A stretch of DNA of 64,000 nt from Persicimonas caeni (GTDB lineage: Bacteria > Myxococcota_A > Bradymonadia > Bradymonadales > Bradymonadaceae). A program made the translations under genes and the position numbers. Shown here piece after piece: positions 1-64,000 of the stretch. Below the pieces are notes generated by a model, which had not been told where the DNA came from, searched no databases, and saw only the letters and a program-made list of their open reading frames with translations. The stretch is from contig NZ_CP041186.1 of assembly GCF_006517175.1 (NCBI RefSeq), forward strand, positions 3,251,074 to 3,315,073. Reading direction: 5' to 3'. How positions within the stretch are numbered: position 1 is the first letter of the stretch; each line of letters starts with the position of its first letter.

Positions 1-131
1 CAGTCGACCTGGTAGGCGAGCCGGTCGGGCTTGCTGACCAACACCCGCTCGCGGCCGACGATGTCGGCCAGGTCGTCGACCATCGTTTTGGGAGGCTTCT
101 TCACGGCGTCTTGTCGTGTCGTTGTTGTCAT
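1..131 (-). CDS. FAD-linked oxidase/dehydrogenase, N-terminal fragment
   Basis: The first 43 codons of a minus-strand gene that continues off the left edge. It starts at the ATG at 129-131. The stretch around residues 19-43 (DLADIVGRERVLVSKPDRLA followed by YQVD) resembles the opening of FAD-linked oxidases of the glycolate oxidase/D-lactate dehydrogenase (GlcD) type. In that family a helix plus a 'vlt.peD..aY..D' segment precedes the FAD-binding PCMH domain. No FAD-binding or catalytic residue lies inside the window, so the substrate cannot be named. The call rests on a short N-terminal resemblance only. Confidence 0.5.
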   Translation of the reverse strand, partial: MTTTTRQDAVKKPPKTMVDDLADIVGRERVLVSKPDRLAYQVD

Positions 132-328
132 TTAGCCATTCATTTCAAAGTTGATTCGTATGTAAAAAGTCTCCCGTCGGCATCGCCGGCTGATTTTGCC
201 GCTCTCTTCGCCGCCAATACTCGACGATGCCACTCGCATCGCCTGCGTTTGTCGGCTTCGACCCCGGCAAAATCATCTCGCCGAGCCTCGGTCCGACTTC
301 TCACACACGAATCAAAATTCGAAACGCC

Positions 329-982
329 TCATTCTTCATCGAACCGCCCGTATACGTTCGGCAACACCCACCGATCGAGCACTTCCTGCAAGAGCGCCTC
401 GAGCCCACGCACAAAGCCTTCGAGCTTCTCTACACTAAGCTCGGGAGCGCCCTCCTCAAGTCCCCACTCGACGAGCCGTCCGATGAGCGCGTTCATCTTG
501 GCCTCGACCACCCGGCCGAAGCGGGCCACCACGGCGCGGGCTTCTTCGTCCTGGGCGGTCTCGCGCACCAGGTTGTCGAGGTTGTCGACGCCGAAAAAGA
601 GCGCGCTCGCCTCGGGAAACGCGTCGACCAGCTCGTCGAATTGCTCGCGAAACTCGGCGACGATCTCCTCGTCGAAGAACGCTTCCTCGCCGGGAGCCGC
701 GACCAACTGGCGCGCCCGCCAGCCGAACTTCGCCGCGGTCGTGCCGAGGCTTTTGAGCGCGCCCAAAAGCGGCAGCCAAGTGGCCACGAAACCGACGATC
801 TCGTCGCGGCTCGCCACCACCTGCTTGAGCACGGCGAGCATGCGCACGAAGCTCGTCTGCACGTCTTCCTCAGCCGGGTCGACGGGGGCCGGGCCGACGG
901 GGGCCGATTCGGCGTCGCCGAGTTCCTCGATGGAGCGCTCGTCATCGGAAGATGCGGGTTGTTCTCGGTCCTCGGGCGGCAT
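329..982 (-). CDS. hypothetical protein (217 aa)
   Basis: Unrecognised protein of 217 aa. A GAGG ribosome site seven bases before the ATG at 982 supports the start. The first 40 residues are acidic and proline-rich (probably disordered). The rest is predicted helical, with a weakly hydrophobic stretch at about residues 62-85 (IVGFVATWLPLLGALKSLG) that is too short and polar for a sure membrane segment. There is no signal peptide. It ends 198 bp before the start of the FAD oxidase gene on the same strand, so co-transcription is possible. A perfect TetR-operator-like palindrome lies 16 bp upstream of its start codon. Confidence 0.6.
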   Translation of the reverse strand: MPPEDREQPASSDDERSIEELGDAESAPVGPAPVDPAEEDVQTSFVRMLAVLKQVVASRDEIVGFVATWLPLLGALKSLGTTAAKFGWRARQLVAAPGEEAFFDEEIVAEFREQFDELVDAFPEASALFFGVDNLDNLVRETAQDEEARAVVARFGRVVEAKMNALIGRLVEWGLEEGAPELSVEKLEGFVRGLEALLQEVLDRWVLPNVYGRFDEE

Positions 983-997
983 CTTCGACCTCGAAGG

Positions 998-1011
998 CTG
1001 ACTGGTCAGTC
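998..1011. promoter_or_regulatory. TetR-type operator-like palindrome
   Basis: TGACTGGTCAGTCA is a perfect palindrome (arms TGACTG and CAGTCA, 2-bp centre) just upstream of the 217-aa gene that starts at 982. TetR/AcrR-family repressors often bind such TGAC-based dyads. Nothing in the sequence shows which regulator would bind, and no promoter hexamers were matched around it. Confidence 0.3.
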
Positions 1012-1088
1012 ACAGTAGGGGCATGATGCGACGGGGCGGGGGGACTTTGCAAGAAGAGAAGAAGGAGTGCAGGTCCAGCTTGGCGAGG

Positions 1089-1242
1089 CCCCCCATCCGC
1101 CTCGCGCTGAACTGCGCGCTCGGCACCTTCCCCGAGGGGAAGGGATGCTGTTGCGAAAAGCGAAGTGGGTTAATTGCGCAAAGGCACCCTTCCCCAGGGG
1201 GAAGGTGGCTCGCGCGTTTTACAGCGCGAGCCGGATGGGGGG
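1089..1242. repeat. GC-rich foldback element, about 70-bp imperfect inverted arms
   Basis: The left arm (about 1089-1155) and right arm (about 1176-1242) are imperfect reverse complements, each beginning CCCCCCATCCG. Each arm carries two nested hairpins: one of the CTCGCGC/GCGCGAG type (1207-1215 pairs with 1224-1232 exactly) and one of the CCTTCCCC/GGGGAAGG type. The spacer is about 20 bp. It lies just beyond the stop of the PLD gene at 1273 and could also serve as a strong transcript end. The same architecture, with different sequence, recurs at 62820-62981. Confidence 0.7.
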
Positions 1243-1272
1243 GCGCCAAGAAGCTGAGCCTGCGCCGCGGCT

Positions 1273-3141
1273 CTACGGGCTGTTGGGCTCTCCCGGGGTC
1301 GCCATGATGAAGTCGCGATAGTCCGGGTGCACGTTCTGGCCCCCACGGTCGACGCTCGACGCCTTCCACGAGCCGGCCTTGGTGCCGTCGCCGGCACTGC
1401 CGTCGGCACCGATCTTACGCTCCATCGAATAGTTGACCACGCCGTCCCCGACGGTCTTTCGCCCGCCCCAGAACGGAGGTCCATGGTCGCCGGCTTCGTC
1501 GATCACCTCGCCGGTCGCGTCGCGCAGATCCAAGTAGAACCCGAGGTTCTTGAGGTTGAGCCGCGGAAAGCGCGGGTCGTTAGCCATGTTGAGCACAAAG
1601 TCGGGGTTCAAAAAGGCGTGGTTGCCGCGCTGCGGGTCGCCCTCGCTGTAGGGAACCACGTTGTGGTCGAGCACCAAGAAGTACTCGCCGGGCTCGATGA
1701 CCGTGCCGGGAGTAAAACCGAGCTTGAAGTCGTCGCCGCCGGTGATGGTCCACATCGACATGTTGATGGGACGATCGGTGGGGTTGTAAAGCTCGATGAA
1801 CTCGTCGTTGCTCACCTCGTCGCGCACGGTATCGGTATGGTCGGAGGGATCGGGCTCGCCGTTCCAGCCGTCCCAGTGCACCTCGCTGATGACCACCGAG
1901 CCGGGGCCCGCCTCTTTGGAGCAGGTGGGGCGCTCGCCGTTCTCGTCGGGCTCCATGTAGTAGCACCACCCACCGTCGAGGGTGCGGCTGAGGCTCCACA
2001 TCTCGCGGAAGCCGTCCATAAAGCTCTCGACGACGCGCTCGCCGCGCAGCACGAGCAAGACCTCGTCGTTCGAGATCGTCGCCGCCGACGACCAGTTGAA
2101 GCTGCCGGTCACCACGCGCGCGTCGGGGGTGCCGTAGTCGAGGATCATCGTCTTGGTGTGCAGGCGCCCACCGCCGGCCTGGTAGTCGCCGGGGAGCCGG
2201 GAGTTCTCGTTGGCGTCGAGGCGCATCGGCACGCCACGAGCGGCGAGTCGATAGCCTTCGTGATACTGCCCGTTGCCGTGCACCTGGCTGCGGTCGAGCA
2301 GGCCAACGACCTTTTTGGGCCACTCGGTGACCGGCTTGTCGCGGAAGTTGGGGTCGATCTCGGCGTTCTCGCGCATGAACCGGTCGTGCTTCTTGATGAA
2401 GTCACTGCCAACTTCGTCCTTGGTGAACGCGAAAATCTGGAAGTGGATGGAGGTGTGCACCTTGTCGAGTTCCTCGCGGATCACGCCCATGGCGTCTTCC
2501 TGCGGGGAGAAGTAGACCTCCACGTCGGTGTCGCCGACCTGGTAGCGCTCACCGTTGTCGATGCGGTGCTTGGCCTTGGAGAACCGGCCCTCGAACATCT
2601 GGTCGAACTCGGCCTTGAAGTCGGCGGCCACCGGCTCCGAGTCGATGTAGACCCAGTTGTTGTTGTTTCGCCCGAAGCCCGTCGAGGTGATATTGCCCGT
2701 GCCCACCCACACAAACCGGTCATCGATGATGAAGAATTTGTTGTGCATGATGTGGAACTGGTTGCCGACCTGCATCGGAATCTGGCGATCGACCAACGCT
2801 TCGTAGCCGTGAGCGCGGTACTGCAGGTGGCGAGCATCGCCGGCCACGCGCACCTCGACGCCGCGGTCGTAGGCACGAATGACCGCGTCGATGATGTTCT
2901 GCTTGGAGAAGCCGTAGATGCACACGTCGAGCGTGTTCTTGGCCTCGTCGATCTGGTGGACGAGAAACTCGCTGGGCAGGCGGTTGCGGTCGTTATCGTT
3001 GCGGCTTCCCGGCGCGTTCAAAAACGGCTGGACGGCCGGCTGAATCTGCTCGCGCCCTTCCGGGCCTTCGATGCCGCAGCCCGCAAAGGTGGCGCTCAGC
3101 AGCATCAAAGCGATCATCGACCAGGTGGTTCGTGCAGTCAT
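1273..3141 (-). CDS. phospholipase D-like phosphodiesterase lipoprotein with lamin-tail domain
   Basis: A 622-aa lipoprotein (lipobox FAGC, Cys22). The start at 3141 was chosen because a GGAAGAG ribosome site precedes it and the signal peptide begins there; the open frame upstream overlaps the previous gene. Two complete HKD motifs are visible: H133-x-K135-x4-D140 and H328-x-K330-x4-D335, each followed by G-x-G/S-N-x-T/S. This is the signature of PLD-superfamily phosphodiesterases and nucleases. Residues from about 415 to the end form a lamin-tail domain (FIELYN motif, final ATPGEPN). Lamin-tail domains accompany secreted nucleases in other bacteria. It is the last gene of the six-gene envelope cluster and probably acts on the cell surface on phosphodiester substrates, perhaps DNA (inference). 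Confidence 0.85.
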   Translation of the reverse strand: MTARTTWSMIALMLLSATFAGCGIEGPEGREQIQPAVQPFLNAPGSRNDNDRNRLPSEFLVHQIDEAKNTLDVCIYGFSKQNIIDAVIRAYDRGVEVRVAGDARHLQYRAHGYEALVDRQIPMQVGNQFHIMHNKFFIIDDRFVWVGTGNITSTGFGRNNNNWVYIDSEPVAADFKAEFDQMFEGRFSKAKHRIDNGERYQVGDTDVEVYFSPQEDAMGVIREELDKVHTSIHFQIFAFTKDEVGSDFIKKHDRFMRENAEIDPNFRDKPVTEWPKKVVGLLDRSQVHGNGQYHEGYRLAARGVPMRLDANENSRLPGDYQAGGGRLHTKTMILDYGTPDARVVTGSFNWSSAATISNDEVLLVLRGERVVESFMDGFREMWSLSRTLDGGWCYYMEPDENGERPTCSKEAGPGSVVISEVHWDGWNGEPDPSDHTDTVRDEVSNDEFIELYNPTDRPINMSMWTITGGDDFKLGFTPGTVIEPGEYFLVLDHNVVPYSEGDPQRGNHAFLNPDFVLNMANDPRFPRLNLKNLGFYLDLRDATGEVIDEAGDHGPPFWGGRKTVGDGVVNYSMERKIGADGSAGDGTKAGSWKASSVDRGGQNVHPDYRDFIMATPGEPNSP

Positions 3142-3200
3142 GGGTGCTCTTCCCGTTGGTTTACGACGTGCTCGTCGGGGTGTCTTCGCCTCGGTGTGCC

Positions 3201-4505
3201 TCATTGCGCCGCCTCCCACAGATTTCGCCACTGGTCGACGAACCGGTCGTTGAGCGTGAAGTCGTGGGTGTTGGCGCCTTTCTCGTCGATCAGCCACAGG
3301 TTGCCGTCGGCAAACAGGTCGGACGGGTAGATATAGATCTCGTCGTCGGGTTTTTTGTACTCGACCTCGAACGGCGAGCCGTGAAGCAGGGGGTGGCTAA
3401 GCCCCATGACGTGACGGCCCCACTTGCGGCCCTCGCGATCCTTCTCGGCGTCGATGATCAGCAGCGTCGACAGATGCTCGTAGGTCGCCGGCGCATAGCG
3501 CACGCCCAGATCTTCGAGGCGGTCTTGGATGTCACCGCTGGCCTGATGGTCGGGGTGCACCAGTACGCGCACGTCGAAGCCGTTGTTGGCCTTGTACTCC
3601 AGCGCGTCGACCAGGTGCGGGTTCGACAGCGTGTCGCTCATGACCCACACCGACGCGCGGGCTTTGTAGACCTCGTCGATGACCGTCTTCATCAGACGCT
3701 CTTGCGGGTTGAACCACACCTTGAGGATCCCCTCGTCGGTGAGGTAGCGCACGCGGTAGTCGGTGCTCGACTTGAGCGGGCCGTTGTAGATGCTCAGGGT
3801 CGTCGAGAAGACGCCGCCGTGCATCTGCTGGAATTCACGACTGAAGTCGTAGGCCAGCTGGCTGCTCTTGGCACGCCATCCGATCCAATTGCGGGTGGCC
3901 TGGTCGAGGGCGGGAAAGTTCCACACCACATCTTCGTCGATCACCGCAAAGTTGTGGCTCATCAGGTTGAAGGAGCCCGGTCGCTGCATCAGGCCTTCTT
4001 CGGGTGTAAAGCAATCCTCGGAGGCCGCGCCTCCCAAGCATGCCTCCAGCTGCGTCGAGCACTTGACCTCGTGAGGGTCGTACAGACAGATACTCAAGAG
4101 GCTGTTGAGGGTCGGCTCGGGCAGGTATTGCAGCGCCCCGTCGCCATAGACCGGAATGATGTCGTTGTCTTCTAGCTGGACCAAGCCAGCAGAATCCCGC
4201 GAATCCCAGTCGGAGACGACGCGAACGGCGACGCCGCGGGCGCGGGCGTCGATCAACGCCTGGGCGACCTCCTCGTCGAGCAGGGTCGACACGGCGATGT
4301 CGATCGACTCACGCGCGGCCTCGATGTCGGCGATCAGCTCGGCCCGTTGTTCGGCGCTCTGATCGACGTCGCGCACATGGAACTCGGCCTTGGCCGGGAA
4401 GACCGAGCCGTCGGCCTGCTCGTCGCAGCCCAACGTCGAGGCCGTACCCACCGCCATCGCGCCGACCAGAAGAAGTGTCGTTGTCAGTTTCGTCAGTCGC
4501 ATCAT
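3201..4505 (-). CDS. PLD-fold lipoprotein with decayed HKD motifs
   Basis: A 434-aa lipoprotein (lipobox STLGC, Cys27). The overall layout matches its downstream neighbour: two halves of PLD type, with VRVVSD at 94-99 and VRVLVHPDHQ at 312-321. Both catalytic motifs are degenerate. The first reads H184-N-F186 with Asp at the wrong spacing, so the Lys is lost. The second reads H344-L-S346 with Asp one residue late. Extra Cys residues (140, 149, 156, 165) lie in an insertion and may form disulphides. The start overlaps the preceding gene by 4 bp (ATGA). It is probably a non-catalytic partner or binding subunit of the intact PLD protein encoded next; an unusual active variant cannot be excluded. 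Confidence 0.75.
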   Translation of the reverse strand: MMRLTKLTTTLLLVGAMAVGTASTLGCDEQADGSVFPAKAEFHVRDVDQSAEQRAELIADIEAARESIDIAVSTLLDEEVAQALIDARARGVAVRVVSDWDSRDSAGLVQLEDNDIIPVYGDGALQYLPEPTLNSLLSICLYDPHEVKCSTQLEACLGGAASEDCFTPEEGLMQRPGSFNLMSHNFAVIDEDVVWNFPALDQATRNWIGWRAKSSQLAYDFSREFQQMHGGVFSTTLSIYNGPLKSSTDYRVRYLTDEGILKVWFNPQERLMKTVIDEVYKARASVWVMSDTLSNPHLVDALEYKANNGFDVRVLVHPDHQASGDIQDRLEDLGVRYAPATYEHLSTLLIIDAEKDREGRKWGRHVMGLSHPLLHGSPFEVEYKKPDDEIYIYPSDLFADGNLWLIDEKGANTHDFTLNDRFVDQWRNLWEAAQ

Positions 4506-5239
4506 TCGAAGTTCCCGCTCGTGCTGCTTCCCGAGTAATCGGCGCTGTTGGCTTCCCCGGGGCTGGCCAGGGTGTGCTTGCGATAGCCCTCTTTAATGGT
4601 GTCGAAGCCGACCGTGTCCGAGTAGGCGTGCCAGTTGCGGCTCGTCTCTCCACGGTTGCCGAAGATGAGCTCGACGCGCTCCATCGAGCGCACCGTCACG
4701 GTGTCCCAGCCGCCGGCGAAGACCTCTTCTTCTTCGGAGCCGGCCGACTCCATCAGGCGCAAATCGTGGTCGCGCAGCTCGATCTTGACCCGGTTGGTGC
4801 CCAACTCGAGGTTGTCGATGAAGACATCGGCCGCCTCGCCGAACGCCCCATCCTTTTTGCGGGCGACGACCAGGTAGTCGTTGGGCTGGATCGGATCTTC
4901 GAGCGTCGGGATGCGGTGCGTCGCGACCACATCCCCCTCGATGATCAAGTGCCAGCCGCTGACGTTGATCGGGCGCGGATGCTTGTTCTGCAGCTCGATG
5001 AACACATCGTCTGCGTCCCAAGTGCCGTCGTCGGTGATACTGCCGGCGAAGTTGATCTCGGTGATCATCAAGGCGCCGCGTTCACCGCTGGAGGGTTCTC
5101 CCTCCTGCCCCCACCGGTACAGCGGAGTGCGGGGCGATTCCCCCGGGTCGTCGGGGGTGCACGCGCTCGTGAGTCCGGTCAATGCCGCCAGCCCTATCAG
5201 GCCGATATATTTCGTGTGTCGCATGGTATTCGTTGCCAC
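4502..5239 (-). CDS. lamin-tail-domain lipoprotein
   Basis: A 245-aa lipoprotein. The signal peptide ends in the lipobox LTSAC (Cys27 from the first Met; a second possible Met lies at residue 6). Most of the mature protein is a single lamin-tail (LTD) domain: ITEINFAG opening, FIELQN at about residue 79, the INVSGW strand, and a closing ASPGEAN. The closing SMER...W...PGE.N pattern is shared with the C-terminus of the PLD protein two genes downstream. No enzymatic motif is present. LTD domains are thought to bind nucleic acid or anchor hydrolases; that role here is inference. It is translationally coupled to the next gene by an ATGA overlap. Confidence 0.75.
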   Translation of the reverse strand: MATNTMRHTKYIGLIGLAALTGLTSACTPDDPGESPRTPLYRWGQEGEPSSGERGALMITEINFAGSITDDGTWDADDVFIELQNKHPRPINVSGWHLIIEGDVVATHRIPTLEDPIQPNDYLVVARKKDGAFGEAADVFIDNLELGTNRVKIELRDHDLRLMESAGSEEEEVFAGGWDTVTVRSMERVELIFGNRGETSRNWHAYSDTVGFDTIKEGYRKHTLASPGEANSADYSGSSTSGNFE

Positions 5240-5242
5240 TGC

Positions 5243-6910
5243 TTAAAAGGCCAGGGTTGCTCCACCGGAGACCACCCAGAAGTCAGCCAGCTCGTCGGCG
5301 TCTCCGTTCGGAGCACCGAGTGCGGTTCCCGCCGCGCGTTCGATTTCGATTTCGTAGAATTCCCCGGGCAAGAAGATGCCCCCAATCCCATACAAGCTTA
5401 GCGCATCATTGGCGATATAGGTAAGGGCCGCGTTCAATTCGTAGCCGAGCGTCTTGCCCAGACGCTCTTGGGCCTCCAGGTCGGGCTGGCCGATGCCGAA
5501 CGGGGTGTCGATCTCGGGAGCGCGCGCCACGTCGAAGTTGGTCTCGCTGGTGTCCTGGTAGAACCAGCCGTCCAGGTCGAGGCGAATCTTGTCGACGAAG
5601 GTGAAGCCCGCGCCGGCGCGAACCAGCATCGTGCCCGCCTTGCGATCGATGTCTTGCGGGTTGTCGAAGATGCCCTTGAACCCACTGACGTAAGAGGTCG
5701 GGTGCCAGCCGGCATAACGCTCCATGTTGATGCCGCCGATCTCGCTGCCCTTCATCGACACGAAGCCGTGGTTGAACAACAGGCCGTCCTGCTCGGTGTA
5801 GTTGTTGCCGTCGGCGCGGAAGAAGCGCAGCCGGCCCTCCACGTCGACCGCTCCCAGGTCGGTGAACAGGTTGGCCGCCGCCCCGTAGGCGTTGCCGTTG
5901 GTGTTCACGTCGTACAGGCCGAGGTTGGTGTTCTTGCGGTCGATGCCCTGCGAGCGAGCAAATTCGGCCATCAGGCCCAGCTCGAACGCATCGGCGACCA
6001 GGGTGTAGTTGGCGCGGGCGCCGAACATGAAGGTGTAATCTTCGTCGGCGAAGTTGGCCAGCTGACCCTGGGCGCTGATATCAGTGCCGGTGCTGGTGGT
6101 GTCGTCGAGCTGGCCGGCGCGCGCCGCGCCGATATAGGAGCCGTAGCCGAACGCGCGCAGGTCGAAGCCGTCGACGATGTCGAGCATCTCGTAGACGCCG
6201 CCGTAGCGATACACGTCGGTGTCGCCGTCGAAGTTGTTGGTCGTCTGGGCGTTGGCGCCGATGAAGTCGGCGAAGTCGACGTTTTCGGGGCGTCCGGCCT
6301 CGCCGAAGACGTCGAACATCAGGCGCAGGCGCCCGGCCATGCCCATGTCGACGTTGAGCGAGACGCCGTCGACAATATCCTTGAAGAAATAATCGTCGGA
6401 CACGCCGCCGATCGCGTAGCCCTGCCGGCCCAGCGTGGTGCTCAGCTGGAAGGTGCCGGTGTCGACCGCCGTCCAGTCGACCGACAGGTCGTAGACATAG
6501 ATGGGGGTTTGAAAATCGGTGGCCGAGCCGACCTGATCGTTGCCCCACATGCCGCTGAGGACACCACCGAAGTTGAAGGTCGTGTCGTCGAGCACATCGT
6601 AGGCCACACCGGCCGACACGCTCGTGTAGCCGAACATCTGCCGGTCGTCGAACTGCTCGATCTCCTGGGGACTGATCTCGTCGGGATCGAACGGACGCAG
6701 GTCGAGGTTATCGAACGAGTGGAACTCGTTGGTCAGACGAAAGTCCCAGGAGAGCTTCTCGTCTTCGAGCTCCTCGTCGACTTCCTCGTCGAGTTCGCGC
6801 GTCACGTTGATCGAGGAGGCGTCGTCGGGACCGTACTCCTGGGCGAGCGCCGCGTTCGGCGCGACGGCGGCGCCGGTGATGGCGGCCAGCAAAAACAGCT
6901 TGAACTTCAT
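5243..6910 (-). CDS. porin-like outer-membrane beta-barrel protein
   Basis: 555 aa. A classical signal peptide with cleavage after ALA-QE at about residue 23 is followed by an acidic segment. The remainder consists of alternating polar/hydrophobic strands separated by Asp/Gly/Asn-rich turns, typical of a 14-18 strand outer-membrane barrel. It ends in a hydrophobic strand with terminal Phe (GGATLAF), the usual BAM signal. No known porin family was recognised with certainty. It sits in the middle of the nuclease-like lipoprotein cluster, 3 bp before the LTD gene, so it may import products released by those proteins (inference). A separate promoter candidate lies at 6926-6953. Confidence 0.75.
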   Translation of the reverse strand: MKFKLFLLAAITGAAVAPNAALAQEYGPDDASSINVTRELDEEVDEELEDEKLSWDFRLTNEFHSFDNLDLRPFDPDEISPQEIEQFDDRQMFGYTSVSAGVAYDVLDDTTFNFGGVLSGMWGNDQVGSATDFQTPIYVYDLSVDWTAVDTGTFQLSTTLGRQGYAIGGVSDDYFFKDIVDGVSLNVDMGMAGRLRLMFDVFGEAGRPENVDFADFIGANAQTTNNFDGDTDVYRYGGVYEMLDIVDGFDLRAFGYGSYIGAARAGQLDDTTSTGTDISAQGQLANFADEDYTFMFGARANYTLVADAFELGLMAEFARSQGIDRKNTNLGLYDVNTNGNAYGAAANLFTDLGAVDVEGRLRFFRADGNNYTEQDGLLFNHGFVSMKGSEIGGINMERYAGWHPTSYVSGFKGIFDNPQDIDRKAGTMLVRAGAGFTFVDKIRLDLDGWFYQDTSETNFDVARAPEIDTPFGIGQPDLEAQERLGKTLGYELNAALTYIANDALSLYGIGGIFLPGEFYEIEIERAAGTALGAPNGDADELADFWVVSGGATLAF

Positions 6911-6925
6911 TTGTTTACGTCCGTT

Positions 6926-6953
6926 GATATACGTCCGGGAATTGCTAATTCAA
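6926..6953 (-). promoter_or_regulatory. sigma-70-like promoter candidate for the porin gene
   Basis: Reading the minus strand: TTGAAT (6948-6953), 16-bp spacer, TATATC (6926-6931). Each hexamer matches 4 of 6 consensus bases. It lies about 15 bp upstream of the porin-like gene start at 6910. It would allow the four genes 6910-1273 to be expressed separately from the two upstream OB-fold lipoprotein genes. Confidence 0.4.
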
Positions 6954-7000
6954 TCAAACTTTAGTCGGCAGGGGCCGTGCAGGTATCTGTGTCGACCGGC

Positions 7001-7897
7001 TCAATCCAATTGCTGGATCTGGCCGAGGCTCGATACCAAGAGTCGAAGATCGAAGGAGTTGATCACCGGGCCGGTCAAGACAAGGCGATCTCCCTTTTCG
7101 GGGGCGACGCCTCGGTTGCCCAACTCGCGGTCGAGCGAGACGAGCCAGACCGCGCCTTCATCGCCCTCGAGCACCAACTCGTTGAAGTTGTTGTTGGTCG
7201 GCTCGCCGATCACCGTGCCCTCGATGCGGCGCACGCGGCCGATATCGCTCGACTCGAAGTCGCGGGCGATCTTCTCGTAGTAGATGTCGTAGGTCTTGTC
7301 GGGCTCGACCAGTTCCACCTCGTCGTGAATGACCACCGAAGGCTGGTCGAACGAGGTCATCACCCCGCGCACGCGCAGACTGATGCGATCACCGAAACCA
7401 AACTCCTCGATGCGCGAGTCGTTGAGCACCAACATGCCACCCGACTGATCTTGGATGAAGAACGAGCCGTAGAAGCGTTGGTCTTGGCCACACACCGACA
7501 CCTTCTGGAAGTAGCGTGGCTTGAGGGTCACGATGCCCTCGATGCGCGCCGGCAGTTCGTCGACCTTGGCCACCATATTGTCGTAGCGGCCCGGATCACA
7601 GTCGGCGTCGATCACGCGCTCATCGCCCTGCGGATACGGATCGCTGGGCGATACGCCGTACCAGACGAATTCGTCCCCGGGGATCAGCGCCTCAATATCG
7701 GCAATGGGCGTCGGGCCGGTGAAGTCGTAGTTCTGCTCGGTGAACGGGATCGGCTCTTGGACCTCGGCCTCTTGGGCCTGGCCGTAGAATTCGGTCGGAT
7801 CTTCGGGGCCGAGTTGATCGGAACAACCGGCGAGAAGGGTGGCCGCGGTGGCGGCGGCGAGAATTCGCTCGAGTAGAAACTGCTTGCTGCGCATCAT
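7001..7897 (-). CDS. OB-fold-like lipoprotein
   Basis: 298 aa with lipobox LLAGC (Cys25). The central part has the rhythm of an OB-fold domain: a strand ARIEGIVT, later YGSFFIQDQSGGMLVL, then RISLRVRGVMTSF. This resembles the nucleic-acid-binding-type OB domains (DUF5689/ExeM-like) that occur beside lamin-tail domains in secreted nucleases. A second similar unit follows (RRIEGTVIGEP, then EGAVWLVSLD). No catalytic residues were recognised. It lies between the first OB-type gene of the cluster and the porin gene. Its start is only about 24 bp past an intrinsic terminator, so its expression probably depends on read-through. Confidence 0.65.
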   Translation of the reverse strand: MMRSKQFLLERILAAATAATLLAGCSDQLGPEDPTEFYGQAQEAEVQEPIPFTEQNYDFTGPTPIADIEALIPGDEFVWYGVSPSDPYPQGDERVIDADCDPGRYDNMVAKVDELPARIEGIVTLKPRYFQKVSVCGQDQRFYGSFFIQDQSGGMLVLNDSRIEEFGFGDRISLRVRGVMTSFDQPSVVIHDEVELVEPDKTYDIYYEKIARDFESSDIGRVRRIEGTVIGEPTNNNFNELVLEGDEGAVWLVSLDRELGNRGVAPEKGDRLVLTGPVINSFDLRLLVSSLGQIQQLD

Positions 7898-7920
7898 CTG
7901 GGCTCGATGGTCGAGGATAC

Positions 7921-7956
7921 AAAAACACCGGCCCCAGCAAGTCTCTGGGGCCGGTG
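7921..7956 (-). terminator. intrinsic terminator between the two OB-fold lipoprotein genes
   Basis: A perfect 12-bp stem (7926-7937 pairs with 7945-7956; CACCGGCCCCAG) with a 7-base loop, followed on the minus strand by TTTTTG. It sits between the stop at 7974 and the next start at 7897. It should stop or attenuate transcription after the first gene of the cluster. Confidence 0.8.
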
Positions 7957-7973
7957 CGGTGACTCAGTCAATC

Positions 7974-8999
7974 TCACTCGCTGGGCGGATCGAAGAGCCA
8001 GTCGAAGTTGATCGTGTCGAGCTGCGGGGTCGACGTGCCGCCTCGCGGATCGAGCGGACCCGGGAAGGCGCCCAGCGGACCGAAGTAGGTCACGCAGTCG
8101 CCGACCTCGACGAAGTTCGACGAGGTACGAAGGGTGATCGTCTTGTCGGCGTTCTCGCCGTGGGTCAGCTCGTAGCACACGTTGCTGCCGCCACAGCTGT
8201 CGTTGACGATGCTGGTGACTTCACCACCGACCTGCACCAGGCGACCGTACAGGTCCATGGTGGCGTCTTGGCCGGTCAGCGGGGTGTACGGAACGTCGTT
8301 GTCGGAGCTGACGACGGTGAAGTCGGTCACGGCCGTGATCTCGGGCTTGCCCGCGAAGTTCTTGACCTCGGTGACCGTGAAGCTGACCTTGTCGCCCACT
8401 TTGACCGGCTCGGTCGGCTCTTCGCCCTCGGGGTGAGCGTAGAAGAACTCGAGCTCGGCGTTCTGGTCGACGATGAAGAAGCGGCCGCTGGCCTCGTCGC
8501 GATCGGCGGTGTTCGGGTTGTCGCTGGCCGTCGAGATGACCAACGCCTCGGTCACGGCAAGATCGACCGTGGCCACGCTCTCGTCGACGTCGGGGGTGGC
8601 GTCGTCGTCTTCGGCGACCGGCACCGCGTCGTAGACGGCCTGCAGGCCGGCGTCGTTCAGGGTCACCGTGGACGCCTCGACCGGGTTGCCGCCGTTATGC
8701 GGGTCCTGGCCCTCGGCGTACGCCTGGCCGACGAAGGTCAGGTTCGGGTCGCACTGGCCGGTGCTGGTGCCGGTATCTTCCTCGGTACCGGTGTCTTCTT
8801 CCGTGCCCGTATCTTCTTGGGTGCCAGTGTCTTCTTCGGTGCCGGTATCTTCTTCGGTACCGGCGTCGTTTCCGTTGTTGTTGGAGGTGTTATTGGCGTT
8901 GTTCGTGCTCGGATCTTCGTCGCCGCCACAACCCATCATCGGCGCGCTCGCCAGAGCCAGACACCCCACCAACAGGACCAACCACTGCTTCGTCTTCAT
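7974..8999 (-). CDS. OB-fold-like lipoprotein with TEEDTG repeat linker
   Basis: 341 aa with lipobox MMGC (Cys24). After an Asn-rich stretch come five near-identical six-residue units (GTEEDT) forming an acidic linker, encoded by 18-bp tandem repeats (about 8755-8870). The C-terminal two thirds looks like one or two OB-fold-type beta barrels (SGRFFIVDQNAELEFFY, VKVGDKVSFTVTEV, GRLVQVGGEVTSI). This is the same style as the next gene. Four late Cys residues may pair. The start has a strong GGAAGGA site. It is the first gene of the six-gene minus-strand cluster, followed by an intrinsic terminator. No enzymatic function is recognised. Confidence 0.65.
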   Translation of the reverse strand: MKTKQWLVLLVGCLALASAPMMGCGGDEDPSTNNANNTSNNNGNDAGTEEDTGTEEDTGTQEDTGTEEDTGTEEDTGTSTGQCDPNLTFVGQAYAEGQDPHNGGNPVEASTVTLNDAGLQAVYDAVPVAEDDDATPDVDESVATVDLAVTEALVISTASDNPNTADRDEASGRFFIVDQNAELEFFYAHPEGEEPTEPVKVGDKVSFTVTEVKNFAGKPEITAVTDFTVVSSDNDVPYTPLTGQDATMDLYGRLVQVGGEVTSIVNDSCGGSNVCYELTHGENADKTITLRTSSNFVEVGDCVTYFGPLGAFPGPLDPRGGTSTPQLDTINFDWLFDPPSE

Positions 9000-9362
9000 T
9001 TTGTACGTCCTTCCATCGAGAAAAAATGCTCGGCCAATTTTGACACAGGCTTACTACCATCTAGCCCTTTGAGGTTCAACTATTAGACCGGGATATCTGT
9101 GATTTCGCGGGGATTGTTGCGGGGATGCTACATAGGTTTTGGGTTGTCGCTTGCGCAAAAAATCAGACCCACTACACTCGACGCCGACCTGAACCTCAAT
9201 CAGGGCGGTACTTTGTAAGAAACGCAGGGGACAGGTATAAGGTGTGGCGCGCCGCCGATGGCGGGCGCTCTCAAATATATTTTGAACATTTTTGCACGAG
9301 GCGCGTCGAAGACGTGAGACGCTGCCAACCGAAGTCCAATACGTGAACTGGAGAACGCAACC
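9000..9362. other. divergent intergenic region between the envelope cluster and lpoB
   Basis: 363 bp without a gene. On the minus strand a weak promoter candidate is TTGAAC (9074-9079), 17 bp, TAGTAA (9051-9056) ahead of the gene starting at 8999. Before lpoB there is a GC-rich hairpin (about 9249-9271), then an AT-rich CAAATATATTTTG stretch, then the GGAGAACG ribosome site before the ATG at 9363. No coding frame is convincing. Confidence 0.4.
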
Positions 9363-9986
9363 ATGAAATCGTGGAAGAATCCGACCCGTCTCGTCCTGTT
9401 GCTGCTCGCCGCGGCGCTCGCGCTGCCGCTGGGCTGCGCCAAGCCTCAGTACGTACGCGACACCGAAAAGGAGGACATGGACGAGTACACCATGAGCCTT
9501 CGCTTCGATCGCAAGGATCTCGATCGGCTCTACAAGGACAATATCGACAAGCTTCTGAGCTCGCGCATCACCAAGATGTGGGAGCGCTCGGCCGCCAGCG
9601 GCAACGCCCCGGTCGTGGCCATCTTCCCGATGCGCAACGAGACCAGCGAGCATATCGGCCCGCAGCTCGACGCGCTTCTGAGCAAGTTCGAGACCGACTT
9701 GGTCAACAAGTCGGCCGCCGACGTGGTCAGCCACGAGAACCAGCCCGAGCTGATCGCCGAGATCAAGCGCCAGCAGTCCGACGCCTACGATCCGGCGCGC
9801 CTGGCCGGCTACGGCCGCCAGCTCGGCGCCCAGTACTTCGTGACCGGCAAGGTCTACGACACCGCCGAGCGCGTCGAAGACGAGCGCCGCGTCCAGTACT
9901 TCATGTTCGTGCAGGTCATCGACGTGGAGACCGGCGCCATCAAGTTCCAGAATGAATCGGCGATCTCCAAGGGTCTGATGAAATAA
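9363..9986 (+). CDS. lpoB: LpoB-like penicillin-binding-protein activator lipoprotein
   Basis: 207 aa, lipobox LPLGC (Cys22 region). Residues from about 45 to the end match the LpoB/COG3417 pattern: Ser/Thr-rich strand, VVAIFPMRNETSEHI, a helix with LDALLSKFETDLV, LGAQYFVTGKVYD, and a final strand VIDVETGAIKFQNESAISK. LpoB sits in the outer membrane, reaches through the periplasm and stimulates the bifunctional synthase PBP1b. Good ribosome site (GGAGAACG). The COG3014-type gene that often accompanies lpoB follows 100 bp downstream, which supports the call. It lacks the long proline linker of the enterobacterial protein. Confidence 0.85.
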   Translation: MKSWKNPTRLVLLLLAAALALPLGCAKPQYVRDTEKEDMDEYTMSLRFDRKDLDRLYKDNIDKLLSSRITKMWERSAASGNAPVVAIFPMRNETSEHIGPQLDALLSKFETDLVNKSAADVVSHENQPELIAEIKRQQSDAYDPARLAGYGRQLGAQYFVTGKVYDTAERVEDERRVQYFMFVQVIDVETGAIKFQNESAISKGLMK

Positions 9987-9994
9987 GGTCCTAG

Positions 9995-10050
9995 GGTTTT
10001 GGGGTCTCGGGGTCTTGGAACTGCTCAACTGCGGTTTTGGGGTCTCGGGG
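9995..10050 (+). repeat. 18-bp direct repeat in the lpoB-COG3014 gap
   Basis: GGTTTTGGGGTCTCGGGG occurs exactly at 9995-10012 and again at 10033-10050, with a related GGTCTTGG tail after the first copy. It is a short G-rich tract with no coding role. It could affect transcription or RNA structure between the two genes. Confidence 0.6.
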
Positions 10051-10086
10051 CCCGTCGCCCATTTACCACCACGTGCATAGGCTCGT

Positions 10087-11517
10087 GTGTTTATGCCACT
10101 ACGACTGTTACATCTCGCGCTGATAGCGCTCTTCGCGCTCGTGTGGACCAGTGGGTGTGCCACCTACTCGGACAACGTGCGCGATGCGCATTCGGCGGTG
10201 GCCCAAAGCCACCCCGAGCGCGCCGTCAAACTGCTCAACACGCAGCTGCAGCTCAAGAGCTCCAAGCGGCTGCCCATGGAGTTCGAGGACGACAACGTCC
10301 TCTTGCTCCTAGAGCGGGCGACCGTGCTGCAGGCCATGGGCGAGTACAAGCTCGCCGCGCGCGACATGATGGCAGTCGACGACCACCTCGAGTGGCTCGA
10401 TCTGAGCTCGACCGGGGCCGACGACATCGCCAAGTACATGTACAGCGAGTCGTCCAAACAGTACCGCGCGCCGGCCTACGAGCGCCTGCTGCTGAACACC
10501 CTCAACATGATCAACTTCTTGGCCATGCGCGACTTCCAGGGCGCCAAGGTCGAGGCGCGCCGGTTTACGCTGCTCGAGCAGTTCTTCTTGGACAACGAAG
10601 AGCCGGCGCTGCTCAGCGGGATCTTGTCGGTGGGCAACTACCTGGGCGGAGCGGCCTTCGAGCACTCCGGCGACTACCAGCAGGCAGCTCGCTACTACAG
10701 CCGCGCCTACCATTACGGGTTTCGCGCCCCACAGTTTCGCGATCGCCTCGTCGACCTCATCTGGCTGACCGGCTACAAGCCGCGCGAGTTGCAGGCCGAG
10801 GAGGGCAAAGAGGCGCTGACCAAGATCATGGAAGCGGTCGACATCAACGAAGAGATCTCATTTGACGAGTACCGCGAACAATATTTGAAGGGTGACACCC
10901 TTATTATTGTACAGACCGGGCTCGTCCCCTGGAAACAGGCCACGCGTGTGCCCATCGCCCAGGCGATGTCGTACAGCCACGGCTCGCACTACCACAGCTT
11001 CGACAACGATCAGGAAACCCGCCTCAACATGATGGTCGCCAACGGCGTCATCGAGTCGGTCAACTTCCCCATGCTCACCACCATCGGGATTCCGGCCGAC
11101 AAGCCGGTGGTCGTCAAAGTCGACGGCGCCGAGCGCCCGTCGACGGGTAACGTCGACGTCTCGTCGCAGGTCCAGACCGCCTATGCGCACATGGTCCCGT
11201 CGATGATGGTCGCCGCGATCACCCGCTTGATGACGCGCGTGGTCGCCGGCGAAGCTACCGAGGCGGTGGTCAACCAAACGGGCAACGGAGGCCTGGGATT
11301 TCTGGCCAAACTCGCCGTCGAAGGCGCTATGAACGCCGCCGACAAACCCGACACCCGCAGCTGGATGACCCTGCCCGGTCGGATCCGCATCATTCGTACG
11401 CAGCTCGGCCCCGACGTCCATCCGATCTCGATTACCGTCGGCAACGAATCCGACGCCCGACAGGTCATGATCCGCGAAGATTCTTTGAACGTAGTGAATT
11501 TTTCACGGCTTCGGTGA
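10087..11517 (+). CDS. COG3014-type TPR lipoprotein
   Basis: 476 aa with lipobox WTSGC (Cys24). It may start at the GTG at 10087 or the ATG at 10093. The N-terminal half contains helical repeats of TPR type (LLLLERATVLQAMGEYKLAA; GNYLGGAAFEHSGDYQQAARY). The C-terminal half is beta-rich. This matches COG3014, an uncharacterised lipoprotein family commonly encoded next to lpoB. Its biochemical role is not known; co-location suggests work in peptidoglycan synthase regulation at the outer membrane (inference). An outer-membrane barrel gene follows 46 bp downstream. Confidence 0.75.
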   Translation: MFMPLRLLHLALIALFALVWTSGCATYSDNVRDAHSAVAQSHPERAVKLLNTQLQLKSSKRLPMEFEDDNVLLLLERATVLQAMGEYKLAARDMMAVDDHLEWLDLSSTGADDIAKYMYSESSKQYRAPAYERLLLNTLNMINFLAMRDFQGAKVEARRFTLLEQFFLDNEEPALLSGILSVGNYLGGAAFEHSGDYQQAARYYSRAYHYGFRAPQFRDRLVDLIWLTGYKPRELQAEEGKEALTKIMEAVDINEEISFDEYREQYLKGDTLIIVQTGLVPWKQATRVPIAQAMSYSHGSHYHSFDNDQETRLNMMVANGVIESVNFPMLTTIGIPADKPVVVKVDGAERPSTGNVDVSSQVQTAYAHMVPSMMVAAITRLMTRVVAGEATEAVVNQTGNGGLGFLAKLAVEGAMNAADKPDTRSWMTLPGRIRIIRTQLGPDVHPISITVGNESDARQVMIREDSLNVVNFSRLR

Positions 11518-11563
11518 GTCCAAGCGATTGTGATGGATGGATTGAACCACTGGAGACAAGATC

Positions 11564-12184
11564 ATGCGCTATAGCAAGACCCAAAACATGAAAGACAATC
11601 GCCTGGCTCGCACGCTGGTGGCTCTTCTAGCTGCCGGCTTTGTATTGATGGCCGCCTCGAGCGCGTTCGCCCTCGACGGCTACGCCAAACGCAAAGGACT
11701 CTTCGCCGGCATCGGCATCGGCGGCGGCGTCGGCGGCGTCGATCTCCAAGAAGGCGAAGGTCAGGCTGGCTTCGAAGACGGCCGACTGCCCGGCTTCCAC
11801 GTCAACGGCATGATCGGCGGCGGCGTCAACGAGAACATCGTCCTGGGCACCCAGTTCAACTGGTGGGGCCGCACGGTCACCAAAGGCGACGACAGCTGGG
11901 AGCACCATCATACGAGCCTGCTGGCTGCCGGTGACTTCTTCTTGATCAACGGGCTGTATCTGGAGGTCGGCGGCGGCCTCGCCTACAGCGCCTTCGACGG
12001 CACCCGCGGCGACACCCCCGTCAACCACAACGAGATGGGCTTTGCGCTCAAAGGCGGCGCCGGCTTCGAATACTTTATCAACGGCACGCACGCCCTGGGC
12101 TTCAACGCCGGCTACACTCGCCACTTCTACGACATGGCGACCTTCGACACGTTCAACGCAGGGATCAGCGTTCGATGGTATTGA
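11564..12184 (+). CDS. small outer-membrane beta-barrel protein
   Basis: 206 aa. The signal peptide ends at about SAFA-LD (residue 36). The mature part has Gly-rich amphipathic strands (GLFAGIGIGGGVGGV, FHVNGMIGGGVNENIVLG, LYLEVGGGLAYSAF, HALGFNAGYTRHFYDM) and ends in the aromatic strand GISVRWY, as expected for an OmpA/OmpW-like 8-strand barrel. A Met at residue 9 is an alternative start. It probably belongs to the lpoB unit, since an intrinsic terminator follows at 12239. Function unknown. Confidence 0.75.
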   Translation: MRYSKTQNMKDNRLARTLVALLAAGFVLMAASSAFALDGYAKRKGLFAGIGIGGGVGGVDLQEGEGQAGFEDGRLPGFHVNGMIGGGVNENIVLGTQFNWWGRTVTKGDDSWEHHHTSLLAAGDFFLINGLYLEVGGGLAYSAFDGTRGDTPVNHNEMGFALKGGAGFEYFINGTHALGFNAGYTRHFYDMATFDTFNAGISVRWY

Positions 12185-12238
12185 TGAGCGAGCGAATCTC
12201 GCTCACAAACCTACTTTGATCGTTTATCGACCATATCG

Positions 12239-12269
12239 AGCCGCAGCCTGCAGTAGGCTGCGGCTTTTT
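12239..12269 (+). terminator. intrinsic terminator of the lpoB unit
   Basis: A perfect 10-bp stem AGCCGCAGCC / GGCTGCGGCT (12239-12248 and 12256-12265) with a 7-base loop and a TTTTT tail. It lies 55 bp after the barrel gene stop. Confidence 0.9.
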
Positions 12270-12567
12270 CATGCGCTCGGAACGGATTGATTTCACTGTG
12301 CGCAGAAAAATTTTAGGCTCAGTGGATCAAACAGGACCTCAGAAAAAGTTTGCGAACCCCGCTCAGGACCGCTAGAATCAAGGCTAAGCGAAGTGATCAA
12401 CAGTTGGAGTTCCGTAGGGAGTGTAATTTTTTTTCCAATCTCAATAAAAATTTGAATTTGGAACGTAACCAGCCCGTTGTTATACTCGAAAGGGCCCAAG
12501 GATTGGGCATTCGAACTTCCAGACCATTTATCTCGGGTCTGAAGACCCACTGACCGAGGGAAGTCCG
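12270..12567 (+). other. 5' region of the 61-aa gene
   Basis: About 300 bp without a gene. The first half is unremarkable and less GC-rich. The second half holds the near-consensus promoter at 12458-12486 and, after it, two small hairpins: GGGCCCAAGGATTGGGC (about 12490-12506) and GGGTCTGAAGACCC (12536-12549). The predicted transcript would have a leader of about 75 nt containing both hairpins before the GAGGGAAG ribosome site. Confidence 0.5.
12458..12486 (+). promoter_or_regulatory. near-consensus sigma-70 promoter
   Basis: TTGGAA (12458-12463), exactly 17 bp, then TATACT (12481-12486). It drives the 61-aa gene at 12568, with the start site predicted near 12493. Confidence 0.75.
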
Positions 12568-12753
12568 ATGCTGCCGGATTACATCATTTACGATGAGCTT
12601 AAGAAAGAACGGGAAAAGCGTGAGCGTCAGCGTGACGCCGAGCGTCCTCGCCTCGAGATTCCGCGCCACCGACCGTACCTACCGGAAGGCGAAACGGAGG
12701 AGTACTCCGAGGAAGAGTCCAACGAGCGCGGCGTAGCGATCATCCAGTTCTAA
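12568..12753 (+). CDS. small charged hypothetical protein (61 aa)
   Basis: 61 aa with a strong GAGGGAAG ribosome site and a near-consensus promoter upstream, and a hairpin terminator downstream. It is therefore a self-contained small gene. It begins MLPDYIIYDEL, continues with a Lys/Arg/Glu helix (KKEREKRERQRDAE), then a proline segment (RLEIPRHRPYLPEGE) and a hydrophobic end (GVAIIQF). There is no signal peptide or membrane segment. The composition suggests a short helical protein that binds a partner. Function not recognised. Confidence 0.7.
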   Translation: MLPDYIIYDELKKEREKRERQRDAERPRLEIPRHRPYLPEGETEEYSEEESNERGVAIIQF

Positions 12754-12843
12754 TCTCTGCTACTGAGTGATTTGCCTGCGGAGTTCATTGCTTGCACTCC
12801 GCAACACCGAGCCGAACCTCTCTGCATCTGCTTGCTTGCAACG

Positions 12844-12870
12844 AACCCGGACGTTTACGCGTCCGGGTTT
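12844..12870 (+). terminator. intrinsic terminator after the 61-aa gene
   Basis: Stem AACCCGGACG / CGTCCGGGTT (12844-12853 with 12860-12869), followed by a T-rich tail TCGTATTTCTT. A second, weaker GGAGT/ACTCC hairpin lies just before it. Confidence 0.75.
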
Positions 12871-12919
12871 CGTATTTCTTGACCATCCTCCCCCTTCCGA
12901 CCCCATCCTCCCCCTTCCA

Positions 12920-12947
12920 TTGACATCCCCCCACAAATACGTACCAT
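12920..12947 (+). promoter_or_regulatory. promoter of the TetR-efflux operon
   Basis: TTGACA (12920-12925), 16 bp, TACCAT (12942-12947). The consensus -35 and a moderate -10 put the start site near 12954, just before the operator-like dyad at 12963-12979. Confidence 0.6.
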
Positions 12948-12962
12948 CCTCCATCTAACACC

Positions 12963-12979
12963 CGTTAGCTTAACTAACG
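12963..12979 (+). promoter_or_regulatory. probable TetR operator
   Basis: CGTTAG-CTTAA-CTAACG is a perfect dyad. Overlapping it is a second dyad CTTAAC-TAAC-GTTAAG (12969-12984). It lies just downstream of the predicted start site and 40 bp before the TetR gene, which fits autorepression of the efflux operon by that regulator. Confidence 0.6.
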
Positions 12980-13018
12980 TTAAGTGCGGCCCTCCACTCC
13001 TACTTAGGATTGGCACCG

Positions 13019-13717
13019 ATGGAAGATGCACTCGCTCCAGATAGCCTGGAGATTTTGCCCAAGCTCAAAGAAGCTGAGGTACCCGAGGTACCTGCGCGCA
13101 TTATGACCGTGGCGCTGCGCCTGTTTGCCCACAAGGGTTACGCGGCGACCAGCGTGCGTGAGATCGTCCAGGAGGCTGACGTCACCAACCCGATGCTCTA
13201 CTACTATTTCAAGAGCAAATCGGGCCTCTTTGCCGAGCTGATTTCCCACCTCTTCGGCTCGATGTTCGAGGAGATCAAAGGGGTGCTCGCCGAGACCGAC
13301 ACCTTCGTAGACAAGCTTCGCGGCGTGGCTTGGGCGCACCTGGATGGCTGCCGCCAGAGCCCGATCGCGCTCAAGTTCGTCTACTCAGTGCTCTTCGGCC
13401 CGCAGACCAGCCGGCCCGAGTTCGACATCTTCACCCAGCATGTCTGCGTGATCGGCACGATCGTCAACGTCTTCGAGGACGCGATCGCCGCCGGCGAGTT
13501 CGAACCCAACGGCGATTTCTCGCCGCTCTTTTTGACCCACCAATTTTTCGGACTGCTCAACGGCCACCTGATGCGCACGCTCAAGCTCGTCGAGGTAATC
13601 TCGCCGGCGGCCAAACGCCGCGAGTATATGGATGAGCTTTTGTGCCGCGAAGAGGGCACGCGCCTGGTTGAATTTTTTCTGAACGGTGCCGGACGCATCG
13701 TCGACGAGGAGAAGTAG
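13019..13717 (+). CDS. TetR/AcrR-family transcriptional regulator
   Basis: 232 aa from the ATG at 13019 (an in-frame TTG lies at 13010). The N-terminal TetR helix-turn-helix is clear: IMTVALRLFAHKGYAATSV, REIVQEADVTNPMLYYYFKS, KSGLFAELI. The C-terminal region is an all-helical ligand and dimer domain. It is first in an operon with an RND adaptor and pump; its stop codon touches the next gene. It most likely represses the efflux operon and responds to a pump substrate. The dyad at 12963-12979 is its probable binding site. The ligand cannot be inferred. Confidence 0.9.
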   Translation: MEDALAPDSLEILPKLKEAEVPEVPARIMTVALRLFAHKGYAATSVREIVQEADVTNPMLYYYFKSKSGLFAELISHLFGSMFEEIKGVLAETDTFVDKLRGVAWAHLDGCRQSPIALKFVYSVLFGPQTSRPEFDIFTQHVCVIGTIVNVFEDAIAAGEFEPNGDFSPLFLTHQFFGLLNGHLMRTLKLVEVISPAAKRREYMDELLCREEGTRLVEFFLNGAGRIVDEEK

Positions 13718-13719
13718 TG

Positions 13720-14943
13720 ATGTATCGACGTTTTGCTTACAAGACGGCGCTCGCCATCGCCGGCTGTGCGGTGGTGCTGGGCACCTTGTCGGGCTGCGAG
13801 CCCCCCAAGTCCGACGCCGCGCCGGCCGACGGAGACGCCAAGAGCGCCGAGGCCGATCCGATCCCGGTCGAAACCCTGACCGTCCAGACGCGCGACTTCA
13901 CCGAGTCGTTCGAGGTCCCGGCCACCGCCGAGCCCCTCGAGCAGGTGACCGTGTCGGCCGAAGCCGGCGGGCGCGTGTTGGTCGCCCCCTTTGAAGAGGG
14001 CGAGGAGATCCGAGCAGGCAGCCGCTTGCTGCGCGTGGACACCGAGCTCGACTCGGCGCGCATCGATCTGGCCGAGAGCCAGCTCGAGAGCGCCCAGCGC
14101 GAGTACGACCGCACCAAAAAGCTCGTCGACAAAGGCTTGGCGACCCCACAGCAGCTCGATCGCGCCGAGGACGCCCTCGAAAACGCGCGCCTGAGCCTCG
14201 AGCAGGCCAAGATCGGCGCCAGCAAAGGCGGCGTGCGCAGTCCGGTGAGCGGCGTGGTCCTCAAAAAGTACGTCAAAAAGGGCGAGTTCGCCTCCCCGGG
14301 CGCCCCGATCGCCACGATCATCCAGTACGACAAGCTCGAGATCGTCGGTCAGGTGCCCGAGTCGCGCATCTCGTTCGTCAAGCTCGGCGACAAGGTCTCG
14401 GTGAGGTTTCCCGCCCGCGACAAGACGATCGAAGGCGAAGTGACCCACCGGGCGCTGACCGCCTCTCCGCGCACCGGCACTTTCGCCGTCGAGGTCACGG
14501 TGGACAACCCCGACCTCGACATCCTTCCGGGGATGAGCGCGCGGATCGAGATCATCAAAAAGCAGTGGAAGGACGCCGTGGTCGTGCCGCGCGAAGCGGT
14601 CCTGCAGGGCTTCTCGCGCTCCGAGACGATGGTGCTGCCGGGCGGTGAAGAGACTGGCAAAGCCGAACTGCATGTCGTCGAGCTCGGCCCTAGCGCCGGG
14701 CCCGACGTGGTGATCACCCGAGGACTCGACGCCGGCGAGCGCCTGATCGTGCGCGGCCACCGCGGCCTGGTCGACGGCGCCGTGGCCCGCAAAGTGCGCC
14801 ACTACGACAGCATCGACCAGATGCGCACCGCCGGGGCCGGGCTCGAGCTCGCTGCCGACAAGGACGACGAAGACAAAGACGACGACCAAGCCAGCTCCCA
14901 GCAGTCCGACGGCGACGAAGCCTCGGAGGGTAAAGGCCAATGA
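13720..14943 (+). CDS. RND efflux periplasmic adaptor lipoprotein (membrane fusion protein)
   Basis: 407 aa from the ATG at 13720 (a GTG codon precedes it). Signal peptide with lipobox LSGC, so membrane-anchored like AcrA. Domains in order: beta-barrel/lipoyl half (GRVLVAPFEEGEEIRAG), an alpha-helical hairpin (about residues 105-165, heptad-like, RIDLAESQLESAQREYDRTK), the second lipoyl half with VRSPVSGVVLKKYVKKGEF, a barrel domain (GDKVSVRFPARDKTIEG) and a membrane-proximal end. The C-terminus is a long acidic DDEDKDDDQ tail. It overlaps the pump gene by 4 bp (ATGA). It links the inner-membrane pump to the outer-membrane channel, which is here part of the next polypeptide. Confidence 0.92.
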   Translation: MYRRFAYKTALAIAGCAVVLGTLSGCEPPKSDAAPADGDAKSAEADPIPVETLTVQTRDFTESFEVPATAEPLEQVTVSAEAGGRVLVAPFEEGEEIRAGSRLLRVDTELDSARIDLAESQLESAQREYDRTKKLVDKGLATPQQLDRAEDALENARLSLEQAKIGASKGGVRSPVSGVVLKKYVKKGEFASPGAPIATIIQYDKLEIVGQVPESRISFVKLGDKVSVRFPARDKTIEGEVTHRALTASPRTGTFAVEVTVDNPDLDILPGMSARIEIIKKQWKDAVVVPREAVLQGFSRSETMVLPGGEETGKAELHVVELGPSAGPDVVITRGLDAGERLIVRGHRGLVDGAVARKVRHYDSIDQMRTAGAGLELAADKDDEDKDDDQASSQQSDGDEASEGKGQ

Positions 14944-17900
14944 AAGCCACAAATTTTGCCATCCGCCACGCCACGGCGGTCTTTGTGTTGATCGCCGTGA
15001 TCATCATCGGCGGTATCGGCGCGTATATCTCCATTCCCAAGGAGGCCGCGCCCGACGTCAAGATCCCGGTGGTCATCGTCAGCACCGCCTATTTCGGGGT
15101 GTCGCCCGCCGACATCGAGACGCTGGTGACCCAGCCGCTCGAAAAGGAGTTCAAGGGCCTGCGCGACCTCGACAAGATGACCAGCACCTCGGCCGAGAGT
15201 GTCTCGCTGGTCACCCTGGAGTTCGACCCCGAGGTCAACATCGAGGATGCGCTGCAAAAGGTGCGTGAGAAGGTCGACAAGGCCAAACCCGACCTGCCCG
15301 ACGACGCCGAAGATCCCGAGATCATCGAGATCAACTCCAGCGACTGGCCCGTGCTCATCGCCAACGTCTCCGGCGACATGGACCTGGTGCGCCTCAAAGA
15401 GGTCGGCGAAGCCCTCCAAGAGGATATCGAGGAGGTCAGCGGCGTACTCCGCGTCGATCTGGCCGGCGGCGTCGAGCGCGAGATCCAGATCGACGTCGAC
15501 CCCGACAAGCTCGAGCACCACAAGGTCTCGCTCAACCAGGTCATCGGCGCCATCCAGCGCGAAAACGTCAACCTGCCCGGCGGCAGCCTCGAGATGGGCG
15601 CGATGAAGTACACGGTGCGCGTGCCCGGCGAGTTCGAGGAGGTGCCGCCCATGGCCGACATCGTGGTCAAGTCGCCCAACTCCGAGCCGGTCTTTCTCAA
15701 AGACATCGCCACGGTCAACGACAGCTTCAAAGAGCCGGAGACCCGCAGCCGCCTGACCACCTGGGTCGACGGCGCCAACGGCGAGCGCCGCGCGATCACC
15801 CAGCCCAACATTTCGCTGTCGGTCGTCAAGCGCGCCGGCGAGAACATCATCGACATCGCCGAGAAGTCGAAGGAGATCATCGCGCGCTACGAGAAGCGCT
15901 ACGCCTCCGACGGCCTCGAGATCGTCGTGCTCAACGACATGTCCAAGCAGATCCAGGCGCAGGTCCACGAGCTCGAGAACAACATCATCTCGGGCCTGCT
16001 CATCGTGCTGGCGGTCTTGTTCTTCTTTATGGGCGGCGCGCGAAACGCGCTGTTCGTGGCCATCAGCATCCCGATGTCGATGCTCTTGAGCTTTTTGGTG
16101 CTCTCGATGCTCGGCATCACCATGAATATGGTCGTGCTCTTCGCGCTCATCTTGGCGCTGGGCATGCTCGTCGACAACGCGCTGGTCGTCGTCGAGAATA
16201 TCTACCGACACGCCAGCGAGGGCAAAAGCCGGCTGCAGGCAGCCATCGTGGGCACCGAGGAGGTCGGCTGGGCGATCATCGCCTCGACGGCGACCACCGT
16301 CGCCGCCTTCTTCCCGATGCTCTTCTGGCCCGGCATCATGGGTGAGTTCATGGGGTATATGCCCATGACCCTGATCATCGTGCTGGTCAGCAGCCTGTTC
16401 GTCGCCCTGATCATCAACCCGACGGTGTGCGCGGTCTTCCTGAAGGTCAAAGACGGCGTCGGCTTCTCTGAAGACGAAGTGCCCGATCTGTGGATCTACC
16501 GCGCCTATCGCTGGCAACTCGGCTGGGCTCTCGACCACCGGCTGGTGGTGGTCATCATCAGCATCTTGGTCTTCGGCGGCACCTTCGCCATCTTCGTGAA
16601 CACCTCGCGCGGCGTCGAGTTCTTCCCCGAGACGACCCCCGAGAAGTTCACCATCAACGTGGAGAACCCCGACGGCACTCGCCTCGAGGAGACCGACAAG
16701 CTGCTCGAGCGCTTGGCCGCACCGCTGGCCCAAGGCGCCGATCTGGTCGAGGCCTACATCATCGACTCGGGCGTCGGCGGCGGCGACGGCATGGTCGCTG
16801 CCGGCGGCAACACGCCCCACAAGGGCAAGATCTCGGTCGACCTGCTCGACGTCGACGATCAGCCCCGCCCGCCCGAAGAGCTCATGGACGAGCTTCGCAA
16901 GGAGTACGCCGACGTCGCCGGCGCCAGCGTCATCCTCAAAAAGGAGGAGATGGGCCCGCCGACCGGCTCGCCGGTCAGCATCGAGATTCGCGGCGAAGAC
17001 CTGCAGGTCCTGGCCGCCATCGCCCGCGAGGTGCGCCAGACGCTGCGAGCCATCCCCGGCATCGTCAACCTGCAGGACGACATCGAGCTGAGCCGCCCCG
17101 AGATCCAGATTCTGGTCGACCGGCGCCAGGCCGCGCTTCGCGGGGTCAACACCCAGTCGATCGCCCAGACGGTGCGCACCGCCATCAACGGCACCAAGGC
17201 GAGCGTCTTCCGCGAAGGCGAAGACGAATTCGACGTCACCGTGCGTCTGCAGGAATCGGATCGCGACGGCGTCGAAGACCTCGAAAAGCTCACCGTGGCC
17301 GACAAGGACAACAACCGCGTGCCGCTGGTCGACGTCGCCCAGATCACCGTGCGCGGCGGTAGCGGCTCGATCCGCCACAAAGACCGCCAGCGCGTGGTCT
17401 CGGTGACCGCCGACGCGGCCAAAGGCTACCTGCCTAACAACCTGCTAAAAGAAGCCCAGACGCGCCTCGAAGACCTCGACGTGCCCCCGGGCTACGAGCT
17501 CGCCTTTACCGGCGAGCAGGAAGAGCAGAAGAAGGCCGGCGACTTCTTGGCCAAGGCTTTGTTGGCCGCGGTCTTCTTGATCTCGCTCATCCTGGTGACC
17601 GAGTTCAACTCCATCGCCCAGCCGTTCATCATCCTGTGCAGCGTGCTGTTGAGCCTCATCGGCGTGTTGTGGAGTCTGATCATCACCGGCGAGCCCTTCG
17701 GCGTGATCATGACCGGCATCGGCATCATCAGCCTGGCCGGCGTCGTGGTGAACAACGCCATCGTCATGATCGACTACATCAACAAGCTCAAGGAGCGCGG
17801 CCTCAGCAAGCGCGAGGCGGTCATCACCGGCGGCCTGGTGCGCTTCCGCCCGGTCATGCTCACCGCCATCACCACCATCGGCGGCATGTTGCCGCTGGTC

Positions 17901-19523
17901 GTGGGCGTGAGCATCGACTTCGTGAACACCAAGATCGTGGTGGGAGGAAACTCCGTGGAAATGTGGGGCCCGATGGCCAACGTCGTCGCCGGCGGCTTGC
18001 TGGTGGCCACTGTGCTCACCCTGGTGGTCGTGCCGGTGCTCTACTCGCTGTTCGACGACATGAGCGAAGGCATTCGCAAGCTATTCAAGATGGGCAGCGC
18101 CTCGGCGCTCGTGTTGCTGATCGTGTCGATGGCGCCCTTCGCTCAGGCTCAAGAGGTGCCGAAGCAGCAACCCGATCAGACTCAGGCCGAAGAGACCAAT
18201 GCCGAGCAGCAGGATGTCGAGCAGCAGGATGTCGAGCAGCAGGATGTCGAGCTTCGCCCCGAAGATGACATCGACGAGGCCGAACTCATCGAAGCCGATC
18301 GCGTCCTCGAGCTCGACCAGGCTCGCGACATCGCGCGCAAGCAAAACCTGAACGTGCGCCTCGCACGCCAGCAACTGGCCGTCGCCGAGTCGCAGATCCA
18401 GAGCGCGTTTAGCCGCATCCTGCCGCAGGTCAGCGCCAGCGGAAACTACATCATCAACCAGGACGAGATCGCCGGCGAGTTCCCCTCCTTCATCCCGGGT
18501 GAAGACCCGATCCGCATCGTCACCCAGCCCCAGACCACCTGGAACTGGGAGGTCGGCGCCACGCTGCCGCTCAACGCACGCGCCTGGCCGGGCATCCAGA
18601 TCGCCTACGGCCAGAAGGACCGCGCCGAAGCCCAACTCGCCTCGGCCCGAGAGCAGATCGATTTCAGCGCCACCCAGCTGTACTACAATCTGCTTCTGGG
18701 CAAGCAACTCGTGCGCATCTCGCGCCAGCAGCTCGCCTCGCGGCGTACCCTGCTCGAGGCGACTCGGCTTCGCGTCGAGGCCGACGTGGCCACCAAATTC
18801 GACCTCAACCGCGCCCGCGTGCGCGTCGTCGAGGCCGAAAAAGACCTCGAGCAGGCACGCCTGTCGTTCATCAAGGCACGCCAGTCGCTGGCGAATCTGC
18901 TGCAGACCGAGGCGGACTTCGACGTCGAAGAGCCCGCCGATGTCGCTCTGCCCGAAGAGCTCGCCGAGCTCAAGCAGACCGCCGAGCGAGAGCGCTACAC
19001 CGTCGAAGTCGAGCGCATTAACCAGAAGATCGCCCAACTCGCCCTCGAGGAGGTCTACTACCAGTACCTGCCGACGCTGTCGGCGACCTTCAAGTACTCG
19101 GACAGCGCCGACACCGACCTGAGCGAGCAGGACCCGCAGTGGCAGATGATCTTCGGGGCCCAGTGGACCATCTGGGACGGCGGCCAGCGCGAGGCGCTGC
19201 TCGACGAGCGCAACGCTCAGCTTCTGGCGTCCAAGCTCCAAAAAGAGCAGACACTCGACGACATCTCCACCGAGCTCGAGCGCGCCTGGGCCGACTACCT
19301 GTCGGCCAAGACCCAGGTCGCCTCCTCCAAGGAGCAAGTCGAGCTGGCCGAACAGGCCTTCGAGCAGGCCCAGATCGGCTACGAGAACGCCGTGACCACC
19401 CAGCTCGACTTGATCGACTCCCAAGACCAACTCACGCTGGCGCGCATCAACCTCGCCCGCGACCAATTGCAGGTCGAGCTGGCGGTGCGCACGCTGCGCT
19501 ACCTTGCAGGCATCGACGACTGA
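14940..19523 (+). CDS. RND efflux pump fused to a TolC-like outer-membrane channel
   Basis: 1527 aa in one uninterrupted frame. Residues 1-1050 are a complete RND (HAE-1-like) transporter: first helix and VSPADIETLVTQPLE porter motif, TM4 LGMLVDNALVVVENIYRH (Asp then Asn at the proton-relay pair), TM10 VVVNNAIVMIDY, and last helix ending VVPVLYSLFDDM. Residues 1051-1070 read like a signal peptide with a signal-peptidase I site (AQA-QE at 1070/1071). A short repeat (EQQDV three times) follows, and then about 450 residues of TolC family with two outer-membrane-efflux repeats. The RND C-terminus is cytoplasmic, so the internal signal-like helix would carry the TolC part into the periplasm. Cleavage or an internal start at the ATG at 18090 is possible, but I see no ribosome site there. 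Similar pump-TolC fusions are known in Bacteroidota CzcA-type pumps. Confidence 0.92.
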   Translation: MKATNFAIRHATAVFVLIAVIIIGGIGAYISIPKEAAPDVKIPVVIVSTAYFGVSPADIETLVTQPLEKEFKGLRDLDKMTSTSAESVSLVTLEFDPEVNIEDALQKVREKVDKAKPDLPDDAEDPEIIEINSSDWPVLIANVSGDMDLVRLKEVGEALQEDIEEVSGVLRVDLAGGVEREIQIDVDPDKLEHHKVSLNQVIGAIQRENVNLPGGSLEMGAMKYTVRVPGEFEEVPPMADIVVKSPNSEPVFLKDIATVNDSFKEPETRSRLTTWVDGANGERRAITQPNISLSVVKRAGENIIDIAEKSKEIIARYEKRYASDGLEIVVLNDMSKQIQAQVHELENNIISGLLIVLAVLFFFMGGARNALFVAISIPMSMLLSFLVLSMLGITMNMVVLFALILALGMLVDNALVVVENIYRHASEGKSRLQAAIVGTEEVGWAIIASTATTVAAFFPMLFWPGIMGEFMGYMPMTLIIVLVSSLFVALIINPTVCAVFLKVKDGVGFSEDEVPDLWIYRAYRWQLGWALDHRLVVVIISILVFGGTFAIFVNTSRGVEFFPETTPEKFTINVENPDGTRLEETDKLLERLAAPLAQGADLVEAYIIDSGVGGGDGMVAAGGNTPHKGKISVDLLDVDDQPRPPEELMDELRKEYADVAGASVILKKEEMGPPTGSPVSIEIRGEDLQVLAAIAREVRQTLRAIPGIVNLQDDIELSRPEIQILVDRRQAALRGVNTQSIAQTVRTAINGTKASVFREGEDEFDVTVRLQESDRDGVEDLEKLTVADKDNNRVPLVDVAQITVRGGSGSIRHKDRQRVVSVTADAAKGYLPNNLLKEAQTRLEDLDVPPGYELAFTGEQEEQKKAGDFLAKALLAAVFLISLILVTEFNSIAQPFIILCSVLLSLIGVLWSLIITGEPFGVIMTGIGIISLAGVVVNNAIVMIDYINKLKERGLSKREAVITGGLVRFRPVMLTAITTIGGMLPLVVGVSIDFVNTKIVVGGNSVEMWGPMANVVAGGLLVATVLTLVVVPVLYSLFDDMSEGIRKLFKMGSASALVLLIVSMAPFAQAQEVPKQQPDQTQAEETNAEQQDVEQQDVEQQDVELRPEDDIDEAELIEADRVLELDQARDIARKQNLNVRLARQQLAVAESQIQSAFSRILPQVSASGNYIINQDEIAGEFPSFIPGEDPIRIVTQPQTTWNWEVGATLPLNARAWPGIQIAYGQKDRAEAQLASAREQIDFSATQLYYNLLLGKQLVRISRQQLASRRTLLEATRLRVEADVATKFDLNRARVRVVEAEKDLEQARLSFIKARQSLANLLQTEADFDVEEPADVALPEELAELKQTAERERYTVEVERINQKIAQLALEEVYYQYLPTLSATFKYSDSADTDLSEQDPQWQMIFGAQWTIWDGGQREALLDERNAQLLASKLQKEQTLDDISTELERAWADYLSAKTQVASSKEQVELAEQAFEQAQIGYENAVTTQLDLIDSQDQLTLARINLARDQLQVELAVRTLRYLAGIDD
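18198..18248 (+). repeat. 15-bp tandem repeat coding EQQDV
   Basis: GAGCAGCAGGATGTC is present three times in a row just after the predicted signal-peptidase site inside the fused pump-channel gene. It encodes a flexible acidic linker EQQDV x3. Tandem copies can change in number between strains. Confidence 0.7.
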
Positions 19524-20098
19524 CCCAACTTGGAGAAGTGGCCACCAGGGAAGCCCGAGCTTCCCGGGTGGCAGGCCTTCCTGCCCCGGTTGAAGCTCGA
19601 CAATCACCGTCTGTACTTTGACGACTGTGGTAGATTGTCCTACATTGTGTGTTAGAGGCTTTCACTGCCACATTGGACTGAACTGGATGTTGGTCGCTGA
19701 CCGGGGAGAATCAGGATAGATATTTCCCGCAAGGAGGCATTTATGACGCAGCGCGTCATGCGCGTGCGTGACCCTCACAATTTGACGCGTTGGTGAGCCC
19801 GAGGTTGGGGAAGAGTCGTTTGTGACCCATCTTTCGCTCCTTTCATCGAGTGGGACCCCACGTGAAAGGCTTGTCAGACTATCAGCCGAAGGCTTTTGTT
19901 CATCGGTGCCCTGCCGAAGTATGTAGTAGTACTTTTCCTTCCGTACTTCGCCAGACTTTGTGCGACCTGGTGTCACACCAAAGCTTATTCCTACCCGATA
20001 CGATGTCTTCCCCGACCTCGAGCTCATCAACGCGCTGACCCTCTTGCCTCCCTGTCCCTCCCTTTGAGCGCCGCCCGATTTCGTGTATCAGTTTCCCT
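19524..20098. other. 575-bp intergenic tract with hairpins
   Basis: No convincing large gene. It holds a GC-rich hairpin just after the pump stop (19541-19572, GCCACC..GGGAAGC / GCTTCCC..GGTGGC, no T-tail), a hairpin GACAATC / GATTGTC (19599-19639), a 17-codon frame with an excellent ribosome site (19743-19796), and a third hairpin CCTTTCA..GTGGG / CCCAC..TGAAAGG (19839-19869). Base composition is less GC-rich than the flanks. A minus-strand frame at 19662-20030 was judged spurious. Confidence 0.5.
19743..19796 (+). CDS. possible 17-aa peptide
   Basis: ATG at 19743 preceded by AAGGAGG (19731-19737) at 5-base spacing, the best ribosome site in the surrounding 600 bp. It encodes MTQRVMRVRDPHNLTRW and then TGA. 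Basic, with no hydrophobic segment. It could be a real small protein, a leader peptide, or a chance match. No promoter was recognised for it. Confidence 0.25.
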   Translation: MTQRVMRVRDPHNLTRW

Positions 20099-20653
20099 AT
20101 GACCACCACCGAGACGACTGAACTTGTGGACGTGACCAGCGACGAGCGCGCCCAGCTCGAGCGATCCCTGGGCAGGCTCGACCGGCTGGCTCGTCTGATG
20201 GACGACCAGTTCGAGCTGCCCGTAGTCCGCTGGCGCGTGGGCCTCGACCCCATCATCGGGCTCATCCCAGGCGGCGGCGACTGGGCCACCTGGGTGGTCG
20301 GCGTCTATATCTTCTGGTCCTCATTGCGCCTAGGGGTGCCGCGGCGCATCCTCACCCGCCAGGTGATCAACCTGACGATCGACTTGGTGACGGGCTACGT
20401 GCCGGCGCTGGGAGATCTGTTCGACGCCGCCTTCAAAGCCAACCGGCGAAACGTCGATCTTGTGCTCGAATTCTACGGGGTCAACAACGGCGGCGACGCG
20501 CCGCGGCTGCCGTCGGATTTGCCAGCGCGGGTCACCGAAGAAAAGCAAAAGAGCGGCGTGCTGCGCTACTTGGGTGGGTTCGTCGTGGTGCTGGTGCTCT
20601 TGGCCATCGCCGCGCTGCCGTTCGCGCTGCTGTGGTGGATCATCAAAGGATAG
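20099..20653 (+). CDS. DUF4112 family membrane protein
   Basis: 184 aa. The N-terminal two thirds matches the DUF4112 pattern: LDRLARLMDDQFELPVVRWR, then VGLDPIIGLIPGGGDWATW, a first hydrophobic helix (VVGVYIFWSSL), RRILTRQVINLTIDLVTGYV and PALGDLFDAAFKANRRNV. A single strong transmembrane helix lies at the C-terminus (about residues 157-181). The family has no known function. It stands alone, converging on the next gene, with a hairpin between the two. Confidence 0.88.
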   Translation: MTTTETTELVDVTSDERAQLERSLGRLDRLARLMDDQFELPVVRWRVGLDPIIGLIPGGGDWATWVVGVYIFWSSLRLGVPRRILTRQVINLTIDLVTGYVPALGDLFDAAFKANRRNVDLVLEFYGVNNGGDAPRLPSDLPARVTEEKQKSGVLRYLGGFVVVLVLLAIAALPFALLWWIIKG

Positions 20654-20669
20654 TACATTCCAAATCGGC

Positions 20670-20691
20670 GCGAGGGCGTCCTTGCCCTCGC
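20670..20691. terminator. palindrome between convergent genes (GAGGGC family)
   Basis: GCGAGGGC-GTCCTT-GCCCTCGC, a perfect 8-bp stem, in the 51-bp gap between two convergent genes. It lacks T-tracts. It resembles the GAGGGCAAGATGCCCTC repeats at 46905, 46981 and 63006. Probably a bidirectional transcript end and a member of a dispersed repeat family. Confidence 0.5.
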
Positions 20692-20704
20692 TCCCAACCT
20701 TCCC

Positions 20705-22069
20705 TCAAAACCCGTAGCCGACCATCACGTTCGCCAGGTGGAACATGTCGGTCGTCGTGGCCGGCTGACCGCCGAGGTCTTCCAACACCGGCTGCGAAAA
20801 GGTCGTGGGGTAGTACTGGAAGTCGTAGCCGGCGGCGACCTCGAACGGCTTCAAGAAGGTCAACTGCAGCTTGGCGGCCGCGTTCCAACCCAGCCCGAAG
20901 TCCGCCGGCCCCATGACATCGCCCGACAATCTGGCGTCGACCACCGGCAGCGCCGCGGCGTCCAGGTGCAGCTCGGCGAGTTCGCCGAACTGGTAGACCA
21001 GGCCCGCGCCGGCCCGCATGTTGATGTAGTCGTTGCCGGTGTAGGCTTGGTTTTGATCGATCTGGATCGACATCAGCTCGACGCCCGCCTTGCCGAACAC
21101 GATCAGGTCGGCGCCCACACCTTTTAGGTATTTGAAGTCGCCACCCACGTTCGAAAACGCGCTCGGCAGCTCGACGGGCTGGCCCTGGTCGTTGGTGAAG
21201 ACGGTGGTAAACGGCGCGAACGAGCCAAAGACCGTGGCGCCGAAGGCCGCCGTGTCGCCATCCATGAGCGCGAAGATGATGTCGACCTCGGCGCCAAAGC
21301 CCACGAAGGGGCTGGCGTGATCGAGCTGGTAGTCGGCCTGGGTCTCGAGCTGCAGGCTTCGCCGCCCGAAGATCATGCCCACGTGCGGGGTCAGCCCCGT
21401 CTTCAGGTCGGCGTGCTTCTCGCGGTGCTCGCGGATGACCCGCTCCTTGATCTTCTGGGAGTCCGACGGCGGCTCCTCTTCACCGACCAGATCGACGCCA
21501 GCCTGCTGCTCCTGGCGTTGGGCCTGCTCCTCACGGTACTGGCGCACCTTGGGCACCAGCGCCTTGAACGCCTGCTTGAGCACCGTGACGCTCTCGCTCT
21601 GCGACGGGCGGCTGCCCGCGATCGACTGGCGAATATCGTCGAGCTCGTTGCCGTACGGGCCGATGACCACCAGCTGCATCGTGTTGCCGCCGCCGAAGAC
21701 GTCGAGCACCAAGATCGCCTCGCCGCCGGTCTGCGAGAGCATGGCGGCGAACTCGGCGCGGTGGCGCAGGCGCTTGTCGCCGTCGCGCAACGTATCGAGT
21801 CCGATGCCGCGCTCGCTGCCGGCGGCCAGCAGATCGCCCGGATCGACCAACTGCAGGTCGCTGCTCGCCTCGAGCACCTCGGCCAGCGCGTCATACACCG
21901 CCGTGCCGTCCATCGGGTCACTGTTGACGAACACCATCTTGAGCGGGGCTTCTTGAGCCGCGGCGGCCCCCATCGAGCCAAACGAGACGAGGCCGATCGC
22001 TGCCAGGGCCACCAACAGGGTGAGCGCCGAGTGAAGATGGCGGGCAATGCTTTTACGTCGAAACTGCAT
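20705..22069 (-). CDS. secreted protein with C-terminal beta-barrel
   Basis: 454 aa with a signal peptide cut near AAAA-QE (residue 39). The N-terminal domain (about 45-170) alternates strands and helices (MVFVNSDPMDGTAVYDALAEVL, AILVLDVFGGGNTMQLVVIG), like the nucleotide-free TolB-N/FlgT-like periplasmic domains. A helical, Gln/Glu-rich linker follows (about 175-225). From about residue 235 the protein is a barrel of Gly/aromatic strands ending NVMVGYGF, with terminal Phe. It therefore spans the outer membrane with a periplasmic sensor or binding domain. No family was recognised with certainty. It is divergent from the deoxynucleoside kinase gene. Confidence 0.65.
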   Translation of the reverse strand: MQFRRKSIARHLHSALTLLVALAAIGLVSFGSMGAAAAQEAPLKMVFVNSDPMDGTAVYDALAEVLEASSDLQLVDPGDLLAAGSERGIGLDTLRDGDKRLRHRAEFAAMLSQTGGEAILVLDVFGGGNTMQLVVIGPYGNELDDIRQSIAGSRPSQSESVTVLKQAFKALVPKVRQYREEQAQRQEQQAGVDLVGEEEPPSDSQKIKERVIREHREKHADLKTGLTPHVGMIFGRRSLQLETQADYQLDHASPFVGFGAEVDIIFALMDGDTAAFGATVFGSFAPFTTVFTNDQGQPVELPSAFSNVGGDFKYLKGVGADLIVFGKAGVELMSIQIDQNQAYTGNDYINMRAGAGLVYQFGELAELHLDAAALPVVDARLSGDVMGPADFGLGWNAAAKLQLTFLKPFEVAAGYDFQYYPTTFSQPVLEDLGGQPATTTDMFHLANVMVGYGF

Positions 22070-22234
22070 GAGAGAACTCGAAAGCGGGTGATCGAATCAC
22101 GCCTCAATTCTTGCCATGCGCCGCGTGTAGGGGCAAGTGTGGGTTGTTGGTATTGACCGAATCGAGGCAGGCACGTTAAACGAATAGCTGCCTTTTTCGC
22201 TTTGCGGTCGCCCCCTCTTGGCTTAGCAGTGACC

Positions 22235-22891
22235 ATGCCTGATTTAACCCACGAATTCCCCCGTTACATCGTCATTGAAGGCCCCATCGGCGTCGGCAAG
22301 ACGACCCTGGTCAACCTGCTCGCCGAGCGGTACCGGGCGAACACCGTGCTCGAGATTTTCGAGGAGAATCCCTTTCTGGCCAAGTTCTACGGCGACCGCG
22401 ACGCGTACGCCTTCCAGACCGAGATGTTCTTTTTGCTCAGCCGCTACAAGCAGCAGGAGCAATTCAGCCAGCGCGATCTCTTCTCGACGCTGTCGGTCAG
22501 CGACTACCTGTTCGTCAAATGCCGGCTCTTCGCCAGCCTGACGCTGTCGGACCACGAGCTGTCGCTGTACGACCGCATGTACAATATCCTCACTGAGCAG
22601 GTCCCCACCCCCGACGTGGTCGTGCACTTGCACGCCCCGCTCGAGATCCTGCACGAGCGTATCAACAAGCGCGGGCGCTCCTACGAACAGGACATGGACC
22701 TGGAGTACCTCGACCGGCTGCGCGGGCTGTACCACAACTTCTTCGCCCACTACGAAGACACCCCGCTCGTCGAGGTCGACACCGCCGACGTGCACTTCGC
22801 CGAAGAGCCCGACGCGGTCGAAGAGCTCATGGACCGTATCCAGCGCGCTTATCAGGCCAGCAAAGCCCCGCCCAAGGCGATTGAGTTTTAA
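22235..22891 (+). CDS. deoxynucleoside kinase (dGK/dAK type)
   Basis: 218 aa from the ATG at 22235. P-loop EGPIGVGKTTL at residues 14-24. Then comes an E-E-NPFL motif (EIFEENPFLAKFY), a Q-x-x-x-F helix (FQTEMFFLLSRYKQQEQ), an SDY segment (SVSDYLFVK) and an ERI-KRGR lid. This is the pattern of the deoxyadenosine/deoxyguanosine kinase family, which phosphorylates salvaged deoxynucleosides using ATP in the cytoplasm. The exact base preference cannot be read. Single gene; it converges on the WD-like lipoprotein operon 13 bp away. The 1.3-9 kb cluster could supply deoxynucleosides, but there is no direct link. Confidence 0.88.
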   Translation: MPDLTHEFPRYIVIEGPIGVGKTTLVNLLAERYRANTVLEIFEENPFLAKFYGDRDAYAFQTEMFFLLSRYKQQEQFSQRDLFSTLSVSDYLFVKCRLFASLTLSDHELSLYDRMYNILTEQVPTPDVVVHLHAPLEILHERINKRGRSYEQDMDLEYLDRLRGLYHNFFAHYEDTPLVEVDTADVHFAEEPDAVEELMDRIQRAYQASKAPPKAIEF

Positions 22892-22904
22892 AGAGAGTCG
22901 GGGA

Positions 22905-24002
22905 TCAACGCCATTCGATGGCGTCGCCGCTGCGTCGCAGCGCCGCGCGCGTCTTGCCCGTTTGGGGCTCGACGAGCACCACGCCCGAGTCGACGCATAC
23001 AGCCAAGGTGTCGGCCTGCGGCGAGAACGCCAGCCCGCACAGCTCGCCTTCGGGGAGTGCCGCCTTCCAGTCGGTGGCGCCGTCAGCGAACCCGCGCAGG
23101 GCGAGCGACCCCGCGTCGGCGACGACGAACTTGTCCTGCAGCTTCGGCGAGGCGGCGACCATCTCGCCGCGCTCCTTCATGCTCCACGACAAAAAGCTGT
23201 TCTCGAACAAGCTGATCGCGCGCAGGCTGCCGTCGGTGGCGGTCGCGGCGACGTAGCGGCCGTCGAAGCCGAACGAGCGGGCGGCGGTGGGCAATTTGAC
23301 GACCGTGGCGATCTCGCCGGGCTTGCTGGGCTTCCAGTGGAGGACTTTGCCCGAGGCGGTCGCCAGGATCATCGCGTTGGTCTCGGTCACCAGCGCCTCG
23401 GTGGACAGCGACGACAGGTTGGCGGTGAAATCGGGCGACTGGCGGGCCATGAACTTCTTGAGGTCGCGGGTGGCCACGCGGTCGAGGTCGGTCTCGCCCT
23501 GGCGCCATACGTGCAGCTTGCCGTGAGGCTCGACGACAAACAGGCCCTCGCCGTCTGACAAAAACCCGCCGGTGGCGAAGTCGGACACCGTACTCAATCG
23601 CAACACGGTCTGGCCGTCGCGCAGGCGCACGACCACCGGCGGGTTGCTGGCGGCCAGGGCGAGTTTGGCGCCCGGCGAGACGGCCACGACGCCTGCGGGC
23701 GTTCCGGTGACCTCGCCGACCGAGGCGTCCTGCGCCTTCGGGTCGATCTTGGCCCACTTGCCGTCGGCAAAGCCCAGACGAAGCGAGCCGTCGTCGCCCC
23801 AGCTCAAGCTTTCGACCGCCGGGGTGTCTGCAGCGGGCGCGAAGTCGGGCAGCGCGGCCGGTCCGGCCTGCTCGCTGGCCTGCGCGTCCGTTGCGCTCTT
23901 GTCGGCGACGGCCTCGCCGTCTGTCTGGGCAGTTTGAGAGGTGCTGCAACCAGCGACGAGGAGCGCCATTGCGGCGCCTGCGGCGATCCACGTTCGATTC
24001 AT
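22905..24002 (-). CDS. beta-propeller (WD40-like) lipoprotein
   Basis: 365 aa from the ATG at 24002, which overlaps the previous stop by 4 bp (ATGA). Lipobox LVAGC (Cys17). The mature region has repeated four-strand units with GD/D-G turns (VESLSWGDDGSLRLGFADGKW, VVAVSPGAKLALAAS, CGLAFSPQADTLAVCVDSGVVLV), typical of a WD40/YVTN-like propeller of about seven blades. No catalytic motif. Last of three genes that all encode membrane-attached proteins. Likely a scaffold or sensor at the cell envelope. Confidence 0.7.
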   Translation of the reverse strand: MNRTWIAAGAAMALLVAGCSTSQTAQTDGEAVADKSATDAQASEQAGPAALPDFAPAADTPAVESLSWGDDGSLRLGFADGKWAKIDPKAQDASVGEVTGTPAGVVAVSPGAKLALAASNPPVVVRLRDGQTVLRLSTVSDFATGGFLSDGEGLFVVEPHGKLHVWRQGETDLDRVATRDLKKFMARQSPDFTANLSSLSTEALVTETNAMILATASGKVLHWKPSKPGEIATVVKLPTAARSFGFDGRYVAATATDGSLRAISLFENSFLSWSMKERGEMVAASPKLQDKFVVADAGSLALRGFADGATDWKAALPEGELCGLAFSPQADTLAVCVDSGVVLVEPQTGKTRAALRRSGDAIEWR

Positions 24003-25276
24003 TCTCCAGCCCATTCGATGTAGCGAGTCTCGGTGAAGTAATTCATCAGCGCCATGTCGAGTTCTTGGCCGGCGCCCTGCCACAGATCCAGCCCACACGC
24101 CCACGCCGGACGCCCGTCGTCGGGGCAATCGCCGCGCTCGCGCGCCCAGGCCAGGGCGTAGTTGGGCGGCTGGTCCTTTTGACCGTTCCACACCGCCAGC
24201 GCCGGCGCCCACTCGGCCTCGCCGGCCTCATCCGCCTCGCCTGCCTCGGCGTCCTCGTCGCCTTGGCCCACTTGAAACGCAAGACCGCACGACTCGCGCC
24301 AGCGTCGCAGCAGGTTCTCGTCGGTGGCGCGCGCGCCCACGGTGGCCGTCTCGGCGACCTCGACGGCGGCCGCGCGGGCGACCCTGTCGTCCGGCGAATT
24401 CACGATGCGGCACAAAACGAAGGTCGCGCCGATGCGAAAGGAGGCCTCGTAGTTGGCGATTCCGTCGGCCATCTCGACGCGCCACTCTTTGGGCTGGCCC
24501 TTCTGGCTCAGCTCGCCCAGCGCGGGGACGATGATCTTCATGTCCTCGCGCAGCGCCTCGGGCTCGACCTCCTGGAAATGCTTTTCGACCGCGCCCAGCG
24601 CGTCTTCTCCCTGCGCCGGCGAGATTTGATACAAGATCTTTTGGCAGTCGGGGCTCGCCGCATACAGCGGGTGCAGCCCGCACAGGCGAAGCCAGGCGTA
24701 GAACTGCGCGTGCTCGGGGCGGTTGCGGCTTCGCCGAAACTCCTCGAGCACCGAGCTGACGATTGTGGGCGAGGTCTTGAAGGCGCGCGTCTCTTGCCAG
24801 AACTCGCCGAGCTCGCCGAACAGGTCGAGGTCGGCCGAGATCTCGCGCGCCAGATACGAGCGCACAAGACAGGTCCACGGAGCGTGCTCGGCGCGTCGGT
24901 CAACGGTCTTGAGCAGCTCGAGGTGCAGGGTGTGCGACAGACCGCCCGACTCGAGCACCGGCTTCAGGTCGCGGCAAGCTGCTTCGGCGGCCTCGCGCGG
25001 GCCGTGGCGAAATACGGCCACGGCGTCTTTGTCCGAAAACTCGAGCGTCTCGAAGTCGTTGCCCCCGAAGCGGGCCCGGTCGAGCAGTTCGACTTGGCGC
25101 GCCTTGACCGGATCTTCGGGCTTGGGCGGCTCGGGCTCGGGCATCCGGCCGCGAAACAGCAAGAAGAGCCCGATGCAGATAAGCATGCAGATACCCCAGG
25201 CGATCACGAGCGTGATGTCCATCTCCCAGGGTTCGTCTTGCTCGTCGGGACCGGGAATGTGCAGCTTGTCAGCCAT
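23999..25276 (-). CDS. membrane-anchored hypothetical protein (425 aa)
   Basis: 425 aa. One transmembrane helix (ITLVIAWGICMLICIGLFLLF) at about residues 21-41, then a proline-rich stalk (MPEPEPPKPEDP), then a helical domain of about 350 residues with many Cys and Trp. HEAT-like helix pairs are possible (ARAAAVEVAETATVGARATDE) but not convincing. The middle gene of a three-gene operon; overlaps the WD-like lipoprotein gene by 4 bp and starts 23 bp after the preceding gene. Family not recognised. Confidence 0.65.
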   Translation of the reverse strand: MADKLHIPGPDEQDEPWEMDITLVIAWGICMLICIGLFLLFRGRMPEPEPPKPEDPVKARQVELLDRARFGGNDFETLEFSDKDAVAVFRHGPREAAEAACRDLKPVLESGGLSHTLHLELLKTVDRRAEHAPWTCLVRSYLAREISADLDLFGELGEFWQETRAFKTSPTIVSSVLEEFRRSRNRPEHAQFYAWLRLCGLHPLYAASPDCQKILYQISPAQGEDALGAVEKHFQEVEPEALREDMKIIVPALGELSQKGQPKEWRVEMADGIANYEASFRIGATFVLCRIVNSPDDRVARAAAVEVAETATVGARATDENLLRRWRESCGLAFQVGQGDEDAEAGEADEAGEAEWAPALAVWNGQKDQPPNYALAWARERGDCPDDGRPAWACGLDLWQGAGQELDMALMNYFTETRYIEWAGE

Positions 25277-25299
25277 GAATACCGCGGGTCAGTGGGCTA

Positions 25300-25998
25300 C
25301 TAGAGTGACAGCTTGATGAGCAAGATGACCACCAGAAGCCCCAGCGTCGCCAGGGCGATGATCCCCCAGATGGGGCTCGTCGACGCCTTGGGCTCCGCCT
25401 TGGCCTGCAGCGACATATTTCGATCGAAGCGAACGTCGGGGTAGTCGAAGTCGGGAAAGGTGTAGCTGAGCGTGTCGGTGTCTTCGTCGTAGTGCAGCTC
25501 GATATGCCCCTCGGCGCCGAAGTCGTTGAGGATGCTCTGGATCTTGGCACTGGGCAGGTCGAGGCGGCTGGTGAAATACGATAGCTCGACCGTCGAACTC
25601 TTGGCGCCGGCGGCGACCTGCAACACCTGGTGCTGGTCGTAGACCTTGCGCTCCCACTCCTCGTCGGTCTTCAGCGCGTTGATCGTGCGCATCAGCCCCT
25701 GGATATCCTCGAGGTGCTCGCCGCGGTCGAGGTCGAGCTCGCGCAGGCTGTATACGTCGGGATCTTCGAAGTGAAAATACGGAAGGGTGTCGCTCTGGAT
25801 GCGCTGGACGCCGCCGCCCTCGTTGTCTTCGAGGCTCTCGAGGATGCGCGCCACGCTCTGGACGTCGAGCGGCAGGTAGGTGGTCACCTCGAGCACATGC
25901 GTGACATTGTCCTCGTTGCGCCTGGCCAAAATGGCGGCCACCTCAGAGACCAGCCGCACACAATCCGGGCCAAGCTTGAATCGATTTGTGTCCACCAT
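25300..25998 (-). CDS. tail-anchored hypothetical protein (232 aa)
   Basis: 232 aa from the ATG at 25998 (MVDTNRFKLG); the upstream in-frame region is Arg-rich and lacks a ribosome site. The first 190 residues are cytoplasmic-type helices with two winged-helix-like segments (THVLEVTTYLPLDVQSVARILESL; LPSAKIQSILNDFGAEGHIELHY). A C-terminal transmembrane helix (IWGIIALATLGLLVVILLIKL) anchors it. First gene of the operon that continues with the 425-aa protein and the propeller lipoprotein. It could sense or transmit a signal across the inner membrane; no family name is supported. Confidence 0.65.
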   Translation of the reverse strand: MVDTNRFKLGPDCVRLVSEVAAILARRNEDNVTHVLEVTTYLPLDVQSVARILESLEDNEGGGVQRIQSDTLPYFHFEDPDVYSLRELDLDRGEHLEDIQGLMRTINALKTDEEWERKVYDQHQVLQVAAGAKSSTVELSYFTSRLDLPSAKIQSILNDFGAEGHIELHYDEDTDTLSYTFPDFDYPDVRFDRNMSLQAKAEPKASTSPIWGIIALATLGLLVVILLIKLSL

Positions 25999-26220
25999 AG
26001 GTTCGCTCACTTCACAGACAGCCCGCGCGGTGCGCTCACGCCTGGGGCGCGCACGAACCGTGCGGTACCAGAGGCATGCTACTGTATACACCGAACTTAT
26101 CAAGGTCGCGCCGCCCTCGGCCGGCCGACGAGCGCAAAATTAGTGTTTGTCCGCCGGAGCGCAACTTGCTAACTTTCCCACGTAAAATGCGGTTTTTAAC
26201 CAACAAAGGCAGCAGCCACT

Positions 26221-27924
26221 ATGTCGCAACCCCATCGGGCTCCGGCCTCAATCCCCGCCACGCCGCCCAATGAAGGCGAGCGCCTCGAGACGCTGTATCG
26301 GCTCGATATCCTCGACACGGCGCCCGAGCCGGCATTCGATCAACTCGCGGCGCTGGCGCGTCAGCTGACCCGAGCGCCCCACGCGATGGTGAGTTTCATC
26401 GACGAAAGGCGTCAGTGGTACAAGGCAAAATCGGGTTCCGACCTCGACGAAATCCCACGCGAAGACGCCTTTTGTTCCCATGCCATTTTGGTAAACGAGC
26501 CCACGATCGTCGCCGATACGCTCGATGACGAGCGTTTCTGTGAGCACCCGCTGGTCATCGGGCCGCCCCACGTTCGGTTTTACGCCGGCTTTCCGGTGCG
26601 TATCGACGGCAACGCCCTCGGCACCTTGTGCGTGCTCGGCCCCGAGCCCCACGAGCTGAGCGACCAGGAATGCGAGGGACTCGCCGCGCTGCGCGATCAG
26701 GTCGAGGCGCAACTGAACCTGCGCGAGGCGCTGCGCGAATCGGAGCGGCTTCGACGCGAGACCATCGAGCAGGCCCAACAGCTCGAATTGACCCACAAGC
26801 GCCTGGCGCAGGTCGACAAGACACAGGCGCTGGGGCGCATGGCCGGCGGGATCGCCCACGACTTCAACAACATCTTGACGATCATCCGCACCTGCGCCGA
26901 CTTCTTGCTGCGCGAGTTGCAGCCCGACGCGCACCTGCGCGAAGACGCCGACGACATCGTCGCGGCCACCATCCGGGCGTCGGCGCTCACCCGTCAGTTG
27001 CTCGCCTTCGGCCGCGCGCAAGCCCTCGACCCGCGCGTGGTGGCGCTCGACGAAATCGTGGCGCCGATGCAAAAGCTGCTCAGGCGTGTCGTCCCGGAAG
27101 AGATCGACCTGCACACCCGGCTCGACGCCGCCGACGCCTACCTGCACGTCGACCCCAGCCAGCTCGAGCAGGTGGTCGTCAACCTCGTGCTCAACGCGCG
27201 TGACGCCGTGCAGCCGGGCGGGCAGATCGCCATCGAAACCACACGCGCCCGCCTCGCCGACGGCGAGCACGAGCGCATCCCCGCCGGGGAGTACGGGGTG
27301 GTGCGCGTACGCGACAACGGCATAGGCATCGACGCCGACGTGGTCGACCAGATCTTCGACCCGTTCTTCTCGGCCGGCGAACACAGCAGCGGCAACGGGC
27401 TGGGGCTGGCGATCGTGCAGGGCGTCGTCAGCCAGAGCGACGGATATATCGACGTCGACGCCGGGCTCGACGCCGGCGTCCAATTCGAGATCTGGCTGCC
27501 GACCACCCAACGCGACGACCCGGCCGAAGCGAAGCACAAGACCGACACAGCGCCGCGCAGCTCGTCGGCCACGGTGCTGCTGGTCGAGGACGACCGGCTC
27601 GTGCGCAAGAGCCTGCGCAGGATCTTGCGCTCACGGGACCACGAGGTGCTCGAGGCCGAGGACGCCGCCGAGGCGATGCAGCTGTGGAGCGTCCACCAGG
27701 ACAGCATCGACGCTGTGGTCAGCGACGTGGTGCTGCCAGGCCGCCGCGGCCCGGACATCGTGGCCGATCTTCGCCGCGAGCGCGCCTCGTTGCCGGCCCT
27801 CTTCGTGACCGGCTACACCGGCAAGAGCGACATCGATGTCTGCGGGCCCGCCCCCACCGCCGTGCTACACAAGCCGGTCGCCTCCGACGAGCTCCTCGCG
27901 CAGCTCGAAGAGCTACTTGGTTAG
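26221..27924 (+). CDS. hybrid sensor histidine kinase (GAF-HisKA-HATPase-REC)
   Basis: 567 aa, soluble. GAF domain at about 20-165 (ERLETLYRLDILDTAPEPAF opening, as in GAF kinases). A short coiled coil follows (168-200). Then HisKA with GGIAHDFNNIL (phospho-acceptor His213), HATPase with N box LVLNARDAVQ, G boxes RVRDNGIGID and GNGLGLAIV, and a C-terminal receiver (VLLVEDDRLV, acceptor Asp in VVSDVVLP, FVTGYT, LHKPV). The His phosphorylates the attached receiver, and no output domain is present, so a phosphotransfer protein or another receiver must lie elsewhere. Divergent from the three-gene operon. cheB-cheR follow 625 bp away but are not obviously co-transcribed. Confidence 0.93.
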   Translation: MSQPHRAPASIPATPPNEGERLETLYRLDILDTAPEPAFDQLAALARQLTRAPHAMVSFIDERRQWYKAKSGSDLDEIPREDAFCSHAILVNEPTIVADTLDDERFCEHPLVIGPPHVRFYAGFPVRIDGNALGTLCVLGPEPHELSDQECEGLAALRDQVEAQLNLREALRESERLRRETIEQAQQLELTHKRLAQVDKTQALGRMAGGIAHDFNNILTIIRTCADFLLRELQPDAHLREDADDIVAATIRASALTRQLLAFGRAQALDPRVVALDEIVAPMQKLLRRVVPEEIDLHTRLDAADAYLHVDPSQLEQVVVNLVLNARDAVQPGGQIAIETTRARLADGEHERIPAGEYGVVRVRDNGIGIDADVVDQIFDPFFSAGEHSSGNGLGLAIVQGVVSQSDGYIDVDAGLDAGVQFEIWLPTTQRDDPAEAKHKTDTAPRSSSATVLLVEDDRLVRKSLRRILRSRDHEVLEAEDAAEAMQLWSVHQDSIDAVVSDVVLPGRRGPDIVADLRRERASLPALFVTGYTGKSDIDVCGPAPTAVLHKPVASDELLAQLEELLG

Positions 27925-28549
27925 AGATGTGCTCGCACGTGATGCGACCTCATCCGGTCACGATCACGGTGCACGGCTCCGGTCACGGTCACGTTCACAA
28001 TCACGGCGACCGGCACCCGGCGACCGGTTACCGGCTCCGTAGCCGTGTCCGTGACCCCGCCCGCCTCGCGCGCGCGACTTGCGAGTATGAACAGAGTTGC
28101 AAATATGATCCCTCCCCCTGGGTCCCACGGACCCACCCCCATCGACCAACCAAGACGTACCCCGGCGCTGCCTCCGCCCGCCTCGCTCCGACGCCCGCGT
28201 GGGGCGGCTCGGCAGGAGGTATGGGCCAGGCCGAAGTGTCATCTCGTCAACGGGTGCGCATCCGTGAGGGCCGATCTCGAAGGCGGCGCTGGGTGAGACG
28301 ACGCGTTCGGGGCCCTCAATACGGTTATCGCGAGATTTGCGGATTTGTTGCGGATTATTTTGTAGATCGGGCTTTGGTGGGTGCTGGGGGCGGGATCGCT
28401 CTGTTGGGCACTGTTACGGTCACGGTGTCCGGCTCCGGTCACGATCTCGGTGTCCGAGACCGTGACCGTGACCGTGACCGGCAACCAGCGACCGAACAAG
28501 CCCCCAAAAGGTCTCCTTTTGGGCCCTCGCCAAATCGTATACTCTGTGT
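27925..28549 (+). repeat. GGTCAC/GTGACC-rich repeat tract
   Basis: 625 bp without a gene. It is bounded by two arrays of GGTCAC-type hexamers: 27955-28056 and 28413-28492. Both share the order (T)ACGGTCACGGTG, CGGCTCCGGTCACG. Each array folds on itself: 28437-28467 is GGTCACG..TCTCGG / CCGAGA..CGTGACC with one mismatch. Between the arrays is ordinary GC-rich sequence with no supported frame. At 28503-28523 lies a perfect hairpin CCCAAAAGG-TCT-CCTTTTGGG, which could end transcription before cheB. Confidence 0.65.
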
Positions 28550-29719
28550 GTGTCCGATCGATTCACCGCCCCCCTGGACGCCATTGAGGCGCCGTCTGTG
28601 CGAGGCACTCTCTTGAATCCTACGCGTATCCTCATCGCCGAAGACAGCTCGCTCTTTGCGACCGTCTTGCGCGAGATGATCGAGCCCGAGCCCGACATGG
28701 AGATCGTGGCGATGGCTCAGAACGGCAAGAAGGCCGTCGAGCTGTGCGCCGAGTTGCAGCCCGACTTGGTCTTGATGGACATCCATATGCCGGTGATGGA
28801 CGGGCTGACGGCCACCGCGCGCATCATGGCGCGTTGCCCGACGCCTATTTTGGTGATCACGGCCGATCCGTACCGCGGCGGGGTCGACCTGTCGTTCAAG
28901 GCGCTGTCGGCGGGCGCGCTCGACCTGGTCGCCAAGCCCGACGAGGTGCCGATGCGCGAGGCCGAGCGCCTCGAGCTTCTGCGCAAGATGCGCATTCTGT
29001 CGGAGGTGCCCGTGGTGCGCCACGTGCGCGACAGCCTCGGCAGCGCTCGACGCAGCAAACCTGCGCCCAAAGAGTCGACGCCTGCCAAGAAGAGCCAAGA
29101 GACCAAAAAGACCAAGAACGCCAAGCTCGCCGGCGAGTCGACCCCGGTGGTCGGCATCGCCGCGTCGACCGGCGGCCCCAAGGCCCTCGCCCAGCTCTTG
29201 GGCGAGCTTCCCGCCGACTTCCCGGCGCCCATTTTGCTCGTCCAGCACATCACCCGCGGCTTCTCGACTCACCTGACGCGCTGGCTCGACGCCAACAGCG
29301 CCTTGCGCGTGGTCGAGGCCCAGCACGGCCAGCCCATCCGCGCGGGGCACGTGTACGTGGCGCCCACCGAGATGCAGATGGAGCTGACGGCGTCGCGCTT
29401 TTTGAAGGTCTACGACGGCCCGGCCGTCGCCGGCCACCGCCCCAGCGGCGACGTGCTGCTGCGAAGCCTCGCCCGCCACGTCGCCCCGCGTGCGGTGGGC
29501 GTGGTCTTGAGCGGCATGGGCCAGGACGGCGCGTTCGGCATGGCCGCGCTGTACCGCAGCGGCAGCATCACGCTCGTCCAGGACGAGGAGAGCTCGGTGG
29601 TCTACAGCATGCCGCGCTCGGCGCTCGAGCGTGGGGTCGTCAGCGAGGTCGTCGCCCTCGACCAGATGGCCGACAAGCTCGGCTCGGTCGTCAAGAAGCT
29701 GGCTGAGGAGGGCTCATGA
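28550..29719 (+). CDS. cheB: CheB: protein-glutamate methylesterase with receiver domain
   Basis: 389 aa from the GTG at 28550. A TTG at 28613 with GAGG seven bases before it is a good alternative start, beginning just before the receiver domain. Receiver: AEDSS, acceptor Asp77 in LVLMDIHMP, TAD, KPDE. A Lys-rich linker lies at about 165-193. The methylesterase domain carries the triad Ser206 (IAASTGGP), His233 (LVQHI) and Asp326 (GMGQDG). It demethylates or deamidates chemoreceptor glutamates. Translationally coupled to cheR by an ATGA overlap. No cheA, cheW or receptor gene is in the window. Confidence 0.95.
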   Translation: MSDRFTAPLDAIEAPSVRGTLLNPTRILIAEDSSLFATVLREMIEPEPDMEIVAMAQNGKKAVELCAELQPDLVLMDIHMPVMDGLTATARIMARCPTPILVITADPYRGGVDLSFKALSAGALDLVAKPDEVPMREAERLELLRKMRILSEVPVVRHVRDSLGSARRSKPAPKESTPAKKSQETKKTKNAKLAGESTPVVGIAASTGGPKALAQLLGELPADFPAPILLVQHITRGFSTHLTRWLDANSALRVVEAQHGQPIRAGHVYVAPTEMQMELTASRFLKVYDGPAVAGHRPSGDVLLRSLARHVAPRAVGVVLSGMGQDGAFGMAALYRSGSITLVQDEESSVVYSMPRSALERGVVSEVVALDQMADKLGSVVKKLAEEGS

Positions 29720-31200
29720 GCTCGCGAAGCCGTGGTTATCCGACGCCCGTCGGCGAGGCGTGCGGGCTGCTGTCGTCGTGGACCGGCCTCGAGCTTCGGG
29801 GCACCGCGCCCCGTCGCGTGGCCGAGTTTCTGCGCACCCGCGCCGAGCAACTGGGCTACGCGTCGATGGACGAGTACGTCGACTACTTGAGCGCGCTCGC
29901 GCCCACCGCCGAGGAGTCGCAGCAGCTCATCAACCTGGTGACCAACGGGCTGACCTGCTTCTGGCGAGACAAGCCCCAGTTGCACGCCTTGGAGACCGTC
30001 TTCGGCAAGCTCAGCCGCGCGCGCGGGTCGAGCGAGACGAGTGCGCCCATGGAGCCCATCAAGGTATGGTGCGCCGGCTGCTCGACCGGCGAGGAGGCCT
30101 ACACCGTGGCGATGATCGCCGAGGAGCACGGCGTGCCCGTGCAGGTACTCGGCTCCGACCTGAACACCGAGTCGCTGCGCCACGCCCGCCAGGGCACCTA
30201 CGGCGAGTGGAGCTTGCGACGCACCGACGACGCCCACCGCCAGCGCTACTTCGAGCGCACCGGCGAGGGGCGCTATCAGATCTCGGAGACCCTTCGACGG
30301 TCGGTGCGCTTCGAGCACCACAATATCTTGTCGCCGCCGCCCACGCCCGGCGGCTCATCGAGCAAGGACGGCTCACCGGGCAGCCAGCAAGACACCAAGT
30401 GGGACGTGGTCATGTGCCGAAACGTCCTCATCTACTTTTCGGACGAGGCGATGACGAAGGTGCTCGGCCACTTCGCCGACAGCATGCACCAGGACGGCTA
30501 TTTGCTGCTCGGCTCGAGCGAACAGCTGCACACCGGCGGCATCCCCGAGGCGCTCGTGCCCTTTCGCGCAGCGCGCCAGGGCGGTGGCTTCGTCTACCGT
30601 TTGCGCGCGACCCCGCCCGGGCGCACCGTGGCGTTCCCTCCCCGCAAGCCCGAGCCCGAGCCCGAGCCCGAGCCGAGCCTGCCGACCATCGAATTCAACT
30701 ATCCGGGGTCGCTCGAAGAGGACACCACCGAGATCACCAGCGACGTCACCACCCAGGAGGCCGCCCACGAGCTGCTCGAGATGGCCGTCGCCCACCTCGA
30801 CGCCGGGCGCAAGGAAGCCGCACTCGCCTGCTGCGAGGCCACCGCCTCCTACGATCCTTTCGTCCCCGAAAACTACTGCTTGATGGCGTATATGCTCGCC
30901 CAGGAGGGCGCCACCGCCCAGGCGCTCGAGACTTACCGCAAGGTGTTGTTTCTGGACCCGTTCAACTGGATCGCGGCCGTCGAGAGTGCGCGCTTGCAGA
31001 TGCGCCGCGGCGACGCCCGGCAGGCCAAACGCCTGCTGCGCCAGGCCAGCGAGGGATTGAACTCGGGGCGACGGCTGTCGCGAGGCACGCGCGAGGTCGC
31101 CGAGGCGATGGAGCGCGCCCTGACCGACCGCGACGCGGCGCTAGAGTTCTGCGAGCAGTACCTGGAGCGACTTCGCGGCGAGAAATTCGTCGACTCCTGA
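29716..31200 (+). CDS. cheR: CheR: chemoreceptor methyltransferase with C-terminal TPR region
   Basis: 494 aa. CheR N-terminal helices (FLRTRAEQLGYASMDEYVDY; VTNGLTCFWRD), then the SAM-binding fold with VWCAGCSTGEEAYTVAM and VLGSDLNTESLRHARQGTY. The WDVVMCRNVLIYFSDEA signature follows. After about residue 300 comes a Pro/Glu linker (EPEPEPEPE), and then about 170 residues of TPR-like helices (LEMAVAHLDAGRKEAALACC, MLAQEGATAQALETYRKVLF). CheR-TPR proteins often serve alternative chemosensory pathways, where the TPR controls partner choice. It pairs with the upstream cheB as a self-contained adaptation module. Confidence 0.95.
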   Translation: MSSRSRGYPTPVGEACGLLSSWTGLELRGTAPRRVAEFLRTRAEQLGYASMDEYVDYLSALAPTAEESQQLINLVTNGLTCFWRDKPQLHALETVFGKLSRARGSSETSAPMEPIKVWCAGCSTGEEAYTVAMIAEEHGVPVQVLGSDLNTESLRHARQGTYGEWSLRRTDDAHRQRYFERTGEGRYQISETLRRSVRFEHHNILSPPPTPGGSSSKDGSPGSQQDTKWDVVMCRNVLIYFSDEAMTKVLGHFADSMHQDGYLLLGSSEQLHTGGIPEALVPFRAARQGGGFVYRLRATPPGRTVAFPPRKPEPEPEPEPSLPTIEFNYPGSLEEDTTEITSDVTTQEAAHELLEMAVAHLDAGRKEAALACCEATASYDPFVPENYCLMAYMLAQEGATAQALETYRKVLFLDPFNWIAAVESARLQMRRGDARQAKRLLRQASEGLNSGRRLSRGTREVAEAMERALTDRDAALEFCEQYLERLRGEKFVDS

Positions 31201-31223
31201 TCGCTCTCCCAACCCTTCTGATT

Positions 31224-32639
31224 TCATTGATCGAGCGGCAGCCCGCTGGGCACCGACTCTGGGACGACGTCGATCGTGTCGTCGGCTCCCTCGCCGGTGA
31301 GCGCGTCCATGAACGCGACCAGATCGTCGACTTCGGCGTCGGTCAACTGCGGCGGCTCGTGCATCTGCGGGGAGAGGGTAGCCAAGATCCGCTCCTGCAG
31401 CGCGGGATCGTCGTGCATCATCTCGCTCAAGTCGCCCTCGAGGTGGCTCGGGTCGTATCCCTTCAGGCTGGCGACCGGGTCGAGGTGGTGGCGAATCGCC
31501 TCCTCGATGGTCTCGTAGGCGCCGTTGTGCATATACGGCGGGGTGAGCGCGGCGTTGCGAAGCGAGGGCGTGCGGAAGGCAAAATTGTAGTCCGGGTCGT
31601 TGCTCACCCGGCCAAAGCCGATGTCGAGCGGCTCGTCGGGATCGCGGCCGGGGCCGAACTGAGGCACGGCCAAGTTGTAGGGCTTCTGATCGGTCAGCAG
31701 CGTGCCGCTGTGGCATTGAGCGCACTCGCCTTTGCCGAAAAAGACGGCGGCGCCGCGCTTTTGGGGCTCGCTGAGCGCGCCCTGTTCGCCGGCGACGTAG
31801 CGATCCCAGGGGCTCGGGCCGGCCGAGAACGCCTCGATCTCGAACGCCGCGATGGCGTTGGCGGCGTACTCGAAGCCCATCTCGTCGACGGGCTCGTCCG
31901 GATAGGCTTGGGCGAAGAGGCGGCGGTACTCGTCGTTTTCGAGCAGCCGCACCATCAGCTTCGACCACATCTGGTTGAACAGGCCGTCGACGATCCGCCC
32001 CAGCTCGTTGGGCTCGCCGTGAATGTCGGTGTCCCAGCGCTCGCCGCGCATCTCGTCGCGCTCGGTCACCGGGAACATCGCCTGGGCGGCGAGCAGGTTG
32101 TCGAGCCCGTCGGGCAGCCGTGAGCCGGCCGGGGTGAGCAGGTGGCCGTCGTCGGTGGTGCGAATGCGCATGTCCCAGAATTGGGTGCGCCAGGCGGAGA
32201 CGCCGCGGTTGAACAGCTCGGTCGAATTGCGCGCCGTCCACGTGCGGCCCTGGCCGAGCCGACGCTTTTGGCCGTCGACCTCGGCGCCGGTGCCTGCGCT
32301 CAGCGGGATATCGTCGCTGGTCATCTCGCGGGGGTGGTGGCACGAGGCACACGAGGTGTCCAGATTTCCACTCAAGATGCGGTCGAAGAAGAGCATTCGG
32401 CCCAGCTCGACCTTGGCAGGATCTTGCGGCTCGGCCTCGGGCAGCGGCTCGATGTCCCACGCCTCGATGCCCACCGCGATCTGCTCTTCGACCGTCAGCT
32501 CGGGCTCGGGCTCCGGGCGAGGCGGCTCGTCGGGGCCACAGCCGCTCGAGGCTGCGGCGAGCAGCCCGATCAGCAGCGTGATAGGCAGCGTGTGCTGCAG
32601 CACCTCGGACCCAGTTTTGCGCATCTTTCGCATCGACAT
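31224..32639 (-). CDS. MauG-like di-heme cytochrome c peroxidase lipoprotein
   Basis: 471 aa with lipobox ASSGC (Cys34) and a proline-rich linker. Two heme-attachment motifs are seen: CASCH (about residue 96) and CAQCH (about residue 310). They lie in the usual layout of the bacterial di-heme cytochrome c peroxidase/MauG family (KVELGRMLFFD, TRNST-like ARNSTELFNRG, FRTPSLRNAALTPPYMHNG). It reduces H2O2 or oxidises a protein substrate in the periplasm. An AGG ribosome site precedes the ATG at 32639. Single gene converging on cheR. Lipid anchoring and an unknown partner make the exact role uncertain. Confidence 0.9.
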   Translation of the reverse strand: MSMRKMRKTGSEVLQHTLPITLLIGLLAAASSGCGPDEPPRPEPEPELTVEEQIAVGIEAWDIEPLPEAEPQDPAKVELGRMLFFDRILSGNLDTSCASCHHPREMTSDDIPLSAGTGAEVDGQKRRLGQGRTWTARNSTELFNRGVSAWRTQFWDMRIRTTDDGHLLTPAGSRLPDGLDNLLAAQAMFPVTERDEMRGERWDTDIHGEPNELGRIVDGLFNQMWSKLMVRLLENDEYRRLFAQAYPDEPVDEMGFEYAANAIAAFEIEAFSAGPSPWDRYVAGEQGALSEPQKRGAAVFFGKGECAQCHSGTLLTDQKPYNLAVPQFGPGRDPDEPLDIGFGRVSNDPDYNFAFRTPSLRNAALTPPYMHNGAYETIEEAIRHHLDPVASLKGYDPSHLEGDLSEMMHDDPALQERILATLSPQMHEPPQLTDAEVDDLVAFMDALTGEGADDTIDVVPESVPSGLPLDQ

Positions 32640-32849
32640 GATACCTGGATGATACCTGAAGGGGGCAGACCGCTCGTGTCTTTTTCCTGTTCAAGCTCAG
32701 CAAGATTCAATATACATGCCACCCGGTGCGGCCCCCAGCGCCTGCGGTATTTACGCCGCCGTGACGCCATCTCGTGCGACATTTTTGGCGCGGTCGCCTC
32801 ACCACCCTCAGAAATCTGAATCCTCGCTCTTCGCACCAAAAGGCAAACG

Positions 32850-33398
32850 ATGGCACGCAGCGACAATCTGGTCTGGATCGATCTGGAGATGTCCGGGCTC
32901 GATCCCGAGATGGACGTCATTCTAGAGATCGCCACGATCGTGACCGGTCCGGACCTGAGAATCATCGCCGAAGGCCCGAACCTGGTGATCCACCAGCCCG
33001 AGGAGATCATCGATGGGATGGACGAGTGGAACACCACCCACCACGGCGACTCGGGGCTCATCGATCGGGTGCGCGAGTCGGAGTTGACCCTGAGTGAAGT
33101 CGAGACGAGGACCCTCGAGTTCGTGCAGGCGTACACCGAAGAGGGCAAAGCGCCGCTGTGCGGCAACACCATCGGCCAGGACCGCCGGTTTCTGTACAAG
33201 TACATGCCCCGGCTGAGCTCCTGGCTGCACTACCGCAACGTCGACGTCTCCTCCATCAAGGAGCTTGTGAGCCGCTGGTATCCCGAGGAGATGCACGCGC
33301 CGACCAAGAAGTCGAACCACCGCGCCCTCGACGATATCCGCGGCTCCATCGAAGAGCTGAAGTGGTATCGCGACTACGTCTTCGTCAGCCAGTACTGA
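32850..33398 (+). CDS. orn: oligoribonuclease
   Basis: 182 aa, the family's usual length. DEDDh exonuclease motifs are all present: WIDLEMSGLDP (Asp11, Glu13), CGNTIGQDRRFL (Asp), NHRALDDI (His and Asp). KYMPRLSSWLHYRNVDVSSI is characteristic of Orn. It degrades 2-5 nt RNA fragments, including pGpG, in the cytoplasm. The start follows AAAAGGC. Single gene, converging on a lipoprotein gene. Confidence 0.97.
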   Translation: MARSDNLVWIDLEMSGLDPEMDVILEIATIVTGPDLRIIAEGPNLVIHQPEEIIDGMDEWNTTHHGDSGLIDRVRESELTLSEVETRTLEFVQAYTEEGKAPLCGNTIGQDRRFLYKYMPRLSSWLHYRNVDVSSIKELVSRWYPEEMHAPTKKSNHRALDDIRGSIEELKWYRDYVFVSQY

Positions 33399-33421
33399 GC
33401 CGGCTTGTCGGCCGAACTGCC

Positions 33422-34333
33422 CTACAGACTGAACCCGTCGACGCTGCGCATGCGCATCGCCTCGAACTCGTCGGAGTTCGGGGCAGTCTCGCGCGGCGCG
33501 TACAGCACCATCTCTCCGGCATCGTCGACCACGATCTGCCCGCCCAGGGGAGGCTGCGGGTCGCCCGAGGCCGGCGGGGCCGAAAACCAGTAGGTCTCGC
33601 CGGTGTCGTAGGTGATCGTGATCGCCTCACCCGAGATAAATTCGACATACGCGCCGTTGTAGATGCCGTAGCCGAGCGTGCCGCCCAGCGCGCGCAGCGC
33701 GAACCGAAAGTCATTGCCATTTTCGTCGGTGTAGGTCTCGTCGGACTGCCAGTTGCCGGCGATCTCCTCGACGCTCACCGCGGGCGTACCCGGCTGCTCG
33801 AAGCGCAACACGAACGGCTCGCCATTTTCCTGCGGGACGACCAGTTCGAGCGCGTCGATATTGCCGTCGCCGTCGAGGTCGGCGTCGAGCAGCAGTTGCT
33901 CGGGCCGGTTGGGCTGGCCCTCGTTCTCCAACTGGGAGAGTCGGACGCGATCGTCGCCGAAGATCGACCAGCTGCCGGTGACCTCCTCGCGAAACCCGAT
34001 GGCGACGTTCATCTCGGTGTCGAAGGTCAGCTTGTAGACCGTACCGGTCACCGCCGGGTCGGTCGTCAGCGGCACCATCGCGTACCAGGGCGCCGAGGCG
34101 AGTCCCTCGGCGCTAAACGGCGTCTGCGCGCCGGCGTCCTCGGCGGCATCGATGCCTGCGTCGTCAGACACCGCGTCTGCGCTGCCGTCGGCGTCGCTGC
34201 CGCCCAACACGTCTCCCCCGCCGACATCCCAATCGTTGTTGTCCGAGCCGCCGGGTGCGTCCTCCGTGCACGCCACGAGGCTAGAAGCCAGGAGCAAGCT
34301 GCCGATCAGTATACTGCGCCGCCGGTAAGACAT
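33422..34333 (-). CDS. hypothetical lipoprotein
   Basis: 303 aa from the ATG at 34333, preceded by GGAGAG; upstream in-frame sequence overlaps the end of the kinase region and was rejected. Lipobox SLVAC (Cys21), then a Gly/Asp/Ala-rich disordered linker (about 22-65). The rest is beta-strand-rich (AVTGTVYKLTFDTEMNVAIG, GSWSIFGDDRVRLSQL, GNWQSDETYTDENGNDFRF, VEFISGEAITITYDTGETYWF), with the look of a lipocalin-like or immunoglobulin-like surface domain. No family recognised. Follows the Ser/Thr kinase gene by 91 bp on the same strand. Confidence 0.6.
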   Translation of the reverse strand: MSYRRRSILIGSLLLASSLVACTEDAPGGSDNNDWDVGGGDVLGGSDADGSADAVSDDAGIDAAEDAGAQTPFSAEGLASAPWYAMVPLTTDPAVTGTVYKLTFDTEMNVAIGFREEVTGSWSIFGDDRVRLSQLENEGQPNRPEQLLLDADLDGDGNIDALELVVPQENGEPFVLRFEQPGTPAVSVEEIAGNWQSDETYTDENGNDFRFALRALGGTLGYGIYNGAYVEFISGEAITITYDTGETYWFSAPPASGDPQPPLGGQIVVDDAGEMVLYAPRETAPNSDEFEAMRMRSVDGFSL

Positions 34334-34424
34334 CTCACACTCTCCATAGATTGGGACTGAGCAGGTGTGCGTATTCTGGACGAAACGCTGCTGCAAATCA
34401 ACAAGACTGTGCAGGAAGCACGTC

Positions 34425-36098
34425 TCAGTCGGCAGGGGCGGTCGCCTCGGCCGGCGACTCGACGGCCGAGGTCTCAGCATCGGCCGAGCCCGACGGCTCG
34501 TAGAAGGTCCAAGCGATGGCTGCCAGGATGATGAGCACGGTCACCCACGTCACTACCTGGGCGGTGCGTGAGCCACTGCTGCTCGTCTCCTCGGCCAAGC
34601 GCACGTCGCTTCGAGAGACCACGGCGGTGGGCTCGTCGGCCGCGTCGCGTCGCTGCTCGGGGGTCGGGTGGCGTCTCTTTGGCTGACGCTTGTTTTGCTG
34701 GCGTTGGCGCTTGTCTCGCTGACGTTGGGCCTTCGCCTGTCGACGCAAAGACGCATCGTCGGGGCGAGACATCTCGGCGGTGGCGTCGGCCGGACGCTGG
34801 CGCTTCTGGGCGCCAGCGCGCTTGCGCTGACGCTCGCGGGCCTTGGAGACGCTCACCTTCTCGAAGGCCTCGTCGGGCGACTCGTCACCCAGGTAAAATT
34901 GAGGGTCGGAGAGATCGTTCAGCCCGATGGGGCCCTGTTGCTCGGGCTTGTTGCGCCCTTTGGGCTTTTCGTAATGCTGCGTCGCCGCGCGCTCACTGAC
35001 GCGCGTCTTCGACTGAACGCGCGTGGGCGATTCGTCGGGCATCAAGTCTTGGCTGTCGAACACGTCGTCGAAGGCAAGATCCGAGACGCCCGGCAACTCT
35101 TCGACCCAACTGGTCTGCTCTCGCCAGCGGCCGAGCACGTGCGCCATCTCGTCGGCGGTTTGGAAGCGGTCGGCGGGGTTTTTGGCCAGCGCCGTATAGA
35201 CGATTTCGGCGAATTCGGGGTCGACCGCCGAGGGGAGCGACGGCACCGGATCGTTTTGATGCGAAGCGATCACCGAGTAGGAGGTGTCGCCGTGGAACGG
35301 CAGGCTCCCCGAGGCGGCCTCGTAGAGCATTACCCCGACGCTGTAGATGTCTGCGCGCGGGTCGACGTCCGGGTTGATCGCCTGCTCGGGAGCCAAATAC
35401 TCGGGCGTGCCGTAGATCTGGCCGGCCACGCTCAACAACGGATCGGAGCGCTCGCTGCGACGCTTGGCGATGCCGAAGTCCAAGATCTTGACGACCTCGG
35501 AGCCGTCGGGCCGGCGCGACAAAAAGACATTCTCGGGCTTGATGTCGCGGTGGATGAAGCCAGCTTTGTGGATGTCGCTCAATCCCTGGAGCACCTGCAG
35601 CGCCAGATCGGCCAGCTCGTCGAGCGCCAACGTGCGCACCCGACACAGCCGCTCGAAGAGCTCCTCGCCGGCCAGAAGCTCCATCGACAAGAAGGTCTTG
35701 CCGCCATCGGTCTCGCCAAACTCGTAGACCCGAATGACGTTTTCGGAGCGGATCGCCTTCGAGATGCTCGCTTCGCGCTTGAAGCGTTCGACAATGCGCC
35801 AGTCGTGCGCATGCTCGGGGCTGATGACTTTCAAGGCGACGGGACGACGGCGGCTGCCGTCGCGCATGCGACGCTCGGCGGCATAGATCTCCCCCATACC
35901 ACCCGAGGCGATAAACCCGAGGATGCGGTAGGGGCCGAACTCCCTTCCTGGTAGTAAGACCCGGTTGAGCACCTCCTCGTCGGAGATGTGCGTCTTGTGG
36001 GCGAACTCCTCGACGCTCTCGGCTTCAACGTACTCGACGGTCGAGTTAGCGTCGGCCTCTGAGAGCTCCGGAGGTAGTTCAATTAGTGTGGAGCTCAT
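34425..36098 (-). CDS. eukaryote-type serine/threonine protein kinase
   Basis: 557 aa from the ATG at 36098. Kinase domain at about residues 57-315: Gly-loop GFIASGGMGEIYAAE, catalytic Lys90 (VALKV), HRDIKPEN (Asp185), DFGIA (207-211), GTPEYLAPEQ, and ADIYSVGVMLYE. All key residues are present, so it should be active. A long Lys/Arg/Gln-rich linker follows (about 390-500, RQRDKRQRQQNKRQPKRR). A single transmembrane helix lies near the C-terminus (about 515-536), with a short periplasmic tail of about 20 residues and no PASTA domains. It probably phosphorylates cytoplasmic targets with little external sensing. Divergent from the 571-aa lipoprotein. Confidence 0.93.
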   Translation of the reverse strand: MSSTLIELPPELSEADANSTVEYVEAESVEEFAHKTHISDEEVLNRVLLPGREFGPYRILGFIASGGMGEIYAAERRMRDGSRRRPVALKVISPEHAHDWRIVERFKREASISKAIRSENVIRVYEFGETDGGKTFLSMELLAGEELFERLCRVRTLALDELADLALQVLQGLSDIHKAGFIHRDIKPENVFLSRRPDGSEVVKILDFGIAKRRSERSDPLLSVAGQIYGTPEYLAPEQAINPDVDPRADIYSVGVMLYEAASGSLPFHGDTSYSVIASHQNDPVPSLPSAVDPEFAEIVYTALAKNPADRFQTADEMAHVLGRWREQTSWVEELPGVSDLAFDDVFDSQDLMPDESPTRVQSKTRVSERAATQHYEKPKGRNKPEQQGPIGLNDLSDPQFYLGDESPDEAFEKVSVSKARERQRKRAGAQKRQRPADATAEMSRPDDASLRRQAKAQRQRDKRQRQQNKRQPKRRHPTPEQRRDAADEPTAVVSRSDVRLAEETSSSGSRTAQVVTWVTVLIILAAIAWTFYEPSGSADAETSAVESPAEATAPAD

Positions 36099-36250
36099 CG
36101 ATCGATACTCGTTGGGATACGTACTGCCTCTTGTTAGTCTCGTCCGTCTGGGCGACCCTGACTTCAGCAAACGAACACAGCACGTTCTCACGTCTTGTAT
36201 TGTATACTGTGAGCGTCAATCTTTCCAAACAAAGCAGCCATTTTTTCTGA

Positions 36251-37966
36251 ATGAGCGATCAACGTCACAGAAACGCCATAGTCCACCGCTGCCTGATGGC
36301 ACTGGGCGTCTCCAGTATCCTCTTTGTGGGCGCCTGCGACAAGGTCTCTTGTCATAGCGGCACCAGCGAAGCAGGAGCGGAGCGCATTTCGGAGCCCGAG
36401 TCGACTGGTTGGGTGGAGACGAGCCACCTGGGCGAGTTCATCCCTAAGACGGCGCGCACCGTGGTGTTCGCGCGCAGTTTGGCCACGATGACCGAGGCGC
36501 TCGAGTTCGGCTCGGCGCGGCTCCCCAAGCTCGAACTCGAGCCTGCGCGCCAGGCCTGGAAAGAGGCGCTGGGCGTCGACCTGCTGGCCAGCACGTCGCT
36601 CGAAAAGCTGGGCGTGAGCACCACCGAGCCGGCCGCGCTCTTCTACGATCGCGGCTACTGGGTCGTCGCGGCGAGCCTCGACAAGCCCGAAGTGCTCGCC
36701 GCTGCTCTGCCCACTGCGCAAGACGACCAGCCCGAGGGGGCTAAATCCACCGGGGTCGAGGTGGTCGAGCAGGATTTCGGCTCGATGAACCTCCAGAAAC
36801 TGACGCTCGAAGACGACCGATCGGCCTTTGTCGCTCACGACGACACGTCGATCCTCCTGGCGGTGCGCGTCCACGACAGCGCGCTGAGCTCGGCGGACAC
36901 CCTGCCCGATGCCTGGCTTCCGGCGAGCGTCAAATCGCGCTTCGGCGAGGACGGCATGCACCGCAAGCTGCTGCGCGACATGAGCCCGTTTGGGGAGCTC
37001 GTCGCCGTGGTCCGACCAGCCGCATGGCTTGCCAATCGCAAGACCGACGGCCACGCCGGGGTGCTCTTGGAGCGTATTCTGTCACAGACGGGCCCCATCG
37101 GTGTGGCGGCGAGCTCGGTGTCGCTCGACGAGGCGTTGCGGGTGCGTGTATTCACTCCCGGCAATCCCCGCACGCCGGTGATGATTCGAGGTCTGGGCCA
37201 AGCCGAAGGGGATATCCCACCGGTCGGTGGGCTGGTCGAGCCGGGGGTGCTCGGAGCCTTTCGACTGTCAGTAGAGCCGAACCAGCTCTACGCGCTGATG
37301 CTCAGCGCCATGCCCGCCGCGCGGCGCACCGAGGTCGACGCTCACTGGGACCGTCTCGACCAGGAGCTTCGCATTAACGCGCGCCGCGACGTGCTCGAGA
37401 ACCTGCGCGGCCACGCCGTGGTCGTCGCCTACGGCCTCGACCGCGAGGCCCTCGAGGCCTCCGACGCGCCTTGGTACCTCGACTTGGCCAAGCTGCAAGC
37501 CACCCGCGAAGCAGTGCTGCTTCCGATCAAAGAACGTGAGCCGCTCGAGCAGGTGCTCAACGGGCTCACCACGATCAGCAAGGGAAAGCTCACCCGCCAG
37601 AAGGTCGGCCACACCCTGCAATACGCCTGGCTAGACGAAGGCGAGCTCCAGTGGGCGGTGATCTTGAGCGACGAGCATCTGATCTTCGTCGACAGCTCGG
37701 TCGCCTTCGACCACGCCGTCTCCTACGAGCGAAGCGCGCGCCCGCTGGGCGAGAAGTTCGAAAAGATCGGCGTGTCGCGCATCTTCGACCGAGAGGACGC
37801 CGCCGGGCTGTACCTCGACACAGCCAGCCTGGCGAGCATCCTGGCCGAAGCGGGCCAGGAGAGCTCGACCGGTTGGGTGGAGCCGTTTCGCAGCGTGGTC
37901 GTGACCACGCGCGATGAAGGCTCGATGGGGGTGACGCAGATCGATTTGGAGATCGCGCCGGAGTAA
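36251..37966 (+). CDS. large hypothetical lipoprotein (DUF3352-like)
   Basis: 571 aa. Lipobox FVGAC (Cys29). The mature part has repeated alpha/beta units of the kind seen in DUF3352 proteins: an opening on implausible-value language (EFIPKTARTVVFARSLATMT), LGVDLLASTSLEKLGVSTTEPAALFY, periodic ALE/VLAAAL helices and exposed strands (LQYAWLDEGELQWAVILSDEHLIFV). The family assignment is tentative. No enzymatic motif. The start has no clear ribosome site. Single gene; ends opposite the ceramidase-like gene, with palindromic repeats between. Confidence 0.6.
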   Translation: MSDQRHRNAIVHRCLMALGVSSILFVGACDKVSCHSGTSEAGAERISEPESTGWVETSHLGEFIPKTARTVVFARSLATMTEALEFGSARLPKLELEPARQAWKEALGVDLLASTSLEKLGVSTTEPAALFYDRGYWVVAASLDKPEVLAAALPTAQDDQPEGAKSTGVEVVEQDFGSMNLQKLTLEDDRSAFVAHDDTSILLAVRVHDSALSSADTLPDAWLPASVKSRFGEDGMHRKLLRDMSPFGELVAVVRPAAWLANRKTDGHAGVLLERILSQTGPIGVAASSVSLDEALRVRVFTPGNPRTPVMIRGLGQAEGDIPPVGGLVEPGVLGAFRLSVEPNQLYALMLSAMPAARRTEVDAHWDRLDQELRINARRDVLENLRGHAVVVAYGLDREALEASDAPWYLDLAKLQATREAVLLPIKEREPLEQVLNGLTTISKGKLTRQKVGHTLQYAWLDEGELQWAVILSDEHLIFVDSSVAFDHAVSYERSARPLGEKFEKIGVSRIFDREDAAGLYLDTASLASILAEAGQESSTGWVEPFRSVVVTTRDEGSMGVTQIDLEIAPE

Positions 37967-38024
37967 GTAGCGCGCGGATGTCGAGGCGAACGCTTGCAGA
38001 AGTTGTGGCGCCGTCTACTTGGGG

Positions 38025-38135
38025 GCGCCTGCACTGCGGCGCCAAACTACGATTTGAGGGTCGTTTCAACGCAACACATAAGCCACATCGAAACGACCCT
38101 CAAATTGCCTCTCTGAGCGGGCGTGGTTTGCCCGC
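38025..38135. repeat. palindromic repeats between convergent genes
   Basis: In the 182-bp gap: a perfect 16-bp stem (ATTTGAGGGTCGTTTC at 38052-38067 with its complement at 38090-38105) and a GCGGGC / GCCCGC hairpin (38117-38135). The sequence AAACTACGATTTGAGGGTCG matches the arm of the repeat elements at 59210 and 61034. The remnant GCGCCGTCTACTTGGG at 38029 resembles the left end of the 48955 foldback. Confidence 0.65.
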
Positions 38136-38148
38136 GCCTCAAATAGAC

Positions 38149-40968
38149 TTACGGCACATCCAACACGGCCGTGCCGGTGCCCGTATTGCCGTAGGCGTCA
38201 GTCACCGTCACCTCGACGGTGTAGCTGCCAGGCGAAAGCGACGAGACATCGGCGCTAAAGCGCGTGACCGGAATGCCGTCACGCCCGTCGACCGTCTCGG
38301 GGTTCGTCGCCAACGTCAGGTCGGCGCCCGTCAACGAGGCGACCTCGGTCGCGCCGTCCATCACCCGCACGGTCACGTCGTCGGCGCTGACGTCCTCGCC
38401 GACCACCAGCGGCGCCGAGATGCCGGCGCCCGCACGCGGGTGGCGCATCCGGAAGTTTCCGGTGACGCGGCCCGGATCTTCAGACGTCCCTTCGTACCGA
38501 AGGCGCGAGGCAGCCGGGTAGCCGAGCCGGCCTTCGACGGCGGTCCCCGTGGAAGTCACCTCGACCTCGACGGTGTCGGTCGCGACCACCTCGAAGACGC
38601 CGCTGGTCGCCTCGTAGCTCTGACGAGCCTCGTTGTCGTCGAGGTAATGTCCTTCGACGCGGAAGCGATACTCCCCGGTGGGGAAATTCTGCAGCTCTTC
38701 CCAGCGCACCGCCCACTCCCAATCGTCGCCGTTCTTGCGCCGACGGGTGAGCATGACGGGCTCGCGGTTGCTGTAGGTGCGCTTGCTCACGGTTTCGACG
38801 GCCTCGAAGGTGTCGCCGTTTTTCTTCTCGAGCACCACCAGCGGGGCCTGAGGCATCTCGGCGCCGGGGTCGCCGCCGACCCACGCCACGTCGATCGACT
38901 CGAGTCGGCTGACCGTCGCGGGCGGCTCGTCGACGAAGGTGCCCATGTTGGCCGCGTTGCTCGTCTCGACCGGGAACGGGCTCTCGTCGATGCGCGAGAA
39001 CTCGGTGGGCAGCGCGGCCGGAAGCGCCGGCTCGACGCCGCCGTCAGTCAGCTTGCTGACCGTCTCCATGGCGCGGGCGACCAGGAAGTCGCCGAATTTC
39101 CAGCCCCACACGCTCATGCCGGCCTCGTAGCCGCCCTGGCGCCAGCTAAACGCATAGTCGGGGTACTCGTCGATGGCTTTCGGGGTCGAAATACCCGGGA
39201 ACGGGGGCAGCTCGCCGCGCAGGTTCGACGGGGTCAGGTAGAACTGGTGGTCTTGAGCGTAGCCCCAGATCCAGGCGTCGAGCGGGTCGATGCCGAATTG
39301 GTCACGCGCCTCTTTGAGCACCTGCCAGCCAAACTCCATGGTCGCTTCGCCGGGAAGCGTGACCACGGTCAGCCCGCCGATGTCGAGGGCGGTCATCTGG
39401 CTCTTGGCGAAGAGGGTGATCGAGCGGTGGTGGTTGATCAGGTGCAGCGGCAAGCAGCCGCTCACCGGCGGGGTGATCGAGGTGCTGTAGTCGTCGTCGC
39501 CGTCCTCTCCGACACATTGCAGGCCGCCGAAATCGTACACGTCGCCCGGCGAGCCCTTGCCGATGGTGCCCACTTTCCACTCACCTTCGGCGTAGCCGAC
39601 GTTCTCGTAGGTGATCGGGAAGCGATGGGTGGCGCCGGCCAGCGAGATGTCGGTCTCGGTGGTCATGTCGCGAAGCGCGTCGATGGCGCGGTCGGCCAGC
39701 TCGTGGCCCACGGCCTCGAAACGCGCGTTCTCGCCGTGGCCCCAGCGGTCGCCCCGTGGCGACATGCTGCCGCCGTTTTGGTTGAAGTAGAGCACCGGCA
39801 CGAACCGGTCGTACTCCTCGCCCAGGCGCGCTTCAAGGGCGCGCTCGGCGCCGGCGGGGGCGTCTCCGGTAAAGTAGTTGTCGCCGTGGACCGTGCCGTG
39901 GGTGCCGTAGCTGATCATGACCGCCCGCGGGTTACCCTCGGCGTCGTCGATGCGGAAGAGCAGCAGCCGGTTGTCGTCGAACGGGGGCGTGGCGCTCCAG
40001 CGGTCGCTCGAGATGTAGTCGTCGGTGTCGTAAGCCTCGACGATCTCCCAGCCGAAGCGCGCCGGCGACAGGTCGTCGAGCGCAGCCTTGGCCGCCTCGA
40101 AGGTCGAGTCGACAGTCCAGTCGAAGACCTGCTGGCTGAACTCGTCGGTGCCGAAGCTTCCCAGCGGCAGGGCGGTGTCGTCCGGCAGTTGCCAGTAGCG
40201 CGTCGGGCCCGAGTGGGTGTGCGTGCCCGAAATGATCAGGCTGTCGCGCCAGTCTTTGCCCGTCTCCTCCTGGAGCTTGCGGGCGACCGCCTCGTGCAGC
40301 GGCATCGTCGGGAAGATCACCGGCAGGCGAATGAACATGAGCTGGCGCTCGCCGTTGTCGAGCACGAACGCGCGAGCGTACAGCCCGTGCATCTGGCCGT
40401 CGGTCTCGCGCAGCGACTCGACGTAGCGGCCGTCGCCCGAGGCCGAGCGCGAGCCGTAGCCGCCCTGCGACAGACCGATGGGGAAGGTCATCAGCGTGTT
40501 CGCCACGCCCGCCTCGAGCGGCTCGCGGGAATCACCGCCGGGATGTTCACCGGTGATCTCGCCTGTGAAGTCGACGCAGCTTCCGTTGTCGGCGCAGACC
40601 TGCCCGTCGGCGCAGTGTTGGTCGACCAGGCAGGCGATCCGGCAGTGCTCTCCGCCGCACACCGCGCGTCGTCCGAGCCCCGGCTCGAGCGCCTCGAACG
40701 CCTCGACGCACGTGTCCCAGTCTCGCAGGCCGCCACACTCGGGCGCCTCGACGCACACGCCGCCGTGACACATCGTGCCCTCGGCGCAATCGGCCTGCAG
40801 CTCACACGAGGCCGGACCGGTGTCGTCGTCGACATCCGAGGTGCCGTCGGCGCTCACGTCGCCGGCGTCGGGCTCGAGGTTCTGGTTGTTATTCTGGGAC
40901 GAATCGGGATCAGAGCAGCCGGCGACGAGCGCCAGGCAGACAAACAACAAGACAAGAATGCGCCGCAC
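38149..40968 (-). CDS. neutral ceramidase-like lipoprotein
   Basis: 939 aa from the GTG at 40968, chosen because GAGGAG precedes it and the signal peptide starts there. Lipobox LVAGC (Cys17). A Cys-rich segment with 12 cysteines (about 50-135; CELQADCAEGTMCHGGVC style) follows. From about residue 165 the neutral/alkaline non-lysosomal ceramidase fold is seen: FPIGLSQGGYGSR, LYARAFVLDNG, IISGTHTHSGP (zinc-type His pair), ISYGTHGTVHGDN, TVVTLPGEATMEFG. The C-terminal third has beta-sandwich domains (SLSPGSYTVEVTVTDAYGNT). The family cleaves the amide bond of ceramide. The substrate here is uncertain, but ceramides, if made, would be in the outer membrane or come from prey or hosts. Confidence 0.78.
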   Translation of the reverse strand: MRRILVLLFVCLALVAGCSDPDSSQNNNQNLEPDAGDVSADGTSDVDDDTGPASCELQADCAEGTMCHGGVCVEAPECGGLRDWDTCVEAFEALEPGLGRRAVCGGEHCRIACLVDQHCADGQVCADNGSCVDFTGEITGEHPGGDSREPLEAGVANTLMTFPIGLSQGGYGSRSASGDGRYVESLRETDGQMHGLYARAFVLDNGERQLMFIRLPVIFPTMPLHEAVARKLQEETGKDWRDSLIISGTHTHSGPTRYWQLPDDTALPLGSFGTDEFSQQVFDWTVDSTFEAAKAALDDLSPARFGWEIVEAYDTDDYISSDRWSATPPFDDNRLLLFRIDDAEGNPRAVMISYGTHGTVHGDNYFTGDAPAGAERALEARLGEEYDRFVPVLYFNQNGGSMSPRGDRWGHGENARFEAVGHELADRAIDALRDMTTETDISLAGATHRFPITYENVGYAEGEWKVGTIGKGSPGDVYDFGGLQCVGEDGDDDYSTSITPPVSGCLPLHLINHHRSITLFAKSQMTALDIGGLTVVTLPGEATMEFGWQVLKEARDQFGIDPLDAWIWGYAQDHQFYLTPSNLRGELPPFPGISTPKAIDEYPDYAFSWRQGGYEAGMSVWGWKFGDFLVARAMETVSKLTDGGVEPALPAALPTEFSRIDESPFPVETSNAANMGTFVDEPPATVSRLESIDVAWVGGDPGAEMPQAPLVVLEKKNGDTFEAVETVSKRTYSNREPVMLTRRRKNGDDWEWAVRWEELQNFPTGEYRFRVEGHYLDDNEARQSYEATSGVFEVVATDTVEVEVTSTGTAVEGRLGYPAASRLRYEGTSEDPGRVTGNFRMRHPRAGAGISAPLVVGEDVSADDVTVRVMDGATEVASLTGADLTLATNPETVDGRDGIPVTRFSADVSSLSPGSYTVEVTVTDAYGNTGTGTAVLDVP

Positions 40969-41087
40969 GATGACTCCTCGAGGGGGCGGGGTGTAGTCGA
41001 ACGTGCGCGATATTATCTGACCCCAAGCTCCGCCGCAAACAGCGCGGCTACGTATGGGGCTATCAAAATGGGGCTCGGGGTGGAACC

Positions 41088-42122
41088 TCAACGACGCTCG
41101 CCGATGAAGTACGCGATCGCCCCTTGGCCCAACGTGTACGTGGCCGACGAGGCGATGCCTGCGGCGATCACCGAGCCGGCGACGGGGATAAAGCGCACCG
41201 CCGTGCGCGCCATGCTACGCAGGGCGAGCCCCACGCCCACGTTCAAGCCCATGCCGAGGGCGAACTCCCAGGTATTCTTGAGCTTCATCTCGCGCCCGCT
41301 GATATGGGCGACCACCGCGATCATCGACATCTGCAGGCCGGTGATGGGCAGGATGTCGGCGACCGGGATGGGGACCGTGGCGATGGCACCGGCGATGCCG
41401 GAGGCGGCGCGCACGACCGATTCGGCGACGTCACGCTTAGTCTCGCGCACCCAGGTCAGGTGGGCGAGGCGCACGCGCACCTGCAGCGGCGCGCGGTGGA
41501 CCATGCGGTCGACGAGGATCTGCTCCTCGCGCCACAGCACCACGTCGAACGACTCGTTGGGGACCTCCGAGGCGACGAGCAGGCGGCGAAGCTCGCTTTC
41601 GGCTTCGCCTTCGTCGAAATCGCCCTCTTCAGGGGGGAGCAACGCGGCGATTGTGGCCGGCGTCTCGCCGAAGGTGCCCTGCGCGAGGTTGACGATCCGC
41701 TCGAGGTGCTCGACGAGCTCGGCGTCGCCCTGGCGCCACAGGAACAAGATCACGTCGGGCTCTTCACGCGAGATCGCCTGGATGGTGGGCGTGCCGTCGT
41801 CCTCGGCGCGCAAGTCGAGCAGGCGCATCACCCCGCGCGGCGAGTCGTAGTCGTACCAGCGTCGCTTGCCCAGCCGCTCCTTGATGGTCGGGTCGCCGTC
41901 GAGCGACTCGCCCATGATCGTCTTGACGATGCCCGGCAGCGATACGTCCGCCGGCCCCACCACCGCCACGCGCGGGTCTCGCTGCTCGCCGAGGAGCTGG
42001 CGCACCAGCCGGAAATCCTCTTTGAGCTCCTCGCGCTCCTCTTCGGAGAGCTTGGCGAGCACACGCTCCGACAGAACCTTGTCGATGAGGTGCGAGATGC
42101 TGAAACGGCTTTTTTCGATCAT
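41088..42122 (-). CDS. DUF697-domain protein with degenerate GTPase domain
   Basis: 344 aa from the ATG at 42122, which has GAGGAG six bases upstream (earlier in-frame Met codons do not). The N-terminal half looks like a Ras-type GTPase (VAVVGPADVSLPGIVKTIMG, then LLDLRAED, then EPDVILFLW), but the P-loop lacks the GKS/T sequence and no NKxD is seen. It is probably unable to bind GTP normally. The C-terminal half is a DUF697 membrane domain (VPIPVADILPITGLQMSMIA and a further hydrophobic hairpin, AVRFIPVAGSVIAAGI). It lies 112 bp after the LytTR regulator gene on the same strand. Confidence 0.75.
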   Translation of the reverse strand: MIEKSRFSISHLIDKVLSERVLAKLSEEEREELKEDFRLVRQLLGEQRDPRVAVVGPADVSLPGIVKTIMGESLDGDPTIKERLGKRRWYDYDSPRGVMRLLDLRAEDDGTPTIQAISREEPDVILFLWRQGDAELVEHLERIVNLAQGTFGETPATIAALLPPEEGDFDEGEAESELRRLLVASEVPNESFDVVLWREEQILVDRMVHRAPLQVRVRLAHLTWVRETKRDVAESVVRAASGIAGAIATVPIPVADILPITGLQMSMIAVVAHISGREMKLKNTWEFALGMGLNVGVGLALRSMARTAVRFIPVAGSVIAAGIASSATYTLGQGAIAYFIGERR

Positions 42123-42234
42123 CGGGTACTCCTCGTTTTGCATCGCGATGACCCCAAGGCAAGCCTTGGGGCTGCACGGGCGCCCCAAACTACGGGGCGA
42201 GCTCCGCGGGCAGCAAGTAGCCGCTCCGCTTCAG

Positions 42235-43011
42235 TTAACCATCGACGACGCGGGCCGACCAGGGGATCAGGCTTTTGAGTTCGGACGCGCGGCTGCGCGA
42301 CAGCGGCACGCCCAGATCTTCGTCGCGCGACAGAACCAGTCGGTACGTGCCCGCGCCCCACGGCGCGATGCTCTCGATGGCGTCGAGGCGCACGATATAG
42401 CTTCGGTGGCACCGGAAGAACTTGTCTGCCGACAGGTTGTCTTCCAGAAATTTCAGGCTGAAGTCGGTGATGAAGCGGTCTTCGCGGGTCGCCGCGACCA
42501 CGATGCCGTCTTCGGCCTCGAAGAAGAGGATATCGTCGATGGGCACGACGCGATAGACCCCGCGATCTTCGACCGAGATGCGCTCGAGTGGGCGGTTCTG
42601 CGCGGCGGGCGCCGCGCCGGCCGACTCGGGCGGGTCGTTGAGCCGTCCACGGGCGCGCTCGAGCGCCTTTTGGAGTCGCTCGAGGCGCACCGGCTTGAGC
42701 AGGTAGTCGACCGCGTCGACCTCGAAGGCGTCGACGGCGTGGTCGTCGTAGGCGGTCACGAAGATGACCATCGGGCGCTCGTCGACGGGCTTCTCGTGCA
42801 ACAGCTCTGCCAGGCGCATGCCGTCGACGCCGGGCATATTGATGTCCAAGAAGACCAAATCGACCTCGCCGGCGTCGCCCCCTTCGAGAAAGTCGCGCGC
42901 GCCCTCGGCCGACGCCGCCTGCCCGGCGACCTCGACATCCTCACACTGCTCTAAGAGCCACTGAAGCTCTTCGCGGGCGGGTTTTTCGTCGTCGACAATC
43001 AGCGCCTTCAC
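42235..43011 (-). CDS. LytTR-family response regulator
   Basis: 258 aa, GTG start. Receiver domain with DDE at 7-9, acceptor Asp56 (LVFLDINMP), T in VTAYDD and Lys in LLKPV. A Pro/Ala linker (about 125-143) follows. The LytTR DNA-binding domain has its characteristic VPIDDILFFEAEDGIVV, DKFFRCHRSYIV and VPLSRSRA. It binds direct-repeat promoters after phosphorylation by the coupled LytS-type kinase, whose gene overlaps its start by 4 bp. The DUF697 gene downstream is a possible target (inference). Confidence 0.94.
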   Translation of the reverse strand: MKALIVDDEKPAREELQWLLEQCEDVEVAGQAASAEGARDFLEGGDAGEVDLVFLDINMPGVDGMRLAELLHEKPVDERPMVIFVTAYDDHAVDAFEVDAVDYLLKPVRLERLQKALERARGRLNDPPESAGAAPAAQNRPLERISVEDRGVYRVVPIDDILFFEAEDGIVVAATREDRFITDFSLKFLEDNLSADKFFRCHRSYIVRLDAIESIAPWGAGTYRLVLSRDEDLGVPLSRSRASELKSLIPWSARVVDG

Positions 43012-44306
43012 GTGATCACCTTTTTGAGTTGTTCGCGAGCTTGTTGTCTGAGTCCGCCGCCGGTGGTGCGGGTGGCCAACTCGTACGGCACGGTCACCTC
43101 GGCGCAGGCGCCCTCGACGTCCCCGCGCTCATCCAGCGAGAGCGTCGCCTCGCCGTGGTAGAAGCGCTCGAGGCGCTCGCTGACATTAACCAAGCCGACG
43201 CCGGTGCGCTTGGTATCGAGCTTGATGCCGCCCGGCCCCGGACCGTCGTCGAGCACGCGCACCGAAAGTAGACCCTCGTGGCATGTAACTTCAACACGCA
43301 CCGAAACCTTTCCCTCGCGCGCGCCGTGGCGGATGGCGTTTTCGACCAGCGGCTGCAAGATCAGCGGCGGCACGACCACCGCATCGAGGTCGACATCGTC
43401 GGCGTCGGCCAGCTCGAATTGGAGCCCCTCACCGAAGCGTGCGCGCTCGAGATCGACGTAGCGCTCGAGCTGCTCGAGCTCGTCGCGCAGCGTGGTCTGC
43501 TCGTCGTCGCGGGCCAGCGTGTAGCGCAGAAACTCGCTCAAATCGAGGGTCAGCTCGCGCGCTTTGACCGGGTTGGTGCGGATGAGATAGGCGAGCGTGT
43601 TGAGCAGGTTGAACAAAAAGTGCGGGCGCACCTGGTACTGCAGCGCCTCGAGCTTGGCCGAGCGCACCAGATCGCGCGAGGTCTTCGCCTCGCGGCGGGT
43701 CAACTCGAGCTCGCGCACCAGACTCAGCAAGCCCATGAAGACCGACACCCCGATGACGTTGGCGGCGATCTTGGCCGCGTGCAGCTCGAGGTTGCTGGCG
43801 ATGGCGATCGCCTGATCGAAGTCGAGCGCGGCCATCACCGCGCCCAGTCCCACGTGGTGGACGAGCTGGATGACTACCGCGCCCACGATCACCGAGATGA
43901 CGCCGGTGCCGATCTTTCGGCTCCACAGCCCGGCCAGGCCTCCGTCGATCACACTCGCCGCGAAGACATACGGTGAGGTGGGGTCGTTGAGCGTGACGGC
44001 GTAGACGAAGCCGGCCAGCGCGCCCACGAGCACGCCGACTTTGCGCCCGCCCAGATAACCGGCCACGATGATGCCCACCGCGCGCAGGTTGAAGCCCATC
44101 CCGCCGATGTCGAACCCGAGGAAGACGCCCCAGACGGCCAGAAACCCGAGCACCGCCATCAAGAAGAGCCGGCGACGCACCGAGGCGTGCGCGCCGGTCT
44201 CGCCCAGCCACACCTCGGCGGGGCGCAACAGCAGCAACACCAGCGAGGCGGCCACCAGCACCGAGACCTTCTCGAGCAGGTTCAGGATGAGTTCTAAGAA
44301 TTCCAC
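43008..44306 (-). CDS. LytS-type sensor histidine kinase
   Basis: 432 aa, GTG start with no strong ribosome site. About six hydrophobic helices in the first 200 residues form the 5TM-LYT sensor (GFDIGGMGFNLRAVGIIVAG; GALAGFVYAV; SVIDGGLAGLW). A short coiled region follows, then the His_kinase domain of LytS type (LEALQYQVRPHFLFNLLNTL, phospho-acceptor His in RPHFLFN) and the HATPase with PPLILQPLVENAIRHG and TGVGLVNV. Such kinases sense envelope state or small metabolites and drive LytTR regulators. The partner regulator overlaps its stop by GTGA. Confidence 0.93.
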   Translation of the reverse strand: MEFLELILNLLEKVSVLVAASLVLLLLRPAEVWLGETGAHASVRRRLFLMAVLGFLAVWGVFLGFDIGGMGFNLRAVGIIVAGYLGGRKVGVLVGALAGFVYAVTLNDPTSPYVFAASVIDGGLAGLWSRKIGTGVISVIVGAVVIQLVHHVGLGAVMAALDFDQAIAIASNLELHAAKIAANVIGVSVFMGLLSLVRELELTRREAKTSRDLVRSAKLEALQYQVRPHFLFNLLNTLAYLIRTNPVKARELTLDLSEFLRYTLARDDEQTTLRDELEQLERYVDLERARFGEGLQFELADADDVDLDAVVVPPLILQPLVENAIRHGAREGKVSVRVEVTCHEGLLSVRVLDDGPGPGGIKLDTKRTGVGLVNVSERLERFYHGEATLSLDERGDVEGACAEVTVPYELATRTTGGGLRQQAREQLKKVIT

Positions 44307-44343
44307 GGCGTCACATTAGCCGATTTTGCCAAAACAAGAAAAA

Positions 44344-44373
44344 CGAAAAGCAGCGCTTCCGCGCTGCTTTTCG
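44344..44373 (-). terminator. intrinsic terminator, minus-strand orientation
   Basis: A perfect 13-bp stem CGAAAAGCAGCGC / GCGCTGCTTTTCG with a 4-base loop, followed on the minus strand by TTTTTCTTGTTTT. It lies just upstream of the LytS gene and ends transcripts coming from the right (the small frame at 44458 or the propeller gene at 44782). Confidence 0.85.
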
Positions 44374-44457
44374 TGATTGGCTACCCGCATGTGCCGTTAT
44401 TGAAACGGGGTTGTGAAACCCTGGTTTTACCAGGTGGTGGACAGTAAGTAATGAGCG

Positions 44458-44664
44458 TCAGCCTTCGCTCTTGGAACGCAAGAGGCATGACTTCTTCTCA
44501 TCAGCGACCGTCCCCATATATATACGTACGGGGTTCCTTGCTTGCCCATCTCGCACGAACACCGCAGCGTAGCCAAGTCGAGTAAATTGTAAGTCGTTGC
44601 GGACGCCCAATGCAAGCGCATCCTCGCTGACTGTGCGGATATAACGAGCGGGCCGGCGAAGCAT
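44458..44664 (-). CDS. doubtful small hypothetical gene or gene remnant
   Basis: 68 aa from an ATG at 44664; the frame runs further upstream into the 42-bp repeat. The protein text (SEDALALGVRND, LGYAAVFVRDGQ, VRIYMGTVADEKKSC) has normal composition for a soluble domain but matches no family I know. No ribosome site is visible. It is followed by a strong minus-strand terminator 85 bp later, which is the main argument for a real transcript. It may equally be the 3' end of a decayed gene. Confidence 0.25.
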   Translation of the reverse strand: MLRRPARYIRTVSEDALALGVRNDLQFTRLGYAAVFVRDGQARNPVRIYMGTVADEKKSCLLRSKSEG

Positions 44665-44704
44665 TCCGCGAGGGCGAAAAATTGTTAGGTTGCTCAACTC
44701 CCAC

Positions 44705-44746
44705 CACCCGCCGCCTCTTCGGTGCGAGTGCATCCCTGCTCTCGCC
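44705..44746. repeat. 42-bp direct repeat, copy 1
   Basis: CACCCGCCGCCTCTTCGGTG and the 22 bases after it are identical to 46936-46977. The two copies bracket the propeller lipoprotein gene in the same orientation. The sequence belongs to the GAGGGCAAGATGCCCTC palindromic family (its reverse complement is a diverged arm). Confidence 0.85.
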
Positions 44747-44781
44747 GCCTGCTTTTTAAGGCGGCATGGCTAGCCTCTTCT

Positions 44782-46800
44782 TCAGTTGCCGCCGTAGCGC
44801 CACATGCCGTGGCCCTCCACGCTCACATACGCCTGATTGGCGTGAGTGGTAAATCCACGGATCTGTCCGTCGGGAAGGCCCTGGCTCATCTCGGACCACT
44901 GGTTACGAGACGGATCGTACTGATAGACCCTCGAGTCGGTCAGCGCGTACAGCGCGTCGCCGCTGGCGTGGATCTCTTCGAAATACTCGCCGTCGAGTTC
45001 TTGGCGCGACGGCGTCGGCGTCTCCATCCACCGCTGCTGGTCTTCATCCCACACGAATACCTGACCGACCCAATTTACACCCCCACCGTCTGCCAGACGC
45101 GCCCGTTGCACCAGCGTGTACAGGTCGAGCTCGGTGCGGGCAAACGCGACCGGATAGGGACCGCGGTCGTCTTCGAAGCTCGGAGCGGGCAAGCCCTCGG
45201 AGCGCGAGGTGCGTTCGCCATCGTCGTCGACCTTATCCACCCAGCCGGTCAAGCCCGACTGGTCGATGAGCCAGATTTCGCCGTGCATCGAGGTCGCACC
45301 GTGCATCGAGTGATCTCTACGTCCGTTGTACTCGAACAGCTCCTCGCCTCTGGCACCGTCGTCGCCGATTCGCAGGAATGCGTAAGGGGTCAGCACATAA
45401 ATCGTGCCGTCATGCTCGAAGACAGATTCGACACTCGCCGCGAGAATGGCATCGGCCTCGACGGCGAGTTCGACCTGTGCGTCGGAGGTCATACGCCATA
45501 TTTCCGTGCGTGCGCCAAACGCCTCACCGGGCTCCGAGCTGGCGCTTACCACCAAGAAGAGCTGCTCGCCGTCGACGTGGATCTCCTCGACGGTGCGCAA
45601 TGGGTCGATCCCTTCGCGCCACCACTCCGAGTCTCCTCCGCTGCGACACGACAACACGCCAAAATGCGCGAGCGCACAAAGGCCGATACTTGCGCCGGCA
45701 AGCTCGGTCGGGGTGTCCAGTGACGGTCCCACCGGCTCCCAGCCTTCGCCGGAGTCGTCCATGCGCCACACGCCCGCGCTGCGTGTGATTGCGTAGAGGG
45801 TCTCTGCGTAGGTGTGTAGTTCGAGAAGTCGAGTCTGCGGCGGGCGGGCGATTCGCTGCCAGCCCGACTCGCCGTATGTGACGATATGGTCTTCGCCGGT
45901 AACGTACGCCGCGTTGGTGCCTCGCTCGATGGCGTAGATCCGGCCGTCATGTCGCGTCACCTCATCGAGCGCCCCCTCGAGCTCGGCAGCCTCCTGCTCT
46001 TCCCAGGAGATACCGTCGTCCGACACGTAGACCTTGCCGGGTCGCTTGCTTCCGCCCCAGTGACGCCCATCGTAGGACGCCGCGCCGCGCAGTTGGGCGA
46101 TGATGTACGGTCGCTCGTGCTCCGTCCAGGTCTGGCCACCGTCAGTGGAGTAGATATCGTTGTATATCCCCTGATGCAGATGAATGACCTGACCCGACTT
46201 CTCGAATTCTCCCGCGGCCTCGCGCACGAGCTGCCAATCCCCGCCGTCGACCTTGCGCACCAGACTCCCCGGGTGACGCTCGCTGGCGTGGTGGGTCGTG
46301 GCCAATGCCGCGCCGTCGACCTCGATGATCTCCTCGAGGCGAAGGCTCATTCGCTGCCACGTTTCATCACCGGAGTCGCGCGTGTAGGTCGCTTGATGGG
46401 TTAGAAGGTATTGCGCATCTCCCCACTGGCCAATCTGCAGGAGTGACTCACCCTCGGTGCGGCGCTGCTCGAGTTCCCCAGCCACCTGCGCCTCACCGGA
46501 CAACGTATCGACCATCAAGATCCGTGGCGGATCGTGCGTCTCGTGCAGATAGAGTTGCCCGTCGACATGTCCGAGCAAGTAGGAGCTCCAGCCCAAGCCG
46601 TGAGCGCTCATCGGCGGGCCCTGCATCTGGCGCCACTGTCCGCCGGGCTCGACACTCGGCACGGGTCGGTCCCGCTGGTCGACCGGCGAGGGTGACTCAC
46701 CTTCGTTCGACGGGTCGGAGCAGCCGGTGGGCAACAACAAACTCAACGACAGCAAACACAAAGATACGTAGCGGCGAGTGGGCAGAGTTACCGACGGCAT
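44782..46800 (-). CDS. beta-propeller (BNR/sialidase-like repeat) lipoprotein
   Basis: 672 aa from the ATG at 46800, which has GGGGAA six bases before it (a GTG at 46812 is the alternative). Lipobox LPTGC (Cys27). It contains many propeller blades with BNR-type Asp boxes: YSTDGGQTWTE, VYVSDDGISWEE and the VWRMDDSGEGWEP variant. Trp-rich strands and W-R-x turns recur throughout. BNR repeats occur in sialidases, photosystem assembly factors and sortilin-like binding proteins; no sialidase catalytic RIP motif was seen, so a binding role is likelier. The gene is bracketed by 42-bp direct repeats. Confidence 0.75.
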   Translation of the reverse strand: MPSVTLPTRRYVSLCLLSLSLLLPTGCSDPSNEGESPSPVDQRDRPVPSVEPGGQWRQMQGPPMSAHGLGWSSYLLGHVDGQLYLHETHDPPRILMVDTLSGEAQVAGELEQRRTEGESLLQIGQWGDAQYLLTHQATYTRDSGDETWQRMSLRLEEIIEVDGAALATTHHASERHPGSLVRKVDGGDWQLVREAAGEFEKSGQVIHLHQGIYNDIYSTDGGQTWTEHERPYIIAQLRGAASYDGRHWGGSKRPGKVYVSDDGISWEEQEAAELEGALDEVTRHDGRIYAIERGTNAAYVTGEDHIVTYGESGWQRIARPPQTRLLELHTYAETLYAITRSAGVWRMDDSGEGWEPVGPSLDTPTELAGASIGLCALAHFGVLSCRSGGDSEWWREGIDPLRTVEEIHVDGEQLFLVVSASSEPGEAFGARTEIWRMTSDAQVELAVEADAILAASVESVFEHDGTIYVLTPYAFLRIGDDGARGEELFEYNGRRDHSMHGATSMHGEIWLIDQSGLTGWVDKVDDDGERTSRSEGLPAPSFEDDRGPYPVAFARTELDLYTLVQRARLADGGGVNWVGQVFVWDEDQQRWMETPTPSRQELDGEYFEEIHASGDALYALTDSRVYQYDPSRNQWSEMSQGLPDGQIRGFTTHANQAYVSVEGHGMWRYGGN

Positions 46801-47030
46801 TTGGTTCCCCACAAAATCAGATGGAGCGAAAGAACGTGACCTTCAATAAGTCAGACGCGGCGCGGACGGGATCATTCAGACGAGATATCGAAAAGCTCAC
46901 GAAAGCGAGGGCAAGATGCCCTCGCACCGAAACGACACCCGCCGCCTCTTCGGTGCGAGTGCATCCCTGCTCTCGCCTTCGAGGGCAAGATGCCCTCCCA
47001 ACGAAGAGCGCACCGAGTCGCGCACGCCGA
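46801..47030. repeat. palindromic repeats upstream of the propeller gene
   Basis: 230-bp gap. It holds a perfect palindrome GCGAGGGC-AAGAT-GCCCTCGC (46905-46925), the second copy of the 42-bp direct repeat (46936-46977), and a second GAGGGCAAGATGCCCTC palindrome (46981-46997). The first palindrome plus CACCGAA pairs with the start of the 42-bp copy (TTCGGTGCGAG), so the whole tract can fold back on itself. It also separates the mnmE stop from the propeller gene. Confidence 0.75.
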
Positions 47031-48413
47031 CTACTTGCCGACGCAAAACTCCGAGAAGATCTTGTTCAGGATATCGTCCGTCGACACCTGGCCGACGATG
47101 TCGCCCAGAGCGTCCAGGCCCTCGCGCAGGTCGAGCGCGACGAATTCGTGCTCCATGCCCGCTTCAACGGCCTCTTTGGCGCGCCCGAGCGCTTCCAGTG
47201 CCCGGTTGACGCACTCTAAGTGCCGCGTGCGGCTGAGCAGGACGCCCTCGCCGGAGGTGAGCTCGGCGGCAATGCCGGTAAGAACGCCGACCAGCTCGTC
47301 CATGCCCTCGCGCTCGCCGTCGGCGGCCAAGGCCGTCGGCACGACGTGCTCGAAGCGCTCCAGCAGCGCCACGTCGTCGGCGGTGAGCGTCGACGGCAAG
47401 TCGATCTTGTTGCGCACGACCACCGTTTCGATATGGCGGGCGAGTGTCTCTTCGAGGTCGCGGCGTTGATCGTCGTCGAGGCCTTGCTCTTGGTCGACGA
47501 GCCAGATGACCAGGTCGGCCTTGCTCTGCAGCTCGCGGCTTCGCTCGATGCCGATCTGCTCGACCTCGTCGGTCGCGTCGCGCAAACCGGCGGTGTCGAC
47601 CACGCGCAGGGCGACGCCCTCGAGGTGGATCTCTTCTTCCAAAAAGTCGCGGGTGGTGCCGGCGATCGAGGTCACGATCGCTCGCTCCGAGCCGTGCAGC
47701 GCGTTGAAAAGCGTCGACTTGCCGGCGTTGGGCGGGCCCAAGATGACCACGCGCACGCCTTCTCGCTGGCGGCGGCCCTGGTCGAAGCGGCGCTTCAGGT
47801 CGCGAAGCTCGGCGATCACTTTGTCGACGCGTTGGAGCACCTCGTCGTGCTCGATCTGGTAGACGTGCTCCTCATGGGCGAAGTCGATGGCCGACTCGAC
47901 CAGCGTCACTGCTTCCATGGTGAGCGTGCGAAGTTCACGGATGGCCGCGCCCAAACTCCCCTGCAGGTGCTCCATGGCGAGCTTGTGCGCCGAGACGCTG
48001 GTCGCCTCGACCAGGTCGGCGACGGCTTCGGCTTGGGTGAGGTCGATGCGTCCGTTCAAAAACGCCCGCTCGGTGAACTCGCCCGGGCCGGCCGCGCGCG
48101 CGCCGCTCGCCAGGGCCGCGTCGAGCACGCGGCGCAAGATGATCGGGCCGCCGTGGCACTGGAACTCGACGACGTCGTCGCCGGTGTAGGTATGCGGGCT
48201 CTCCATGAGCACGCACAAGGCCTCGTCGACCAGGTCTCCGTGTTCGTCGTGGATGCGCGACAGGCGCAATTTGTGGGAGGGGTGATCGTCGGGCCAGGCA
48301 GGCACCAACGCTCGGAGCACATCGCGCGCCTCGGGCCCGCTGACGCGGACGATGCCCACGCCACCCCGGCCGGCCGGAGTGGCGATCGCAGCGATGGTCG
48401 TTGAGTCGATCAT
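47031..48413 (-). CDS. mnmE: tRNA modification GTPase MnmE
   Basis: 460 aa, usual length. The N-terminal formyl-THF-binding domain begins STTIAAIATPAGRGGVGIVR. The inserted G domain has GPPNAGKSTLFNAL (P-loop), AGTTRDFLEE, DTAGLRDATDEVE and VRNKIDL. The C-terminus is the catalytic FCVGK. With MnmG it installs the 5-carboxymethylaminomethyl group on U34 of tRNAs. Its start overlaps the jag stop by 4 bp. Last gene of the rpmH-to-mnmE series. Confidence 0.98.
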   Translation of the reverse strand: MIDSTTIAAIATPAGRGGVGIVRVSGPEARDVLRALVPAWPDDHPSHKLRLSRIHDEHGDLVDEALCVLMESPHTYTGDDVVEFQCHGGPIILRRVLDAALASGARAAGPGEFTERAFLNGRIDLTQAEAVADLVEATSVSAHKLAMEHLQGSLGAAIRELRTLTMEAVTLVESAIDFAHEEHVYQIEHDEVLQRVDKVIAELRDLKRRFDQGRRQREGVRVVILGPPNAGKSTLFNALHGSERAIVTSIAGTTRDFLEEEIHLEGVALRVVDTAGLRDATDEVEQIGIERSRELQSKADLVIWLVDQEQGLDDDQRRDLEETLARHIETVVVRNKIDLPSTLTADDVALLERFEHVVPTALAADGEREGMDELVGVLTGIAAELTSGEGVLLSRTRHLECVNRALEALGRAKEAVEAGMEHEFVALDLREGLDALGDIVGQVSTDDILNKIFSEFCVGK

Positions 48414-48904
48414 GCAGGCGAAATCGAAAGCTTGCGGAAGATCCCCTTGCCCTCGCTCTCGGTCTTGACGCTCGAATCTTCCTCCAGCGCCTTGTGGACC
48501 ACGCTTCGCTCGTAGCTGTTGAGCCCGGCGATGGTCACCTTTTTACCCAGGCGGGTGGCCACGTCGCGAAGCTCTTCGGCGACCGAATCGAGGCGCTCGG
48601 CGCGCTGGTCGCGGAAGCCGCTGACGTCGACATAGACCTGACGCTTGTCACCCACGCGCGACAGCGCGGCGCTCAAAAGCGTCTGGATCGACTCGATCGA
48701 CTTGGGCGCCGAGGTGCCCACGCCGAGCAAGATCTCGGCATCTTCGCCGCTGACGTCGAAGTACAGCTTGTCTTCTTTGGCCTCGCCGCTGACGTCGAGG
48801 TCGAAGTTCATGCGCTCGAAGACGTCGGCGAGCCACTGCTCGCCGAATTCAATCGCGTCGACTTCGGGCTGCTCATTCTCTTCGTTGGTCTGTTCGTCAG
48901 TCAT
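48410..48904 (-). CDS. jag: Jag/KhpB-type RNA-binding protein (KH-R3H)
   Basis: 164 aa. The N-terminal acidic tail is unlike the usual Jag_N domain, which appears to be absent. A KH domain runs at about 25-90 (YFDVSGEDAEILLGVGTSAPK), with an unusual VGTSAPKS in place of the canonical GRRG-type loop. The C-terminal R3H region is at about 95-160 (VYVDVSGFRDQRAERLDSVAEEL, LNSYERSVVHKALEED). The R-x3-H signature reads RSVVH. The position between yidC and mnmE fits Jag. A foldback repeat lies in the gap to yidC. Confidence 0.88.
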   Translation of the reverse strand: MTDEQTNEENEQPEVDAIEFGEQWLADVFERMNFDLDVSGEAKEDKLYFDVSGEDAEILLGVGTSAPKSIESIQTLLSAALSRVGDKRQVYVDVSGFRDQRAERLDSVAEELRDVATRLGKKVTIAGLNSYERSVVHKALEEDSSVKTESEGKGIFRKLSISPA

Positions 48905-48954
48905 TTTGGAATCCAGTTGTGTTTATCAAAAGAGTTGGTCTTGCAGAAAAGCAG

Positions 48955-49133
48955 CGCCATCTATTTGGGCAATTAAGGACATAGGGGCAGCGATTTGTCA
49001 CGTGCCTCCGATACGCAACCCATAGGGGCAGCGATTTGTCACGTGCCTCCGATACGCAACCCATAGGGGCAGCGATTTGTCACGTGCCTCCGATACGCAA
49101 CCCTTATGTCCTTAATTGCTTATGTAGATGGCG
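48955..49133. repeat. foldback element with three identical 41-bp tandem units (yidC-jag gap)
   Basis: Inverted arms (CGCCATCTAtttggGCAATTAAGGACATA type) at 48955-48983 and 49103-49133 enclose three exact 41-bp repeats at 48980-49020, 49021-49061 and 49062-49102, each containing GGGGCAGCGATTTGTCACGTG. The element fills most of the 266-bp gap between the yidC stop and the jag start, so it is transcribed if the genes are co-transcribed. It carries no transposase. Confidence 0.9.
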
Positions 49134-49170
49134 TGACGCCTCTGCAAGGCCACCACCATCGCACAATCAA

Positions 49171-50928
49171 TCACGCCTTCGCCGCCTCGATTTCTTCACC
49201 GCTGTACTTCTTCTTGACGTAGAACTGCTGGCCGACGCCGATGAGCAGGCTGAGTGCGTAGTAGAGCACCAGACCCGAGGGCAGGAAGATCATGAAGCCG
49301 GCGAACATGAACGGCATGATCTTCATCATCATCATCGCCTGCTGGTTGGTCGTGTCGACCGTGCTCATCTTCTGCTGGGCGAACATGACGATGCCCATCA
49401 AGACCGGCAGCACGTAGTACGGGTCGGGCTCGGCCAAGTTGGTGTACCACAGCGCGAAGTCGGCGTGATACAGCTCGACCGAGTTGTAGATCATGACGTA
49501 CAGGCCGTACAGAATCGGCATCTGCATGATCATCGGCAAGCAGCCGCCAGCCGGGCTGACGTTGTGCTCGCGGAAAATCTTCATCGTCTCTTCGGTCATG
49601 CGCTGGCGGTCGTCTTCGTACTTCTCTTTGACCTCGGTGAGCAGCGGCTGGACCTTCTTCATGCGCTCCATGCTCGAGTAGGCCTTCATGTTGATCGGCC
49701 ACAGCGCGCCACGAATCAGGAAGGTCAGGATGATGATCGCCAGACCCCAGTTGCCCACGAAGTTGTAGATCTTCTCGAGGCCCCAGCGCATCGGGCGCGC
49801 GATGAAGGCGAACATGCCGTAGTCGACGCTCTCCTCGAGGCTCACTGTGCCGTCGAGGGAGTCGTCGATGCCGTTGAGCACGTCGACGTCCTTGGGCCCC
49901 ATGAACAGTTTGTGCGACAGGGTTTCGGTCTGACCCGGCTCGATGGAGAAGCCGGAGTTGACGAGGCGCGTGCGGATATAGTCGCTGTCGACGACCTTGA
50001 GCTCGCAGCGCTCGACCGGCTTGTCGGGGATGGCGGCCATCATGAAGTAGCGGGTGTCCACCGCCCCCCACAGCGTCTCGCCTTCGTCGAAGCGCTGGGG
50101 CGAATCGAGCACCGAGTCGAACGACTCGCGCTCGATGTCCTCGGAGTTCATGCACACGCCCTCGACTTCGTTGGGCTGGAAGTCCAGGAAGCTCGATTCT
50201 TTGTTGGGGTCTTTCCACTCGAAGATGTCGAGCGCGACCGTGTCGACCAAGCGGCCCTTGTCGAGCAGGTTGGTGATCTGGACGTCCATGTCGACGACAT
50301 AGGGCAGATCTCTGTCGAGCGAGAAGACCTTGTCGATCTGGAAGCGCCCCTGCGGGTCGACGTAGCGGTACACGATCTTGTCGTACGCCTCGCCCTCGCC
50401 TTTGACGCTCTCGTCTTCGACGAGCTCGTAGACCGGCTTGCTGGGGAAGTCGACGCTCTGCTCGAGAAAGTCGAGCTCGAACGGATAGTGCTTGGCCTCT
50501 TTGGGGAAGCCGACGAGATCGCCTTTGGCCTGGTACTGCTCGGGCTCGGTCAGCTGGACGCTGGTCACGCGCGCCTGATCGTTGGTCAGGTGCACCGTGA
50601 ACATGTCGCTCTTGATGATGTCCTTGCGCACCGCGACGTTGCGCGGCTGGGGCGTCGGCTCTTGGGCCTCGGCCTGCGCATCATCGGCGCCACCTTCAGC
50701 CCGCGCGTCCTGCTGGGCCGCCTGTTGGTCGGCTCCTTCAGCGGCGTCGGCTTGCTTGTCGGCGCCCTGAGCCTCGTCGGCAGCCTCTTCGCCGTCGGCG
50801 GTCTGCTCGACGGTCTGCTCGCCGTTGGCCGCGTCCTCTTCGGGCATCGGCGGGGCGACAAAGGTCTGCCAGATCAACAGGACGGCCGCGCTGAGGACCA
50901 TCGCCAAGATGAAACGCTTCTGTTCCAT
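49171..50928 (-). CDS. yidC: membrane protein insertase YidC
   Basis: 585 aa. N-terminal signal-anchor (FILAMVLSAAVLLIWQTFVA), then an acidic Gln/Ala/Asp-rich linker (about 30-90), the large periplasmic beta domain, and the conserved core with helices around NWGLAIIILTFLIRGALWPI (the substrate-groove Arg is retained), then PVLMGIVMFAQQKMS and GFMIFLPSGLVLYYALS. Gram-negative type with a full periplasmic domain. It inserts membrane proteins alone or with SecYEG. Precedes jag on the same strand. Confidence 0.97.
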   Translation of the reverse strand: MEQKRFILAMVLSAAVLLIWQTFVAPPMPEEDAANGEQTVEQTADGEEAADEAQGADKQADAAEGADQQAAQQDARAEGGADDAQAEAQEPTPQPRNVAVRKDIIKSDMFTVHLTNDQARVTSVQLTEPEQYQAKGDLVGFPKEAKHYPFELDFLEQSVDFPSKPVYELVEDESVKGEGEAYDKIVYRYVDPQGRFQIDKVFSLDRDLPYVVDMDVQITNLLDKGRLVDTVALDIFEWKDPNKESSFLDFQPNEVEGVCMNSEDIERESFDSVLDSPQRFDEGETLWGAVDTRYFMMAAIPDKPVERCELKVVDSDYIRTRLVNSGFSIEPGQTETLSHKLFMGPKDVDVLNGIDDSLDGTVSLEESVDYGMFAFIARPMRWGLEKIYNFVGNWGLAIIILTFLIRGALWPINMKAYSSMERMKKVQPLLTEVKEKYEDDRQRMTEETMKIFREHNVSPAGGCLPMIMQMPILYGLYVMIYNSVELYHADFALWYTNLAEPDPYYVLPVLMGIVMFAQQKMSTVDTTNQQAMMMMKIMPFMFAGFMIFLPSGLVLYYALSLLIGVGQQFYVKKKYSGEEIEAAKA

Positions 50929-51017
50929 GATAAATCTTTGGTTGGGTTACTGCCGTGGGTGCGAGCCCGCCTCCTTTGAATCTAAGGACGCATCGTCGCG
51001 TTTAGAGCCCTACAGCT

Positions 51018-51359
51018 TCAGGGTACGGGATCGTGACCCCCGGGATGGAACGGGTGGCACCGCATGAGCCGCTTGAGGCCCAGCCAACTTCCGCGCACGA
51101 ATCCGTGGCGTTTGATGGCGATCAAAGTGTACTGAGAGCACGTGGGCCGAAATCGGCAGGCAGGGGGCGTCAGTGGGGAGATGGCGCGCTGATAAAAGCG
51201 GATCATCGCCATGCCGCCGCGTGCCAGCCAGCCCGGCTGAGCGTCGTCCGCGCGCACCAGCGCTCCGTCAGCCTCGGTGGACGACTCGGTCTTGTCGGCG
51301 CTGATGTCGTCGGCGCTGATGTCGTCGGCACTGGTCCTGTCGCCAGTAGGCTCAACCAA
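51018..51359 (-). CDS. yidD: YidD membrane-protein insertion efficiency factor, with N-terminal extension
   Basis: 113 aa from a TTG at 51359 preceded by GAGAGGA. The C-terminal 65 residues are Yid[37 protein letters not shown] with the three family Cys pattern, then [19 protein letters not shown]. The first 45 residues are acidic and not part of the family, and contain the repeat [10 protein letters not shown] (15-bp DNA repeat). If translation began at an internal ATG (MAMIRFYQ) the protein would have the normal length. Position between rnpA and yidC is canonical. Confidence 0.92.
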
Positions 51360-51387
51360 GGCATCCTCTCGTTGGCGTTGCTGGTCG

Positions 51388-51789
51388 TCAGCGTTTTCGG
51401 GAATCGACCGCGCGTTTCATCAAGCCCACCAACTCGTCGCGCAGTTCGTCGAACTCGTCGCGTTGGCCGGAGGCCTTGACGATGACCACGAAATCGTAGC
51501 CGCTGGGGATCTCGGTCTTGTTGCGCCGAAAGATCTCGCGCACCCGCCGTTTCCACCAGTTACGCACCGTGGCCTTGCCCACCTTTTTGCTGGCGGTGAC
51601 CCCCAGGCGCGACCAGGCGCGACGGTTGGGGCGCCCGTAGACGATAAAGTGCTTGTTCGCCCGCCGGGTACCTTTGCGCTGCGTCCTCAAAAACTCGGGG
51701 CGCTTGCGCAGCCTCTCGGCCTTGCGCAACCGCTCGTCGTCCTCGAAGCGCTCCGGCTCTGTTTGCTCCCGCTCGGATGGAGATGCCAC
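51388..51789 (-). CDS. rnpA: ribonuclease P protein component
   Basis: 133 aa, GTG start with GGGAGC upstream. After a charged N-terminal extension of about 25 residues the RnpA fold begins ([15 protein letters not shown]). It has [29 protein letters not shown], where the usual RNR-x-KR box reads [10 protein letters not shown], and the terminal [11 protein letters not shown] strand. It is the basic protein subunit of RNase P, helping the RNA cleave 5' tRNA leaders. Lies 65 bp after rpmH. Confidence 0.95.
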
Positions 51790-51854
51790 CGGATTCGCTC
51801 CCGCTGATGCCCAAAAGCAGCAAAAGGGCCCCGACTCGGGGCCCTGTCGCCAGG

Positions 51855-52022
51855 TCAGGTACGACGCGTCCGCTTATGGAACTTGCGCGGCGACAGACGC
51901 TTGCGGCCTTTGCTGCGCCGACGCTTGAGGGTCTTGCGGCCCCCTTTGGACTTCATGCGGGCGCGGAAACCGTGAGTCTTGCGACGCTTCTTACGACTCG
52001 GCTGATACGTTCTCTTCGGCAT
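51855..52022 (-). CDS. rpmH: 50S ribosomal protein L34
   Basis: 55 aa: [20 protein letters not shown], then [30 protein letters not shown] and a short RTRRT tail. This is full-length L34 with a C-terminal extension of about nine residues. GAGAGGAAT ribosome site. Start CAT at 52020-52022, stop at 51855-51857. It is first of the rpmH-rnpA-yidD-yidC-jag-mnmE series. Confidence 0.97.
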
Positions 52023-52227
52023 GGCTATTCCTCTCTATGCACAATTCGCGATGCGAGCACATCCTTGCACCCGATCGACTTTGATAAGACGACTTGGAAA
52101 CAACAACCCCACACTGGCTATTTCGAGACCGTCGAGATCGCGAGCAAACCGGGCGCGGGTCAAAAAGCGTGGCAAATAAACACAAAGGCGAGCGGTACGT
52201 CAAGTGTATTGGAGACAAGGCAGATAT

Positions 52228-52302
52228 TCACCACGGAGAACACTGGGATACGGGGAAAAAATTATCGGCCTCTCTCCGTGAGCCCCGTGTCCCCGTGGTG
52301 AA
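52228..52302. repeat. inverted repeat immediately after dnaA
   Basis: TTCACCACGG..CAC..GGG..ACGG (about 52228-52257) pairs with CCGTG..CCCGTG..CCGTGGTGAA (about 52273-52302). Such CACCACGG/ACACGG tracts are common dispersed palindromes in several phyla. It ends 2 bp before the dnaA stop codon, so it can act as its transcript end. The rest of the 282-bp rpmH-dnaA gap (52023-52304) has no gene. One DnaA-box-like CTATGCACA (52035-52043) lies just upstream of rpmH. Confidence 0.6.
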
Positions 52303-52304
52303 CC

Positions 52305-53828
52305 TCAGCGCAGCAGCTTCGCCTCGAGGCCGTCGATCAAGGAGGTCATCTCCTCGTCGCCGTCCTCGATAAGCCCGCCGATCTTCTTGCAGGCGGCCAG
52401 CACGGTGGTGTGGTCCTTGCCCCCGAACTGCTCGCCGAGTTGCGGGTAGGAGTGGTCGGTGTGCTTGCGCGCCAGGTACATGGCGTACTGGCGAGGCTTG
52501 CTGATCGCGCGGGTGCGCCGGCTCCCCTTGATGTCACGGGGGGTGATGCCGAAGTCACTGGCGACGACCTCGATGATGTACTCGGTCGACAGCTCGCGGC
52601 CCTGCTCGATATTCATGCGGTCGAGCATCTCGCGGGCCAAGTCGAGCGTGATCGGCTGGTTCATCAGGCTGGCCTGGGCCCCCAGGCGAATGAGCGTGCC
52701 CTCGAGCTCGCGCACGTTGCTGCGAATGGAGCTGGCCAGCAAGATCGCCACGTCCTTGTCCATCTCGATGCCGTCGGCCTCGGCCTTCTTCTCGAGGATG
52801 GCAATGCGCGTCTCCATCTCCGGCGGCTGGATGTCGGCGCAAAGGCCCCAGCTAAACCGGCTTCGCAGCCGCTCTTCGATGCCCGGCAGGTCCTTGGGCA
52901 TCACGTCGGAGGTGATCACGATCTGCTTGCCGCTGTGATACAGGGCATTGAACGTGTGGAAGAACTCTTCCTGAGTCGAGTCCTTGCCGGCGATGAACTG
53001 GATATCGTCGATGAGGAGCACGTCGCAGTTGTTGCGAAACTGGGTGCGGAACGAGTTCATATCCTTTTGGCGAAGCGAGGTGATGAGCTGGTTCATGAAG
53101 TCCTCGCTCGACAAGTTCACCACCCGCGCCTGCGGGTTGCGCTTGATCGCCTCGATGCCCACCGCGTGAAGAAGGTGGGTTTTGCCCAGGCCCACTCCGC
53201 CGAAGATGAACAGCGGGTTGTACGAGCCGCCGGGGTTGTCGGCCACCGCGCTGCACGCGGCGTGCACGAACTGGTTGGAGGGGCCGACGACGAACTCGTC
53301 GAAGTCGTGGCGCGGGTTGATCCCGGCGGCCATCATCGTCTCGGCGAGTTCTTGCGGGCTCGGATTTGGCTCGCTGGGACGCACCGCCGCGTCGGAAGCC
53401 CGATCCAGCTTCATCTGCGACTGGCCGGCCGATGTCTGGCCCGCTCCCGACGGCTCGGCGACCACCGCCGCGTCGACCACCGCCTGGCCTTCGGCCTGCA
53501 GCCGGCCCATGCGCGCGGCCATCGCCTCTTCGGGCGCGTCGATCGACTGGACGACCTGCTCGCCGCCGCCGGCCTTTTGGCGCTCATAAGCCGAAGCGAC
53601 GTCGAGCTTGACCTCGACCGGTTCACCCGAGGCGACCTCGAGCGAATCTTCGATCAGATCGAGGTAGTTGTCCTCGATCCAGGCCTTCAGGAACTCGTCG
53701 CCGACTTCCAAAAAGTAGGTCTGTCCGTCGCAGTGGTGGTACTTGATATTCTTAAACCACGACTGGAAATTATGGGAGCTCACCTTCTCTTGAAGGTCGC
53801 GCAACGCGGCTTGCCAGATATCCGTCAT
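52305..53828 (-). CDS. dnaA: chromosomal replication initiator DnaA
   Basis: 507 aa. Domain I (IWQAALRDLQEKVSSHNFQSW) is followed by a long linker (about 75-165) rich in Gln/Ala/Ser. Domain III AAA+ has FIFGGVGLGKTHLLHAVG (Walker A) and VLLIDDIQFIAGK (Walker B). Domain IV carries the signature GGKDHTTVLAACKKI. It opens oriC and loads the helicase. No strong ribosome site precedes the ATG at 53828. It is transcribed in the same direction as rpmH and is not followed by dnaN. Confidence 0.98.
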   Translation of the reverse strand: MTDIWQAALRDLQEKVSSHNFQSWFKNIKYHHCDGQTYFLEVGDEFLKAWIEDNYLDLIEDSLEVASGEPVEVKLDVASAYERQKAGGGEQVVQSIDAPEEAMAARMGRLQAEGQAVVDAAVVAEPSGAGQTSAGQSQMKLDRASDAAVRPSEPNPSPQELAETMMAAGINPRHDFDEFVVGPSNQFVHAACSAVADNPGGSYNPLFIFGGVGLGKTHLLHAVGIEAIKRNPQARVVNLSSEDFMNQLITSLRQKDMNSFRTQFRNNCDVLLIDDIQFIAGKDSTQEEFFHTFNALYHSGKQIVITSDVMPKDLPGIEERLRSRFSWGLCADIQPPEMETRIAILEKKAEADGIEMDKDVAILLASSIRSNVRELEGTLIRLGAQASLMNQPITLDLAREMLDRMNIEQGRELSTEYIIEVVASDFGITPRDIKGSRRTRAISKPRQYAMYLARKHTDHSYPQLGEQFGGKDHTTVLAACKKIGGLIEDGDEEMTSLIDGLEAKLLR

Positions 53829-54195
53829 AGGTCAACGTCAGTGGGGTCTGGAACAACTTAAACAACCAAAAACCGGGCCCACCAGATCTAGCCCCTCGCG
53901 GTCCTTTCATCAACCTAACGACATCGATCTCAAGGCGAAAACGAGGCGATCTTCGGACGGCTTCGAGCGTTCAAAAAACGCTAAGTGCATGGGTGAGTTT
54001 GGCTTTTGGAGAACGCCCGAATATGTCGATCCGGTGACGAGAAATTTTCGATCCGCAGACACCCGAAAATTCTCTTGCGTTGGCTTCAAGTAACGGATCC
54101 GACCGCAGCGCAAAGCTCGCCGAGATCGCCTCCGATCTTCGGCCCCGTGATCCCCCCGATCAGATCATGCCATTTGGAGATCGGATCGAGAGAGT
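53829..54195. other. candidate replication origin (GATC cluster upstream of dnaA)
   Basis: A 367-bp gap without a gene between dnaA and the YqgE gene. It contains 13 GATC sites in 53885-54187, eight of them within 54096-54187 (92 bp), and an AT-rich TTAAACAACCAAAAACC stretch next to dnaA. An imperfect hairpin GAGAA-TTTTCG / CGAAAA-TTCTC lies around 54040-54075. I could not find canonical TTATCCACA DnaA boxes in it. By position it is the likeliest oriC, but that is inference. Confidence 0.4.
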
Positions 54196-54816
54196 CTAAG
54201 CCGAGCCCATCTTGCCCATCATCAAAAACGCCGTCGGGTCGACGCCGATTTTGGCCAGCGCGCGCTTCCAGCAGTCGGCGGGTGCGGTCTGGCGGATGAG
54301 CGCCTCGTCGAAGTCGGCCACCAGCCAGGAGCCCTCTTCGAGTTCCCCCTCGAGCTGGCCGGCGCCCCAGCCGGCGTAGCCGAGCACGGGCATGATGTAG
54401 TCGTCGGTCTCGTGCAGGGCGAACCCCTCGATGAGCCGACCCGAGGGCGACAGCGTCCAGTCCGGGGCGAAGTCGATATCGGCCGGCTCGACGGAGTCGA
54501 ACGGCGCCTTGCGCGCCTGTTCACCCTCGTGCTTGAAGATCACCCACAACTGCTCCATGCGCACCGGGCCGCCAAAATAGACGGTCTGCTCGAAGCGCTC
54601 GGGCAAGATCGCCTCCTCGATCTCCTCGTTGACGCTGGCGATCAACGTGCCAAAATCAACCTCCAGCGGTTTGTTGATGATGTAGCCCATCGCCCCCTCC
54701 TCGTCGTGGTGGACCAGCAAGATGACCGCCCGCTCGAACGGGCTGCCGTCGAGCTTGGGGGAGGCGACGAGAAATCCGGGAGCCATCGAGCTCGAGTTTT
54801 GGGTCGATTCGGCCAT
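54196..54816 (-). CDS. YqgE/AlgH family protein (DUF179)
   Basis: 206 aa from the ATG at 54816 (MAESTQNSS); earlier in-frame starts exist but lack ribosome sites. The family pattern is clear: MAPGFLVASPKLDGSPFERAVILL, HDEEGAMGYIINKPL, TVYFGGPVRMEQLWVIF and GYAGWGAGQLEGELEEGSWL. This cytoplasmic family is widespread and has no settled function (once linked to alginate regulation). It ends at the origin candidate. Confidence 0.92.
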   Translation of the reverse strand: MAESTQNSSSMAPGFLVASPKLDGSPFERAVILLVHHDEEGAMGYIINKPLEVDFGTLIASVNEEIEEAILPERFEQTVYFGGPVRMEQLWVIFKHEGEQARKAPFDSVEPADIDFAPDWTLSPSGRLIEGFALHETDDYIMPVLGYAGWGAGQLEGELEEGSWLVADFDEALIRQTAPADCWKRALAKIGVDPTAFLMMGKMGSA

Positions 54817-54981
54817 GAAAGGACTCGCAAAGAGGCAATGGATGGTGGACTTCCGCGACAGCATCTTTAGTGTAACTACCGAGCGATCGCGCGGCAACGC
54901 ACCTACCATGGCTCGCGACGTTGCCTCGGAGGCAGGGCCTCAGGCCCCGAAAAATCTTACGACTGACTCAGGGAGAACAAG

Positions 54982-55296
54982 ATGAAGCGAATGAGCTACG
55001 AAGAGATCGCCCAAAAACGCGAACAAGAAGACCTGCGCATCATCGACGTGCGCGAGCAGGACGAGTACGACGCCGTCCACGTCAAAGGCGTCGAGCTCTT
55101 CCCGCTGTCGAAGCTGCGCGAAGGCGAGCGCCCCGAGCCCGACGACCGCCCCGTGGCGATCATCTGCCGCTCGGGCGGCCGCAGCGCGATGGCGTGTCAG
55201 ATTCTGGAAGGCGAGGGCTGGGAGGAGTGCATCAACGTCGAAGGCGGCACGAACGCAGCGATCGAGATGGGTGAGGAGGAAGTGGAGCGTGGGTGA
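54982..55296 (+). CDS. single-domain rhodanese-like protein
   Basis: 104 aa with a GGGAGAA ribosome site. Rhodanese fold: LRIIDVREQDEYDAVHVKGV, then AIICRSGGRSAMACQILEGEGW. The active-site Cys62 sits in CRSGGRS, which should accept a persulfide. Cytoplasmic, as no signal peptide is seen. It likely moves sulfane sulfur; partner unknown. Single gene converging on rimO, 6 bp apart. Confidence 0.92.
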   Translation: MKRMSYEEIAQKREQEDLRIIDVREQDEYDAVHVKGVELFPLSKLREGERPEPDDRPVAIICRSGGRSAMACQILEGEGWEECINVEGGTNAAIEMGEEEVERG

Positions 55297-55302
55297 AGCA
55301 AC

Positions 55303-56724
55303 TCACTGCTTTGCGAGACTCACTCCACCCTCCTCAATCCGAATCGGCCCCTCATCCCGCTCTTTCGGGATGACCACGCCCGCCAGATCGTAGGCGGTGG
55401 CCTGCTGGATCTCGACCTCGACGATGTCGCCCGGGGTCGGCAGGTCGCCGCCGTAGTCGAACGACAGGTAGACCACCCCGTCGATGTCGGGGGCCTGGCC
55501 GTAGTGGCGGCCTTCGAGCACCGCCTCGTGCTGCTCGGAGACGCCGTCGACGATCACCTCGGTGTTGTAGCCGACCCACTCCTCGTTTTTTTCGAGCGAG
55601 ATCTGCTGCTGCAGCTCCATGAGCGCGTCGCGCCGTGCGATCTTGACCTCTTCGGGCAACTGCCCGTCCATCTCGGCCGCGGGCGTGCCTTCTTCGGGGC
55701 TGTAGGTGAAGATGCCCACGCGGTCGAAGCGCACCTCTTCCATCCAATCGTACAGCTCCTGGAACTCCGCGTCGGTCTCGCCGGGATAGCCGACGATAAA
55801 CGTAGTGCGCAGCACCAGGTCGTCGACCGCGCGCAGCCGGGCGATGAGCTCGGCCTGGCGGTCGCGCTGGATATTGCGCCGCATCGACTTGAGGATGCGC
55901 TGGTTGATGTGCTGCAGGGGCATGTCGACGTACGGCAGGATGCGGTTCTCCTCCTGCAAGATCTCCAGGACCTCGTCGGTGAAGTTCCACGGATACATGT
56001 AGAGCATCCGGATCCAGTCGACCTCGGTCGCCTCCTCGTCGAGGCGGCGAAGAAGGCGCACCAGGTAGTCGCGGTTCTTCTTGGGATCGAGGTCGATGCC
56101 GTAGCTCGTCATGTCCTGGGCGACCAGGATGATCTCTTTGACGCCACTCTGGCCCAGACGCTTGGCCTCCAGCACCACGTCGTCGATGGTGCGGCTCTCT
56201 TGGGTGCCGCGGATCTTCGGGATGATGCAGTAGCTGCAGCTCCTCGAACAGCCCTCGGCAATCTTCAGGTAGGCGGTGCCGCCGCGAATGGTGTTCGTGC
56301 GGGCGACCTCGTGGTCCATGATGAAGCTGCCCGGCTGCACGTAGGTCTTCTCGGCCAGTTCCCCTTTGAGCGCCTCGTTGATCGCGGTGAACGTCTTGGT
56401 GCCCAAGATGGCGTCGACCTCGGGGATCTCGACCTCCAGGTCACCGGAGTAGCGCTGCGATAGACACCCCGACACGACCACCTTGTCGAGCAGGCCGACG
56501 TTTTTGCGCTCGACCATCTCCAAGATCGTGTTGATCGACTCCTCTTTGGCGTCGTCGATAAACCCGCAGGTATTCACCACCACGATGTCGGCCTGATCGG
56601 CGTCGCCGACCATGTCGAACTCGCCGTCGTCTTGGATGAGCCCGACCATCACCTCGGAGTCGACCCGGTTTTTGGGGCAACCGAGGGAGATCATGTGGAC
56701 TTTTTTGCGTTTTTCTTGGGTCAT
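55303..56724 (-). CDS. rimO: ribosomal protein S12 methylthiotransferase RimO
   Basis: 473 aa from the ATG at 56724. The N-terminal MTTase domain has three cluster Cys (16, 53, 87; SLGCPKNRVDSEVM is diagnostic for RimO). The radical-SAM domain has CSRSCSYC (Cys159, 163, 166). The C-terminal TRAM domain is at about 400-470 (YNTEVIVDGVSEQHEAVLEG). It adds a methylthio group to Asp89 of ribosomal protein S12. An earlier in-frame Met at 56742 is possible. Followed, after 6 bp, by the convergent rhodanese gene. Confidence 0.96.
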   Translation of the reverse strand: MTQEKRKKVHMISLGCPKNRVDSEVMVGLIQDDGEFDMVGDADQADIVVVNTCGFIDDAKEESINTILEMVERKNVGLLDKVVVSGCLSQRYSGDLEVEIPEVDAILGTKTFTAINEALKGELAEKTYVQPGSFIMDHEVARTNTIRGGTAYLKIAEGCSRSCSYCIIPKIRGTQESRTIDDVVLEAKRLGQSGVKEIILVAQDMTSYGIDLDPKKNRDYLVRLLRRLDEEATEVDWIRMLYMYPWNFTDEVLEILQEENRILPYVDMPLQHINQRILKSMRRNIQRDRQAELIARLRAVDDLVLRTTFIVGYPGETDAEFQELYDWMEEVRFDRVGIFTYSPEEGTPAAEMDGQLPEEVKIARRDALMELQQQISLEKNEEWVGYNTEVIVDGVSEQHEAVLEGRHYGQAPDIDGVVYLSFDYGGDLPTPGDIVEVEIQQATAYDLAGVVIPKERDEGPIRIEEGGVSLAKQ

Positions 56725-56789
56725 CTTTGTAAAGCCTTGCATAAATTCGGGGGCGCCTGCCGGGGGTGCGACCGGCAAAAGGCGCCGGT

Positions 56790-56910
56790 CTTACCCCCGG
56801 TGACGGTGGGTCTTTAAACGAGCGAGCGTTTGGGCGGCTCGGGTTATTTGATCATCTCCGACTTGCCCAAGCGAGCGCAAGAGCAAACCACCCTCGTCAC
56901 CGGGGGTAAG
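56790..56910. repeat. inverted repeat with about 45-bp arms
   Basis: CTTACCCCCGGTGACG (56790-56805) is the exact reverse complement of 56895-56910. The pairing continues imperfectly inward to about 56835 and 56865 (CGAGCG.. TTGGGC / GCCCAA.. CGCTCG). It lies between rimO and the methyltransferase gene. No gene is supported in 56725-57026. Confidence 0.75.
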
Positions 56911-57026
56911 CCCAGCCGATATGCGCCTCGCACACTCGGCGTAGCGCACCCTCGGAAGGGTCAACGCTCGACAAGTCTCTCGCCTTGATACCAAGGGTTC
57001 CCCACCAGCACAAACGCACGCTCTGG

Positions 57027-57800
57027 CTAACTCAACCGCCCCCAAAACACCCGCGTATCATACTCCACCACCACCGTCCCGTCCTCCTCGAAACGTTCGA
57101 ACACCTCCCGCAACGCCTCGATCATCGCCTCATAGTCGGCGTGACCCGCCTGCGGGATATACGAGCACGACTCGAGCCGGCCGCGCAGGCCGTCGAAGTC
57201 GAGCACCTGTGCATTGTCGAAGACGGCGTACTGAAAGTCGTCGTGGCCGAAGAAAGGCGCGAGCTTCTCACGCACTTCCAGGCGAGTGTGGTCGACGGCG
57301 TCATAGTCCGTGCCAAAACGGACGATCAGCTGCTCGAATTCCTCCAGGAAGGGGGTCGAAGACTTGCGCCGCGAGTTCCAAATCAGCGCGACTTGGCCCT
57401 CGGGCTTCAAAATGCGCCCGAACTCACGTCGGGCGGCTTCGGGATCGAACCAATGGTAGGCTTGGGCGGCGCAGACCAGGTCGAAGCGACCGTCGGGGAG
57501 GGTGGTATGCTCGGCCGTGGCGTCGACGGTGTAGCAACTGCCCTTCATGCCGCAGATCTGGGTATCCATCGCGGTGCGCATGGGCTGATTGGGCTCGACG
57601 GCCCACACCTCGCAGCCGCGCTCGACCAGCATCTTCGTGAAGATGCCCGTCCCTGCCCCCACGTCGGCGACCCGCCGGCCGGGGCCGACGAGCCCCTCGT
57701 CTTCGAGCAGGTCGAGGAGCTCGTTGGGATAGCCCGGGCGGTATTTGACGTAGTCGGCCACGCGGTCCGAAAACCGCTCGGTGGGTTTGGCTTCGCTCAT
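57027..57800 (-). CDS. class I SAM-dependent methyltransferase
   Basis: 257 aa from the ATG at 57800. Methyltransf_11/UbiE-like fold: VADVGAGTGIFTKMLVERG (motif I), VWAVEPNQPMRTAM (acidic loop), RFDLVCAAQAYHWFDP (motif IV-like) and ILKPEGQVALIWN (post-motif). The AQAYHWFD signature is typical of small-molecule methyltransferases of unknown substrate. It follows glutamate dehydrogenase by only 13 bp, so it is probably co-transcribed. Confidence 0.88.
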   Translation of the reverse strand: MSEAKPTERFSDRVADYVKYRPGYPNELLDLLEDEGLVGPGRRVADVGAGTGIFTKMLVERGCEVWAVEPNQPMRTAMDTQICGMKGSCYTVDATAEHTTLPDGRFDLVCAAQAYHWFDPEAARREFGRILKPEGQVALIWNSRRKSSTPFLEEFEQLIVRFGTDYDAVDHTRLEVREKLAPFFGHDDFQYAVFDNAQVLDFDGLRGRLESCSYIPQAGHADYEAMIEALREVFERFEEDGTVVVEYDTRVFWGRLS

Positions 57801-57813
57801 CTTATCAACCCTC

Positions 57814-59049
57814 TTATTGCAACCCTCGCATCGTCGTCGCCTCGCGCACCCGCTCGATGGCCCCGATGAAGGCGGCGGTACGCAGCGACACATCGTGCTT
57901 GTTTTTGAGCCCGCGGATATGCTTGTGCGCGGCGATCATCCGCTTTTCGAGCTCGGCGTTGACCCGCGTCTCGGGCCACGAGAAGTGCTGAATATTCTGG
58001 GCCCACTCGAAATAGCTGACCGTGACGCCACCTGCGTTGCAGTAGATGTCGGGCACCACGGTGACGCCGCGCTCGTTCAAGATCTGGTCGCCCTCGAAGG
58101 ACGTCGGCGCGTTGGCCGCCTCGAGCACGTAATCGGCCTTGATGTCGGCGGCGTTCTCCTCGGTAATCACATCACCCAGGGCTGCGGGCACGAGCACGTC
58201 GCACTCGAGCTCGAGCAGATCTTCGTTGCTCACCGGCTCGCTATTCTTGCAGTCGACCACCGAGCTCGTCTCGTAGGCGTGCTCGAGCACGGCGAGCGGG
58301 TCGAGACCGTCGGGGTTGTAGATGCCCCCTTTGATGTCGCTGACCGCCAAGACCTTGGCGCCCGCCTCGTGCAGCAGCTTGGCCGCCCAACTGCCGACGT
58401 TGCCGAAGCCCTGGATGACAAAGCTCGTCCCCTCCAGGCCGCGCCCGTCGCGCTCGAGCACCTCGCGGATGGCGTACATCGCCCCGCGGCCGGTGGCCGC
58501 CTCGCGACCGTGCGATCCGTGCAGATCGACCGGCTTGCCGGTGACCACCGCCGGGTTGAAGCCGTGGTGGTTGGAGTACTCGTCGAAGATCCAGGCCATC
58601 ACCGACGCGTCGGTGTTCATATCCGGCGCCGGGATGTCGGTGGTGGGTCCGATGAACTCGTGGACGCGCTGGGTGAACCGGCGAGTCAGGCGCTCGAGTT
58701 CGGCCAGCGAGAGTTGCGTCGGATCCACCTGAATGCCGCCTTTGGCGCCCCCGTAAGGCACGTCGATAAGCGCCGTCTTCCAAGTCATCAAACTCGCCAG
58801 CGAGCGCACGTGGTCGAGGTCAGCCTGCGGGTGGTAGCGCAAGCCCCCCTTGAACGGCCCGCGCGAGTCGTCGTGCTGGACGCGGTAGCCGATGAAGTTG
58901 CCCATGGAGCCGTCATCCATGCGAATGATCAGCTCGACTTTGACCTCACGGCTGGGCGTCTCGAGCAGGATGACCTCCTCTTCGCTCAGGTCGAGCACGT
59001 CGAAGGCCTGCTGCAAGAAACGGTTGGTCGTCTCGAATGCCTTTGTCAT
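57814..59049 (-). CDS. Glu/Leu/Phe/Val dehydrogenase (glutamate dehydrogenase type)
   Basis: 411 aa, the usual length for NAD-type hexameric GDH. Conserved features: GPFKGGLRYHP (substrate Lys), PYGGAKGGIQVDP (catalytic Lys), DIPAPDMNT, GSHGREAATGRG, VIQGFGNVGS (Rossmann loop), AANAPT and YCNAGGVTVSYFEW. It interconverts glutamate and 2-oxoglutarate plus ammonium. The ribosome site GGAGTGA is good. On the minus strand a promoter candidate TTGGAC-17-CACAAT lies about 60 bp upstream. First gene of the unit with the methyltransferase. Confidence 0.94.
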   Translation of the reverse strand: MTKAFETTNRFLQQAFDVLDLSEEEVILLETPSREVKVELIIRMDDGSMGNFIGYRVQHDDSRGPFKGGLRYHPQADLDHVRSLASLMTWKTALIDVPYGGAKGGIQVDPTQLSLAELERLTRRFTQRVHEFIGPTTDIPAPDMNTDASVMAWIFDEYSNHHGFNPAVVTGKPVDLHGSHGREAATGRGAMYAIREVLERDGRGLEGTSFVIQGFGNVGSWAAKLLHEAGAKVLAVSDIKGGIYNPDGLDPLAVLEHAYETSSVVDCKNSEPVSNEDLLELECDVLVPAALGDVITEENAADIKADYVLEAANAPTSFEGDQILNERGVTVVPDIYCNAGGVTVSYFEWAQNIQHFSWPETRVNAELEKRMIAAHKHIRGLKNKHDVSLRTAAFIGAIERVREATTMRGLQ

Positions 59050-59481
59050 CGTTCACTCCAGTTGATTGCCATTATTAATTGGCCGCCCCCTTCTGGTGCC
59101 GGCGAGCCTCACAGATTGTGCTTACGTAGTGCTGTTCGTCCAATCTGGTGGGTGTTCGGGGCGTGTGTCAAGGCGGTCGGTCTGGTGGGAGTGGTCGGTT
59201 TCTATAGGTCTATTTGGGGGTACAAACTACGATTTGGGGGTCGACGAATTGGCTGCCACGCTGAATTGAGCGCCCCTCAAATTGTAGTTTGTCTGCCCAA
59301 ATAGCCGAATTGGCTGCCACGCTGAATTGAGCGACCCTCAAATTGTAGTTTATCTGCTCAAATAGACGCTCAACTCGGCTTGGTCGGTGGTTGGGGCGCC
59401 CCTCAAATTGTAGTTTGTCTGCTCAAATAGACGCCGATACACTCGACACAATCGCAAACAACCCCCTTCAGAGGTCGTACC
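59050..59481. other. 432-bp intergenic region with repeats
   Basis: Between divergent genes. The first 150 bp hold the gdh upstream region and nothing else I recognise. 59210-59430 is filled by repeats (listed separately). The last 50 bp lead into the beta-helix gene, whose TTG start at 59482 has AGAGG at 8-base spacing. Confidence 0.6.
59210..59430. repeat. inverted-repeat element with a partly duplicated arm
   Basis: Left arm 59210-59243 (CTATTTG..ACAAACTAC..TTTGGGGGTCG) faces right arm 59271-59304 (..CCCCTCAAATTGTAGTTTGT..CAAATAG). A unit of about 60 bp containing the right arm is repeated (59245-59304 and 59306-59365), and a third right arm follows at 59396-59430. Related elements are at 61034 and 38052. 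It is like a non-autonomous palindromic mobile element, with no coding capacity. Confidence 0.8.
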
Positions 59482-60960
59482 TTGCCCACAAACACGCGCG
59501 CAGCCATCATTCTCGCCATCGTGACCCTCGCCGTCGGCTGCTCCGACGACTCGTCCGGCGAACAGCCCTCGCCGGACGCCGCCGACGCCGCCGCCGACAC
59601 GGCGTCTGACACCACGCTCGATGCGTCCGCAGACGCCTCCGACACGGTGTCTGACACCACTTCCGACACGGTATCAGACACCATGTCGGACGCCTCGACG
59701 GCCACCTGCGCGCTCCCCGCTCCCTTCGATCACGACCCGGCCTACCCGATCGAGGTGTGGGTCTCGCCCGTTGGCGACAACACCAACGCCGGCACTCGAG
59801 AGGCGCCCTTTGCCACCCTCGAGCACGCCGCGTCGACCGCCGTGCAGGGCACGCGCATTCACCTGATGGCGGGCACGTACTCGGGCGGCATCTACCTGGA
59901 CAACCTGCAGGGCACGGCCGAAGCGCCCGTCGCCATCGTCGGCGAGGAGGGCGCGGTCATCGACGGCGGCAACACGGGGCTCCAAGTGAGCGACCCGAGC
60001 TATCTGACGATCGAGAACCTGACCATCCGCAACGTCGCCCAAAACGGGCTCAACATCGACGACGGCGGCAGCTTCGACACCCCGGCCCACCATGTCGTCG
60101 TGCGCAATGTCACCGTCGAGGGCGTCGGCGACGGCGGCAACCAGGACTGCATCAAGCTGTCCGGGGTCGACGACTTTTGGGTGCTCGACAACGACGTGTC
60201 GCAGTGCAGCGGCCAGGGCATCGACATGGTCGGCTGCCACGACGGCGTCATCCACGGCAACCACATCCACGACAAGCCCAGCTCGGGCATCCAGGCCAAG
60301 GGCGGCACGGCCGACATTCTCATCCACGGCAACCGCTTCGCCGACGTGACCGGCCGCGGCATCAACGCCGGCGGCAGCACCGGCCTCGCCTACTTCCGGC
60401 CGCAGGACGCCCCCTACGAGGGCGTGCGCATCCGCGTGGTCGCCAACGTCTTCGAGCGCGTCGGCGCCGCATCGGGCGCCCCGATGGCGTATGTGGGCTG
60501 CGACGCGTGCGTCTTCGCCCACAACACCGTCATCGAACCCAAGACCTGGGTCGCTCGCATCCTCCAGGAGTCGACCGACGAGCGCTTCGTGCCGTCGCGC
60601 GACGGGCTCTTCGTCAACAACATCGTCGTCTTCAACACGGCCGATTTGCGAAACGGCGTCTTCGTCAACGTCGGCGGCAACACCGCCCCGGAGACGTTCA
60701 CCTTCGCCAATAACCTGTGGTTCGCCCTCGACGACCCCAACTTCAGCGGCCCGAGCTTGAGCGGAGGCATCCCGGCCCCCCAGGACAGCATCGTGCAGCA
60801 AGAGCCCGGCTTCGCCGACCGCGCGGGCGGAGACTACCGTATTGGGACAGACAGCCCGGCCGTCGGCGCAGCGCGCACGCTGTCGGGCGAGGCTTTTCCG
60901 GATTACGACGGTCGCTGCTTTGACGATCCGGCGGCAGTGGGGGCGTTCGCGGCACAATAG
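59482..60960 (+). CDS. right-handed beta-helix lipoprotein
   Basis: 492 aa, TTG start with AGAGG upstream. Lipobox AVGC (Cys20). A low-complexity linker of Asp/Ala/Ser/Thr (about 22-72, DTVSDTTSDTVSDTMSD). From about residue 90 a parallel beta-helix appears: DUF1565-like opening (PIEVWVSPVGDNTNAGTREA, PFATLEHAA) and then PbH1-type coils (YLTIENLTIRNVAQNGLNI, HHVVVRNVTVEG, GVIHGNHIHDKPSSGIQAKG, ILIHGNRFADVTGRGI). Typical of surface polysaccharide-binding or pectate-lyase-like proteins. No lyase catalytic site can be assigned. Family function uncertain. Confidence 0.8.
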   Translation: MPTNTRAAIILAIVTLAVGCSDDSSGEQPSPDAADAAADTASDTTLDASADASDTVSDTTSDTVSDTMSDASTATCALPAPFDHDPAYPIEVWVSPVGDNTNAGTREAPFATLEHAASTAVQGTRIHLMAGTYSGGIYLDNLQGTAEAPVAIVGEEGAVIDGGNTGLQVSDPSYLTIENLTIRNVAQNGLNIDDGGSFDTPAHHVVVRNVTVEGVGDGGNQDCIKLSGVDDFWVLDNDVSQCSGQGIDMVGCHDGVIHGNHIHDKPSSGIQAKGGTADILIHGNRFADVTGRGINAGGSTGLAYFRPQDAPYEGVRIRVVANVFERVGAASGAPMAYVGCDACVFAHNTVIEPKTWVARILQESTDERFVPSRDGLFVNNIVVFNTADLRNGVFVNVGGNTAPETFTFANNLWFALDDPNFSGPSLSGGIPAPQDSIVQQEPGFADRAGGDYRIGTDSPAVGAARTLSGEAFPDYDGRCFDDPAAVGAFAAQ

Positions 60961-61033
60961 AGCTTTTGTGCCGCCGGGACATTTCCAGTCATACGTGAGG
61001 GTCGTTCTTTCGGGCGTGGGCGGTTGCCGGGAG

Positions 61034-61122
61034 CTATTTACGGCTACAAACTACAATTTGAGGGTCGTGGAATTGGCCGTCACGCAGAACCGAGCGACCC
61101 TTCAAATAGTGACGTATTAGTA
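61034..61122. repeat. second copy of the CAAACTACAATTTGAGGG repeat family
   Basis: CTATTTA..TACAAACTACAATTTGAGGGTCG (61034-61067), then GGAATTGGCCGTCACGCAGA and GCGACCCTTCAAATA. Both the arm and the internal segment match the 59210 element at most positions. The right arm is shorter or decayed. It lies just before the DUF1287 gene. Confidence 0.75.
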
Positions 61123-61155
61123 AATCGACCGCTCGCCTCAACACGGGAGCCACCC

Positions 61156-62799
61156 ATGAGTTACTCGTCGCACTACAGCTTGTCCCTCTTGCTGCTCGCA
61201 GCCATCGCACTGCTCGCCTGCGACGAAGTTCGCTCCGAGCCCACCCTTGGAGGCAGCGCTTCCAGCGCTGGTACCAAAGCCTCCGAACAGACTTCGCCGG
61301 CCAGCACCGACCTCGGAGGCAGCAATTCCCGCGCTGATAACAAACCGGCCCCCAAAGCGCCCCTACGCCCCGCCGAGGCCGACAAGGGCGTCTTCTCCGA
61401 GCTCGACCCGAAGGTACAGCTCGCCTTCCCAACCTGGCTGGCCAAGCGCGACGTCACCGTCGTCGATCCGCCCGGCGACGGCTCGCTGTTCGCCTACATC
61501 GACGGCACCCCCGTCGCCCTCGCCCACGCCCAGATGGGCGGAGCCAAGGCGATCGCCGGCTGGGCCAAAAACGACGTCGACCAAGACGGCATCCCCAACG
61601 CGCTCGACATCCTCATCGGCGCCAAGAAGACCGCGCTCAACGGAGCCAAATACCAGGGCGGCTACAAGGGCCTCGACTACCCCGGCGGCGACGTCCCGCG
61701 CACCGAAGGCGTCTGCACCGACATGGTCATCCGCGCGGTGCGTAATGCCGGCATCGACCTGCAAAAAGAGCTGCACGAGGACATCGAGGCGAGCCCAAAG
61801 TCCTACCCGATGGTCGAGAAGCCCGACCCGAATATCGACCAGCGCCGGGTCAAGACGATCTTGCCCTACTTCGAGCGTCATTGGCAGAAGCTGGGTACGG
61901 ATCCCAAGGCCGACGCACTCGCCAAAGACGGCGCGATGTGGGCGCCTGGCGACGTCGTCTTCATGAACACCATGCGCGACGAGCGCCCGGATCACGTCGG
62001 CATCATCAGCGACACGCTCGGCAAGTCGGGCCTGCCGCTGGTCATCAACAATTGGTCCGACGGGTATCACACCCAGGCGATGGATTTGCTGAAGTTTGTG
62101 CCGGTGACCCACCGGTTTCGAGTGCCGTCGCAGAAACTAGAGGCGCTCGGTGGGCTCGACGAGGCGCTGAAAGACTACAAGATCTCGCTGCCCCAAAAGC
62201 ACAAGCAGGTCATCCTGGTCCAAACGGGTTCGGCGTCGAGCTCACGCGGCACGCTGCGTCGATTTCGGCGTACGGAAGATGGCTGGCAGCAAGTCGGCGA
62301 GCTGGTAGACGTGCGCCTGGGCGCGGCGGGACTGGGCGAGGGACGCGGGTTGTACGACTTCGATGCCGGCGATCTCGAAGCCAAAAAGGAGGGCGACAAG
62401 CGCTCCCCGGCCGGCGTCTTCGGGCTGGGCACAGCCTTCGGCACGGTCGAAAAGCCTTACGAGGGCGACTGGCCCTGGCGCAGCGTCGACGCCCGCGACC
62501 GCTGGGTCGACGACCCGACTTCGCCCCACTACAACACCTGGCAGCGGGTGGGCGCGGACGGAAAGGAGGGAGACTGGAAGTCGGCCGAAAAACTCGCCAT
62601 GTACCGACTGGGGCTGGTCGTCGAGCACAACACCAAGGACGTCAAAAAGGGCGCAGGCAGCGCCATCTTCCTGCACACTTTTGCCGTCGGCGAGGGCGCC
62701 ACGCTCGGCTGCACGTCCACCAAGCAAGCCGCGCTGGTCGAGCTTCTGGGTTGGCTCGACCTGAAGGATGAGCCGATGTTGGTGCAGGTAGCTTTGTAG
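61156..62799 (+). CDS. DUF1287 / L,D-transpeptidase (YkuD-like) fusion lipoprotein
   Basis: 547 aa from the ATG at 61156 (GGAG upstream). Lipobox ALLAC (Cys22), then a Ser/Gly/Asn/Pro linker. Domain 1 (about 135-330) is DUF1287: YPGGDVPRTEGVCTDMVIRA, SYPMVEKPDPNIDQRRVKTI, PGDVVFMNT, HVGIISDT. Domain 2 (about 350-547) is an L,D-transpeptidase of YkuD type: KRSPAGVFGLGTAFG, MYRLGLVVEHNT, and the catalytic pair IFLH (His507) and GCTS (Cys519). The combination implies peptidoglycan remodelling in the periplasm. DUF1287 itself resembles amidase folds (Cys in GVCTD, His in DHVG), so the protein may both cut and cross-link or anchor. Confidence 0.85.
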   Translation: MSYSSHYSLSLLLLAAIALLACDEVRSEPTLGGSASSAGTKASEQTSPASTDLGGSNSRADNKPAPKAPLRPAEADKGVFSELDPKVQLAFPTWLAKRDVTVVDPPGDGSLFAYIDGTPVALAHAQMGGAKAIAGWAKNDVDQDGIPNALDILIGAKKTALNGAKYQGGYKGLDYPGGDVPRTEGVCTDMVIRAVRNAGIDLQKELHEDIEASPKSYPMVEKPDPNIDQRRVKTILPYFERHWQKLGTDPKADALAKDGAMWAPGDVVFMNTMRDERPDHVGIISDTLGKSGLPLVINNWSDGYHTQAMDLLKFVPVTHRFRVPSQKLEALGGLDEALKDYKISLPQKHKQVILVQTGSASSSRGTLRRFRRTEDGWQQVGELVDVRLGAAGLGEGRGLYDFDAGDLEAKKEGDKRSPAGVFGLGTAFGTVEKPYEGDWPWRSVDARDRWVDDPTSPHYNTWQRVGADGKEGDWKSAEKLAMYRLGLVVEHNTKDVKKGAGSAIFLHTFAVGEGATLGCTSTKQAALVELLGWLDLKDEPMLVQVAL

Positions 62800-62819
62800 A
62801 GGGGACCTTGCAGAATAGT

Positions 62820-62981
62820 CACCTCAACCCCTCCGCCCTCCGGGCACCTCCCCTAACGGCAAAAAGCGCCGTTGGGGAGGAAATGGTTGCTCCAACGAAC
62901 ACATGTGGTGGTGGGGCCGACCATTCGCCCCCCAAAGCGACGCGTGGGGGGCAGGCGCGAACGCGCCGGGGGGTTGAGGTG
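62820..62981. repeat. GC-rich foldback element, about 75-bp arms
   Basis: Ends CACCTCAACCCC (62820-62831) and GGGGTTGAGGTG (62970-62981) are exact inverted repeats. Inside each arm is a smaller hairpin: CCTCCCCTAACGGC / GCCGTTGGGGAGG on the left; CCCCCCA..TGGGGGG and GGCGCG / CGCGCC on the right. The arms also pair with each other imperfectly. Same architecture as the 1089-1242 element. Confidence 0.7.
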
Positions 62982-63005
62982 GCGCATCTGCAAGGCCAAC
63001 TCTAC

Positions 63006-63124
63006 AAGACGAGGGCAAGATGCCCCCGCTCCGAGAAGACGAGGGCAAGATGCCCCCGCACCGAGAAGACGACGGCAAGATGCCCCCGCACCGAGAAGAC
63101 GAGGGCAAGATGCCCCCGCACCGA
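63006..63124. repeat. four tandem 30-bp repeats
   Basis: Four copies of a 30-bp unit (AAGACGAGGGCAAGATGCCC then CCGCACCGAG) at 63006-63035, 63036-63065, 63066-63095 and 63096-63124. Copies differ at one or two positions. Each contains the palindrome GGGCAAGATGCCC of the family found at 46905. The last copy abuts the uvrB stop. Confidence 0.9.
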
Positions 63125-63126
63125 AG

Positions 63127-64000
63127 CTACGCCACGTTCACACCCAACAGCCGACTCTCCAGCTCACGCACCTTGTCGCGCAGGTCCGCCGCATCCTCGA
63201 AGCGCAAGTCGGCCGCCGCCGCCTTCATCTCCTCGCGCAACTCCTCGATCTTCGCCTCCATGCGCTCGGTGGAGTTGAGCGCCTCGACGTTGTCGAAGTC
63301 GAATTTGGTCGCCTCGTCGGCGGTCTTGGTGCCGGCGGCGACCTCGTCGGGCGCGCCGGGCACGTGCTGCTCGATGTCGGCGATCTTCTTTTTGATCGTC
63401 TGCGGCGTGATGCCGTGCTCTTCGTTGTGAGCCATCTGGATCTCGCGGCGGCGGTTGGTCTCGTCGACCGCCGCCTCGATGCTGTCGGTGACCTTGTCGG
63501 CGTACAAGATGACCTGGCCCTTGGAGTTACGCGCGGCGCGCCCGATCGTCTGGATGAGGCTGCGCGTGCTGCGCAAGAAGCCCTCCTTGTCGGCGTCCAA
63601 GATGGCCACCAGGCTCACCTCGGGGATGTCGAGGCCCTCGCGCAACAGGTTGATGCCCACGAGCACGTCGAACTCGCCTCGGCGCAGGTCGCGGATGATA
63701 TTCATGCGCTCGATGGTGTCGATGTCGCTGTGCAGGTAGCGCACTTTGACGCCCAATTCGCGCAAGTACTCGGTCAAGTCTTCCGACATGCGCTTGGTCA
63801 GCGTGGTGATGAGCACCCGCTCGTTGGCGTCGATGCGCTTGCGAACCTCGCCGTACACGTCGTCGACCTGCTCGAGGGCGGGGCGCATCTCGACCTGCGG
63901 GTCGATCAGACCGGTCGGGCGAATGATCTGCTCGGTGACCACGCCCTGGCATTTCTCCAGCTCGTAGTCGCCCGGGGTCGCCGACACGTAGATGATCTGG
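63127..64000 (-). CDS. uvrB: excinuclease ABC subunit B, C-terminal part
   Basis: The last 291 codons of a gene that continues beyond the right edge (reading begins [17 protein letters not shown]). Helicase C motifs: [56 protein letters not shown]. The UvrB YAD/VRR region follows, and a C-terminal UVR helix ([20 protein letters not shown]) that contacts UvrC. DNA damage-verification helicase of nucleotide excision repair. Stop at 63127, next to tandem palindromes that may end its transcript. Confidence 0.97.

Follow-up and report, generated by a model that had tools for sequence, protein, structure and literature searches.

The efflux systems MexJK-OprM, MdtABC-TolC, and AcrAB-TolC consist of a pump, an adaptor, and a channel of the same families as those encoded in the window (the whole stretch of DNA that was analyzed, 64,000 nucleotides from Persicimonas caeni), with a TetR-type regulator in the operon. 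In these systems the proteins are encoded by separate genes, whereas in the window the pump and the channel form one product with an internal signal-peptide-like segment. A pump followed by a segment ending in ..AQ and then by a channel, the same order as in the window, is found in the CusA/CzcA-type fusions of Bacteroidota (TIGR00914 plus OEP, 1438-1506 aa). The sequence-only reading of the locus had mentioned such fusions, and our data agreed with it: among 41 Bacteroidota genomes, 22 of the 60 strong matches to TIGR00914 lay in open frames of 1441-1506 aa, while the remaining strong matches were mostly near 1030-1080 aa. The junction was read in eight genes of fused length. Each of the eight had a hydrophobic segment with ..AQ at its end, and OEP was present in all three such genes tested with Pfam. 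However, the fused pump of Bacteroidota scores over the TIGR00914 cut-off and thus belongs to the heavy-metal family, whereas the pump in the window scores below it, so that the two fusions share their layout and not their pump family. In Bradyrhizobium, fbcH encodes a cytochrome b/c1 polyprotein in which an inner-membrane protein is followed by a protein exported via an internal cleavable signal. Both fbcH products stay at the inner membrane, whereas the second half of the protein in the window is predicted for the outer membrane. A survey of outer-membrane pore proteins describes their fusion with other domains as rare and, in its accessible part, gives no case with an RND pump (PMC4827864). 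Within the accessible text of the open-access literature, we found no account of an internal signal in, or of the processing of, an RND-TolC fusion.

First, the organization of the locus was determined (Table 1). The operon runs from a TetR-family regulator through an adaptor to the fused pump and channel, the fused gene being the last. Adaptor, pump, and channel are thus encoded together, the adaptor gene overlapping the fused gene: all parts of a tripartite efflux operon are present, the final two genes having been joined into one. The adaptor scored 204 bits with the NCBIfam model RND_mfp, which is over the cut-off, and a lipobox-like LSGC lies near its N-terminus. A TetR-family gene adjoins the fused gene in many relatives too, and the regulator suggests efflux of an induced toxic compound. 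The palindrome that may serve as its operator was absent from the output of the repeat finder at the length limit of that tool. About 570 bases separate the stop codon of the fused gene from the next Pfam-supported gene, which encodes a DUF4112 protein. The fused gene itself is one open frame of 1527 aa plus a stop codon, uninterrupted through positions 18030-18110. The open reading frame and the Pfam domains agreed in this respect with the sequence-only reading, which had described a single frame joining a full RND pump to a full TolC-like channel.

Table 1. Features of the operon and of the fused gene, with positions in the window.
Feature	Position	Strand	Basis
Promoter-like site TTGACA-16-TACCAT (candidate)	12920-12947	+	Consensus match and visual reading
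GTTAG...CTAAC palindrome after the promoter-like site, possible TetR operator (candidate)	within 12920-12985	+	Visual reading
TetR-family regulator, encoded first in the operon	13010-13717	+	Pfam TetR_N, E 2e-17
Periplasmic adaptor, MFP/HlyD type	13717-14943	+	RND_mfp TIGR01730, Pfam HlyD_D23
CGGAGGG ribosome site and ATGA overlap, coupling the adaptor stop with the pump start	14924-14943	+	Sequence
Fused gene: RND pump, internal signal-peptide-like segment, linker, TolC channel	14940-19523	+	Open frame, Pfam
RND permease domain, residues 1-1046	14940-18077	+	ACR_tran 5-1038; hydropathy profile
Internal signal-peptide-like segment, residues 1047-1070	18078-18149	+	Junction alignment; counterpart in 50/50 fused loci
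In-frame internal ATG (M1051)	18090-18092	+	No Shine-Dalgarno, not conserved
Acidic low-complexity linker, about 50 aa	18150-18311	+	Repeat; low model confidence at its start
TolC/OEP channel domain, residues 1125-1527	18312-19520	+	Pfam OEP; AlphaFold and Foldseek

The pump half was assigned to the RND superfamily of permeases by PF00873 (ACR_tran), which matched residues 5-1038 with an E value of 3e-216 and 720.7 bits against a cut-off of 28. It had been called HAE-1-like, and this label holds only approximately: the pump is an RND permease, but it scored 373.8 bits with the HAE-1 model TIGR00915, whose curated cut-off is 940.35, and it likewise missed the HME (CusA/CzcA) model TIGR00914, with 433.1 bits against a curated cut-off of 701.45. 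The best NCBIfam model for the pump, RND_permease_2, was also below its cut-off. MexK, MdtB, and ZneA are the solved pumps nearest to it. In TM4 the pump has D412-N413 (window 16173-16178), whereas both residues of this pair are aspartates in MexK and MdtB. In TM10 it has NN, without the Lys of AcrB-type pumps. The TM10 NN was present in all 59 clade members with a readable motif. These residues suggest that proton coupling may differ from the usual Asp-Asp relay.

In the channel half, Pfam detected OEP in two stretches (PF02321, 183.9 bits), the best of which covered residues 1125-1321 with an E value of 4e-54. We modeled the predicted mature part, from Q1071, with AlphaFold, run with 37 relatives. 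The mean pLDDT was 89; the first 31 residues were disordered, and they were followed by short helices, two barrel-strand pairs, and long helices in the order of TolC. The best Foldseek matches of this model were the TolC proteins of E. coli, Salmonella, and Klebsiella, OprM, and CusC (E values of 1e-17 to 1e-20), and the OEP repeats and the TolC fold together identify the protein as a TolC-type outer membrane factor. On this basis the channel is intact, and disorder is confined to the linker. The linker contains a tandem repeat, EQQDV, with a 15-nt unit in 3.6 copies (18199-18252), which is a possible source of change in linker length. A similar repeat, QEQLE, was seen in a relative (L027), and the junction alignment showed that the linker is absent or variable among relatives. 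In pairs of close relatives, dN was far below dS in the pump and channel parts, and the linker evolved faster.

The distribution of the fusion was also investigated. A search for the same fusion in relatives, which the sequence-only reading had proposed as a check, found it uninterrupted and with no stop codon in 18 of the 21 genomes of the same family, representing 11 of 13 genera in separate assemblies; most of the genomes compared are metagenome assemblies, and 2 of the 18 fused ones are single-contig. A close relative of the pump was present in 66 of the 284 sampled genomes of the phylum and many of these were fused, which shows that the fusion is common in Myxococcota and not peculiar to this genome. 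The other fused RND-TolC proteins of Myxococcota share the pump clade and the design of the window, and outside the family their pumps mostly show 45-50% identity, but their linker, unlike that in the window, is often shorter or absent. Both states occur in the sister family f2, where L034 and L035 are fused and L033 and L038 have separate genes. A tree built from 70 pumps requires at least five changes between these states, by fusion or fission. A single fused clade was rejected (p-AU 3e-78), which rules out one ancient fusion; as to whether the two fused genomes of f2 share one fusion, p-AU was 0.075. Repeated switching of this kind would be expected if the end products of the fused and the unfused form were identical. 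Several unfused members of the clade, including L105, L111, L089, and others near L106, nest beside fused pumps. Directly downstream of the pump, no TolC gene was detected in several of these unfused members, and their channel may be encoded elsewhere. Fusion to TolC-type channels through an internal signal-peptide-like segment was also seen in a second, divergent set of RND pumps (about 27-31% identity; L062-L065, L067, L068, and L074) from the same genomes and from other Myxococcota.

The junction between the two halves was then compared across 50 fused loci of Myxococcota. In the window, the hydrophobic segment at the junction is RKLFK-MGSASALVLLIVSMAPFAQA, followed by QE. It divides as RKLFK-MGSASALVLLIVSM-APFAQA before QE, that is, into the basic n-region, hydrophobic core, and small-x-small site of a Sec and signal peptidase I motif, and the predicted cleavage point follows AQA, between positions 18149 and 18150. 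An internal signal-peptide-like helix ending AQA-QE had been noted at this place in the sequence-only reading; by a simple hydropathy and motif scan, it has a counterpart in every one of the 50 fused loci, in the form of a hydrophobic uncharged 11-mer between TM12 and the channel, with a mean hydropathy of 2.1-3.1. An A-x-A site lay within 14 residues past the core in 44 of the 50 loci, compared with 26.0 ± 3.0 in 2000 shuffles of the same residues (maximum 36), and the n-region was net positive in 35. One fused locus, L128, had no small-x-small site by the motif scan. The junction alignment showed that the pattern of basic residues, hydrophobic core, and small-x-small is conserved, whereas the internal Met is not. 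In contrast, the tails of about 45 unfused pumps were short and polar and had no such segment, with the exception of L122 and L070; in L070 the hydrophobic stretch is its own TM12. In L122, which is unfused and whose channel is encoded by a gene of its own, the C-terminal tail is nevertheless hydrophobic and TM13-like, and it is perhaps a remnant of a fusion or a step towards one. Genes of the signal peptidase S26 family are present in the genome of the window.

On this comparative evidence we consider that the gene probably encodes a polyprotein for two membranes, which signal peptidase I would cleave (probability about 0.85). The C-terminus of an RND pump is expected to lie in the cytoplasm. 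SRP/Sec-dependent insertion would therefore place the 12-helix pump in the inner membrane with its C-terminus in the cytoplasm, and the segment that follows, with its basic n-region, hydrophobic core, and A-x-A, would act as a signal peptide and carry the TolC domain into the periplasm. Signal peptidase I would cut after AQA. The freed channel would trimerize, be inserted into the outer membrane by BAM as usual, and dock via the adaptor of the adjoining gene, giving an ordinary tripartite efflux pump. Because the two halves share one frame, pump and channel are synthesized equally. In the assembled AcrAB-TolC complex the pump and the channel stand at 3:3, and equal numbers from a fusion would suit this ratio. 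The repeated changes of state fit either a fusion driven by the ratio or a near-neutral outcome of tightly overlapping genes.

Separate internal translation, in which the channel would be made from its own start within the pump gene, such as the ATG at 18090, and the open frame would be incidental, was considered unlikely. This ATG encodes residue 1051 and sits directly ahead of the hydrophobic core, and the separate channel gene of unfused relatives starts at about the same place. However, no Shine-Dalgarno sequence was found at 18090 (anti-SD duplex energy of +1.1 kcal/mol), just as had been stated earlier of a ribosome site there, and only 17 of the 50 fused loci had any in-frame ATG ahead of the core. 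An in-frame start with a Shine-Dalgarno sequence occurred at 7 of the 50 junctions, which is not above the expectation of 9.9 obtained with windows elsewhere in these genes, whereas 29 of 39 genuine pump starts had a Shine-Dalgarno sequence. The separate channel gene of unfused relatives carries its own signal peptide, and a good Shine-Dalgarno sequence preceded it in 5 of the 6 distinct pairs read. The junction has no stop codon, hence re-initiation is not possible, and the frame is open across it in 50 divergent loci. The missing Shine-Dalgarno sequence, the non-conserved ATG, and the chance level of junction starts rule out a start at 18090 as a general route. In the fused loci L101, L104, and L114, in-frame GTG or ATG starts with strong Shine-Dalgarno sequences were present at the junction, and internal initiation may occur in single lineages such as these.

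We also examined whether the protein might stay uncleaved, in which case the segment would remain in the membrane as helix 13 and tie the channel covalently to the pump in one chain across both membranes. The acidic linker has about 50 residues in the window and in most members of the family, and it could in principle stretch about 180 Å (3.5 Å per residue). Nevertheless, this arrangement is quite improbable. The length of the linker is highly variable, the segment ends in A-x-A more often than expected, and the tree shows switches between the fused and the unfused form. Moreover, the channel fold of L035, L050, and L098 begins almost directly at the predicted cut, which leaves too few residues to span the periplasm. 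In the TolC fold the point where the channel starts belongs to the equatorial belt, a long way from the inner membrane, and for this reason an uncleaved chain would be unable to build a working channel in these three members. The members without a linker thus rule out a tether as the general rule. For the long-linker family we give only a slim chance to a slow or regulated cut, in which some single chains would reach from the pump in the inner membrane to the channel in the outer membrane during assembly. An assembly or sequencing artefact, in which two genes would appear as one through a missed stop or a frameshift, is practically negligible and was ruled out: unfused pairs exist among relatives, but the same uninterrupted join is present in 18 independently assembled family genomes and in many other families. 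Of the three routes considered (internal translation, an uncleaved tether, and export followed by cutting by signal peptidase), the comparisons taken together favor the last.

If the protein is cleaved as proposed, such fused genes would encode bacterial polyproteins in which a single chain provides for two membranes. An outer-membrane protein would then follow directly on its own pump during export. This would set the ratio of their synthesis, and the channel may become dedicated to that pump. The design is recurrent, not unique, and its repeated gain and loss provides natural pairs of fused and unfused systems, which bear on whether coupled synthesis matters for envelope-spanning machines.

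Follow-up and report, generated by a model that had tools for sequence, protein, structure and literature searches.

A dispersed REPIN-like element family in Persicimonas caeni, its likely Y1 transposase, and a triplicated hairpin tip between yidC and jag

The gap between yidC and the jag-like gene of Persicimonas caeni contains three perfect tandem copies of a 41-bp sequence inside a foldback, which raises the question of what this array is and how it came to lie within a series of translation and membrane-biogenesis genes. A first reading of the letters alone (the sequence-only reading) considered the position unexpected and suggested that the number of units could tune expression of jag and mnmE. 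Here, we analyze the array in its window (the whole 64,000-nucleotide stretch), in the genome and in related genomes. With a probability of about three in four, it represents the locally triplicated tip of a dispersed, non-autonomous REPIN-like element that is likely spread by a Y1 transposase encoded elsewhere in the same genome.

The array and its foldback

Tandem Repeats Finder, applied to the 64-kb window, assigned to positions 48980-49103 a period of 41, 3.0 copies and 100% matches, which bears out the three identical units described previously and makes this array one of the two top-scoring ones in the window. The arms were said to pair over about 30 bp, which is fair: the core contributes 15 contiguous base pairs, and further pairs flank it. 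The arm sequence AATTAAGGACAT, with one mismatch allowed, is found in these two arms and nowhere else in the 64 kb (0.04 occurrences expected). Folded as RNA, the foldback reaches -89.3 kcal/mol (z -6.05), and none of 200 shuffled sequences folds as well. The site was originally given as 48955-49133, which is the right place but slightly short because the feet extend the element to about 48937-49151. The features of the locus are:

about 48937-49151: whole REPIN-like element, 215 bp (133 bp + 2 x 41 bp), delimited by the consensus ends in the family alignment
48938-48963, minus strand: left foot, a REP-like motif, TAG-NN-GGCG-N8-YN-GCARGGC, with one mismatch
48961-48993: left arm core, with 5 substitutions relative to the family core; read outward, its outer motif is CAAA and its inner motif CTATG
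48980-49020, 49021-49061 and 49062-49102: three identical 41-bp units, the inner hairpin tip, triplicated
49095-49127: right arm core, with 1 substitution relative to the family core
49125-49150, plus strand: right foot, matching the foot motif exactly and with a G before it (GTAG)
49171-50928, minus strand: yidC (Pfam 60KD_IMP and YidC_periplas), the upstream gene, its stop about 20 bp from the element
48410-48904, minus strand: jag-like gene with an R3H domain, downstream of the element
47031-48413, minus strand: mnmE, after jag

The jag gene of the window does not have the long charged N-terminal extension that is present in its relatives.

The dispersed family: architecture and genomic location

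A DNA search of the genome (a single contig of 8,047,206 bases) produced 114 matches, and a covariance model, R1, built from 21 aligned standard elements, produced 112 with both strands counted; when the two sets were merged by hand, the family occupied at least 63 places. The same arms, which the sequence-only reading had proposed to look for elsewhere in the genome, are therefore widespread. The window element itself was scored by R1 at 3300099-3300224 with 65.1 bits (E 1.1e-14). The trace that had been reported near 38029 comes from a diverged cousin, which has the foot of the family but not the 41-bp unit: the foldback at 37990-38150 of the window carries the foot GTAG..GGCG..TGCAAG and an inner arm of ATTTGAGGGTCG type.

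The standard element is 133 bp long and consists of a foot, an arm, a 19-nt loop, a second arm and a second foot. Read outward, the arm consensus is TCGCARCCCYTATGTCCTTAATTGCYTATGTAG, followed by the foot MR-GGCG...CTGCAAGGCC, where conservation ends. The loops vary from copy to copy. The consensus fold of standard elements has an energy of -30.1 kcal/mol, and covariation in the arm stem is weak (double changes in 2 of 28 pairs). We identified 41 inward-paired arms, in 27 of which the core spacing is exactly 52. The window copy has a spacing of 134, which equals 52 + 2 x 41, so it is a standard element with a triplicated inner tip, and the local expansion postulated by the sequence-only reading is confirmed. 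The other 13 off-standard pairs include 12 longer ones (62 to 116, ten of them at 82-99) and a single shorter one (45); several of the longer-spaced elements appear, by eye and from their spacing, to carry a diverged second tip. Among the family pairs, the window array is the only perfect triplicate. Another tandem expansion, this one of a whole element, is seen at 2706397-2707138 of the genome, where foot pairs recur three times with a 267-bp period.

Four larger relatives of the element, roughly 250 bp long and about 97% identical to each other, are located at the distant sites of 7.6 kb, 0.53, 5.33 and 5.56 Mb (L162 1472-1753, L164 1450-1731, L165 1414-1665 and L166 1467-1734); their near-identity probably points to recent dispersal. 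No obvious target-site duplications were seen by eye at the element loci that were read.

The foot motif TAGNNGGCGN8YNGCARGGC, with at most one mismatch, occurs 227 times in the genome, compared with 7 times for the reversed pattern. Among 100 distinct feet in the loci retrieved, 49 are joined to the arm of this family, one to an arm of the type associated with the transposase L073 (see below), and 50 to other arms, many of them of the L074 type, so the foot appears to be common to several palindromic families. TAG is present in at least 98 of the 100 feet, a count to be read with the search pattern in mind, as the pattern itself requires TAG with at most one mismatch. A canonical GTAG REP with a hairpin foot was considered for the element and not established: the foot tetranucleotide is GTAG in 75 of 110 arms (ATAG in 17, TTAG in 13, others in 5), the single-stranded DNA energy of a local foot hairpin is weak (-2.75 versus -2.12 kcal/mol for shuffled sequences), and no covariation was found in the 100 feet.

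Two short motifs within the arm, one preceding TCCTTA and the other preceding TAG, change together (Fisher 1e-11). Of 123 arms, 70 carry ATG/ATG, 15 carry AAA/AAA, 3 + 3 are mixed, including the left arm of the window element, and 32 have other combinations. The paired motifs may reflect two subfamilies between which recombinants are rare, or the two motifs may function together. In IS200/IS605 elements, the cleavage site is picked by complementarity with a guide (PMC8266576).

The elements lie between genes. Genes were called by a simple method based on codon usage, and none of the 51 element loci examined falls wholly inside one; 26 are in clean same-strand gaps, 9 between convergent and 3 between divergent genes, 11 overlap a gene end, mostly at an uncertain called start, and 2 were left unassigned. 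Elements in the 26 same-strand gaps lie a median of 20.5 bp from the preceding stop and 102 bp from the start that follows, and 19 of these elements are closer to the stop (p 0.029). Known REPs likewise lie near the 3' ends of genes (Di Nocera et al. 2013, PMC3733652). Contrary to what was first thought, the position between yidC and jag is ordinary for the family, since its members sit between genes and mostly just after the upstream stop. The element would have inserted a few bases past the stop codon of yidC, where an insertion can be expected to do least harm.

No match to the element was found in 38 related genomes, of which 20 belong to the same family, 5 to the same order and 13 to the same class, or in genome_contigs and viral_contigs, two collections that possibly do not include the P. 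caeni genome. Among the genomes searched, the family appears to be private to this one. A jag match was found in 17 of the 20 same-family relatives, with yidC in view in 15 of the 17, and the distance from yidC to the next start in these 15, estimated by eye, is about 6-120 bp, as opposed to 266 bp in the window.

A Y1 transposase gene flanked by family copies

The genome has 26 matches to Y1_Tnp (PF01797). Only one of these has family copies on both sides, at distances of 178 and 193 bp, whereas for the other 25 the nearest family copy is at least 2.8 kb away. The gene is:

L029 5004-5492, with its Y1_Tnp match at 4646629-4646982 of the genome (4.6466 Mb): transposase of 162 aa

For a random gene position, flanking on both sides has a probability of 7e-5. 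The copies on either side of the gene share 96% identity over 207 bp; they lie in direct orientation, and their feet point inward, not outward. This link to L029 comes from one locus in a single genome of the species and suggests that the L029 product, a Y1 (HUH-tyrosine) transposase, acts in trans and would copy or move the family as single-stranded hairpin DNA.

The L029 protein is similar to TnpA of ISDra2/ISHp608 (E 1.3e-6), its HUH and catalytic tyrosine regions align with those of ISDra2, and it scores 47.4 against the NCBIfam IS200 profile, below the cut-off of 55. Its tyrosine motif is YIAHQKDHH, it possesses WQ, and it does not have the Y---NP form. The HUH motif is NHTH in L029 and DHVH in three other short Y1 genes of the genome (L070, L071 and L072); the subclass 1.2 pattern is DH[IV]H. 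According to Quentin et al. (2018, PMC6006769), members of TnpAY1 subclass 1.2 have Y---Q--HH and WQ, are about 148 aa long and occur in low copy number; the subclass is listed there as having no REP, with most members from Cyanobacteria and Bacteroidetes. In a phylogenetic tree with many weak forks, L029 groups with L096 of a related genome, G019 (98/89), and is separate from both the IS200 references and the class-2 proteins. Named relatives of L029 in genome_contigs amounted to 38 stretches, none of which was confirmed. An IS200/IS605 insertion sequence was considered and rejected: the genome encodes six short Y1 genes, and the other five are at most 51% identical to L029.

Similar associations are seen for other short Y1 genes. 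Near-identical copies of a palindromic family accompany each of the transposases L072, L073 and L074, with a different family in each case; for L074, copies are found directly downstream of the gene and about 1.9 kb upstream of it. Two of these three families were searched and found to be dispersed, with 99 (the L073 family) and 80 matches in the genome. No repeat shared by the upstream and downstream flanks was found within 500 nt of L070 and L071. L029 and L070-L074 include several Y1 genes with a common upstream sequence, approximately ACGCAACGATTCGCC..GCCGAAAACC..TAG, possibly a shared control or recognition site. In the related genomes, loci of homologous genes have upstream/downstream flank repeats (E<1e-6) in 11 of 14 cases tested, as opposed to 0 of 18 jag loci; in two of these genomes, G014 and G008, the flank repeats have dispersed copies as well (18 and 17 matches, respectively). 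The Y---Q motif is present in 24 of 25 rows from this genome and its relatives, in a few of them with one H changed; L110 yielded no motif. A similarity search also yielded two genes on Bacteroidota plasmids that combine subclass 1.2 motifs with flank repeats.

The family could also be mobilized by another enzyme, such as one of the class-2 Y1 proteins, a different short Y1 protein or an insertion sequence acting in trans, in which case the pair at L029 would reflect chance or a partial duplication. Several families have the foot in common, and 8 of 20 class-2 Y1 genes have inverted flank repeats; another Y1 enzyme could therefore be the mover. We consider this unlikely, given the low random probability of flanking on both sides and the several related transposases that each have a flanking family of their own. 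As a separate observation, the genome contains nineteen longer class-2-like Y1 genes (L075-L093; Y---NP, NHFH; 315-518 aa as called), which resemble subclass 2.3 and several of which have inverted repeats in their flanks.

The putative mobilization by L029 would fit a known type of system. Because the Y1 gene is flanked by the family, related transposases have families of their own and the enzyme bears a subclass 1.2 signature, the family and its transposase are best read as a REPIN/REPtron-like system, a variant with a subclass 1.2-type enzyme. As in the REPIN/RAYT system (Bertels and Rainey 2011, PMC3116915), there is an inverted doublet with conserved short ends, a variable spacer and a predicted hairpin; the elements are intergenic and numerous, and tandem arrays are known; the cognate Y1 gene is flanked by copies, and several families coexist, each with its own transposase. 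In contrast to REPINs, the element described here is 133 bp long, with long conserved arms inside the feet and GTAG in the proportion given above (GT[AG]G in REPs), and the transposase is of the Y---Q--HH type, unlike the class 2 RAYTs with Y---NP.

Similarly, these genes match the published description of subclass 1.2 (PMC6006769) in Y---Q--HH, WQ, a length of about 150 aa and low-copy, divergent genes but differ from it in that they come from a Bradymonadales-like family and are accompanied by dispersed palindromic families. REP-like companions of subclass 1.2-type genes are new relative to the description by Quentin et al. (2018, PMC6006769). With IS200/IS605 (subclass 1.1; ISDra2, ISHp608), L029 shares the HUH/Tyr catalytic core; however, the genome contains no near-identical further transposase copies, the protein falls below the NCBIfam IS200 cut-off, and its flanks are complete palindromic elements, not a left end and a distinct right end. 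The TIRYT/TIRtrons (Di Nocera et al. 2013, PMC3733652) likewise consist of Y1 genes flanked by long repeats, some of them self-complementary and dispersed, but belong to a different protein class, and the flanks described here consist for the most part of a palindromic element repeated in direct orientation. A search of openly accessible journal papers found no publication on repeats in Bradymonadales; Myxococc, Bradymon, IS200 and RAYT are all absent from the main text of the RepRanger paper (PMC12306157).

In a broader and more tentative interpretation, to which we give somewhat less than an even chance, subclass 1.2 would be the transposase of a REPIN-like world of its own, in Bradymonadales and possibly Bacteroidota, with a private palindromic family per enzyme, several of them on a shared foot, and with arm motifs that covary like the guide and cleavage site in IS200/IS605-type single-strand cutting. 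A group of HUH enzymes without a known DNA substrate would gain a concrete candidate substrate, and the covarying arm motifs would offer a natural series for guide/cleavage-site pairing. In this predatory bacterial lineage, REPIN-like elements seem to have been spread by an IS200-type rather than a RAYT-type enzyme.

Regulation, copy number and other repeats of the window

The array might alternatively be a co-opted RNA element transcribed together with yidC-jag-mnmE, a 3' stabilizer, RNase III site or attenuator, with the number of units tuning downstream expression. It sits within a same-strand gene series, it has the strong RNA fold described above (z -6.05), and the family is biased to positions just after stops, as are known REPs (PMC3733652). 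However, that bias is equally expected from avoidance of damage, the same hairpin occurs at 60-odd unrelated places, and neither a promoter nor an intrinsic terminator (GC hairpin and T run) was found at the array; we regard this explanation as quite unlikely. No known RNA family could be assigned: the only Rfam hit was RF02634, with 20.3 bits versus 100 needed. None of the results favors tuning of jag or mnmE by unit number; the array probably does not serve as a dedicated switch of the neighboring genes, and any effect on the jag-mnmE mRNA may be incidental. An ordinary mobile-element insertion with expansion of its tip takes the place of the regulatory guess. After insertion, the tip would have been triplicated locally, by replication slippage or template switching.

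The triplication could also be an artefact of short-read assembly, with a different true copy number. The paper on strain YN101 describes Illumina PE150 sequencing only, with gap closing (PMC7188933), and the array comprises 124 bp of perfect repeat. On the other hand, the assembly is one 8.05-Mb contig, reads of 150 nt can just span 124 bp, and other elements have loop enlargements of their own (spacings 82-99), which makes such an artefact distinctly improbable. If the genome is that of strain YN101, the copy number of three is provisional.

Finally, the sequence-only reading noted on the minus strand of each unit the string GGAGG-CAC-GTG followed by a 14-codon frame whose stop overlaps the next start, and allowed that this regularity could be due to chance:

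48897-49083, minus strand: GTG mini-frames in a chain (14, 14 and 34 codons long), considered accidental

Two GTG frames of 14 codons, which start at 49083 and 49042, do exist, with TGA overlapping the next GTG, but the third (start at 49001) has 34 codons and runs into jag, its stop at 48899-48897 covering bases 6-8 of that gene. Of 41 family elements, 1 has a loop that contains GGAGG together with a start codon, and the same geometry arises in 3.9% of shuffled 41-mers with a 4-nt Shine-Dalgarno core and in 1.0% with a 5-nt core. The mini-frames look accidental, and a translationally coupled mini-gene leader, with GGAGG-CAC-GTG and 14 codons per unit and a last frame that enters the start of jag, was rejected as hardly credible on these counts; although the frames exist as described, any open frame that reaches the jag start ends there because ATGACTGA has stops in both other frames.

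Other repeats in the window belong to different families. The 61-bp x3 array at 59207-59430 and the sequence at 61016-61067 are members of the dispersed palindromic family of the L073 transposase, and a GC-rich repeat at 42138-42229 matches the flanks of the L072 transposase and is also found at L043 2977-3038. An array of four 30-bp units at 63006-63124 appears to represent another dispersed repeat, as its unit recurs at 46898-46935, on both flanks of the Y1 gene in L094, and in L035.
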